Assembly (NCBI GenBank): GCA_016222905.1
Contig: JACRPZ010000056.1
Coordinates: 1-38,467, forward strand
DNA length: 38,467 nucleotides
Origin: Nitrospirota bacterium
Lineage (GTDB): Bacteria; Nitrospirota; Thermodesulfovibrionia; UBA6902
Direction of reading: 5' to 3'
Each line of letters opens with the position of its first letter. Position 1 is the first letter of the stretch. A model generated the notes under the pieces. That model did not search any database. It had not been told where the DNA came from and saw only the letters and a program-made list of their open reading frames with translations. Of the stretch, positions 1 through 38,467 are shown piece by piece. The position numbers and the translations under genes are program-made.

Positions 1-257
1 GTCGATTTCTCAACGGAGGAGACGAAAAACAGAAATTGTCTCTCGGAAGCTCCAAGACTGAAGTGAAGTCTCTTTGCTTCCTCCAGACAAGACTTATGGA
101 GTGTGCACTTTATACTTGAAAAACTTTTTCATAGATGACGACTTCTTGTTGAAAATGTTGTTTTAAGACAAGCTCTTTGCCCCTATTTAATGTTAAAAGA
201 AAGTGATAAACTAAGGATAACGAGAAGGGCTAATTTTATCCTTCTTTAAAGGAGCAG
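1..257. other. Leader region upstream of fixH, no gene identified
   Basis: No gene is recognised here. One forward frame is open from the window edge to a TGA at 117-119 and could be the C-terminal tail of a gene cut by the window, but the peptide is not recognisable. The rest is AT-rich and probably holds the promoter for the oxidase-maturation cluster. I looked for an FNR-type box (TTGAT-N4-ATCAA) and did not see one. A clear Shine-Dalgarno sequence (AAAGGAG, about 247-253) precedes the fixH start. Confidence 0.3.
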
Positions 258-710
258 ATGAAGACCTTAATCAGCATAGTAGTTATAGTGGGGCTTGCAG
301 CGGTGATCGGCGCTGTTGTCGTAGGGGTAAGGAGTTTTGACGGCACTGTCATTGCAAAGCCTTATGAAGAAGGGCTTGCCTGGGATGAAGCCCGCAAGGA
401 TAGGGCTGAGCTTGGGTGGAGCATAAAACTAAATGCCGGCATCTTTAAAGTGGGAGAGAATGATTTACAATTCACTCTCCTTGATAAGCAGGGCTCTCCT
501 CTTGATCTTCCCGCAGAAGTATCTCTTAATTTCAGCAGGCCGTCAACAGATGCTTACGACAGGAAGGTTGATGTGCAAAAATTAGGCGCAGGTCTTTACA
601 GGGCATTAGTGAATTTCCCATTATATGGACAGTGGGATATTAAGATATATCTTATTAAGAATGCGAAGAAGATTGAATTTAAAGAGAGGGTTTTTGTGGG
701 GAAAGGGTGA
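258..710 (+). CDS. fixH: FixH/CcoH-like cbb3 oxidase assembly protein
   Basis: 150 residues with one N-terminal membrane anchor (about residues 4-24) followed by an extracytoplasmic beta-rich domain. This matches the usual length and layout of FixH proteins, which help assemble cbb3-type cytochrome c oxidase. The family-like features are the aromatic 'KPYEEGLAWDE' stretch after the anchor, and the C-terminal 'GLYRALVNFPLYGQWDIKI' segment, which resembles the end of FixH domains. The ATG follows AAAGGAG at good spacing. It is the first gene of a forward run that continues with a cytochrome c, a SafE-like protein, ccoI and ccoS, and this context strongly supports the call. Identity with any particular FixH is not established, because the family is poorly conserved in sequence. 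Confidence 0.8.
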   Translation: MKTLISIVVIVGLAAVIGAVVVGVRSFDGTVIAKPYEEGLAWDEARKDRAELGWSIKLNAGIFKVGENDLQFTLLDKQGSPLDLPAEVSLNFSRPSTDAYDRKVDVQKLGAGLYRALVNFPLYGQWDIKIYLIKNAKKIEFKERVFVGKG

Positions 711-742
711 AATGAATAAGGTGGTATCTTATTTGTAATCTC

Positions 743-828
743 AAAATCCCCCTTAATCCCCCTTTTTCAAAGTGGGAAAACTGCATTTATACCCCTCTTT
801 GGCAAAGAGGGGGCAGGGGAGATTTTCC
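743..828. repeat. Palindromic GC-rich intergenic repeat
   Basis: This stretch between fixH and the cytochrome gene has runs of C on one side and runs of G on the other. The inner hairpin is perfect: CCCCTCTTT at 792-800 pairs with AAAGAGGGG at 804-812 around a 3-nt loop. The flanks (AAAATCCCCC at 743 and GGGGAGATTTT near 816-826) form an imperfect outer stem. Similar C-run/G-run palindromes occur at 12914-12996, 15286-15333 and 20784-20808, so it looks like a member of a dispersed repeat family. It might also fold in the mRNA between fixH and the next gene. Confidence 0.65.
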
Positions 829-881
829 AAAAACTTATTTTGAACAATAATAACTCATAAACTTTAAAAGGAGGATTGAAA

Positions 882-1241
882 ATGAGGAAGACGGTTTTAT
901 TCATCATGGCCATTGTTTTATCACTCTCATTTCTGGCGATGAACGCCTGTGAGAAGAAAAAGTCGGAGGAAGCGAAGGTTACAACCAATGCAGTAGCTGT
1001 TGATACTGAGGGCGCGCAATTATTCAAGCAGCATTGCGAGGTCTGCCACGGCGAAGGAGGTAAAGGCAATATCGGCCCTGACCTTACAGACAGTAAATGG
1101 AAATATGGGAGCTCTGATGATGAGATATTCACCACGATAGCAAAAGGTAGAAGCGGCGGAATGCCTTCGTGGGAAAACCAGCTCAGCGCGGAGAAGATCA
1201 AAGAGCTTACAACCTACATAAGGAGTCTTGGAGGGAAGTAG
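882..1241 (+). CDS. Lipoprotein monohaem cytochrome c
   Basis: About 119 residues. The N-terminus is a hydrophobic signal ending in a lipobox-like AMNAC, so the mature protein is probably lipid-anchored on the periplasmic side. A single haem-binding CxxCH (CEVCH, C52/C55/H56) is followed by GEGGKGNIGPDLTD, and the likely axial methionine lies in the GGMPSW segment, as in class I cytochromes of the CcoP C-terminal type. I chose ATG 882 because AAAAGGAGG (866-874) sits at the right distance; a TTG six bases upstream would be too close. Its place inside an oxidase-maturation cluster suggests it is an electron donor to, or a haem subunit associated with, a cbb3-type oxidase. That role is inferred. 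Confidence 0.85.
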   Translation: MRKTVLFIMAIVLSLSFLAMNACEKKKSEEAKVTTNAVAVDTEGAQLFKQHCEVCHGEGGKGNIGPDLTDSKWKYGSSDDEIFTTIAKGRSGGMPSWENQLSAEKIKELTTYIRSLGGK

Positions 1242-1248
1242 CAAATTA

Positions 1249-1989
1249 ATGGAGCCGTCCTATTTGCTTGCTGTTACAACCAACGCTGCTCAGCATGCGC
1301 ATCGTCATTTGCCAATGGCGCCTTCTTATATGCTCGCTTTTACAACAGGCCTTCTCGGCGGCATGGGGCACTGCATAGGTATGTGTGGGCCGATTGTCGC
1401 CTCTTATGCCTTCCACGGAGCTTCTCACTCTGATAAAAGAAACATTGCGCAAAATATTTTTCCTCACCTCGCTTACAATGCAGGCCGCATCACTACGTAT
1501 ATGTTCGTTGGCGCGGCAATGGGTTTCACAGGGTCGTTCATTAACAACATCGCAGGATTTAGAAATATTGTGACGATAGCTGCCGGACTGATGATGATAC
1601 TTATGGGCATAAGCATATCAGGGATTTTTGGAAGGACGGACTGGCTGGAGAAACACAACAGTTATATTTTGAGAGGAGGCCGGAGGTTGCTGCAAGGAAA
1701 ATCCCTCTTGAGATATTTCCCTCTAGGGCTTCTCTTGGGGTTTCTCCCATGCGGGTTTTCATATGCTGCCTTTGTTGCGGCAGCAGGCACAGGCAGTCTC
1801 CTGTCAGGATTGATACTTACGCTCCTCTTTGGGCTCGGCACCCTTCCCGCGCTCCTGCTCTTCGGGTTTGCCGCTTCATCCATAAGCAGCAGACTGAGAG
1901 GGATATTATATAAGGCAGCAGGTGTAATTGTAATAGTGATGGGCGCGCTCTTCATCCTGAAGGGGATAAGGCTTTATGCTCAAGTGTGA
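1249..1989 (+). CDS. SafE/TauE-like (DsbD_2) membrane protein
   Basis: About 246 residues with around six membrane segments. Two conserved turns are visible: GGMGHCIGMCGPIV near the N-terminus and LGFLPCGFSYAAF in the middle. Both are typical of the DsbD-transmembrane-like family annotated 'sulfite exporter TauE/SafE', whose members are often found in ccoGHIS clusters and are suspected of copper or thiol handling. A histidine-rich stretch (HAHRH) near the N-terminus fits metal binding. The start ATG 1249 lies eight bases after the cytochrome stop, with GGAGGGAAG upstream. The 3' end overlaps the ATPase start by 14 bases, indicating translational coupling. The actual transported species is unknown. 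Confidence 0.8.
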   Translation: MEPSYLLAVTTNAAQHAHRHLPMAPSYMLAFTTGLLGGMGHCIGMCGPIVASYAFHGASHSDKRNIAQNIFPHLAYNAGRITTYMFVGAAMGFTGSFINNIAGFRNIVTIAAGLMMILMGISISGIFGRTDWLEKHNSYILRGGRRLLQGKSLLRYFPLGLLLGFLPCGFSYAAFVAAAGTGSLLSGLILTLLFGLGTLPALLLFGFAASSISSRLRGILYKAAGVIVIVMGALFILKGIRLYAQV

Positions 1990-4408
1990 CCATTGCCTGC
2001 TTGAGATGACTGAAGAGAAGGCTGTTCCTGATACGATAAACGGTCAGAAGAAGCTTTTCTGCTGTCATGGATGCAAAGGCGTTTACCGGCTTATCAATGA
2101 GGAAGAGCTTGGGGAGTTCTATGCGAAGAGAGATTCTTCATGGATACCGGGCCCGCCGGATGAGGGCAGGATAGATATCTCAGCATTCGCTGATATTGTC
2201 AAACAGACGGGCAATGAATCAGAGATAGACCTCTTCTTTCATGGGATACGGTGCGCCTCATGCGTCTGGTTGATCGAGAGAATGCTTCTTAAGACAGAGG
2301 GCGTAAAGTTCGCACGGCTCAATTACGCGACCCACAAGGCAAAGATCAGGTGGGATTCTTCCCTTGTCTCCCTTGAAAAGCTCCTGAAGAAGGTCAATGC
2401 AATCGGCTATACGCCAAAGTTAGTGACTCGGGGCGGGTCTGATGAATTCACAAAAGCGCGGAGAGATCTTCTCTTAAGATTCGGCACAGCCGCGTTCTTC
2501 TCAATGCAGCTTATGGTCTTTTCCACAGCCCTTTACGCTGGCTACTTTCAGGGCATCGCTTCCGGCACAAGGACACTTCTTCAACTGCTCTCTCTCTTGC
2601 TTGCAACGCCGATACTCTTCTATTCAGGCTCCCCATTTATCAGGGGCTCAATCACGGGGTTGAGAAACCTGAACTTTAATATGGATCTTCTTATCGTCAC
2701 AGGCGCAGGCTCTGCGTACCTGTATAGCATCTATCAGATATTTATTGGCGGCGAGGTTTATTTTGACACCTCAGCAATGATAATAACCCTGATACTGCTT
2801 GGTAGATATATAGAGACAGGTGCAAAAGCAAGGGCATCTGAGGTGATAACACGGCTTCTGTCGCTAAGTCCGAAAGAGACGAGGCTTGTAATACGGAACA
2901 TTGAAGGGAGAGAAGGTTCTGAGAAAGTAGAGATGGTTCCTGTAACAGACATTAAAGAAGGCGATCTCATCCTTATAAAACCCGGTGAGAGGGTCCCGCT
3001 TGACGGTACAGTCACTGAAGGTTCATCAGAGGTTGATGAATCTCCGCTTACAGGTGAGTCAAGGCCTGTCTCCAAACATCAGGGAAGCGAGGTCTTCTCA
3101 GGAACGCAGAACCTTTACGGCAGTTTTGTATTTGAGGTTAAGAGAAGAGGAGAAGATACAGTCCTTTCGCATATTATAAAGACTGTTGAAGATGCTCAGG
3201 CAAGACGCGCGCCTGTGCAGGCCCTGGCTGACAGGGTGGTCGGTTATTTTGTGCCTGCGGTTCTGACCCTGAGTTTCATAACAGCTGTATTCTGGCTCTT
3301 CTCAGGCAGCGCGCTCACAGTAGCAGTGATGAACGCCGTCTCTGTGCTTGTGATAGCCTGCCCATGCGCGCTTGGGCTTGCAACGCCGCTTGCGATATTG
3401 ACGGGAACCACGCGCGGCGCATCAAAAGGGATATTCATAAAAGGCGGAGATGTCATAGAGAGGGCAAAAGATATAGACACAGTAGTGCTGGATAAGACAG
3501 GAACTATAACGGAAGGGAAGCCTGAGCTTGCGGCATTTAAAGGATTAGGCATTTCAGATAATGAAACATTGTGTCTCGCCTCCTCGCTTGAACTTCTTTC
3601 AGAACATTCCATAGGAAAGGCGATTGTGGCTGGGAGCGCAGGAATGCAAGCATATATTGTTTCAGACTTTGCCGCATATCCCGGGAGAGGCGTGAAGGGA
3701 TATATAAATGGGAAGCCCGCGCTTATCGGGAACAAAAACTTTATTGAGTCTGAAGGCGTTGATGATATGCTGTCCGAAGAACTTACCTCATGGGTTCACG
3801 CTGAAGAGGATTCGGGCCGGACAGCGGTTTACTTATCCTATGACGGAAAGATTGCAGGCATATTCATCATCTCTGATACAATTAGAGGAGAGGCAAGAGA
3901 GACGGTTAAAGAGATTGAGAAGACGGGAAGCAGTGTTTTAATGATAACAGGTGACGACAATAAAGCCGCCCTATCTGTTGCAAAAGAGGCCGGGATATCC
4001 GAGGATAATGTGGCGGCTCAGAAGTCCCCGTCAGAGAAGGCTGAGGAGATAACAGTGATGCAGGGCAAAGGAAGACATGTTATGATGGTCGGCGACGGGA
4101 TAAACGACGCGCCCGCGCTTGTGCAGGCTGATATCGGCGTTGCGATGGGAAGGGCAACAGATATAGCCCTTGAGAGCTCTGATATTGTCCTGATGAGAAA
4201 TGACCTGAGGATGATCCCTGAGACATTGAGGCTCTCCAAGGCAACCTACAATGTTATCAGGCAGAACCTCTTCTGGGCATTAATTTACAACCTCATTGCC
4301 GTGCCTCTGGCTATAATGGGGATGCTTCATCCGATCGTTGCTGCTATAGCAATGAGCCTCAGTTCTTTAAGTGTCGTCGGGAATTCAATGAGGCTCAAAA
4401 GGACCTGA
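1976..4408 (+). CDS. ccoI: CcoI/FixI-type copper-transporting P1B ATPase
   Basis: 810 residues. The order of motifs is: an N-terminal cysteine-rich metal-binding region (CDHC at 4-7, CCHGCKG at 29-35), an HMA-like domain with CASC (C93, C96), the membrane block, the transport motif CPC (C462) in ACPCALGLATP, the phosphorylated aspartate D506 in DKTGT, and the hinge GDGINDAP. The N-terminal double cysteine domain ahead of HMA is characteristic of the FixI/CcoI branch, which delivers copper for cbb3 oxidase maturation rather than only detoxifying copper. The start overlaps the upstream membrane gene and has AAGGGGAT before it. The ccoS gene follows after one base. All catalytic motifs are intact. 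Confidence 0.95.
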   Translation: MLKCDHCLLEMTEEKAVPDTINGQKKLFCCHGCKGVYRLINEEELGEFYAKRDSSWIPGPPDEGRIDISAFADIVKQTGNESEIDLFFHGIRCASCVWLIERMLLKTEGVKFARLNYATHKAKIRWDSSLVSLEKLLKKVNAIGYTPKLVTRGGSDEFTKARRDLLLRFGTAAFFSMQLMVFSTALYAGYFQGIASGTRTLLQLLSLLLATPILFYSGSPFIRGSITGLRNLNFNMDLLIVTGAGSAYLYSIYQIFIGGEVYFDTSAMIITLILLGRYIETGAKARASEVITRLLSLSPKETRLVIRNIEGREGSEKVEMVPVTDIKEGDLILIKPGERVPLDGTVTEGSSEVDESPLTGESRPVSKHQGSEVFSGTQNLYGSFVFEVKRRGEDTVLSHIIKTVEDAQARRAPVQALADRVVGYFVPAVLTLSFITAVFWLFSGSALTVAVMNAVSVLVIACPCALGLATPLAILTGTTRGASKGIFIKGGDVIERAKDIDTVVLDKTGTITEGKPELAAFKGLGISDNETLCLASSLELLSEHSIGKAIVAGSAGMQAYIVSDFAAYPGRGVKGYINGKPALIGNKNFIESEGVDDMLSEELTSWVHAEEDSGRTAVYLSYDGKIAGIFIISDTIRGEARETVKEIEKTGSSVLMITGDDNKAALSVAKEAGISEDNVAAQKSPSEKAEEITVMQGKGRHVMMVGDGINDAPALVQADIGVAMGRATDIALESSDIVLMRNDLRMIPETLRLSKATYNVIRQNLFWALIYNLIAVPLAIMGMLHPIVAAIAMSLSSLSVVGNSMRLKRT

Positions 4409-4409
4409 T

Positions 4410-4562
4410 ATGTGGAGCGTTATTCTCTTGATATTTTTTACATTTTGCATAGGGCTTGCCGCGTGGTTATTGTTTCTGTGGTCGGTAAAAAGCGGACAGT
4501 ATGATGATATAGAGGGGCCGAAATACAGGATGCTGGATGATGATAATGATAAGAAAAAATGA
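4410..4562 (+). CDS. ccoS: CcoS-type cbb3 oxidase maturation protein
   Basis: A 50-codon gene that starts one base after the ccoI stop. It encodes a short N-terminal tail, a single membrane helix (about residues 4-25, WSVILLIFF to LLFLW) and the sequence SGQYDDIEGPKYRML, which is the signature of the CcoS/FixS family (QYDDLEGPAxRIL in others). The acidic-lysine tail DDDNDKKK ends it. CcoS is needed for cofactor insertion in cbb3 oxidase, and this position directly behind ccoI is the standard one. The function assignment rests on both the motif and the synteny. Confidence 0.93.
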   Translation: MWSVILLIFFTFCIGLAAWLLFLWSVKSGQYDDIEGPKYRMLDDDNDKKK

Positions 4563-4587
4563 TAAAATTGCCGGAGGAGATTAATCT

Positions 4588-5253
4588 ATGACTCTTGAAA
4601 TTGGCTTACTTGCCCTTGAATCCATACTTCTTGTAGCTACGATCATACTGGTTGTTTACAGCATTAGGGAAGGCAGGCAGAGGGACAAACTTTTGCTTGA
4701 GATGGGAAAAGCAACAAAGATACTTACCCGTCAGGAATATTTTCTTACAGTCCTTGATTCCATGCTTGGGGCGCAGGAAGAGATAGTGGGGTGTATTACG
4801 GGAAGAATTCCGGCAGGAGACGATAAACAGATGACAAGGGATATATTTTCCACTATTGAGAGCATTGCAAAAAAAGGCATAAGGGTTAAGTACCTTATGC
4901 CTAAGTTTCCGGACAGACTGCATATGGGTTATCTTTATACGAAGGCAGGCGCAGAGGTTTTATACAGCAGCTGCCTTATGGTGCATAACATGCGTTTTAT
5001 AATTATTGACGAACGAATCGTTGTAATTGGCGTTCCCGAAAGCGTTGGAGAGACAGAGGCGACCAAAAAGGGATACAGAATACCCTCCGAAGGGCTTGCG
5101 ATGGTGCTCAGAAATTATTTTAACTCCTGCGAAAAACAGATGGGTTTTGCTGACTACGCAAGAGAGGTGATGAATCAGACCGGCGCAACGCTCCAGCATC
5201 TGGCGAGGGAGTATAAAATAGACGAAGCAGAGTTGAAGAAACTTGCGGGATAG
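4588..5253 (+). CDS. Membrane-anchored PLD-like domain protein
   Basis: 221 residues. Residues about 4-26 form one hydrophobic helix, followed by a charged linker and a soluble domain. The pattern 'SIAKKGIRVKYLMPK', 'GYLYTKAGAEVLYSS' and 'HNMRFIIIDERIVVIGV' resembles the half-domain of the phospholipase D-like fold also seen in TrmB-type regulators. The HxKxxxxD catalytic motif is degenerate (lysine replaced, aspartate displaced), so an active phosphodiesterase is unlikely. The C-terminus (RNYFNSCEKQMGF) resembles the usual end of such domains. It lies 25 bases after ccoS with GGAGGAG before the start, so it is probably co-transcribed with the oxidase maturation genes. The role is unknown; a sensory or scaffold role is a guess. 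Confidence 0.65.
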   Translation: MTLEIGLLALESILLVATIILVVYSIREGRQRDKLLLEMGKATKILTRQEYFLTVLDSMLGAQEEIVGCITGRIPAGDDKQMTRDIFSTIESIAKKGIRVKYLMPKFPDRLHMGYLYTKAGAEVLYSSCLMVHNMRFIIIDERIVVIGVPESVGETEATKKGYRIPSEGLAMVLRNYFNSCEKQMGFADYAREVMNQTGATLQHLAREYKIDEAELKKLAG

Positions 5254-5314
5254 AAGATGAAGGAGTTTTGATTCACTATTTGGATATTCCCAACTTAACC
5301 AAGATGGGTTGCTT

Positions 5315-5632
5315 CTATTTTTTAATTAAATCAATAATAATTCCAATAATAAACGATAACAATATATAAATCATGATTGACGCTAAAATAAAATTGACAT
5401 CTGAGCCTAATACGCTATTCTCACCATAAACACTTAATCCATATTTACCTATAATCACTTCAAGCAATGAAGTCGGTGGCGTAATAAATAATACAGCATA
5501 TAATGCGCTGTACATATTCCCTCCATGTATTGAAGGGCTAAGCATGCCAACAATAAATGGCAATGATATAAGAAAACTTATTGCTCCTGTCATAAGAGGT
5601 AATTTATGTTTCCATCCAAATCTTTTCCACAT
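5315..5632 (-). CDS. Small hypothetical membrane protein, AT-rich
   Basis: 105 residues with about three predicted membrane segments (around residues 12-32, 42-62 and 80-102). No family is recognised. It sits alone on the minus strand between the oxidase cluster and the flavoprotein gene. Its base composition is visibly more AT-rich than its neighbours, which suggests recent acquisition or weak constraint. A plausible AGGA ribosome site lies just upstream of the ATG. I think it is a real gene because of the coherent hydrophobic pattern, but no function can be proposed. The 154 bases between it and 5787 show no other gene. Confidence 0.5.
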   Translation of the reverse strand: MWKRFGWKHKLPLMTGAISFLISLPFIVGMLSPSIHGGNMYSALYAVLFITPPTSLLEVIIGKYGLSVYGENSVLGSDVNFILASIMIYILLSFIIGIIIDLIKK

Positions 5633-5786
5633 AGATTCGTCCTACCTTATTGGGTGGGCGCTAACAGGTTTTTTTACTCATTTCTATTCTTTGTAAAAGT
5701 ATAACCGCAATTAAAGGAACAATCAACGAGAATTGTAAAAAAGGCTTTATTATGTTGGCAGGATTTATAAAATAGATGGGAGAGAT

Positions 5787-6356
5787 TTATTTAACCAATC
5801 TTTTCCCGGCTTCGTAGGAATCTTTAAGGGCTGTAGGATGTTTCTGTATCGCCCCTTTTGCATCCACCTCTTTATAAAAGAGAGTTTCATGTTCAGGCAC
5901 GCTGATAGTCCTGAAGAACGCCTTTGCAGTTGCCTCGCCGCACGTAAAACCTGTATCGCTCTTCATCCCGCCGACCAAGAGCAGAAGCCCCTTTCTTCCA
6001 AACACGCCGGGAGGTATAGGCTTCTTCAGAAGATATTTCTTGCACCAGAAAGCTTGGCAGCGGTCTATCAGCGCCTTTATCTGCGCTGAGAGGCCAAAGA
6101 AGAATATGGGCGAGGCGAGGATGAAACGGTCTCCATCCTGAATAGCCTGATATACCTTTTTCATATCATCATCAATAATACATTCGCCGGTCTCTTCGCA
6201 TTGTCCGCAATTCAGGCAAGGAGATAGCTTCATTATGTTGGGCTTGAAAACGGTCACATCGTGCCCCTCTTCTTCGACAGCCCTTACCGCCTCATTGAGC
6301 AGGAGTTCTGTATTGCCCCCAACTCTTGGACTCCCAAGAAATGCTATAACTTTCAT
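5787..6356 (-). CDS. Iron-sulfur flavoprotein (NADPH-dependent FMN reductase fold)
   Basis: 189 residues. The flavodoxin-like start FLGSPRVGGNTELLL gives the FMN-phosphate loop. Then comes CLNCGQCEETGEC (C47, C50, C53, C59), which is the compact CX2CX2CX5C iron-sulfur motif of the Isf family. ASPIFFFGLSAQIKALIDR is the typical second flavin-contact segment. Such proteins move electrons in the cytoplasm of anaerobes, often in oxygen or peroxide reduction. It begins nine bases after the rubrerythrin stop, so the two are probably one transcript, and it may be an electron carrier for rubrerythrin. The partner relation is inferred from position only. Confidence 0.9.
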   Translation of the reverse strand: MKVIAFLGSPRVGGNTELLLNEAVRAVEEEGHDVTVFKPNIMKLSPCLNCGQCEETGECIIDDDMKKVYQAIQDGDRFILASPIFFFGLSAQIKALIDRCQAFWCKKYLLKKPIPPGVFGRKGLLLLVGGMKSDTGFTCGEATAKAFFRTISVPEHETLFYKEVDAKGAIQKHPTALKDSYEAGKRLVK

Positions 6357-6365
6357 AAATGCCTG

Positions 6366-6860
6366 TTAATCTATCTTTCTGAACATCTCTTTTTTTACCC
6401 CGCATACAGGGCATTTATCAGGCGCACTGCCTTCGGCTGTATGCCCGCATACTTCACATACATAATAGTCAACATCTTCGGTGCTGCCAAGACTATCAAG
6501 CATCTTTTTATAAAGGTTTGCGTGAGTTTTTTCAACTTCATTTGCAAAATTGAAACTGCGCAGGGCCCCTTTGTGTCCTTCTGCTTCCGCATCCTTTATC
6601 ATCTGAGGATACATCTCCTTGAACTCAAATGTTTCGCCGCTTATCGCAGCCTCAAGATTCTCTTTCGTACTTTTTACACCGTTTAATTGTTTAAGATGAT
6701 TGTGCGCGTGAATGGTTTCAGCCTCGGCAGCAGCCCTGAAGAGCTTTGCCGCCTGTTTGAACCCCTCCTTATCAGCCTGTTTGGCAAAGGCAAGATACTT
6801 TCTGTTCGCCTGTGATTCACCCGCAAACGCTTCCTTAAGATGTTCTTCTGTTTTTGACAT
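6366..6860 (-). CDS. rbr: Rubrerythrin
   Basis: 164 residues, normal length. The N-terminal ferritin-like four-helix domain shows the diiron-ligand segments EAFAGESQANRKY and EAETIHAHNHL, and further ligands in ISGETFEFKEMYP and NEVEKTHANLY. The C-terminus is a rubredoxin domain with CEVCG and CPVCG. The family reduces hydrogen peroxide with electrons delivered through rubredoxin or flavoproteins and protects anaerobes against oxidative stress. The start has AAAAAAAGGAGG upstream. Downstream lies the iron-sulfur flavoprotein; upstream (same strand, 85 bases away) lie a HEAT-repeat gene and two zinc-ribbon genes. Confidence 0.96.
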   Translation of the reverse strand: MSKTEEHLKEAFAGESQANRKYLAFAKQADKEGFKQAAKLFRAAAEAETIHAHNHLKQLNGVKSTKENLEAAISGETFEFKEMYPQMIKDAEAEGHKGALRSFNFANEVEKTHANLYKKMLDSLGSTEDVDYYVCEVCGHTAEGSAPDKCPVCGVKKEMFRKID

Positions 6861-6945
6861 TAATGCCTCCTTTTTTTATCAGTAACCCCTTAAAGTATAG
6901 CGTGTTCTTCCCACATAAACCAGACTTTTGGATTTGAGGGTATTT

Positions 6946-7629
6946 TCAAGAAGTTTGGAGTGCCGCTTCTATGCCGCTGGATGCTGTCTGTTTAATTGTT
7001 TCAATGGCTTCTGATGCTATATCTCCAACACTCTTTTCCTTAAGTTCCCCCTCTTCATAAAAGGGAACGAGGCCTGTATCACCCTTGAGCTTTTCAAGTT
7101 CGTTAACAGCCGTAAGCGCAAAGAGTTTACCGCATGCAAGGGCAGCATAACCGCGAAGTCTCAGTTCAGGAGATTCAAGAAAGGAGATGACTATAGGGAC
7201 AGCATAATCAACAAACTCAGCATTAATCTTTCCAATCCTGCCTATAGCCCAGAGGACACCCGCGTTCAGCATCTTCTCTTCATGAAAAGAAACTATAATC
7301 GGAGCAATGTCAGCGCACAGTTCCGGGTTGTTCCTTACTATCTCCCCGAGGGTCTCAGGAACACTCCATCCTATGCCCCCGGACTCATCCCTAATCATCC
7401 AGAGCAGTCTTCCGACTGTATTCCTGACATGTCCGGGATCTTCCTTTGCTATCTCTGCCGTTATCACCCCGATAGCCTCCATCGCCCGCCAGGATATAAC
7501 ATCCTTTTTATCATAAGATAGGGATAGCAGCAGGCTTAAGGTCCTTCTCCTGCCATGCGGGAGATTGATTAACTCGTGATACCTCTTCTCTTTTAAGCGC
7601 TTAATGATCTCTTCTTTTACGTCAGTCAT
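6946..7629 (-). CDS. HEAT-repeat protein, DVU0298-like family
   Basis: 227 residues made of alpha-helical HEAT-like repeats (for example 'SWRAMEAIGVITAEIAKED', 'GWSVPETLGEIVRNNPEL', 'GVLWAIGRIGKIN', 'RGYAALACGKLFAL'). The order and the start 'RLKEKRYHELINLPHGRRR' resemble the DVU0298 family of sulfate reducers and relatives, whose function is unknown; this family name is from memory. Its ATG shares a base with the stop of the upstream zinc-ribbon gene (TAATG), so translation is coupled. HEAT arrays are usually protein-binding scaffolds. The neighbours suggest a link to metal-protein or redox-stress biology, but this is context only. Confidence 0.75.
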   Translation of the reverse strand: MTDVKEEIIKRLKEKRYHELINLPHGRRRTLSLLLSLSYDKKDVISWRAMEAIGVITAEIAKEDPGHVRNTVGRLLWMIRDESGGIGWSVPETLGEIVRNNPELCADIAPIIVSFHEEKMLNAGVLWAIGRIGKINAEFVDYAVPIVISFLESPELRLRGYAALACGKLFALTAVNELEKLKGDTGLVPFYEEGELKEKSVGDIASEAIETIKQTASSGIEAALQTS

Positions 7630-8081
7630 TAAGCCGCCTTTCCTTCGTAAGCCTTTCTCCAGCCCTCATGCTTTAAGCGTGACATTCTCTTGACAGCCCA
7701 TCTCTTTATCTCGTCAAAGTATTTCTTTGGGTCTTCTTTTGCCAGATCTGCGAGTTCCTGCTTCTCTTTTAAGCTGTCAATGTGGTCGCCGGGATAGATT
7801 CCGCACCATGTTGCGTACCCCGTGTCAAATAACGTCTCAGGCAGAAGATTTTCCATAACGCTGCCGGGTAGTTTCTGCCTGTACAATCTGATAACATCCA
7901 TATCATATTGGATTATCCAGCCATTATCATTAATCATGCTTATAGGATCAAATGCGATCTTTTTAGAGCATTCAGGGCAATACAGCGTCCTGATGGTTTC
8001 AGGCGGCATTATCTCATCCTTGAATTGAAAGCTTGCCTCCCTCTTCCCGCATCTGCATATTACTTTATGTTCAATACACAT
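7629..8081 (-). CDS. Zinc-ribbon protein of unknown function
   Basis: 150 residues. An N-terminal four-cysteine ribbon is formed by CRCG (about residues 9-12) and CPEC (about 35-38), a likely zinc site. The rest has no catalytic motif that I recognise; it contains 'GWIIQYDMDVIRLYRQKLPG' and a basic C-terminus with repeated KRW/RMSRLK elements. It is translationally coupled to the downstream HEAT-repeat gene, suggesting that the two products work together. AGGAGG precedes the ATG at good spacing. It looks conserved rather than spurious, but I cannot name a function. Confidence 0.7.
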   Translation of the reverse strand: MCIEHKVICRCGKREASFQFKDEIMPPETIRTLYCPECSKKIAFDPISMINDNGWIIQYDMDVIRLYRQKLPGSVMENLLPETLFDTGYATWCGIYPGDHIDSLKEKQELADLAKEDPKKYFDEIKRWAVKRMSRLKHEGWRKAYEGKAA

Positions 8082-8131
8082 GTTCGTTTCCTCCTATCTT
8101 TAATTACCACTGCGCAGGACAAGAAGAGAAC

Positions 8132-8263
8132 TCAGCACTTGCAGGAGCAACAGCCTGTCTCTTTCTTCTGCATCGTACCCTCTGCTCCGCACTTTGGGCA
8201 CTTTTCAGGCGTGCAACTGCCCTCCTTTGTTTCCCCGCAATTTTTGCATTTAAATATCGCCAT
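8132..8263 (-). CDS. Small rubredoxin-like zinc/iron ribbon protein
   Basis: 43 residues starting MAIFKCKNCGETKEG. Two CxxC knuckles (CKNC and CPKC) form a rubredoxin-like or zinc-ribbon site, and the tail GCCSCKC adds four more cysteines. A longer reading from 8344 is possible, but the ATG at 8261-8263 has a perfect AAAAGGAGG ahead of it and starts exactly at the conserved domain, so I prefer it. This fits small 'RCKP-type rubredoxin-like' proteins found beside rubrerythrins. It is the first gene of the minus-strand redox cluster and could bind iron or zinc; the metal cannot be read from sequence. Confidence 0.8.
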   Translation of the reverse strand: MAIFKCKNCGETKEGSCTPEKCPKCGAEGTMQKKETGCCSCKC

Positions 8264-8471
8264 CTCTATTGCCTCCTTTTTGTTGAGCAACTGCTCGTTG
8301 AAGTCGCTCTTAATCATCCTTCCAGGTTCTAAAGACAAGAGCAAAGAATGATTCTTATTAAATAAATATTACAACAAAAAAGATAAATTTGTCAATAGAG
8401 TTCTTACCTGGCTTTAATTTCTCTTATTAATTGGTTTAAAATGAATCAAGAGCTTTAAATCTATTATAGCC

Positions 8472-8804
8472 ATGATTAAGATAAAAAGAGTGCTCTCTGT
8501 TTTTCTTGTTTTTCTTGCTGCTTTAGCCGGCGGTTGCGAAGAAAAGACAAGTCCTGTTGCAGAGAAGATAAACCCTGTTGCACAGTATGGCGATGACCTG
8601 ATAAGCGTTCATGAGGGAGCCAAGATAGAAGGGCAGCAGGCGACCTTGAAAGGTATGAAGAACGCCATACAGATTTATTATGCCTCAAACGGCAAGTATC
8701 CCGAAAATATTTACGAAATTCAAAAATTAATGGATTCCCCAATTGATCCTGACATGTATCAATACAACCCTCAGAATGGGACGGTAACATTAAAAGGTCA
8801 GTGA
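8472..8804 (+). CDS. Small lipoprotein with pseudopilin-like tail (copy 1)
   Basis: 110 residues. A basic start and hydrophobic core end in the lipobox LAGGC (cysteine about residue 22), so it should be lipid-anchored. After a linker, the C-terminal half 'MKNAIQIYYASNGKYPENI' looks like the segment after the long helix in type II secretion major pseudopilins (an alternating helix followed by NGKYP). The pilin-type N-terminus is absent. A second, shorter homologue follows at 8881-9153, including a similar upstream sequence, so this is a tandem duplication. No Shine-Dalgarno is visible before the ATG. The function is unknown. Confidence 0.75.
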   Translation: MIKIKRVLSVFLVFLAALAGGCEEKTSPVAEKINPVAQYGDDLISVHEGAKIEGQQATLKGMKNAIQIYYASNGKYPENIYEIQKLMDSPIDPDMYQYNPQNGTVTLKGQ

Positions 8805-8880
8805 CGATTAGAAATTCTGCCGAGGCTTGAATTTCTTTCATTTATTAGTTTAAGATGGAACAAAGAGTTTTTGATATATT

Positions 8881-9153
8881 ATGACCAATATCAAAACCAA
8901 AATGACTACCCTTCTTTTTCTTGTTTTACTTGCTGTATTAATCGGTTGCGAGGAATATCCAGATCCTGCTGTAATAGAAGATCAGAAGGCAGCATTAAAA
9001 GATATGAATAAGGCCATACGGTTTTATCATGACTCAAACGGCAAGTATCCTGAAAATATTTCCGAAATTGAAAAATTAATGCGTTCCCCTATTGAACATG
9101 ACGTGTATTGGTACGATCCTCAGGATGGAAAGGTAAAATTAAAAAGACGGTAG
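8881..9153 (+). CDS. Small lipoprotein with pseudopilin-like tail (copy 2)
   Basis: 90 residues, with lipobox LIGC (cysteine about residue 23) followed by EEYPDP. The C-terminal half is closely related to the upstream gene: both have NGKYPENI, then SEI/YEI-KLM, a 'SPI' turn and a Y-PQ-G-V-LK ending. It lacks about 18 residues of the linker found in copy 1. The 5' flanks of both genes also match (GGCTT-AATTTCT near 8410 and 8824, then TTTAA-ATGAA/GGAA-CAA-GAG), so the duplicated unit includes the promoter region. It ends 12 bases from the convergent gene on the other strand. Confidence 0.72.
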   Translation: MTNIKTKMTTLLFLVLLAVLIGCEEYPDPAVIEDQKAALKDMNKAIRFYHDSNGKYPENISEIEKLMRSPIEHDVYWYDPQDGKVKLKRR

Positions 9154-9165
9154 CGGTTTTTCCGC

Positions 9166-9759
9166 CTATTTTCGCCTGAGGTTAGACAGGAACATGGGCA
9201 CCTCTTTTTGATATTGTCTGTAAACATCTCCAAGCTCATTTGCAAGACGCCTGTCCTCCCTGAATGTCCCGATGACCATATAAAGAGCGAGGATAAGGTA
9301 TCCGAGGAACTGCGCAAGAGGAGCGTCAGTCGTCAATATCAGAAAAAATATAAAACCTCCAAGGTATAATGGATGACGTATAAAGCCGTAAAGACCGTGT
9401 TTCGTTATTGTCGGAGTAGTACCTTTTGCTTTACCGGTTATCTGTTTAATCCCCAGAAACTCTCTTGTATCAAATGAGAAGAAAGCAGCTGCCATTACAG
9501 CTATTGTAAGGATAATAGCGATTATTTTAAAATATCTTAGAAACGGCGAAAGAGGAATAACAACAGGACCCGCTATATTCCCCTGCCAGTAAAGCAGTGG
9601 CAGGACTGTCATAAGGGAGAAGATGTTGTATGTGAACCTGTAAAATCTAAACCTTTCCCCTAAATGATTTCTGAACCAGTTTGTTGTTCCTGAAGTTGTG
9701 AAGAAGCTGTGCAGAAAACACCAGGCGATCCAGAGTGTGCAGAGCAGGAAGTATTCCAT
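9166..9759 (-). CDS. Isoprenylcysteine methyltransferase-like (PEMT/NnrU-type) membrane protein
   Basis: 197 residues with about five hydrophobic segments. The C-terminal half holds the signature of the ICMT/PEMT methyltransferase superfamily: 'HGLYGFIRHPLYLGG', then 'GTFREDRRLANELGDVYRQY'. In that family these segments bind S-adenosylmethionine, and the acidic-arginine pair (EDRRL..E.G..Y..Y) is the other hallmark. The substrate cannot be read from sequence; bacterial homologues act on lipids or are uncharacterised, and some are annotated NnrU. The gene stands alone, convergent with the tandem lipoproteins. Confidence 0.8.
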   Translation of the reverse strand: MEYFLLCTLWIAWCFLHSFFTTSGTTNWFRNHLGERFRFYRFTYNIFSLMTVLPLLYWQGNIAGPVVIPLSPFLRYFKIIAIILTIAVMAAAFFSFDTREFLGIKQITGKAKGTTPTITKHGLYGFIRHPLYLGGFIFFLILTTDAPLAQFLGYLILALYMVIGTFREDRRLANELGDVYRQYQKEVPMFLSNLRRK

Positions 9760-9857
9760 GTCTTAGTATTATTCACTTTTTCTATAATATCAAGCCATGC
9801 CTTACAAACTGTTTGCCGGTTTGTAAAAACTATCTGTATCCCGAATCATTATGAATA

Positions 9858-10508
9858 ATGCCGAAAAATAAGAAGAACAGACCAGGTTCTGTTAAAACCA
9901 AAGGGACATCTTTCCCTCAGGAAGAAAAAAAACTCCCTTGGCTCTCCATGCTCCTTAACGCCTATCATATTTTAGATAATGGTGTTGCCTGCGGCATTGA
10001 GTCGGAGCTAAAGAGAGGAAGAAAGTTAGCCTGCGAAAGAGGATGCACAAACTGCTGCATAGTGCTTAAGGACATCCCTTTTTATCCTCTTGAGATTATA
10101 GGTATATCATGGTATGCAGCGGAAAAAATGTCAGGCCCTGAGAGGGAGATTCTTAAAACACGGCTTAAGTATCATAAGAAGAACGATCCCTGCCCTTTCC
10201 TAATAGAATCGGCCTGCTCCATATACTTAATGAGGCCAATGGCGTGCAGGCAGTTTAATGTTTTCGGAAAACCATGTGCTAAAGGTGAAGATCCGTACTA
10301 CACGAGGATTGAAGATGTATTGCCGCCTGTCAAGAAGTTCGTGGATCAGGCGTTCTTTATAATGCTCCCTTTTTATGGGGTGGAGAAAGAATCAGACAGA
10401 GTTAAGGCTATTGAAAGCGGAGCTATGCATAAGACCGTCAAAGTTCTGCAGGAATGCAACTGGAAGCTGCTTGCGGAGAGAATGGAGCAGTTTGATACTA
10501 CTGCCTGA
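9858..10508 (+). CDS. YkgJ-family cysteine-cluster protein
   Basis: 216 residues with a lysine-rich N-terminus. It carries the cysteine cluster CERGCTNCC, followed by a helical spacer, then DPCPFL..ACSIY and RPMACRQF, the pattern of the YkgJ/PF03692 putative zinc- or iron-chelating domain. Family members bind metal through these eight or so cysteines; their reaction is not known. The gene overlaps the 3' end of the convergent glycosyltransferase gene by 11 bases. The 98 bases upstream contain no other gene. Confidence 0.85.
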   Translation: MPKNKKNRPGSVKTKGTSFPQEEKKLPWLSMLLNAYHILDNGVACGIESELKRGRKLACERGCTNCCIVLKDIPFYPLEIIGISWYAAEKMSGPEREILKTRLKYHKKNDPCPFLIESACSIYLMRPMACRQFNVFGKPCAKGEDPYYTRIEDVLPPVKKFVDQAFFIMLPFYGVEKESDRVKAIESGAMHKTVKVLQECNWKLLAERMEQFDTTA

Positions 10509-11580
10509 CATCAGTCAGCTCTTCAAAATTTCTGATATGCTCTTCAGCCGATTTTTCCCAACTAAAGAGTTTTATCCTCTCCAGCCCTTTGTCACACAGG
10601 GACTGCCTTAACGTGTCGTCTGTTAAGACTTTATTTATCCCCTCTGTAATGCTTTCTGTGCTGTAAGGGTCTATGAAGTATGCGGCATCTCCGCATACTT
10701 CAGGCAAGCTTGCAGTCTTTGAAACTATAACAGGACATCCACATGCCATTGCCTCAAGAGGCGGGAGTCCGAACCCCTCATAAAGCGATGGGAAGACAAA
10801 CGCATCAGCGCTTGAGTAAAGAGCCGGCAGATCATTGTCAGCCATGTATCCGGTAAATTGCACGTCATCAGGTATCTTTCCGTAACCTTCAGAAGAAAAG
10901 CTGTGTATCTCTCTTCCGGCGATTACAAGTCTTCTCTTCTTTTTAACATCCGCAGGGAGTTGATTCCATGATTCAATTAATCTTGCACTGTTTTTACGCG
11001 GATCTCTTGATCCCAATGTAAGTATATATGGGAAATCGAATATTTTTGAGGTTGTGTGCGTAAATTTAGAACTAACACCGCCCGGAATGACCCTTATCTT
11101 ATCCGCATCTGCTATGTCGTAGCTGACAATTTCTTCCTTTGAAAAAAGACTTGATGTAAGAACTCTTTTTGCCCTCTGCCCCAGTAAAGGGAAGATAAGC
11201 CTGTAGTACATTCTAAAGGAGAGCGAAAACCATTCAGGCCCTGCAAACGTCGCTGCATCATGCATTGTAATCACATGGTTTTCAGTAAATACGGGGCCTA
11301 TGTTACAAGGACTCCACAGAAAGTCCGCCCGGAGCTTTTTCATCAAAAAAGGAAGCCTGACCTGCTGCCATATCGAGGTTGGCAAGGAAGAATTATCACG
11401 AAATATTTCTGTATCAGGGATAGGTTCAAAAGCATTGCGAACAGGGATAGCGATGATGAATTTAAATTGCGTATCCCCTGATTTTACCAGTGCAGATATA
11501 ACTTCACGAGCATACCTCTGAACCCCTGTAATGGGCTGGCTCATGAAACGGCCGTTTATCAATATAAGTTTTGGTTTCAA
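10498..11580 (-). CDS. Family 4 glycosyltransferase
   Basis: 360 residues, GT-B fold. The N-terminus '[20 protein letters not shown]' is typical of group 1 transferases acting on cell-surface polysaccharides. The donor-binding C-terminal domain contains '[11 protein letters not shown]', and the E-x7-E-type motif '[18 protein letters not shown]'. The start is TTG at 11578-11580, overlapping the TGA of the upstream gene; an internal ATG would cut off the conserved first strand, so TTG is preferred. AGGAG lies about 11 bases before it. It is translationally coupled to a gene of unknown function rather than to other sugar genes, which is unusual. The sugar and acceptor are unknown. Confidence 0.9.
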
Positions 11581-12626
11581 GTGCTGTTATGTTCTCCTTT
11601 TTTCAGTCTCTTAAGTGAAGTCAAATATCCCCAAGGTGATTTATGTATTTCTGTTTTCCCTTTTTCAATTGCAGATAAAACAGAAGAAGCTGTAAGAGAT
11701 AGGCTTGAAATGATGCCAGCAGGTACATAAATAGGGATGGAGAGTGAACTTTCAATGAATGGGAGGAGTGTTGTTGCTGAAAATATTGTTATTGCCCTGT
11801 TCAAAGCCTCTATTTTGCATTCTCTGTAAACTATACTAAAACTATTAAGTTCATTTTCTAAGATTTCCTTAAAAACTTTCAGTGAATCGTCAAAGTCTGC
11901 TTCAGTAGAGGCCAGCATTAATTTATTTAAAAATTCTTCAGAAGCTATTTTAAATTTAATACGTTGTGAAATAGTCCTTTCCCTGAAATCCTTTATTTGT
12001 TCAATTGATATTGACTCCGGATTCACTGGCAAGAGAGCCTCTACCGAATATATTAAAACTCTATTGCAATTGGGGTAGCAATTCTTAAAGGAACTTTCAT
12101 TATCAAAAAAGTAATCCAATTCAGGATAATATTCTTTATATTCGGAGTTATAAAAGCCATGATTGTGTAAGGTTGCTTTTTTTGTCATTTTACTTTTTTC
12201 AGAATTTAGTATGCTTGTTAATAAATTAACCATCTTCGAAGCTGATTGTCTGTCCCCTATATTTAGATAGTGTTGAGTCTTTGCTTTTAAGTTCTCTAAC
12301 TTCTCCATATTCTCTGGTCTAATAAAGCCACGCTTTATTTCATTAACGTGCTCGATTACAATTTTTTTGTACTTGTCGAGCTTTTCTCCACGTATCTCAT
12401 TTTCAAACTTGCTCTCATCAATTTTGGGAGTTGATATATCAAATATATCCGGGGCTTTTTTATAAAGACTCGTTAAAAATTCATTTGTGAGTTCTGGAAA
12501 AATATCTTGGGCTGTTATAAGGTTAATAATTAAGGGAGAAATCCAAATTTTATTCCAAAGCAGACTTGCAGTAATCAACCATTTTTTAGGAGGGATTGCA
12601 ATGTCATAATAAAATGCTTTTCTCAT
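11577..12626 (-). CDS. Hypothetical protein beside the restriction enzyme, possibly DUF6236-like
   Basis: 349 residues, AT-rich compared with the chromosomal genes around it. The start 'RKAFYYDIAIPPKKWLITA' resembles the beginning of DUF6236-type proteins, though I hold this loosely. The middle is highly charged and helical, and residues about 270-320 ('IFSATTLLPFIESSLSIPIY' and following) are hydrophobic and may associate with a membrane. No nuclease, ATPase or methyltransferase motif is seen. It starts 53 bases after the restriction-modification gene on the same strand and overlaps the glycosyltransferase start. Its composition and position suggest it arrived with the restriction system. 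The function is unknown. Confidence 0.6.
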   Translation of the reverse strand: MRKAFYYDIAIPPKKWLITASLLWNKIWISPLIINLITAQDIFPELTNEFLTSLYKKAPDIFDISTPKIDESKFENEIRGEKLDKYKKIVIEHVNEIKRGFIRPENMEKLENLKAKTQHYLNIGDRQSASKMVNLLTSILNSEKSKMTKKATLHNHGFYNSEYKEYYPELDYFFDNESSFKNCYPNCNRVLIYSVEALLPVNPESISIEQIKDFRERTISQRIKFKIASEEFLNKLMLASTEADFDDSLKVFKEILENELNSFSIVYRECKIEALNRAITIFSATTLLPFIESSLSIPIYVPAGIISSLSLTASSVLSAIEKGKTEIHKSPWGYLTSLKRLKKGEHNST

Positions 12627-12679
12627 GGTATTAGCATAAAGGTTAAAAATGGGATTGAGGCTTCAGGAGACTATACTAA

Positions 12680-15600
12680 TTAAACTACTGCTTCTTCCAC
12701 TGGTCCATAAACCTCATCAATAGCCTTTTGTATCTCTATAGTTTTCTGAATTGAGGTGACTATCCTGCAATAGGTCTGGATCTCATCAAGGGATAGAACC
12801 CGTTCCTTTCTGTCCTTCAGCCATTTATCACAAACCTGATAACCTCCGATTTGATAACTCCATACCGTCCCTGAAATACCTTCAAAGTATTGTGTCTTAT
12901 TGATATAAACACGGCCACCCCTCACCCAACCCTCTCCCCCAAGGGGCGAGGGACAAAATGTTTCCCTCCATTGAGGGGAGGGATTAAGGGAGGGTGTGTA
13001 TTTCGGTTTCTCTACCCTGTTATCTCCTTTTCCTTGAAATCTTGCTATTGGTGAATCAAGTTCCTGTGATTTTAAGAGATGCAAATCAACAAGTTTGTTT
13101 CCGTATTCAGACATCTTTTTGAATAGCTTATAGTCCTTAGTAAACGGCACCCTCGGAAAGTCTATCTTAAGGAACTCTGCATATTTTATCCTGTATGTCT
13201 CTGAATAAAGGACAGCATAAATGTAATAGAAGATTTCTTCAGGAGAAGGGGTTTTCTTAAATGCCTTGGATAATTTTTCGACAACTTCAGCAGACAGGTT
13301 TGGTTTCTTTAGGACATACTCTGCCTCAGGTTCAAAAAGCATCATGGCAGAACCAAAAGATTTCTTTTTGGCTTTTCCATGTTCACAATAGATATAAAGA
13401 GGAAATAGAGAACATATCCCTCTATTACTTACAAAAAATCTGTTATCAATAATATCCTTTGTACAGAAAACATAATTATATGTTTTGACTGAATCATAAA
13501 CAAATTGACGCATAGCAACCAATCCTAAATTATCGTCGAAGAAGTTTTTCATTATCTCCATTCTGTCCCTGTCAATAAGGTTCGACAGATAACAGATACT
13601 TCTATTATCAAAAGGACGATAAGAATAAGCTCTTATATGCTCTTTCCAATTTATTTTCTTTACAGCATTTCTTTTAGTTCCTATCTCAAAATCTGTTGTC
13701 CCCTTTAGATTCAATGATTGAGTAATCAAATCATCTGGCAAGTTACTTGTAAAGGTTCTCATCCTCCGTTTGATTTCTTCATCAGTAAAGCCAATCACAA
13801 GATTGTCTCTATGAGTTTTAACCCCACCGGAAGATTTATCAAATATTTCAGATATTGACGTAAATTTGTCGTATGCAGCTTGCAATGAAAAATCTTTTTC
13901 CACAAAGAAGTAATATGGCTCGACAGACTTTAATGTTTTCCACTTCGTTGTGTAAGAATCGGATTTGCCCAAAAAACCGTATTTGTTCTCTCTCAATCCA
14001 TAGACATCATGATAAAGGATCCTGCATTTTTTCCCTTTCCGTTCTTTTTTGATGAATAAGACGATAGAAACGCCCTGCTGAATGTCAAAGACGTTCTCAT
14101 CCTTGCTTCCATCAGGCGCTTTTTCTCCGATACGGCTGTTACCGTGAAGATTCAGAATATAAATATCATCGAAGCTATCAAGAAGTTTCTTCCTCATGCC
14201 TCTGTGAATCAGCCCTGACAAGTAGGAATTGTTTGTTATCATTCCTATTATCCCTTTGCCGTCTTGTTCAATCTTCCAATGTGCAAATCTGATAAATTTT
14301 ATATAGTCATCCGACAAAGGCTGAATGTTTCTCTCAGTTCTGACATCCTCTTTATAGACATCCATCTCCTGTTCAATAAAGTCAGATTTATTTACAGAAC
14401 TTACCGAATACGGAGGATTTCCCAAAATTACCAATATCGGCTGTTCCTTCTTTACCTTTCCTGCGAGGTGTGATTCCTCAGACAAAGATGACATTCCAGG
14501 AAGTTTTGTTTCTGGCAGCTCTTCCATCTCAAGGGTATTGGTAAGATAGAGCTTCACTCTGTCATCCTTCTGCAACCTATATCCTAATTCTTCAAGCAGG
14601 AAGGACATTTTCAAATGCCCGATAGCATATGGTGCCATCATTAATTCAAAGGCATAGAAGTTTTTCAGGATATGGTCTTTGATAAAATTCTTTCTGCCTC
14701 CCTCTCCAAACTTGGAAACAAACTCATCAACCGCAAGTTTTGCAGTCTCTGCTAAAAAGGTCAGCGTTCCTGCTGCCGGGTCTAATACGGTCACGTTTTT
14801 ATCTGCGAATCCATCAGGTTTATTGAACTGTTCTTTCAGGATGCTATGCAGGGAACGGACTATATAGGAAACAACAGGTTCAGGAGTGTAATAAACTCCC
14901 CTCATCTGCCTCGTTTTGGGGTCATACTCTGTAAGAAATGTTTCGTAGAAATGTATGATGGGGTCTTTGCCCTTGCCCTCATGAAAGTATTCATGAAGGA
15001 TTTTGTTTATATCCGTGACAGACAGGATTTCTGAAATGTCATCAATGATCCATTCCATCTGTTGCGGAAGCGACCCCAATGAAACAAATTGAAAGACATC
15101 TCTCAGGATGCCGATTGTCTGAGGGATATTGTCATAGGCAAGTTTCCTGTTAAAGCCATTCTCTGAACGGGTACGGGCTGCAAACAATCCATAAGTAATT
15201 GTCTGTGCATAAAGGTCAGAAAATTCATCCTCTGTGAGACTGCTGATAAGGTATTCTTTGAAAGCTGTATAGAACCCCTGAATAACTCCCCCTTCGCCCC
15301 CTCTTAAATTAAGAGGGGGATGGGGGGCGTTATCTCCTTCAAATGCCAACGCTACAACATCCTTAAGAAACCGTGTTCTTTTGGCAAGTTCAATTGCAAG
15401 GGTCTTGGCGTTATATACTTTTGGAATGGAGAAGGAAAAGAACTTTTCAAATAGCTGAAGAAGTTCAGCTTCCTTCTCAACGCTTGGCGTGATTTTCAGT
15501 TTATTGAGTATTACAGGTCTGCCGATAAGGACTTTATCAATCATCTGTCCATTACGGTAAAGTCTGAACTCAAGGAAATTTGTAAGTATCAGGTTTGGGA

Positions 15601-15931
15601 AGGTATGCAGGTATCTTTTAAGCTGTTCTGAATCTTCTATACGGTCAAGGTTTTCAACTGAGGGGTCTTTTGCCTCAATGTATCCTGTTATATGTTGTTT
15701 GCCGTCCCATATCCTGAAATCAGGATTTCCTGCCTCTGTCTTTTTCGGCAGTACAGTTACATGACTCTTTTTCTTGCCGATTGAACTGCAATATTCTTCA
15801 AACAGGTCTTTCAGGACAGGGTAATAACTTTCTTCCCTTGCGTCGCCGCGCTTGCTGGTTTCAGCAATTTGTTTTAAATAAGTTTTAAGCATTCTCGAAT
15901 TATAGGTGGATTTGATAATCATTATAACCAT
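12680..15931 (-). CDS. Type IIG/ISP-like restriction-modification enzyme
   Basis: 1083 residues combining several activities. The N-terminal nuclease has a PD-(D/E)xK-like pattern (NPD71, then E86-A-K88 in GYIEAKDP). A helical connector follows, then a gamma-type adenine methyltransferase with motif I DPAAGTLTFLAETAK (DPACGTGT in most relatives) and motif IV GNPPYS. The C-terminus 'NKTQYFEGI...QIGGYQVCDKWLKDR' matches the target-recognition end of LlaBIII/type ISP enzymes. No helicase domain is present, so cleavage is probably like type IIG rather than translocating type ISP. Two stretches (about residues 199-215 and 979-1006) are translated GC-rich repeat DNA and look like in-frame insertions. 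The start is uncertain; ATG codons at residues 4 and 14 are alternatives and no strong ribosome site is seen. Confidence 0.88.
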   Translation of the reverse strand: MVIMIIKSTYNSRMLKTYLKQIAETSKRGDAREESYYPVLKDLFEEYCSSIGKKKSHVTVLPKKTEAGNPDFRIWDGKQHITGYIEAKDPSVENLDRIEDSEQLKRYLHTFPNLILTNFLEFRLYRNGQMIDKVLIGRPVILNKLKITPSVEKEAELLQLFEKFFSFSIPKVYNAKTLAIELAKRTRFLKDVVALAFEGDNAPHPPLNLRGGEGGVIQGFYTAFKEYLISSLTEDEFSDLYAQTITYGLFAARTRSENGFNRKLAYDNIPQTIGILRDVFQFVSLGSLPQQMEWIIDDISEILSVTDINKILHEYFHEGKGKDPIIHFYETFLTEYDPKTRQMRGVYYTPEPVVSYIVRSLHSILKEQFNKPDGFADKNVTVLDPAAGTLTFLAETAKLAVDEFVSKFGEGGRKNFIKDHILKNFYAFELMMAPYAIGHLKMSFLLEELGYRLQKDDRVKLYLTNTLEMEELPETKLPGMSSLSEESHLAGKVKKEQPILVILGNPPYSVSSVNKSDFIEQEMDVYKEDVRTERNIQPLSDDYIKFIRFAHWKIEQDGKGIIGMITNNSYLSGLIHRGMRKKLLDSFDDIYILNLHGNSRIGEKAPDGSKDENVFDIQQGVSIVLFIKKERKGKKCRILYHDVYGLRENKYGFLGKSDSYTTKWKTLKSVEPYYFFVEKDFSLQAAYDKFTSISEIFDKSSGGVKTHRDNLVIGFTDEEIKRRMRTFTSNLPDDLITQSLNLKGTTDFEIGTKRNAVKKINWKEHIRAYSYRPFDNRSICYLSNLIDRDRMEIMKNFFDDNLGLVAMRQFVYDSVKTYNYVFCTKDIIDNRFFVSNRGICSLFPLYIYCEHGKAKKKSFGSAMMLFEPEAEYVLKKPNLSAEVVEKLSKAFKKTPSPEEIFYYIYAVLYSETYRIKYAEFLKIDFPRVPFTKDYKLFKKMSEYGNKLVDLHLLKSQELDSPIARFQGKGDNRVEKPKYTPSLNPSPQWRETFCPSPLGGEGWVRGGRVYINKTQYFEGISGTVWSYQIGGYQVCDKWLKDRKERVLSLDEIQTYCRIVTSIQKTIEIQKAIDEVYGPVEEAVV
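12914..12996. repeat. GC-rich palindromic repeat inserted in-frame in the restriction enzyme gene
   Basis: Two hairpins are visible inside the coding sequence: CCCTCTCCCC paired with GGGGCGAGGG (one mismatch, loop CAA), and TCCCTCC paired with GGAGGGA. The ends CACCC and GGGTG also pair. On the coding strand it reads as 'CPSPLGGEGWVRGG' preceded by 'SLNPSPQWRE', a peptide type I know from translated bacterial repeats rather than from any enzyme fold. It sits between segments that look continuous in relatives (VEKPKY and RVYINKTQYF), so it is best explained as a mobile repeat that landed without breaking the frame. Confidence 0.75.
15286..15333. repeat. Second palindromic repeat within the restriction enzyme gene
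   Basis: A perfect 11-bp stem, CCCCCTCTTAA paired with TTAAGAGGGGG around a single A, with further C-run/G-run flanks. It is of the same style as the intergenic repeat at 743-828, which also contains CCCCTCTT...AAGAGGGG. On the coding strand it encodes 'APHPPLNLRGGEGG'. The reading frame passes through intact. It lies in the linker between the nuclease and methyltransferase regions (about residues 199-215). Confidence 0.75.
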
Positions 15932-16055
15932 TTTTCATCATCTTTAACAGATACGCTAACGCCCATTTCTCGATAAATATTATAAGAAGCAGGCAATATT
16001 AAAGAAGAATACTGCGGAGATTAATCCGGCAAAATAAAAGCATCACAATCTTATA

Positions 16056-16076
16056 AGAGTATCCTTTTAATACTCT
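16056..16076 (-). terminator. Hairpin at the end of the HPP gene
   Basis: AGAGTAT and ATACTCT form a perfect 7-bp stem around a 7-base loop, starting two bases after the HPP stop codon. On the minus strand it is not followed by a good run of T, so it is a weak terminator candidate or an mRNA 3' stabiliser. Confidence 0.3.
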
Positions 16077-16077
16077 C

Positions 16078-16620
16078 TTAAAACCAGAACTCGGGATATT
16101 TACGGCTGCGAGGCAGGTTATTTATGACCAGCGCAATCGCAAGCATAATCACAGCCCCGGCGCCTACAGGGATGATCGCATACAAATATCCCAGGTCATG
16201 TACCTTCTCGCCCCCTATGACAGCTATAAGGGCAGTTGCTCCGCCCGGCGGATGAAGTGTTTTTGTCGCATGCATGACAGCAATAGCTGTGGCTACTGCT
16301 ATTGCAGATGCAAGCCACATATGCACTCCCAAAATCTGGTAAGATGCTACACCTATGACTGCTGAAAATACATGGCCGCCTAAAAGATTTCTCGGCTGGG
16401 CCAGAGGGCTTTTTACCGCGCCGTATATTAGAACTGCTGAAGCTCCAAAAGAGCCGACAATCAGTGAAAGGTCGGTTTTGGATAGGATATTAAAATGCAG
16501 ATAAGCGACTATTGCTATGCCTGAAAATGCGCCGATCCATGACCATGCAATCTCAGAGAGGCTGACAGCAGGAGGGGATTTTGCCTCCCCCTTCATCTTT
16601 TTGAAGTAATCGTTCAGCAT
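16078..16620 (-). CDS. HPP family integral membrane protein
   Basis: 180 residues with four to five membrane helices. The signature 'HPPGGATAL' is present in the middle, with 'GSFGASAVLIYG' and 'PRNLLGGH' before it, all typical of the HPP family. Some plant and cyanobacterial members transport nitrite; most bacterial ones are uncharacterised. The C-terminus 'NNLPRSRKYPEFW' is also the normal family end. It follows the B12 radical SAM gene after 55 bases on the same strand, but may be transcribed independently. The substrate is unknown. Confidence 0.9.
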   Translation of the reverse strand: MLNDYFKKMKGEAKSPPAVSLSEIAWSWIGAFSGIAIVAYLHFNILSKTDLSLIVGSFGASAVLIYGAVKSPLAQPRNLLGGHVFSAVIGVASYQILGVHMWLASAIAVATAIAVMHATKTLHPPGGATALIAVIGGEKVHDLGYLYAIIPVGAGAVIMLAIALVINNLPRSRKYPEFWF

Positions 16621-16675
16621 CCGGACATGTTATAGGTTGCAAAGTAAGGAGGAACGCGAAGTTCTTTGTACTCTT

Positions 16676-18160
16676 CTACCCTGTGCCTGCGTACTTCTTT
16701 ATCCGCCAGTATTCCGCATTGAGCGTCTCAACAACATAATCGAGCCTGCCTGTCTTGAGCCATTTTCCGATAGCTGTAAAGAATATCAGCGGGTTCTTCA
16801 TCGCTATTGACATGAGAATCGAGTAGAAATTGACATTTCCTGAGCGCGTAAGGTAGTTCTTCCTGAAGAAATGGTTCTGCATCCTCTTGCGGATATCCCT
16901 CAGCTCTTCCTTCTTGAATGTTATCGCCATAAGCGGGAGCTCAGGCTGTCTGTGCGCCCAATTTTCAGAGAACGGGATATTCGGGTCTAGCCAGCCGTTC
17001 TTTATGGCCATATCATATATGTCCGTTCCGGGGTAAGGCGTAAGGAAATAGAATGCCGTATAATCAGCCTCAATATCCTTTGCGACCTGATAGCTCATCT
17101 CTATATCTTCACGCGTCTCTTCAGGGTTGCCGATAATGAATGTGGCAAGCGTCCTTATATCGAGTTTCTTGCAGAGCGCGAAGGATTTCTTGATCTGCTC
17201 TGTCCTGTCGCCGTGGCCGCCCTTGCCTAACACCTTCAATATCTTGGGAGAACCGCTTTCAACGCCGAAGTCAAGCTGAACAAGCCCGGACTCCTTCATC
17301 AGCTTCATTAGAGATTCATCGGTCTGGTCTACCCTGGACTGTCCGGCCCATACAACACCGAGATTCCTCCGCATAATGTCCTCACAATACTCCCTGACCC
17401 AATTCTGGTTTAGAGTAAAGGTGTCGTCACAATAGTACACTCCCTTGATGCCGTAAGTCTTATGGAGATGCTCTATCTCGTCAACAACATTCTTGACGGA
17501 ACGCCTCCTCGTCTTTCTTCCGAAAATATTATGGCTGCCGCAATAGATACACCTGTATGGGCAGCCCCTGCTTGTAACAATGGTCGTCTGGTTTTCGGTA
17601 GCATAGCCCCTGATAATGCCGGGCGGCATTAAATATGGCTTCATATCTATAAGATGGCGCGCCGGGAAAGGTATGGTGTCCAGATCCTGAATCAGGTCAC
17701 GCCTGCCGTTGTCAACTATCTTTCCGTCTTCCCTGTACATGACCCCTGTTACACCCTTGAGTCCCTCGCCCTTTCCGAGCTTTTCACAGACCTCAACCAT
17801 TGTTGCCTCGCCCTCGCCGATAACTATAAAATCAGCTCCGAACTCATTCATCGTCTCAATAGGCTTTACTGTTGTATGAACTCCGCCGAGGCAATACGGC
17901 ACATTAGGGATCTCCTTCTTCAGCTTCTTCATCATAGTTAAAGACTTCTGGTATCCCACGGTCAGAAATCCCAGGCCAATAAGCTCGGGCTTGAACGCCT
18001 TGATCTCATTAATAATAGTATCGTGATATTCAGGGTCTGCGTCAAAACACTGAACAGTATGGCCTGCCTGCTCCAGCATGGCTGCCACATACATCAGACC
18101 TAACGGCGGGACAACGTTGTTACCGTCCAGCACCTGTGAGTTGATTAATGTGACTCTCAT
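16676..18160 (-). CDS. B12-binding radical SAM enzyme
   Basis: 494 residues. The N-terminal part (about 1-140, 'NSQVLDGNNVVPPLGLMYVAA', then 'LGFLTVGYQ' and 'GEGEATMVE') is the cobalamin-binding fold of the class B/BchE-like enzymes. The radical SAM core starts at 'TSRGCPYRCIYCGS' with cluster cysteines C200, C204 and C207, followed by 'YYCDDTFTLN' and 'FGVESGSPKILKVLGKGGHG'. Such enzymes methylate or cyclise unreactive carbons or phosphinates. It lies 46 bases downstream of the radical SAM-methyltransferase fusion on the same strand, so the two are probably co-expressed and may act on one substrate. The substrate is unknown; cyclase and lipid-modifying homologues cannot be told apart here. 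Confidence 0.88.
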   Translation of the reverse strand: MRVTLINSQVLDGNNVVPPLGLMYVAAMLEQAGHTVQCFDADPEYHDTIINEIKAFKPELIGLGFLTVGYQKSLTMMKKLKKEIPNVPYCLGGVHTTVKPIETMNEFGADFIVIGEGEATMVEVCEKLGKGEGLKGVTGVMYREDGKIVDNGRRDLIQDLDTIPFPARHLIDMKPYLMPPGIIRGYATENQTTIVTSRGCPYRCIYCGSHNIFGRKTRRRSVKNVVDEIEHLHKTYGIKGVYYCDDTFTLNQNWVREYCEDIMRRNLGVVWAGQSRVDQTDESLMKLMKESGLVQLDFGVESGSPKILKVLGKGGHGDRTEQIKKSFALCKKLDIRTLATFIIGNPEETREDIEMSYQVAKDIEADYTAFYFLTPYPGTDIYDMAIKNGWLDPNIPFSENWAHRQPELPLMAITFKKEELRDIRKRMQNHFFRKNYLTRSGNVNFYSILMSIAMKNPLIFFTAIGKWLKTGRLDYVVETLNAEYWRIKKYAGTG

Positions 18161-18206
18161 AATTATTTCCCCTTAGTTATATTGTGTGTTATCTTGTATT
18201 TTCTTC

Positions 18207-20627
18207 TTATCCGCAGCAGGAACATTTGGTTCCCTGCGGTTTAGGCTTGGAACCCTTCATTGTAACTGAATAAAAATTAAGATACTCAACTTTTTTGTAA
18301 AGATAATTCCGAGTTAGAGAGACATCAGGAAAACCGGCTTTTTCAGCGGAGTATTTAAATCTTTTATCTGTTAACGCCCCTGAAAGACAGGCGCTCCATA
18401 ACTCTTTGTCCCTCTTCATATATCCCGGAACAGGTTTATCAGAGACTATATCGGATATCACAAACCGGCCGCCCGGCTTAAGCACTCTGTATATCTCACC
18501 AAGCACGCCAGTCTTGTCCTCTGTCAGGTTTATGACGCAGTTGGAGATAACAAGGTCAATTGAATTATCCTCAGCAGGCAGTGTGACTATATCGCTTTTT
18601 CTAAATTCAACATTGCTGTAACCGAGGGATTCAGCAACCTTCTTTGCGCTCTCTGTTGCCTTATCGACCATCTCATCAGTCATGTCCACTCCTATTACCC
18701 TGCCGTTCTTCCCTAACTTTTTGGCGGCAATAAAGCAGTCAATGCCTCCGCCTGAGCCGAGATCAAGGATCGTTTCTCCCTCTTTAATATCGGCAAGCGC
18801 GGCAGGATTGCCGCATCCGTATGACACCTCAAGGACCTCGTTCGGGATGTGCTTAAGGTCTTCAGGGCTATATCCTGTAGGGCAGTAGTAATCTTCAACA
18901 GGCGCATTTGCAGCCTTTGAAAATTTCTTCTTGACCGTCTTTGTTACATGGCCCTTTATCTCAGGCTTGCAGACGTTCTCATCATCCTCAACATCAATAG
19001 CCAGCACGCAGGAGCAGTGATAACACCCCACTTCATTTTTGGCATCTATTGATTTAACAGAGTTATCAAGATATGAGGGAAGCTTTGAGTCCATGGCATT
19101 GAATACATTCGGCGTCATATAGCCGTCAATGTTCTCTGCTACCACGCCTTCTGATGCCATATCCCACAGGATATCCTCAAATAGGGATTTATATGTAGAG
19201 CAGTAAGGGTCTAAAGCCTTTATTGAACCCTTGCCTGTATCAACCTCGCTTGAATAAAAACTGTGAGATGTGCAGCCGCCGCCGCAGAAGAACCTGAGGT
19301 TGCAGGCGCTGCATTCTGTCTTGTCCTGTATGCTGTTGCCCCTGCCGCATCTCATGACATCCGAATTCAGCCAGATGTCCTTTAACGGCTTCTCCAGTAT
19401 GGAGCCGGCGTCAAAGCGGCTGTCGCCGTTAAGCGAACCGCACGGATAAACATGTCCGTCCGCATTGACACATATCTTCTCATAGCAGTTGTTACAGAGG
19501 TCATTCTTTCTCCCCCTTTTATAGCGCACGCGCGCCTTAAGGGATTCCTCATTGTCAACTATTACCTCCTGCTCTTCATATACTGATCTCTGCTCCTTCA
19601 TTATCTGCGTTATTTTCTCAGGAGGCACATAAAGTTCTTCCACGTTGCTTGCGCCTCGTCCCTTGGCATGCATCCAGAGCATATGGTGGTCTTTTACGCC
19701 GAGTGTGGACAGGAATTCGGAGGTTTCTTTTATTTTATCTTCATTGTATTTGCTGATAGCGGTAGATACGATGGGGATTATGCCGATGCTGATAAGTCTT
19801 TTAATGCCGTCTACGGTCTTGTTAAATGTCCCTTCCCCGCGCAGACTGTCATGGGTTTCAGCATCAGGGCCTTCAAGGCTTACCTGAAGAATGAGTCTCG
19901 GGCTCTTTAATTTATCAAGAGCTGCTATCTTCTTGTCATCAAAGAGCGTGGCGTTTGTAAGCACGATTAATTCTTTAGCCTTCTCCACGGTAATATATTT
20001 AATTACTTCAAATATATCATCCTTAATGAAGGGTTCTCCGCCTGTTATATAAAACCGTTTGACTCCAAGCTCTATAGCGTCGTCAACGAGTTTTTTTATC
20101 TCCGCCGTGGTAAGTTCCCTTTCGAGCTTTTTGCCTGCGCTTACGAGGCAGTGTTTACACTTCAGGTTGCATGCAAGCGTTGTATATATCCATAGCTCTT
20201 CCAGCTTGTCAGGCGCGATCGCCTTGTCCCTGCCCGTATATTCCGATCTGGCAAACGGCGCATCGGAGATAAATTCCAGCGTCCCGGCTGCGCTTATAAA
20301 GTCCGAAACCTCTTTGCTGATATCTTCTGTTTTGCCGTTGCTTGCGCCGTATTTGTCTGAAAAAGCACGCTGAATATCGGACAGTGTGTGTTTGCCGTCA
20401 CAGAGTTTCATTATCTCCAGACCTGTCCGGTTTACACTCATCCAGTTAGGATATTCAGGATCAATAAGAAGGTGCACGCCGTCTCTCTCTTTTTCAATAT
20501 AGAGAGTGGAATAGAGCCTGTCATCTTCCTTAAAGGTCTTCAGCTCAGTCTCATTGACATGCCACTTTTCGAGCTGATACTGATTTATCCTTGCGTCTCT
20601 TGAGGGTTCACAGCATGATTTTGCCAT
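18207..20627 (-). CDS. PqqD-like/radical SAM/SPASM protein fused to an ArsM-like methyltransferase
   Basis: 806 residues from the ATG at 20625-20627 (CGGAG upstream). In order: a CC-containing start (MAKSCCEP); a PqqD-like winged-helix segment (about 55-120); a radical SAM core with C153, C157, C160 (CNLKCKHC) and TGGEPF; a SPASM domain with cysteines C378 to C396 and the C439-x2-C442-x5-C448-x3-C452 set plus C476; a cysteine-rich linker (CYHCSC at 535-540); then a methyltransferase (LDLGSGGG at 621-628). The methyltransferase has the SNCVINL and CLSGAL cysteines (C697, C747) that bind arsenite in ArsM, and ends CSCCG. Known ArsM methylates trivalent arsenic; here the fused radical SAM part suggests a further carbon-bond reaction. 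The substrate is not known. Confidence 0.85.
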   Translation of the reverse strand: MAKSCCEPSRDARINQYQLEKWHVNETELKTFKEDDRLYSTLYIEKERDGVHLLIDPEYPNWMSVNRTGLEIMKLCDGKHTLSDIQRAFSDKYGASNGKTEDISKEVSDFISAAGTLEFISDAPFARSEYTGRDKAIAPDKLEELWIYTTLACNLKCKHCLVSAGKKLERELTTAEIKKLVDDAIELGVKRFYITGGEPFIKDDIFEVIKYITVEKAKELIVLTNATLFDDKKIAALDKLKSPRLILQVSLEGPDAETHDSLRGEGTFNKTVDGIKRLISIGIIPIVSTAISKYNEDKIKETSEFLSTLGVKDHHMLWMHAKGRGASNVEELYVPPEKITQIMKEQRSVYEEQEVIVDNEESLKARVRYKRGRKNDLCNNCYEKICVNADGHVYPCGSLNGDSRFDAGSILEKPLKDIWLNSDVMRCGRGNSIQDKTECSACNLRFFCGGGCTSHSFYSSEVDTGKGSIKALDPYCSTYKSLFEDILWDMASEGVVAENIDGYMTPNVFNAMDSKLPSYLDNSVKSIDAKNEVGCYHCSCVLAIDVEDDENVCKPEIKGHVTKTVKKKFSKAANAPVEDYYCPTGYSPEDLKHIPNEVLEVSYGCGNPAALADIKEGETILDLGSGGGIDCFIAAKKLGKNGRVIGVDMTDEMVDKATESAKKVAESLGYSNVEFRKSDIVTLPAEDNSIDLVISNCVINLTEDKTGVLGEIYRVLKPGGRFVISDIVSDKPVPGYMKRDKELWSACLSGALTDKRFKYSAEKAGFPDVSLTRNYLYKKVEYLNFYSVTMKGSKPKPQGTKCSCCG

Positions 20628-20702
20628 ATTTAGACTCCGATAGTTAAATTTTACTCGCTTTATGCTTAATATTTCAAGTAATTGCAGGAGGTTGCAACTA
20701 CT

Positions 20703-20929
20703 TAGAGTCTGTTTATAAGGCGCTTGAACTTCACAAAAGGCCGTCATTCCTCCCGAGCATCGGGATCGGGAATCTTTTTTATTCCCCCTTAATAAAGGGG
20801 AAAGGGGGTTGTTCAAGAAGATTCCTGATACCCAAACATCGGGCACAGGCAAGCCAACAGTAAGCCGGACGGAGCCGCCGGAGTGATAACAGACAACGGC
20901 AAAAATGACAATTTTATAAACAGATTCTA
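20703..20929. mobile_element. 227-bp MITE-like element with 16-bp inverted ends
   Basis: The ends are TAGAGTCTGTTTATAA (20703-20718) and TTATAAACAGATTCTA (20914-20929), inverted repeats with one mismatch. The interior contains no gene, but holds a CGGGATCGGGAATC-type repeat near 20760 and a C-run/G-run palindrome (20784-20808) like those found elsewhere in the window. I could not fix a target-site duplication. It lies directly upstream of the radical SAM-methyltransferase gene, whose open frame runs into it but should not be read as coding. This may be a non-autonomous element moved by a transposase elsewhere in the genome. Confidence 0.6.
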
Positions 20930-20976
20930 CTTAACCGCTTATTTCTGATAGCGGGTACATTATTAGTAGAGGAGGC

Positions 20977-21032
20977 GGTGGTCTCATGCTTCGTCATGAA
21001 ATGCGAGGCATGAAGGCGGGGACCACTTTTTT
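20977..21032 (+). terminator. GC-rich hairpin followed by T-run
   Basis: GTGGTC (20978-20983) pairs with GACCAC (21021-21026), an inner CATGC/GCATG pair extends the stem, and TTTTTT follows at 21027-21032. This is the form of a rho-independent terminator on the plus strand. A second short hairpin (CCGCT/AGCGG) lies just before, near 20934-20963. No plus-strand gene lies upstream to be terminated, so it may end a small RNA, stop read-through out of the MITE, or be an attenuator ahead of the gene at 21054. Confidence 0.5.
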
Positions 21033-21053
21033 GAAATATGTTATACTGAAGCC

Positions 21054-21431
21054 ATGAAGGAGCCAAAAAGATATATCGCCAATGCCAGGGAACTTTTGAG
21101 TAAATCTACTATAGAAGATTCCCGCTATACTGATGAGAAATATGTCAAATCAGCCTGTGGGGTGGCATATCTCGGCGTATTGAAGGCCATCGAACTTCAC
21201 TTGCAGACAAAACACGGGCTTACCCGCAAGGAACTACCAAGGAAGGTTGAAGAATACCGCAAGGCATTGCAGAAATATGTCTCTGTGCATAACGGGAAGC
21301 TCCTCCGCGCTTTTGATGATCTTTATGACGAGCTGCATATTGCCGGATACTATCGGGGACTGCTCCATCACTCCGGCGTGCTCAAAGAAATACTGAAAAG
21401 ATCAAACCAGTTCATCGACAAACTGAAGTAG
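21054..21431 (+). CDS. DUF5618-like small helical protein
   Basis: 125 residues, mostly helical. The features 'YIANARELLSK', 'YTDEKYVKSACGVAYLGVLKAIE' and 'LYDELHIAGYYRGLLH' match my recollection of the DUF5618 family (Bacteroides and others), a HEPN-like helical fold of unknown function. No ribosome site is clear and the gene sits alone, preceded by the hairpins and MITE. The 322 bases that follow (to 21751) hold no gene I can name. Confidence 0.6.
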   Translation: MKEPKRYIANARELLSKSTIEDSRYTDEKYVKSACGVAYLGVLKAIELHLQTKHGLTRKELPRKVEEYRKALQKYVSVHNGKLLRAFDDLYDELHIAGYYRGLLHHSGVLKEILKRSNQFIDKLK

Positions 21432-21642
21432 CCGCCCTTTCAGCCGACTTTGGAAAATTGTGTCAAGTTGTCTTGTTCCCTTCATTATCTTTGTTACGGG
21501 CGCTTGCGGTAACGCGGGCATAAAGTTCGTCAGCGGCGTAGAAAGAAAACTTAACAGAAGTTTTGCGGTAAAATCTCCCGGTAGACTAAAGAAAAAAGAC
21601 TGATAGAGAAATATGGGATGTGCCCCTAATTATTCAATTATG

Positions 21643-21670
21643 CTGTAAGTTATATTCTGTAAGTTATATT
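21643..21670. repeat. 14-bp tandem direct repeat
   Basis: CTGTAAGTTATATT occurs twice back to back in the non-coding stretch 21432-21751. The preceding GGGATGTGCCCCTAATTATT resembles conserved sequences often flanking REP-associated or IS-derived relics. The whole stretch looks like decayed mobile DNA with no coding frame that I recognise. Confidence 0.55.
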
Positions 21671-21751
21671 GATTGTCCGGTTGATTACAGTTATACTTTA
21701 AACAATTAACGAAATAACTGTTAAGAGAAAAACAAGAAGAAAGAGAGCATT

Positions 21752-21923
21752 ATGAAAAAATTATTTTTTATTCTTAGTGTCTTGATATTGATTTCCTGTG
21801 GAGGCGGTGATAGCTTGAACTGAATCCTTCGTCTCAAAGTCGTATGAATTTCTTTCAGAGGATGAGAAGGAGAAGTACTACCGCCGGCGCACAAGGCCCG
21901 GAAGGACCGGAAAGCCTCTATGA
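21752..21923 (+). pseudogene. Degraded lipoprotein gene
   Basis: The ATG at 21752 begins a clean lipoprotein signal peptide ending in the lipobox LISC followed by GGGDSLN, then a TGA at 21821-21823 after only 23 residues. In another frame, the next segment ('ESFVSKSYEFLSEDEKEKYY', ending in a stop at 21921-21923) reads like part of a coding sequence. This looks like the start of a lipoprotein gene broken by a frameshift and then decayed. The original family cannot be named. The 64 bases to the next gene are empty. Confidence 0.45.
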
Positions 21924-21987
21924 AGTCTAACTTACGGATGACACAGTGCCGCTGGAGGAATTGACATCCATCCGAGTAAAATAATTT

Positions 21988-22569
21988 ATGAGCGATAGCA
22001 ATTCGCCCTCCATTATATCTGTTACAGGTTCTCACAGCAATGTTGGCAAGACAACGCTATGCTCGATTCTTCTGAATGAGCTTAAAGGCTTTGGGGCGGT
22101 CAAATTCACAAAGACCGAGATGTATACCTCTATTATAGATGACCTTGAGATACTGAATCAAAAAGGCAAAGACACTGCTGTAATGTTCGAAGCCGGTGCT
22201 GAAAAGGTCGTCTGGATCAAAGGCACGCGAGACGGGCTCAAAGATGCCCTGGACATTGCTTTCAGCAAGCTTTACGGACTTAAAGGAGTTGTTGTTGAAG
22301 GCAATAGTCCTGTGGATTTTTTAAATCCCTCTCTGCTAATATTCATCATAAATCCGGATGGGGAGATCAAGCCGTCGGCCGCAGAAGTCTGCAAAAGGGC
22401 GGAAATAGTGATCATCAATTCGGATAAAGAGAGTAAAGAGCCGGACTTTTCAACCGCCATATTCCCGGAACACGCCGTATTCTTCCGGATAAATCTGAAA
22501 AACAAGGAAGGTGAGGTTGGTGAATTCCTCTCCCATGTCAAAAGAAAAATCATTAGAGACAAGGATTAA
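21988..22569 (+). CDS. mobB: MobB-like P-loop NTPase
   Basis: 193 residues. The P-loop GSHSNVGKTTL (about 14-24) is followed by strand-helix repeats with 'GFGAVKFTKTEMY', as in MobB proteins that bind guanine nucleotide and assist molybdopterin-guanine dinucleotide synthesis. It is a little longer than E. coli MobB, and the later motifs differ ('GLKGVVVEGNSPVDFL', where V-E-G is the Walker B-like turn). A small cysteine protein overlaps its 3' end. The exact partner (MobA) is not in the window; a role in activating a molybdenum or tungsten enzyme is likely, but the alternative of an unrelated SIMIBI NTPase remains. Confidence 0.7.
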   Translation: MSDSNSPSIISVTGSHSNVGKTTLCSILLNELKGFGAVKFTKTEMYTSIIDDLEILNQKGKDTAVMFEAGAEKVVWIKGTRDGLKDALDIAFSKLYGLKGVVVEGNSPVDFLNPSLLIFIINPDGEIKPSAAEVCKRAEIVIINSDKESKEPDFSTAIFPEHAVFFRINLKNKEGEVGEFLSHVKRKIIRDKD

Positions 22570-22711
22570 AAATACGGCTTCAAATGGTATAATAACCTGC
22601 GCCGCGCTGAGAAAGATTGCAGAAGAGATAAACGTAAGTTACGGCGAAGCCGGAAAGGCCGCGGACAACTTAAAGATAAAGGTCAGGAATTGCGACCTCG
22701 GATGCTTTTAA
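22535..22711 (+). CDS. Small conserved-looking protein with C-terminal CDLGCF
   Basis: 58 residues from ATG 22535, which overlaps the mobB end by 35 bases in another frame. A longer start at 22511 is possible. Helix-turn-helix-like sequence 'ITCAALRKIAEEINVSYGEAG' is followed by 'AADNLKIKVRNCDLGCF'. The paired cysteines at the very end recall small proteins often found beside molybdenum cofactor genes, though I cannot cite a family. It might be a regulator or a metal-binding partner of the MobB-like protein. The overlap shows that they are translated together. Confidence 0.6.
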   Translation: MSKEKSLETRIKNTASNGIITCAALRKIAEEINVSYGEAGKAADNLKIKVRNCDLGCF

Positions 22712-22736
22712 TTCGCCCTGACGAACTTAATCCATA

Positions 22737-23558
22737 ATGGAAATAAATGTTCTTTTATTTGAATTAGCGCTCACATTCTATTTTATAGCTGCGATCATGG
22801 GCGTTATTGAGCTTTTCAGGCGGCGGAAGACCGTTTCAAAAACCACCGGCTATCTTGCTTTAGCTGGATTTCTCTTTCATTCCGTAAATATTATCGCCAG
22901 ATACATCAAGGGCGGACATATTCCTGTCACAAACCTGCATGAGGCGGCATCCTTCATGTCATGGTGTATCGTGCTCCTATTCCTCTTACATGAATACCGC
23001 TATAAGCTCGGCCTGCTCAGTTCCTTTATAATGCCTATCGTCCTGATCTTTATGCTCTCCTCCTCAATCTTCCCAAGAGAGATAAAAGAGATCAGCCCTT
23101 TGCTCAGAAGTTACTGGTTTGGAATTCATGTAATTCTGGCTTTTATGGGGAATGCTGCCTTTGCAATGGCATGCGGCATCGGCATCATGTACCTGATACA
23201 GGAGAGATATGTAAAATCAAAGCGCCTGAGCGGACTCTTTCTGAAACTCCCGAGCCTTCAGTCCCTTGAGGAGATCAACTATCATCTGATAACTATGGGA
23301 TTCCCGCTCTTGACCCTTGCCATAATATCAGGAGTTATCTGGGCCAATACCGCATGGGGCACATACTGGAGGTGGGACCCAAAGGAAGTATGGTCACTTA
23401 TAACATGGCTTATTTATGCAATTGTGCTGCACCTCAGGCTCTCAATTGGCTGGAGGGGTAAAAAAGCTGCCATCCTCTCTATACTGGGCTTTGCCCTGGT
23501 TATGTTTACCTTTTTCGGCGTTACATTACTCTTGAAAGGAATTCACGTTTTTAATTAA
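22737..23558 (+). CDS. ccsA: CcsA/HemX-type cytochrome c assembly membrane protein
   Basis: 273 residues with about eight membrane helices. The haem-handling tryptophan-rich motif WGTYWRWDPKEVWSLITW is present, with flanking histidines (for example H near 'INYHLI' and 'VLHLRL') placed as in CcsA. It belongs to the WWD family that carries haem to apocytochromes c on the outer face of the membrane. It is directly followed by hemA, an arrangement also seen where HemX sits in front of hemA. The link to cytochrome synthesis matches the cbb3 cluster earlier in the window. A CcsB/ResB partner is not in the window. Confidence 0.88.
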   Translation: MEINVLLFELALTFYFIAAIMGVIELFRRRKTVSKTTGYLALAGFLFHSVNIIARYIKGGHIPVTNLHEAASFMSWCIVLLFLLHEYRYKLGLLSSFIMPIVLIFMLSSSIFPREIKEISPLLRSYWFGIHVILAFMGNAAFAMACGIGIMYLIQERYVKSKRLSGLFLKLPSLQSLEEINYHLITMGFPLLTLAIISGVIWANTAWGTYWRWDPKEVWSLITWLIYAIVLHLRLSIGWRGKKAAILSILGFALVMFTFFGVTLLLKGIHVFN

Positions 23559-23599
23559 ATCACCCATTGCCATAACGATTGTTGGATCCTGTTTAAACT

Positions 23600-24880
23600 A
23601 TGCAGATCTTAGTCATCGGCCTTAACCATAAAACAGCGAGCATTGAAGTTAGAGAGAAGTTCGCTTTTGATAATGAGAAGCTCGGAGAGGCTTTAAAAAT
23701 TCTAAAGGCCTCCGGCCTGACGTCCGAAAATGTCATACTCTCCACCTGCAACAGGGTGGAGATGTACGCAGGGGTCAAAGACCTTGATTCAGGCATAGAG
23801 GGCATCAAGGATTTCTTAGCCGGTTTTCATAATGTGCCTAAGAAAGCGCTTGAGGAGGCGCTCTTTATTCTCCACGGCAGCGAGGCGATTCGGCATGTAT
23901 TCAGGGTTGCGTCAGGGCTGGATTCAATGGTCTTGGGCGAGCCTCAGATATTAGGACAGATAAAGGATGCCTTTGATTTCTCCCTGAAGAATAAAGCTAC
24001 GGGCGCTCTTCTTAACAAGCTGATGAAGAAGACCTTCTCTGTAGCAAAGAGGACGAGAACAGAGACAGGCATAGGGAAAGGGGCTGTCAACATCAGCTAT
24101 GCCGCTGTTGAGCTGGCAAAAAAGATATTTGACGACCTGTCCACAAAGACCTTCCTCCTTATCGGCGCAGGCGAAATGGGAGAGCTTGCGGCAAAACACC
24201 TGATAAACAACGGGGTAAAGGATGTAATAGTCACAAACAGGACTTACGAGAGGGCCGAGAAACTGGCCGCAGAGTTTAACGGCAGGACTGTCAGGTTCGA
24301 AGAATATATGCAAGAACTTAAACATATAGATATAATAATCTCCGCAGTTGATGTTCGAAAACATATACTGACCAAAGAAGACATACACGGAGTTATGAAG
24401 GCAAGGAAACAGAAGCCGGTTTACATAATTGATATATCGGACCCGAGAAGCATTGACCCTGAGATTGATAAGCTTGATAATGTCTACCGTTTCGATATTG
24501 ATAACCTGCGAGGCATTGTTGACGTCAATGAAGAAGAGAGAAAGAAGGAGGCTCAGAAGGCTGAGAACATTGTAACATCAGAGGTGGAGTCATTTCTCAG
24601 GTGGCAGGAATCTCTCTCCGCTGTTCCTACAATTGTTGCGCTCAGGGATAAAGCAGAGGCGATAAGGAAAGATGAACTTGAAAAGACCCTGAAGAAGCTC
24701 GGGCCGATGGAAGAAGAGCAGATAAAGTCCATTGAGTATTTGACCATCTCAATAGTAAATAAATTAATTCACCCCCCCACATCTGCGCTTAAATCCGAAG
24801 ATGAGGATAAAGAATTACTGATAGATACTGTCAGAAAACTATATGCACTTGAGGTAAAAAAAGAGAATGAAGAAGAATAA
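23600..24880 (+). CDS. hemA: Glutamyl-tRNA reductase
   Basis: 426 residues, standard length. The N-terminal catalytic domain begins 'GLNHKTASIEVREKFAF', with the active-site cysteine C50 in STCNRVE. 'GLDSMVLGEPQILGQ' follows, then the NADPH-binding domain ('LIGAGEMGELAAKHL') and the C-terminal dimerisation helix. It reduces glutamyl-tRNA to glutamate-1-semialdehyde, the first committed step of C5-pathway tetrapyrrole synthesis. Its 3' end overlaps hemC by 14 bases, so the two are translationally coupled. Confidence 0.97.
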   Translation: MQILVIGLNHKTASIEVREKFAFDNEKLGEALKILKASGLTSENVILSTCNRVEMYAGVKDLDSGIEGIKDFLAGFHNVPKKALEEALFILHGSEAIRHVFRVASGLDSMVLGEPQILGQIKDAFDFSLKNKATGALLNKLMKKTFSVAKRTRTETGIGKGAVNISYAAVELAKKIFDDLSTKTFLLIGAGEMGELAAKHLINNGVKDVIVTNRTYERAEKLAAEFNGRTVRFEEYMQELKHIDIIISAVDVRKHILTKEDIHGVMKARKQKPVYIIDISDPRSIDPEIDKLDNVYRFDIDNLRGIVDVNEEERKKEAQKAENIVTSEVESFLRWQESLSAVPTIVALRDKAEAIRKDELEKTLKKLGPMEEEQIKSIEYLTISIVNKLIHPPTSALKSEDEDKELLIDTVRKLYALEVKKENEEE

Positions 24881-25817
24881 GATCATAATTGCAACACGCG
24901 GCAGTATGCTTGCGCTATGGCAGGCTGAATGGATAAAGGCCCAGCTTGAAGCCGGAAATCCCGGGCTCAAGGTAGAACTTAATAAGATAAAGACCACAGG
25001 GGACAAGATCCTCGATGTTCCGCTTGCCAAAGTCGGGGGCAAAGGTCTCTTTGTAAAGGAGATAGAAGAGGCGCTTTTACAGAAAACAGCGGATCTCGCC
25101 GTACACAGCATGAAAGATGTCCCAGCCGACCTTCCTGAAGAGCTTCATATTGCCGCCATATGCGAGAGAGAAGACCCGAGGGACGCTTTATTGGCCGGCG
25201 CAAAGATAAAAAGCTTTGAAGACCTGCCTCAAGGGGCGCGGATAGGAACGAGCAGCCTGAGAAGAATCTGCCAGATCATGAGCAAACGCCCTGACCTTAA
25301 AATCATACAGCTCAGGGGAAATGTTGATACAAGGATAAGAAAGCTCGATGAGGGAGAATTTGATGCGATCATTCTTGCCGCTGCAGGGGTAAAAAGGCTC
25401 GGCAAAGCAGAGAGGATCACGCAGGTCATCCCGCAGGATTTAAGTCTCTCCGCAGTAGGTCAGGGAGCAGTGGGAATAGAGTGCAGGAAGGATGATGCAT
25501 TTACAAACAGTCTCGTCAAGGCTTTAGACCATGCCGAGACCTCAGTCTGCGTAAAGGCAGAGAGGGCGTTCCTGAAGAAGCTCGAAGGGGGCTGCCAGGT
25601 TCCCATAGCCGGACATGCGAGATTAATAAATAAGGACGCAACATCAATCCCATCTTTATTTATTGAAGGTCTTGTCGGCAGCGTATCAGGAGACAGGATA
25701 ATCCGGGAATCCATAGAAGGGCCGCCCGAAGAAGCAGAATCCCTCGGCACAGCGCTTGCCGAAGACCTCCTCTCAAAAGGAGCAGGTAAAATACTCGCCG
25801 AAGTCTACGAAAGATAA
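24867..25817 (+). CDS. hemC: Hydroxymethylbilane synthase (porphobilinogen deaminase)
   Basis: 316 residues. The start 'IIIATRGSMLALWQAEWI' is the family N-terminus. The 'AVHSMKDVP' loop and the 'IGTSSLRRICQI' and 'QLRGNVDTRIRKL' arginine motifs bind the growing tetrapyrrole, and the dipyrromethane cofactor cysteine is C243 in GGCQVPI. It joins four porphobilinogen units. Overlap with hemA indicates one operon with ccsA upstream. hemB and hemD are not in the window. Confidence 0.97.
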   Translation: MKKNKIIIATRGSMLALWQAEWIKAQLEAGNPGLKVELNKIKTTGDKILDVPLAKVGGKGLFVKEIEEALLQKTADLAVHSMKDVPADLPEELHIAAICEREDPRDALLAGAKIKSFEDLPQGARIGTSSLRRICQIMSKRPDLKIIQLRGNVDTRIRKLDEGEFDAIILAAAGVKRLGKAERITQVIPQDLSLSAVGQGAVGIECRKDDAFTNSLVKALDHAETSVCVKAERAFLKKLEGGCQVPIAGHARLINKDATSIPSLFIEGLVGSVSGDRIIRESIEGPPEEAESLGTALAEDLLSKGAGKILAEVYER

Positions 25818-25856
25818 AAACTTGCCCTTTTGAGGGCCATTAGGATATATTAGAAC

Positions 25857-26531
25857 ATGCTAAAAGTAATGGGCAGCCATAAGTTCTTCAGTGTCTTCGT
25901 GTTAGGCGCGGTGACATTTATGATAATTATCACCTTTGTCTTCTGGGGCATAGGCGGAAGCGGCCCTTCTTCTGAAAGGGCTGGAATCGTAGCCGAGATC
26001 AAAGGAGAGCCCATCCCTGTCGAAGAATTTTGGAGGGCATATGATAATGAATATAAACGTGTCAAGGAGATGTATCCTAACGAAGAGGAGATTAAGAAGC
26101 TTAACCTGAAAGAGAATGTCCTTAATGCGCTTATTGACAGGAAGGTCATTGTAATGGCGGCACAGGAAGCCGGCATAACTGTAACCGAACAAGAGCTTCA
26201 GAACGAGATATTGCAATTGCCCTATTTCCAAAGAAATGGTGTCTTTGACCAGAACATCTATGAAAGATCCCTTCAGCTTAACCGCCTGACCCCGCAGACA
26301 TTTGAGGAGCAGCTTAAGAATGACCTGCTTTTTACTAAAATGAGCCGCTTGATACAGGAAACGGTTGAATTCAGTTCAACGGAGCTGCAGACCATTGACT
26401 CACTGAAACAGTCCAATAACCAGATTGCCGAAGCCTTCCGCAACTCCAAAAACAGCCAGGCTCTCAAGGCCTATGTTGAAGGCATAAAACGCAAGATGGA
26501 GATAAAGGTCAACAAGGACCTTATCAGTTAA
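25857..26531 (+). CDS. SurA-N-type chaperone lacking the PPIase domain
   Basis: 224 residues. A membrane anchor near residues 12-34 is followed by the SurA/PpiD N-terminal domain: 'IVAEIKGEPIPVEEFWRAYD', 'NVLNALIDRKVIVMAAQEAGITV' and 'LQNEILQLPYFQRNGVFD'. The parvulin domain expected after about residue 200 in SurA or PpiD is absent; the protein ends with a short helical tail. It is likely a periplasmic chaperone for outer-membrane or secreted proteins. It begins 39 bases after hemC. Whether it was truncated or is a natural short form cannot be told. Confidence 0.8.
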   Translation: MLKVMGSHKFFSVFVLGAVTFMIIITFVFWGIGGSGPSSERAGIVAEIKGEPIPVEEFWRAYDNEYKRVKEMYPNEEEIKKLNLKENVLNALIDRKVIVMAAQEAGITVTEQELQNEILQLPYFQRNGVFDQNIYERSLQLNRLTPQTFEEQLKNDLLFTKMSRLIQETVEFSSTELQTIDSLKQSNNQIAEAFRNSKNSQALKAYVEGIKRKMEIKVNKDLIS

Positions 26532-26601
26532 TAACGATAGTTATTCATAGATTCCCTCTCTATTTTAAAAAAAGCACCAGTATGTGCGCACTTTCAAAAG
26601 C

Positions 26602-26630
26602 TTGACAAACAAGATGCCGTTAAGTTATTT
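26602..26630 (+). promoter_or_regulatory. Candidate sigma70 promoter before the lytic transglycosylase
   Basis: TTGACA at 26602-26607 is followed after 17 bases by TTATTT at 26625-26630, a consensus -35 with a weak -10. The ATG is at 26642 and no Shine-Dalgarno is visible, so the transcript would have a very short or no leader. Confidence 0.35.
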
Positions 26631-26641
26631 GTATTAATACC

Positions 26642-27991
26642 ATGAAATACCTGAAATTTACTCTTTTAGCCATTTTTTTAAGCGGAACAGCAGCCCATGC
26701 TATGGAGCATTCCGCGCTTAACGCCGGGCTTTCTTTGAAGCCGCTGCAGCAGGCTATTCCGGCATTAACGGGATTGTCCTACAAACTAAACAAGCCGCCC
26801 CCATACAAATTAAATATTACTTCTATCACTGCAAAGCATGACTTCACTTCCGCCCCTCTTCTAAAAGAGGAGGATTCGCCCGCATCTTCAGCATCGCCTT
26901 CTTTAACTCCTCCTGACAATAACCCTTATTCCTTTGTTTTATTCAAATCTATTGAGATAAAGATGCCAACTATTGAGGCGTTTTATAGAAATTTCGGCTT
27001 TAATAAAGCGGTCAGCAGCAGCTTAAATCTATATTCAGAAAAAAGGAAGAGTTCATTCAAGGAGCTTTTAGGACGCGCCGGAAAGTACGTCGGGATGATG
27101 TCCGGGATATTTACGGAAAAAGGGCTTCCCCCTGAGCTTACTTACCTTCCTTTAATAGAGAGCGGCTTTAGAACAGATGCCTATTCGCCTAAAAAGGCCT
27201 CGGGGCCATGGCAGTTTATTCCCGGAACCGCAAAAAGATACGGCTTAAAGATAGACTGGTGGGTTGATGAGAGGCGCGACCCTGTAAAATCAACCGCGGC
27301 TGCCGCAAGATATTTAAGCGAACTTTATGAAAGGTTCGGTGACTGGAACCTTGCACTGGCAGCTTACAATGCCGGTGAAGGCAGGATAGACAATGCCCTT
27401 AAAAAGCTCAATAACTCAAACTATTGGCGGATCAGAAATACAGGTTATATTGCAAAAGAGACAAAGAACTATGTGCCGTCTTATATAGCGGCCACCGCCA
27501 TTGCAATAGACCCTGAGAGCTTCGGCTTTTATGACATTAATTACGAAGAACCTTTTAAATATGATACCGTGGAGATCGATACCCCTATGGATCTGGCGGC
27601 AATAGCTGAATTCACCGGCGTCAAGACGTCAGCAATAAAAGAGCTGAATCCTGAATTAAATCACTGGTATACTCCGACGAATGTCTCAAGCTACGCGGTA
27701 AGAATTCCTTACGGCACAAAGGAGATGTTTCTGGCCAATCTATCAGGCGCCGGCGAAGATGATCTTTTATACGTTGAATTATACAAGGTAAAAAAGGGCG
27801 ATACCATCGCGAAGATCGCAAAACAGCTTAAGACCCATACTCAGGCAATTCTTAACCTGAACCCGTTAAAGAAGTTAGCCTCAGTCAAGGCAGGGGAGAC
27901 CATCCTGATCCCCAGAGACAGGGAAAAGGGTATTTCAGGCAATCTCAAACCAATACTCAAGAGCAGGGATTTAAGCATAGTTGCAAATTAG
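26642..27991 (+). CDS. MltD-type membrane-associated lytic transglycosylase with LysM
   Basis: 449 residues. A signal peptide (residues 1-20, cleavage after AHA) starts it. Catalytic SLT domain: 'LPLIESGFRTDAYSPKKASG' with the catalytic E173, then 'GPWQFIPGTAKRYG' and 'LALAAYNAGEGRI'. The C-terminus carries one LysM repeat (about 380-428, 'YKVKKGDTIAKIAKQL'). It cuts the peptidoglycan glycan strand to give anhydromuropeptides and works in the periplasm. Family members often have more than one LysM; one is visible here, and an imperfect earlier copy may exist near 315-360. Confidence 0.93.
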   Translation: MKYLKFTLLAIFLSGTAAHAMEHSALNAGLSLKPLQQAIPALTGLSYKLNKPPPYKLNITSITAKHDFTSAPLLKEEDSPASSASPSLTPPDNNPYSFVLFKSIEIKMPTIEAFYRNFGFNKAVSSSLNLYSEKRKSSFKELLGRAGKYVGMMSGIFTEKGLPPELTYLPLIESGFRTDAYSPKKASGPWQFIPGTAKRYGLKIDWWVDERRDPVKSTAAAARYLSELYERFGDWNLALAAYNAGEGRIDNALKKLNNSNYWRIRNTGYIAKETKNYVPSYIAATAIAIDPESFGFYDINYEEPFKYDTVEIDTPMDLAAIAEFTGVKTSAIKELNPELNHWYTPTNVSSYAVRIPYGTKEMFLANLSGAGEDDLLYVELYKVKKGDTIAKIAKQLKTHTQAILNLNPLKKLASVKAGETILIPRDREKGISGNLKPILKSRDLSIVAN

Positions 27992-28110
27992 TTTTGATAC
28001 TGCTCTTCCTTCGTACATCCTCTCTCCTGTTATTTAATTGACATACACACTCTCGTATAAAAGCCCTGGAGTTCCCCCGATTCAGTTGACACACCGAAAG
28101 GTTAGCTAAA

Positions 28111-28200
28111 ATGAAAAAGAGAGTGAAAAAAGCCGATTCCGCAAGGCTCACTTCCTTTATCATTATATTGACAAGCGCTTTAATACTTGATAGCCTGTAA
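28111..28200 (+). other. Possible tiny membrane ORF, uncertain
   Basis: An ATG at 28111 opens 29 codons ending in TAA; the product begins MKKRVKKADSARL and then a hydrophobic run. There is no Shine-Dalgarno sequence. It could be a remnant of a membrane sensor start or chance. The rest of the 320 bases between the lytic transglycosylase and the first kinase holds only the promoter-like site described at 28265. Confidence 0.2.
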
Positions 28201-28264
28201 CTATAGATTGACTCTATATCTTAATCTTATGATCAAGAAACTTAGAAAGTGCTGACCAGAAATA

Positions 28265-28280
28265 TGGTATCAAAATTGCT
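28265..28280 (+). promoter_or_regulatory. Candidate sigma54 promoter before the hybrid kinase
   Basis: TGGTATCAAAATTGCT has GG and GC elements separated by the exact 10 bases of a -24/-12 site (consensus TGGCAC-N5-TTGCW), with mismatches in the first half. The start codon follows 31 bases after its end, with AGGGA in between. Suggestive only. Confidence 0.3.
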
Positions 28281-28311
28281 CAGTCAGTTCTCTTGCCTTT
28301 AGGGAAAATAG

Positions 28312-31300
28312 ATGTTAATCCAGGAAGACTATTTCAAGAACATTTTTAACACAGTTCGCGAGGCTATTCTCATACTGGATGAAAACCTTAGGGTTCTGTC
28401 GGCCAATCGCAGTTTCTACACGATTTTTAAAGTAAATTCCGAAGAGACTATAGGATGTCTCTTATACGATCTTGGAAACGAACAATGGAATATCCCACAT
28501 CTGCGCGTGCTGCTTGAGGATATTCTTCCGAAGAACAACACAGTTGATAACTTCGAAATTGAACATAATTTTGAGAGCATCGGAAAGAAAACCATGCTCC
28601 TTAATGCCTGCAAGATCAGGGAAAAGAAGAACGCCCTGCCGATAATCCTCCTTGCCATCGAGGACATTACCGAGCACAAGCGGCTGGAAGGCCTGTTAAC
28701 AGAGTCTGAAAAACGCTACAGACGTGTTTTTGAGACCGCAAGCGACGGGATAGTGCTTATAGACAAACAAGAAGGGACTATCACCCATACTAATCCTGCC
28801 ACCGAGAAAATACTGGGTTATTCCAGAGAAGAGAGCATCGGGAAAATGCTGCAGGATATCGGGGTATCGCTCGATATAAGTAATTTCCAGGCGATAATGC
28901 AGGCTTTGGACAAGGGCGGCATTCTTAATTACGCTGATATTCCGGTCAAAACCAAATCTGGGCAACATATCTACACAGATATATATATGGTCGACAGGGC
29001 AATACTGGCACAATGTAATATTCGCGATGTCACTGAACGGAGGCAGTCGGTGGAGGCGCTACGGGCATCAAAGCAGCTCATCGAAGGGATTATCAACGCG
29101 ATACCCGTGCGGGTATTCTGGAAGGACAAGAATCTCGTTTACCTGGGCTGTAACGCTGCGTTTGCGCGCGACGCGGGATTTGCCGATCCGAAGGACATCA
29201 TCGGGAAGGATGATTATCAGATGGGGTGGCGTGATCAGGCGGAATTGTATCGCAGCGATGACCGTCAGGTCATCGAGAACGGTGTCACCAAGTATCTCAT
29301 CGAAGAACCCCAGACGACCCCCGAAGGGAACATTATTACGCTTCTGACGAGCAAGTTGCCTCTGCGCAATTTCGAGGGGGAGATTATCGGCATACTGGGA
29401 ACATATATGGACATCACCGAGCACAAGCGGGCGGATGATGCCCTGCGGGAGAGCGAGGAGCGTTTCAGGCAGATAGCTGAAAGCACCGAAGAGTGGATAT
29501 GGGAAGTCAATAGTGACGGTTTATATACCTATGCAAGCCATGTGGTGGAAAAAATTCTGGGCTACAATCCGGAAGAGATTGTCGGTAAAAAGCATTTTTA
29601 TGACTTCTATCCTTCCGACAAGAGAGAACAAATGAAGAAGGAGGCCTTTGAGGTCTTTGCCACAAAAAGAGCATTTGCAAAATATGTCAATTCGAATACG
29701 CATAAGAATGGCGTCATAATTATACTGGAAACAAGCGGTGCGCCGATCTTGGACAGCAGAGGAGCCCTTCTGGGTTATAGAGGAGTAGATGTTGACATCA
29801 CAGAGCGTAAGAAGGCAGAGGAGGATTTGCAGGCGGCGCTTGTAACAGCTCACGATGAAAAAAACAAATCGGAGGCCATAATCGCCTCAATGGGGGAAGG
29901 GCTCAGTATCCAAGATACCGACTTTAACATTATTTACGAAAATAAAATCCAGAAAGATATAATCGGTGACCATGTTGGCGAGCGCTGCTACAAGGCATAT
30001 GAGAACAAAGACCACGTTTGCGAAGGGTGCCCTGTCGCGCTGGCATTCAGGGACGGAAATATTCATAAGACGGAGCGTGCTGTGACTACCGGCAAGGGGA
30101 CACTGCATGTCGAGATTACAGCATCACCTTTAAGGGACATAAAAGGGAATATAGTGGCAGGGATAGAGATAGTAAGGGACATCACCGAGCGCAAACAAAC
30201 TGAGGAGGAGAAGCTGAAACTGGAAGCCCAGCTCCGCCACGCGCAGAAGATGGAGGCAGTCGGCACGCTGGCAGGAGGCATTGCGCACGATTTCAATAAT
30301 ATCCTTAATGTGATCATTGGATATGGCACTATGTTGCTGGACAGGATAGGAGACGATCCACTTTCAAAAGAGCAAATGAAAGAGGTGCTCACTGCCGCCG
30401 AGAGGGCTGCGAATCTCACGAGGGGGCTGCTTGCTTTCAGCAGAAAACAGGCTGTTGAAGTGAAGCCTTTGAATGTCAATGAGCTTATCCTCGGCATCCA
30501 GAAAATGCTTGTCCGGATGATCAGAGAGAATATTGATTTTAGATTAAATCTTACGGACATGCCCTTGATAGTGCTGGCTGATGCCGGGCAGATAGAACAG
30601 ATTCTGATGAATCTTGCCGCAAATGCAAAGGACGCAATGCCTGAGGGCGGCCACCTGACGATAACCACCGGGATGCAGGAATTAGATGATGAATATGTTG
30701 AAGCGTATGGATATGGAAAGCCCGGAATGTATGCCCTTATAACGGTTACGGATACAGGACATGGGATGGATACGGAGACTCAGAATAAGATATTCGAGCC
30801 TTTTTTTACAACAAAGGGGATTGGCGAAGGCACAGGGCTCGGCCTTGCGGTCTCCTACGGAATAATAAAACAGCATAACGGATATATCAAGGTCTATAGC
30901 GAACCGGGACACGGCGCTGAATTTAAAATATATCTGCCACTTATTGAAGAGTCAGCAGCTCTGGCAAAAGAGATAGAGACCCCTGACGCTCTAAAGGGTG
31001 GAAATGAGACGATCCTTGTGGCTGAAGACGACGCTTCCCTGAGGAACCTGGCAAGGATAGTCCTGGAGTCCTACGGATACAGTGTTATCACCTCAGAGGA
31101 CGGAGAAGATGCGATCACAAAATTTATGGAGAACAGGGACAAGATACAACTTGTCATACTTGACATGATCATGCCGAAGAAAAACGGGAAAGAGGCGTGT
31201 GAGGCAATCAGAAAAGAGAGTCCCGGGATTAAAATACTCTTTGCGAGCGGATATTCAATGGATAATATCAAAACCAGCGAACTGACAGAAGCCGGCTTTG

Positions 31301-31368
31301 ACTTCATCCTTAAACCTGTAGTGCCGAAAGACTTTTTGAAAAAGGTAAGGGAGGTTTTGGATAAATGA
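28312..31368 (+). CDS. Multi-PAS hybrid histidine kinase with receiver domain (kinase 1)
   Basis: 1018 residues, no membrane helix, so cytoplasmic. Five PAS-type domains (about 5-125, 137-245, 253-375, 384-500, 515-630), most closed by a DITE/DVTE-R or -HK linker. The fifth has a cysteine motif CYKAY...CEGCP. Then a HisKA domain with phospho-acceptor H659 (GGIAHDFNN), HATPase ([28 protein letters not shown]), and a C-terminal receiver with D951. Codon style differs within the gene: the third PAS is richer in GC and CGC/CGG codons than the rest. The last 1191 bp match kinase 2. Confidence 0.95.
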   Translation: MLIQEDYFKNIFNTVREAILILDENLRVLSANRSFYTIFKVNSEETIGCLLYDLGNEQWNIPHLRVLLEDILPKNNTVDNFEIEHNFESIGKKTMLLNACKIREKKNALPIILLAIEDITEHKRLEGLLTESEKRYRRVFETASDGIVLIDKQEGTITHTNPATEKILGYSREESIGKMLQDIGVSLDISNFQAIMQALDKGGILNYADIPVKTKSGQHIYTDIYMVDRAILAQCNIRDVTERRQSVEALRASKQLIEGIINAIPVRVFWKDKNLVYLGCNAAFARDAGFADPKDIIGKDDYQMGWRDQAELYRSDDRQVIENGVTKYLIEEPQTTPEGNIITLLTSKLPLRNFEGEIIGILGTYMDITEHKRADDALRESEERFRQIAESTEEWIWEVNSDGLYTYASHVVEKILGYNPEEIVGKKHFYDFYPSDKREQMKKEAFEVFATKRAFAKYVNSNTHKNGVIIILETSGAPILDSRGALLGYRGVDVDITERKKAEEDLQAALVTAHDEKNKSEAIIASMGEGLSIQDTDFNIIYENKIQKDIIGDHVGERCYKAYENKDHVCEGCPVALAFRDGNIHKTERAVTTGKGTLHVEITASPLRDIKGNIVAGIEIVRDITERKQTEEEKLKLEAQLRHAQKMEAVGTLAGGIAHDFNNILNVIIGYGTMLLDRIGDDPLSKEQMKEVLTAAERAANLTRGLLAFSRKQAVEVKPLNVNELILGIQKMLVRMIRENIDFRLNLTDMPLIVLADAGQIEQILMNLAANAKDAMPEGGHLTITTGMQELDDEYVEAYGYGKPGMYALITVTDTGHGMDTETQNKIFEPFFTTKGIGEGTGLGLAVSYGIIKQHNGYIKVYSEPGHGAEFKIYLPLIEESAALAKEIETPDALKGGNETILVAEDDASLRNLARIVLESYGYSVITSEDGEDAITKFMENRDKIQLVILDMIMPKKNGKEACEAIRKESPGIKILFASGYSMDNIKTSELTEAGFDFILKPVVPKDFLKKVREVLDK
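30178..31368 (+). repeat. Duplicated kinase-receiver module, copy 1
   Basis: This region matches 34316-35506 at a constant offset of 4138 bases with no net insertion or deletion, from GACATCACCGAGCGC to the final GATAAATGA. The first 160 bases differ mainly at silent positions. The homology starts exactly at the PAS-to-HisKA linker. Confidence 0.85.
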
Positions 31369-31416
31369 ATAATAACTGCGGATATGGCCATAGCCAGTCC
31401 TAATGTAAATCGATGA

Positions 31417-32946
31417 ATGAACAACATACCGCCAGATAGACTTAAAACAGTCGTAAACTTATGTGCGTTCGCATTGCTGCTGTTGGGCCTTCTTGCAGTT
31501 GCCGGCTGGATTAGCGGAAACCTGCTTCTTGCGAGCTTTGGAAAAAATTATATACCTATGGCGCCGAGCACGGCATCGTGCATCATCCTTCTTGGTTTAT
31601 CACTCCCTTGCCTGCGTTTGTTAAAAGCACACATGTCTGTGAGAGTTGTTTTAATCCTTAGTTCTTTTATCATTTTTTTGCTCAGTACTCTAATACTTGC
31701 AGCTTTCCTCTCCGGCAAAGAGGCTTACATAGAGCGTGCGCTTATCCCTGAGTGAGCGAGGTTATTAACTTTCAACAATAGCCCCATAGGCCATATGTCA
31801 CCTCTAACCGCCTTTGGATTGTTATTGTCCAGTTTTACACTCTTCCGGTTAGTTTGGATTAAAGATAAAAAGCCTGATGATTCCGCGGGCTGGTCAGCCA
31901 CGGCTGTTTTGATTATAGGCATTTTTCTTTTTCTGGCATATATATATCATAGCCCGATGCTTTACGGGACTACAGTAATACCAGTCGCCATTACAACATC
32001 CATTGCTTTTATTTTTTCTGCATCCGGATTGATAGCGTCTCTGAGTAAAGAGAGTTTTCCGCTCCGCCTCTTTTCAGGTCCTTCAGTATATGCACGGCTT
32101 CTCCGCTACTTTATACCCACAATATTATTATCAACTATTCTTAACGTCTGGCTGGACAGCCTTATAATTGAATATATTGGAGTGAAGGTCCTGTTATTTG
32201 CCGTGTCAACAATAATAACTCTGTTGCTTTTATTTATTATTGTTTTAAAAATATCAGGTATGCTTTCAAAAGAGATAGACAGTTATGTTAATTCCCTGAG
32301 AAGTTCAGAGCAAAAACTGGCTGCAAGCCAGAAACTTCTGCAAGACATCATTGACAACAGTTCTTCACTCATATATGCCCTGGATTCGGAAGGCAGATTT
32401 CTGCTTATTAACCGCAAATTCGAGTCTTTGTTCGGCGTTTCGCGAGAAACGTTGATCGGCAAGACCCGCGAGGTTATCCTGCCGCCTGAAATTGCGGCGT
32501 TGCACCGTGCTAATGATCTGCGGGTCATCGCTGAACGGCAGGCCATCAACTTTGATGAAAACAACGATGAACCGGATGGGAAACATTCATATCTTTCCGT
32601 TAAATTTCCTCTGTTGGATTTGCAAGTCGGCGAATATGGTATAGGAGGCATTTCCACTGACATTACCGAGCGCAAAAAGACTGAAGAGGCATTGCAGAGG
32701 TATTCTTCAGAACTCGAAAAGAGCAACAAAATGCTTCAGGAAGCGCTTGCCAATATCAAGACCTTAAGCGGAATGCTCCCCATATGCGCTTCGTGCAAAA
32801 AAATAAGGGATGACAAAGGGTATTGGAACCGGATAGAATCGTACATTACCAATCATTCCGGTGTCTTATTCAGTCACGGCATATGCCCGGACTGCGAGAA
32901 AAAGATGTATGAGGAACTGGAAAAACTTAAAAATGGAAACACATGA
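31417..32946 (+). pseudogene. Membrane PAS sensor split by an in-frame TGA
   Basis: Two ORFs (31417-31755 and 31795-32946) are in the same frame, separated by one TGA at 31753-31755 (ALIPE-stop-ARLL). The joined product has a membrane block: helices near the start, 'PMAPSTASCIILLG', and 'PIGHMSPLTAFGLLL' across and after the stop, as in long 7TM-type sensor inputs. It is followed by more helices, a PAS domain (about 'LLQDIIDNSSSLIYALDSEG' to 'TDITERKK'), a coiled coil, and the C-terminal cysteine module 'PICASCKKIRDDKGYW' with CPDC. No kinase domain is present. Neither start has a good ribosome site. A nonsense mutation is the simplest explanation; separate expression of the second half is possible. 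Confidence 0.75.
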
Positions 32947-32995
32947 GATGCATATTCAGGAGCGCTTCTACTAGATAATAAGGGAGAAAAAGAGT

Positions 32996-35506
32996 TTGCC
33001 TGAAAAAGCGATTAACGCGTATTTCCGTATCGGTCTGAAGTTGCTGGTGGCCATTGGGTGCACCGAACTGCTCATTATGACGGTCTTCAGGTGGATACGT
33101 ATCGAAACATGGCTGTCCCCTTTCCTCATAGATCTGACGGATGCCCTGCTATTATGCGTTACGGCGTCTTTTCTGATTCTTTATTGGGTGGTCAAGCCCA
33201 TGAAGATACTGGAGGAGCGAGAGAGAGCGGCGGTCCTGTGTGAAAGCGAGAGCCACTTGCGGATTGTGCTTGAATCCACTGCCGATGGCATTCTGGCTGT
33301 TGATCATAGGGGAAAGGTTTTATGGGCAAATGCCCGGTTCTTCGAGCTGTGGCTGATTCCAAAAACGATGACGGGGCTTGAAGATGACCAGCGTCTCCTT
33401 GAGCAGGTGCTCACGCAGCTTGCTGATCCGGAGGCATTTCTTAAAAAGGTCCAGGAGTTGTATGCGTCGGAGAAGGTCAGCTTTGACACTCTGTACCTTA
33501 AGGGCGGGCGCATTTTCGAACGGTATTCCTGCGCGCTCATGAGCGATGGCAAAAATGTCGGGAGACTCTGGTCTTTCCGTGACATCACAGAGCGTAAGCG
33601 GTCTGAAGAAGCCCTCCAAGCCTTAACTTTGCGGTATAAAGCAATATTGGCTGCTGTCCCGGATATTATTATGGAAGTTGACAAGAACAAGGTATATACC
33701 TGGGCAAATAAGGCCGGTTATGAGTTTTTTAGTGATGATGTTATAGGAAGGGAGGCAGCTTTTTATTTTGAAGGCGAACAGCAAACTCATAATATAGTGC
33801 AGCCTTTGTTTAGCGGAAGTGATGATGTTATTTATATGGAGAGCCTTCAACGGCGAAAAGATGGTGAAAAACGCCTTCTGGCCTGGTGGTGCCGTGTGCT
33901 TAAGGATTCGGAAGGAAATGTCACAGGGGTTTTATCCACGGCAAGAGACATCACTGAACACAAGCAGGCTGAAGTGGAACGCGACCGCTTGGTTGCTATA
34001 ATCGAAGCCACGACCGACTTGGTTGGGTTCAGCGACCCTGCCGGACACTTCCTCTATCTCAACCCCGCCGCCCGCATTCTGCTCGGCGTGGGTGTTAGTG
34101 AAGATATCACCAGCACTTCTATCGCCGACTTTATCCCCAACCCTGCCAGCCATCCTGTTTTGACCGAAGGCTTTCCCACAGCCATCCGCCAGGGGATGTG
34201 GACTGGCGAGACAGTATTGTTAAACCGCAGAGGCCAGGAATTCCCCATTTCACAGGTCATCCTTGCCCACAAAACCGCCGATGGGAAGCTCTATGGGTTA
34301 TCCACCATCATGCGCGACATCACCGAGCGCAAACAAACTGAGGAGGAGAAGCTGAAACTGGAAGCCCAGCTCCGCCACGCCCAGAAGATGGAGGCAGTCG
34401 GCACACTGGCAGGAGGCATTGCGCACGATTTTAATAATATCCTTAATGTGATCATTGGATATGGCACCATGCTGCTGGACAGAATGGAAGCCGATAATCT
34501 TTCAAAGGAACAGATGAATGAGGTGCTTATGGCTGCAGAGCGGGCTGCGAATCTCACCAGGGGATTGCTTGCCTTCAGCAGAAAACAGGTTGTGGAAGTG
34601 AAGCCAGTTAATATCAATGAGACTATACTCGGCATCCAGAAAATGCTTGTCCGGATTATCAGAGAGAATATTGATTTTAAATTAAATCTTGCGGACAGGC
34701 CCTTGATAGTGATGGCAGATACCGGGCAGATAGAACAGGTGCTGATGAACCTTGCCATAAATGCAAAGGACGCAATGCCTGAGGGCGGACATCTGACAAT
34801 ATCCACCGGGTTACAGGAATTAGACGATGAATATGCTGCAGCATATGGATATGGAAAACCCGGAATGTATGCTCTCATCACGGTTGATGATACAGGGCAT
34901 GGAATGGATGCGGAAACTCGGAATAAGATATTCGAGCCTTTTTATACAACAAAGGGGATTGGGGAAGGAACAGGGCTCGGCCTTGCAATTTCCTATGGAA
35001 TAATAAAACAGCATAATGGATACATGAATGTCTACAGTGAACCGGGACAAGGCTCTGAATTTAAAATATATCTACCTCTCATTGAAGATGCAGCAACCCT
35101 GGGAAAAAAGACAGGGGCCGCGGTCCCTGCCAAGGGCGGAAACGAGACGATACTTATAGCAGAGGACGACGCTTCCCTGAGAAAATTGTCAAGGATGGTT
35201 CTGGAGGCCTACGGCTACAGTGTCATTACCGCAGAGGACGGAGAAGACGCGCTCACGAAATTTATAGAGAACAGAGACAAGATACAACTTGTCATACTTG
35301 ACATGATCATGCCTAAGAAAAACGGTAAAGAGGCGGGGGAGGCAATCAGGAAAGAGAGTCCCCTGACAAAAATCCTCTTTATGAGCGGCTATACGATGGA
35401 TATTATCAAGACCAGCGAACTGACAGAAGCCGGTTTTGACTTCATCCTTAAACCTGTAGTGCCGAAAGACTTTTTGAAAAAGGTAAGGGAGGTGCTGGAT
35501 AAATGA
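32996..35506 (+). CDS. Membrane hybrid histidine kinase with receiver domain (kinase 2)
   Basis: 836 residues, TTG start (32996-32998) chosen because AGGGAG lies nine bases before it. Two membrane helices (about 12-31 and 43-64) with only a short loop between, then three PAS domains (about 85-200, 207-325, 330-450), HisKA with H477, HATPase and a C-terminal receiver with D769. The third PAS (34000-34310) has a markedly different, GC-rich codon style, suggesting domain import. From 34316 on it is a near copy of kinase 1. The HD-GYP regulator overlaps its stop (ATGA), so the two form a signalling pair. Confidence 0.94.
34316..35506 (+). repeat. Duplicated kinase-receiver module, copy 2
   Basis: Counterpart of 30178-31368 at offset 4138. 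The two copies lie in direct orientation, so recombination between them would delete 4138 bp and leave one chimeric kinase gene. Confidence 0.85.
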
Positions 35507-36567
35507 AGGAAAAGATACTGATCGTAGATGATGAGGACGTCAATCTCAGGATGCTCTCTCAGTGGCTCATTCCGTTAGGCTATGATATTGAAGTTGCTGC
35601 AAACGGGGAAGAGGCGGTGCAGAAAGCCGGCTCATACAGGCCGGCCCTGATAATCCTTGATATCATGATGCCTGTTATGGATGGATATGAGGCATGCAGG
35701 CTTATAAAGGCAGACCCGGCCACAGCAAACATACCTATAATCATGGTGACAGCGCTTCACGACAGGCACTCAAAACTGAAAGGCCTCTCCGTCTCAGCAA
35801 ATGATTTTCTATGCAAACCCATTGATCAGACCGAATTGACTATACGTGTCAAGAACCTTCTCAAGATCAAGGCATTCGAAGACTTTATGATAAGGCATCA
35901 GCAGATACTTGAAGATGAGGTGCGGAAAAGAACAATGGAGCTTGATCACGCCCTTATGGACCTCAAAGACATGAGCCTTGAGATGGTGGGCAGGCTGACA
36001 TCGGCGGCCGAACTCCGGGACGAAGCCACCGGAGCCCACATAGCGAGGATAGGGTTCTATTCTCAAGAAATAGCACAGGTGATGAATGTACCCATGGACT
36101 TTATTGAGTCCATAACCTTCTCCAGCATGCTGCATGATATAGGTAAGATAGGGATTCCCGACAGCATACTGCTGAAGCCGGGGCCTCTTACCCGTGAAGA
36201 GTTTGAAATAATAAAGACGCATACGACTATCGGCGAGCGGATACTCACGGGTTCAGCCTATCCAAATATCAAACTCGCTGCTTCCATTGCTCTAAATCAT
36301 CACGAATGGTGGAACGGTGGCGGCTATCCACGGGGGATTAAGGGAGAAGAAATACCCATTGAGGGACGAATAGTCAAGATCGTTGACCAGTACGACGCGC
36401 TGCGCAGCCAACGGCCCTACAAACCGGCCTTCGATCACGAGAAGGCATGCAGGATCATCACCGGGGGAGACGGCAGGACCATGCCGGAGCACTTTGATCC
36501 GGCGGTTCTCGCGGCATTTAAGAAAATCTCTCACTTGTTTGAAGAGATATTCAATCAGCATAAATAG
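35503..36567 (+). CDS. Response regulator with HD-GYP c-di-GMP phosphodiesterase domain
   Basis: 354 residues. The receiver domain (1-125) has D9, D10, phospho-acceptor D53 and the K in 'CKPIDQ'. A helical linker (about 130-165) leads to the HD-GYP domain: '[14 protein letters not shown]', '[12 protein letters not shown]', '[14 protein letters not shown]' and '[11 protein letters not shown]'. All metal-binding and GYP residues are intact, so it should hydrolyse cyclic di-GMP. The ATG overlaps the kinase 2 stop (ATGA), so kinase 2 is the likely partner. The output is therefore likely motility or biofilm state, which is inferred. Confidence 0.95.
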
Positions 36568-36583
36568 GGATTTTAAGCTAATT

Positions 36584-37309
36584 TCACTTATCCTTCTTAT
36601 CCGCAGGTTTTTTGGCTTCATCTTCTTTTGGGATCTTTGACTTTGCCTCTGCACTCCATGATGAAGAAGGGAAGAGTTTAACAAGCTCCTTATATTTCTC
36701 CATCGCCTTGCCTGAGTCTCCGGCAGTCTCATAATGTCTGGCTTCAAGCGCCAGAGCGGTATCTTTAAATATGCCGTTGTTTAGCTGTGCAAGTTTATCA
36801 AGGGTCTCGATTGCCTTTGCATTATTATTCTTTTTTAAATAGGCTGAGGCAAGCTTTTGGTAGACAACCGGGAGTATCTCTTTCTGACTCCTGAAGTTGT
36901 CAATAAATACGGTATATTCTTTTATGGCATTATCGAAATCGCCAAGATTATAGTAACAATTCCCAAGGTAAAACCGGGCTGTCGGGGTTGCCTTTATATC
37001 AACAGACTTCTTATATAGCTCAAGCGCTTTCCCCCATCTCTCCTTTTCGGTTAAGTTCTCTTTTATATCAATTCCGTAGTAATACTTATACGCATCCGTC
37101 TCCAAGGCATAGGCCTTCTCCTTTGAAGATGCGGAATATACAGAAAAGATAATATATATAGCGATTAGCCCGACAACTGCTGCCAGGGCTATAATCAGAT
37201 GCTTTTTTCTCTCATTGGCAGCATCGAGCGTATGCATAAGAGCGCTCTTTACTTCATCCTCCTGAATAGTTATCTTTTTTACAATTCTCTTCTTGATCGG
37301 CTTTGGCAT
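36584..37309 (-). CDS. Membrane-anchored TPR protein
   Basis: 241 residues. A basic N-terminal region (1-35) precedes one membrane helix (about 38-58, 'HLIIALAAVVGLIAIYIIF'). After it come about four tetratricopeptide repeats ('ARFYLGNCYYNLGDFDNAIK', 'YQKLASAYLKKNNNAKAIE', 'LALEARHYETAGDSGKAMEK') and a lysine/aspartate-rich tail. It resembles YfgM/BamD-style periplasmic scaffold proteins. A strong GGAGG precedes the ATG. It runs convergent to the HD-GYP gene and the 16-base gap has no clear terminator. A protein-interaction role at the envelope is likely; the partners are unknown. Confidence 0.8.
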   Translation of the reverse strand: MPKPIKKRIVKKITIQEDEVKSALMHTLDAANERKKHLIIALAAVVGLIAIYIIFSVYSASSKEKAYALETDAYKYYYGIDIKENLTEKERWGKALELYKKSVDIKATPTARFYLGNCYYNLGDFDNAIKEYTVFIDNFRSQKEILPVVYQKLASAYLKKNNNAKAIETLDKLAQLNNGIFKDTALALEARHYETAGDSGKAMEKYKELVKLFPSSSWSAEAKSKIPKEDEAKKPADKKDK

Positions 37310-37343
37310 TAATTCCTCCGTTATATAAAAATGCTTCTAATTA

Positions 37344-38009
37344 TCAACTGCGGGCTGCTGACTGCTCTATTCTCTCTATGATTTTCTGCGAATTTGCGAA
37401 TATCCCTTCAAGGGCATTTTCTTCAGCGCCTGCCCCCCGCAGGACTATCTTTGCCCTGTATGGCGTTATCAGGTCCTCAGGCGCATGGGCATCGCTGTTT
37501 ACAACAAGCATTGCCCCGGTCTCCATAGCAACCCTGAAAACATGCCCGTTTGATATGCTGTGTCCCTTTCTTGATGTTATCTCAAGCGCCACCCCGTTCT
37601 CCAGCGCCTTTAGCGCATCCTCTTTCGTGATCAAACCGGGATGTGAGAGTATGTCCGCTCCTGACTCAATGCCTGCCCTGTTACTTCCCGGAGTAACCGG
37701 TTCAGCAACGGTCTCTCCATGAACGACTATCAGCTTTGCTCCAAGCCCCCTCGCCCTTTCCACCAGTTTTCCTATAAGCTTAGGCGGCACATGAGTTAGC
37801 TCAGCTCCGGCTATGACCTTTATCTGAACATGCTCGGCAATTTCATTAATAGCCTCGACAATCCTCGGGATAACAAAGTCCATATTTGACGAATCCACAT
37901 GGTCCGTGATTGCCAGGGCCGTATAACCGGTTATGTAAGCCCTCCTGATAAGCTCTGTGGGAAGAAGCTCCCCGTCGCTAAGAAGGGAGTGCGTGTGTAA
38001 ATCAATCAT
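37344..38009 (-). CDS. PHP-domain phosphoesterase, histidinol-phosphatase-like
   Basis: 221 residues. Metal-binding PHP motifs are all visible: DLHTHS (H5, H7), ITDHVD, GAEL, VVHGET, LSHPGL and the final NSDAHAP. The family hydrolyses phosphoesters with two or three divalent metals in the cytoplasm. Family members are annotated histidinol-phosphate phosphatase, but this gene has no his neighbours, so the substrate is uncertain. It is placed 34 bases upstream of the TPR gene on the same strand, suggesting one transcript. Length is typical. Confidence 0.85.
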   Translation of the reverse strand: MIDLHTHSLLSDGELLPTELIRRAYITGYTALAITDHVDSSNMDFVIPRIVEAINEIAEHVQIKVIAGAELTHVPPKLIGKLVERARGLGAKLIVVHGETVAEPVTPGSNRAGIESGADILSHPGLITKEDALKALENGVALEITSRKGHSISNGHVFRVAMETGAMLVVNSDAHAPEDLITPYRAKIVLRGAGAEENALEGIFANSQKIIERIEQSAARS

Positions 38010-38145
38010 GACATGTAAGATACAGAAAACTTAAGCCAAATGTCAAAGGCGTAGGCGGTATCTTTTTTTAAATATAAACACAAAAGAATGAAAAGATTTG
38101 GTTAAATTAGTTAAATGAAATGTTAGAAGTAAATGCGCATGATGC

Positions 38146-38379
38146 TCATCTTGACTTCGTGGATTGTTTTTCCCATTTCTCAAGAATTCTATCATATCTG
38201 TCGGCCTGCTTTTCCCACCGTGATAATAGCTTTTCCATACGCTCAGATTGCTCGGCACCTCTTTTCAACTGAGCATCGTATTGCGCCAATTGATCTGCAA
38301 CAGTTTTCAATTGTTGCTCATACTTCGCAAGTTGAGACTGCTGAAAAAGACTGGCATTAAGTTTGCATAAATAAAGCAA
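38146..38379 (-). CDS. Coiled-coil hypothetical protein, likely N-terminally damaged
   Basis: 77 residues, TTG start, composed of repeated heptads ('SQLAKYEQQLKTVADQLAQY', 'SERMEKLLSRWEKQADRYD', 'ILEKWEKQ'). The frame is open further upstream into the IS region without an ATG, so the true N-terminus may have been removed by an IS insertion. No family is recognised. Such glutamine/lysine coiled coils are often phage- or conjugation-associated, but there is no further evidence. Confidence 0.45.
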   Translation of the reverse strand: MLYLCKLNASLFQQSQLAKYEQQLKTVADQLAQYDAQLKRGAEQSERMEKLLSRWEKQADRYDRILEKWEKQSTKSR

Positions 38380-38399
38380 ACATAAAGTCAGGAGGGACG

Positions 38400-38467
38400 A
38401 TGATAAAGAAGGATTACGGGCAGGTCAGTTTCTACAGCTATATATACGACGCGGTAATACCGAAAGA
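38400..38467 (+). mobile_element. 5' end of an IS transposase (IS1182-like), cut by window edge
   Basis: AGGAGGGACG precedes ATG 38400. The first 22 codons read 'MIKKDYGQVSFYSYIYDAVI' then PK. This beginning is typical of IS1182/DUF772-type transposases, and the rest lies outside the window. The left inverted repeat should be a few tens of bases upstream (about 38340-38395) but I cannot define it from one end. Confidence 0.65.

Follow-up and report, generated by a model that had tools for sequence, protein, structure and literature searches.

The radical SAM enzymes ArsS and ArsL are named, in passages of PMC12159101 and PMC8552651, as enzymes of carbon-arsenic bond formation. The same passages, citing Cheng 2021 and Xue 2019, describe ArsS as adenosylating arsenic and working together with ArsM, and a passage of PMC8552651 describes ArsL, of the arsinothricin pathway, as acting with ArsM to form a carbon-arsenic bond. 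Here, we describe a gene in a 38,467-nucleotide contig of a Nitrospirota bacterium (JACRPZ010000056.1; the window) that encodes an ArsM-type methyltransferase and a radical SAM enzyme of another kind in a single chain. The fusion protein is conserved in Nitrospirota bacteria and in some archaea, and it is undescribed in the open-access literature that we searched, a scope outside which most subscription papers fall.

The fusion gene (P0001; 18207-20627) and the gene that follows it (P0002; 16676-18160) are open reading frames on the minus strand, as are all features given below, and are separated by a gap of 46 bp (18161-18206). Open reading frame, Pfam and NCBIfam analysis places PqqD-like, radical SAM, SPASM, cysteine-rich linker, ArsM and cysteine-rich tail segments in the 806 residues of the fusion, and Pfam identifies the 494-residue P0002 as a B12-binding radical SAM protein, so that both the domain layout and the 46-base spacing given in the initial annotation of this DNA are borne out. 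We favor the ATG at 20627 as the start of the fusion because the short N-terminus, with its CC pair at residues 5-6 (20610-20615), is kept in 33 homologues; an 881-residue frame opening at an upstream TTG is unlikely for the same reason. An Rfam search of the window gave no match above the gathering scores, and plasmid searches gave no match spanning 80% of the query. Neither the promoter-like sites (12, versus 6.8 in shuffled sequence) nor the terminator-like sites (3, versus 4.4) were reliable. No ars resistance genes were recognized adjoining the fusion in the window.

The N-terminal half of the fusion comprises a PqqD-like domain (residues 52-114, 20286-20474; PF05402, 33.5 bits), a radical SAM core (residues 148-306, 19710-20186; PF04055, 93 bits) containing the CxxxCxxC triad of C153, C157 and C160 (20148-20171), and the SPASM auxiliary-cluster cysteines (C378-C476, 19200-19496), with the Pfam SPASM match itself covering residues 378-443. 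Its best structural matches are SkfB, SuiB, CteB and anSME. This half is closer to peptide and haem enzymes than to ArsS, an observation that counts against reading the fusion as an organoarsenical synthase. A linker (residues 517-584, 18876-19079) that contains CYHCSC and C553, and for which the predicted model has a pLDDT below 50, leads into the ArsM methyltransferase (residues 576-780, 18288-18902). The latter includes a Methyltransf_31 match at residues 614-765, retrieves 4fr0 by Foldseek (E 1.9e-19, rmsd 2.7) and scores 252 bits against NF008823, under the curated cut-off of 263 bits.

Conservation of the cysteines separates those retained by the whole family from those particular to the window's own clade (clade 1). 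By alignment and homologue conservation, four cysteines of the ArsM half correspond to what we take to be C44, C72, C174 and C224 of CmArsM: C582, in the region of C44 (18882-18884); C605, in YGCG (18813-18815); C697, in SNCV (18537-18539); and C747, in CLSGAL (18387-18389). They are present in 32-33 of 33 clade 1 homologues and invariant among the fusions aligned, upholding the initial claim that both arsenite-binding motifs (SNCVINL and CLSGAL) are intact. In the aligned rows, which cover two bacterial clades and archaea, the cysteines shared by every fused form are only the radical SAM triad, C540 and these four of the ArsM half. The triad is invariant across all forms compared. C540 (19008-19010), where the radical SAM unit ends, is the only other cysteine of that unit that is invariant across clade 1, clade 2, the archaeal forms and the split form. 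The SPASM cysteines, invariant in clade 1, are mostly retained in the split form and partly lost in the alignment of clade 2 and archaea. Of the terminal CC motifs stressed at the outset, the N-terminal pair is invariant in clade 1 (33/33) and not conserved in the other clades, and the C-terminal tail (CSCCG, 18210-18224) is cysteine-rich in most homologues at no fixed position.

The initial annotation had proposed looking across genomes for the same domain order and for co-occurrence with the B12 enzyme. Of 61 related genomes, 41 carry the fusion, all of them members of one order, and its full-length homologues there are 67-75% identical, which argues that it is not a chance join. In 36 of these 41 genomes, the gene immediately after the fusion is of the B12 type and at least 63% identical to P0002, and a contig end intervenes in 4 more. 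This co-occurrence is a property of clade 1, since no orthologue of the B12 enzyme was found in the split-form genomes, the clade 2 genomes or the single archaeal genome examined. From this distribution we infer that the B12 enzyme is an add-on, outside the core reaction. P0002 has a B12-binding domain (residues 15-124, 17789-18118; PF02310, 82 bits) and a radical SAM domain (residues 194-358, 17087-17581; PF04055, 81 bits).

Diverged forms of the fusion occur elsewhere in Nitrospirota and in one archaeal phylum, and TIGR04282 and TIGR04283 ("arsenosugar biosynthesis glycosyltransferases") accompany both the diverged and the split forms, the genes overlapping in some cases. In the split form (family f23), the radical SAM and ArsM halves are encoded separately at two loci; at one, the radical SAM gene overlaps TIGR04282, and the other has the order ArsM, VTT protein, TIGR04283. 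ArsS was not found in the split form. At the archaeal loci L104 and L268, the fusion is followed by TIGR04282 and then GT2, with the genes spaced within a few bases, and L104 also has a divergent ArsR/SmtB gene. At a further locus (L105), TIGR04283 immediately follows the radical SAM gene; we found no ArsM match there and thus regard the cysteines at its aligned positions 697 and 747 as alignment artefacts. We rejected an in-frame TGA in the split-form matches as a selenocysteine codon and read it as a stop, which the TIGR04282 gene overlaps; a TGA in the separate ArsM gene was likewise read as a stop. TIGR04282 is a hypothetical-equivalog model whose arsenosugar name seems to derive from association. 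The TIGR04282 gene of the window genome adjoins a MoeA-like gene rather than the fusion, and that genome has no TIGR04283 match.

The distribution of ArsS complements that of the diverged forms. ArsS is present in none of 21 clade 2 and split-form genomes versus 208 of 353 genomes that lack the fusion family, and counting by genus gives 0/13 versus 83/145. Among ArsS-negative genomes, TIGR04282 occurs in 28 of 32 with the fusion family versus 22 of 145 without it; phylogeny enters these comparisons through the genus count alone, and the ArsS search was confined to Nitrospirota. The association of ArsM with TIGR04282/TIGR04283 in place of ArsS is found in clade 2, the split form and archaea and is weaker in clade 1, where 11 of 22 genomes also carry ArsS and the fusion is therefore not a simple ArsS replacement. 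Because the fusion recurs where ArsS is missing, it probably makes carbon-arsenic compounds by a second, unrecognized route. Of the products suggested initially, a carbon-arsenic compound gains strong support from the TIGR04282/TIGR04283 overlap, the split form, the lack of ArsS and the four ArsM cysteines, and a modified peptide loses from the lack of a conserved small open reading frame.

Arsenic is, judging from these sequence features, likely the substrate of the fusion, and we predict with moderate confidence that the protein is a self-contained organoarsenical synthase, a single chain that performs the tasks of both ArsM and ArsS. The fold and conserved cysteines suggest that the ArsM half would bind As(III) through those cysteines and methylate it with SAM. 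The radical SAM half, which is SPASM/PqqD-like and lies outside the ArsS family, would then move a SAM-derived radical, most likely 5′-deoxyadenosyl, to the methylated trivalent arsenic, with C540 a candidate arsenic-handling residue in this step. By analogy with the linkage in other clades, the product in the window genome may feed into an arsenosugar-type pathway that uses TIGR04282/TIGR04283 glycosyltransferases. We can only guess that in clade 1 the B12 enzyme tailors this product, for example in its sugar part. Much more tentatively, the system could be an independently assembled second arsenosugar-type pathway, in which ArsM is fused to a non-ArsS, SPASM-type radical SAM enzyme and, in one Nitrospirota order, the B12 enzyme further remodels the sugar linked to arsenic, yielding an undescribed class of organoarsenical. 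Were the fusion to take the place of ArsS, complex organoarsenicals would be expected from more organisms, including many Nitrospirota and some archaea, and a single protein, amenable to expression and assay on its own, would house both methylation and the radical step.

Because the radical SAM half is not ArsS-like in sequence, the group that it transfers cannot be read from homology. It might instead donate another fragment of SAM to arsenic methylated by the ArsM half, such as the 3-amino-3-carboxypropyl group whose transfer to arsenic is described for ArsL in PMC8552651, or join arsenic to some other acceptor; the product would then be an organoarsenical other than an arsenosugar. The cysteine and co-occurrence evidence fits any carbon-arsenic product, but the linkage to TIGR04282/TIGR04283, the former of which tracks ArsS in the phylum (it is present in 198 of the 208 ArsS genomes that lack the fusion family), makes this rather unlikely. 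Peptide maturation, with a PqqD-like leader binder, a radical SAM/SPASM cross-linker and methylation by both the ArsM-like domain and the B12 enzyme, would suit the usual RiPP layout of PqqD plus SPASM and the structural matches to SkfB, SuiB, CteB and anSME. We nevertheless dropped this improbable reading, as no small open reading frame near the pair looks to be maintained as an independent gene (no convincing candidate of 18-90 residues within 1.2 kb at 30 loci), all four arsenite-type cysteines are retained, the SPASM cysteines are partly lost in clade 2 and the neighbors in other clades are glycosyltransferases. We give similarly little credence to ArsM-type thiolate binding of another metalloid or thiophile (Se, Sb, Te or Bi) by the pair; selenoprotein families (NF041536, NF041537 and NF047649) are among the ArsM relatives, and the absence of recognized ars genes beside the fusion would fit, but the four CmArsM-type cysteines, the ArsR/SmtB regulator and the arsenosugar-labelled genes of relatives argue otherwise. 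A tetrapyrrole pathway with an AhbD/NirJ-like radical SAM protein and a BchE-like B12 enzyme is very improbable despite near-hits to NirJ2, AhbD and BchE and haem genes adjoining the pair in three genomes, since all three models score below cut-off, those neighbors occur at only 3 of about 38 loci, the methyltransferase is ArsM-like rather than a porphyrin methylase and clade 2 has no B12 orthologue.

The predicted organoarsenical synthase thus shares parts with several described systems. Its radical SAM/SPASM half has the fold of PqqE and of the sactipeptide maturases SkfB, SuiB and CteB, but differs from these in its ArsM domain, the lack of a conserved precursor peptide and SPASM cysteines that are dispensable in relatives. 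P0002 is closest to the B12-type radical SAM enzymes HpnJ (201 bits, cut-off 578), BchE (216 bits, cut-off 481) and AprD4 (6fd2), yet it reaches no family cut-off and, unlike them, is paired with the fusion in clade 1. ArsL does not appear among the top 25 NCBIfam matches to the fusion, and P0002 falls far below its cut-off (55 versus 450 bits). With ArsM (CmArsM, CrArsM and human AS3MT) the fusion shares the fold, at an rmsd of 2.7 to 4fr0, and the four aligned cysteines, but its methyltransferase lies C-terminal to a radical SAM/SPASM unit and below the NF008823 cut-off. ArsS (TIGR04167) belongs to a different radical SAM subfamily, is encoded by a shorter gene of its own and has no match in the window genome at E 1e-40; like the fusion, however, it is associated in genomes with ArsM, TIGR04282 and TIGR04283, and the radical SAM units of both end near a conserved cysteine, replaced in some ArsS by selenocysteine.

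In the window, the chain that joins a PqqD-like domain, a radical SAM core, a SPASM domain and an ArsM methyltransferase is encoded by an 806-residue ORF on the minus strand (P0001, 18207-20627), followed after 46 bp by the 494-residue ORF of a B12 radical SAM enzyme on the same strand (P0002, 16676-18160). Pfam finds PqqD, Radical_SAM, SPASM and Methyltransf_31 in the former and B12-binding and Radical_SAM in the latter, bearing out the two-gene layout described in the initial annotation. Against NCBIfam models, the C-terminal part of the fusion scores 252 bits to the arsenite methyltransferase NF008823 (cut-off 263), and the matches of its radical SAM part to NirJ2, AhbD and StsB and of P0002 to BchE and HpnJ all fall below cut-off. 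The same genome also carries a separate ArsM (G000:C34:25646-26446), which exceeds the NF008823 cut-off at 331 bits.

The fusion, whole or in pieces, occurs in 41 of 61 related genomes, all 41 from one order, that of the window; a further 3 matches covered ArsM alone. In 36 of the 41, the gene immediately after it encodes an enzyme that shares 63% or more identity with P0002. In G015, G017, G043 and G045 the two genes fall on separate contigs, and a contig terminates at or close to the point of separation; G014 gave no B12 match at E 1e-80. In G015, G043, G045 and the locus L101, the fusion match breaks off inside the ArsM part, around residue 713-727, close to the end of a contig or right at it. 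Because the other flanking genes differ between genomes and none is common to all, the fusion and B12 genes stand as a separate unit. In three genomes from two families the pair adjoins genes identified by eye as MobB-like, cytochrome c assembly, HemA and HemC, divergent in the window (21988-25817) and L049 and co-directional in L037. On the other side of the pair, a 1083-residue methylase/restriction-like protein (12680-15931) has two stretches, LNLRGGEGG and PSPLGGEGWVRGG, that resemble in-frame copies of a dispersed repeat.

In 250-bp DNA blocks, the B12 gene is 84-96% identical to the genus g10 copies L031 and L032 and 74-84% to L033, and most of the fusion is only 70-80% identical in the same comparison. 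The shift sits at about the boundary between the two genes (B12 gene, 16676-18160) and looks as it might if the B12 gene alone had recombined or been transferred. Two loci, L069 and L070 (G012 and G025), have a second gene of the B12 radical SAM type that shares 64-66% identity with P0002; alongside it are one more B12 radical SAM gene, a class-III aminotransferase and, nearby, a large membrane protein of the same cluster as one encoded upstream of the L047 fusion.

The radical SAM family is present in 43 of 396 Nitrospirota genomes, comprising 22 with window-like fusions (clade 1), 16 with diverged fusions (clade 2, mostly 820-890 residues, about 38% identity, counting G183, which is interrupted by contig ends) and 5, all of family f23, with a split form in which the radical SAM part stands on its own. 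A search for the domain order across genomes, proposed in the initial annotation, recovers the fusion not only in the 41 of 61 relatives but in clade 2 and in an archaeal phylum, where 5 of 23 genomes have it. A Deltaproteobacterium relative, L105, has the radical SAM part only. In a quick tree that leaves the branching order among clades open, the radical SAM parts cluster apart from other SPASM proteins (97% SH-aLRT); the positions of L105 and several outgroup rows are unsure because these rows are long.

Gene neighborhoods repeatedly place this family beside TIGR04282 and TIGR04283, models labelled arsenosugar biosynthesis glycosyltransferases. At the archaeal locus L104, an ArsR/SmtB gene diverges from a UbiE-like methyltransferase gene, followed by the fusion, an overlapping TIGR04282 gene (209 bits, cut-off 134) and a GT2 gene; the order fusion-TIGR04282-GT2 is seen again in archaeal L268. 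In the split form, one locus has the radical SAM gene overlapping TIGR04282 (203 bits), and another groups TIGR04283 (275 bits) with a VTT-domain protein and the separate ArsM, whose identity to the ArsM parts of the compared fusions is 51-55%. TIGR04283 follows L105 (185 bits, cut-off 182), and a VTT/TMEM64-like gene lies within two genes of the fusion at seven clade-2 loci. In clade 1, a same-strand TIGR04282 gene lies some 7 kb upstream in L047 and L101, and a GT2 gene just upstream in L047 and L205.

The clades were defined on sequence and layout, before the searches for TIGR04282 and for ArsS (TIGR04167), the known arsenosugar radical SAM enzyme. ArsS is found in 0 of 21 clade-2 and split genomes compared with 208 of 353 family-negative genomes (Fisher p 1.8e-8), or, by genus, the only way in which kinship was handled, in 0 of 13 compared with 83 of 145 (p 3e-5); it is present in 11 of 22 clade-1 genomes. 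Among ArsS-negative genomes, TIGR04282 occurs in 28 of 32 with the radical SAM family and 22 of 145 without it. TIGR04283 exceeds its cut-off in 15 of 16 clade-2, 5 of 5 split and 4 of 5 archaeal genomes. The window's genome has TIGR04282 on contig C57, adjoining a MoeA-like gene; the TIGR04167 profile search found no ArsS there, and no TIGR04283 match appeared at E 1e-25.

Nearly all cysteines are invariant across 33 clade-1 fusions, including the N-terminal CC, C76, all SPASM positions, CYHCSC and C553. Of the CC motifs noted earlier at both termini, the N-terminal one is thus conserved in this clade; the tail keeps its richness in cysteine but not their positions. In a cross-clade alignment of 10 clade-1, 14 clade-2 and 5 archaeal rows, the only examined cysteines present in every fusion are C153, C157, C160 and C540 together with the four of ArsM (C582, C605, C697 and C747), among them the cysteines of the arsenite-type motifs recognized from the sequence (C697, C747). 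The split radical SAM protein has its last cysteine at C540 and ends in HCSCVLTV or HCSCVLSV; L105 has its C-terminus near this point, where two alignments place it differently.

Passages in PMC12159101 and PMC8552651 (citing Cheng 2021, Yao 2024, Xue 2019) describe ArsS as adenosylating arsenic and acting together with ArsM to begin arsenosugar synthesis, and ArsL as moving a different SAM fragment from that moved by ArsS. The pattern fits a one-chain enzyme performing both steps, in which the ArsM step would be followed by an ArsS-like step. Because the ArsM cysteines are conserved and the genomic context is of arsenosugar type, arsenic is the likely substrate, and since the fusion appears to take the slot of ArsS, we infer that the transferred group would be 5′-deoxyadenosyl. 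Half of the clade-1 genomes also have ArsS, so the clade-1 fusion may make a different organoarsenical. The expected co-occurrence with the B12 enzyme holds within the window's order, but the genomes tested outside clade 1 gave no orthologue, and thus we can only guess that this enzyme would tailor the product. Full-text searches of a collection of open-access papers, outside which most subscription journals fall, turned up no description of an ArsM-radical SAM fusion. An AlphaFold2 model of the fusion built from 17 sequences (mean pLDDT 79, pTM 0.60) has two well-predicted parts separated by a low-confidence linker (517-584). By Foldseek, the predicted methyltransferase part resembles the arsenite methyltransferase CmArsM (4fr0, rmsd 2.7), a match that bears only indirectly on the refuting condition of the initial annotation, a model with the two cysteines far from the SAM site, and the remainder of the model resembles SkfB, SuiB, CteB, anSME and PqqE.
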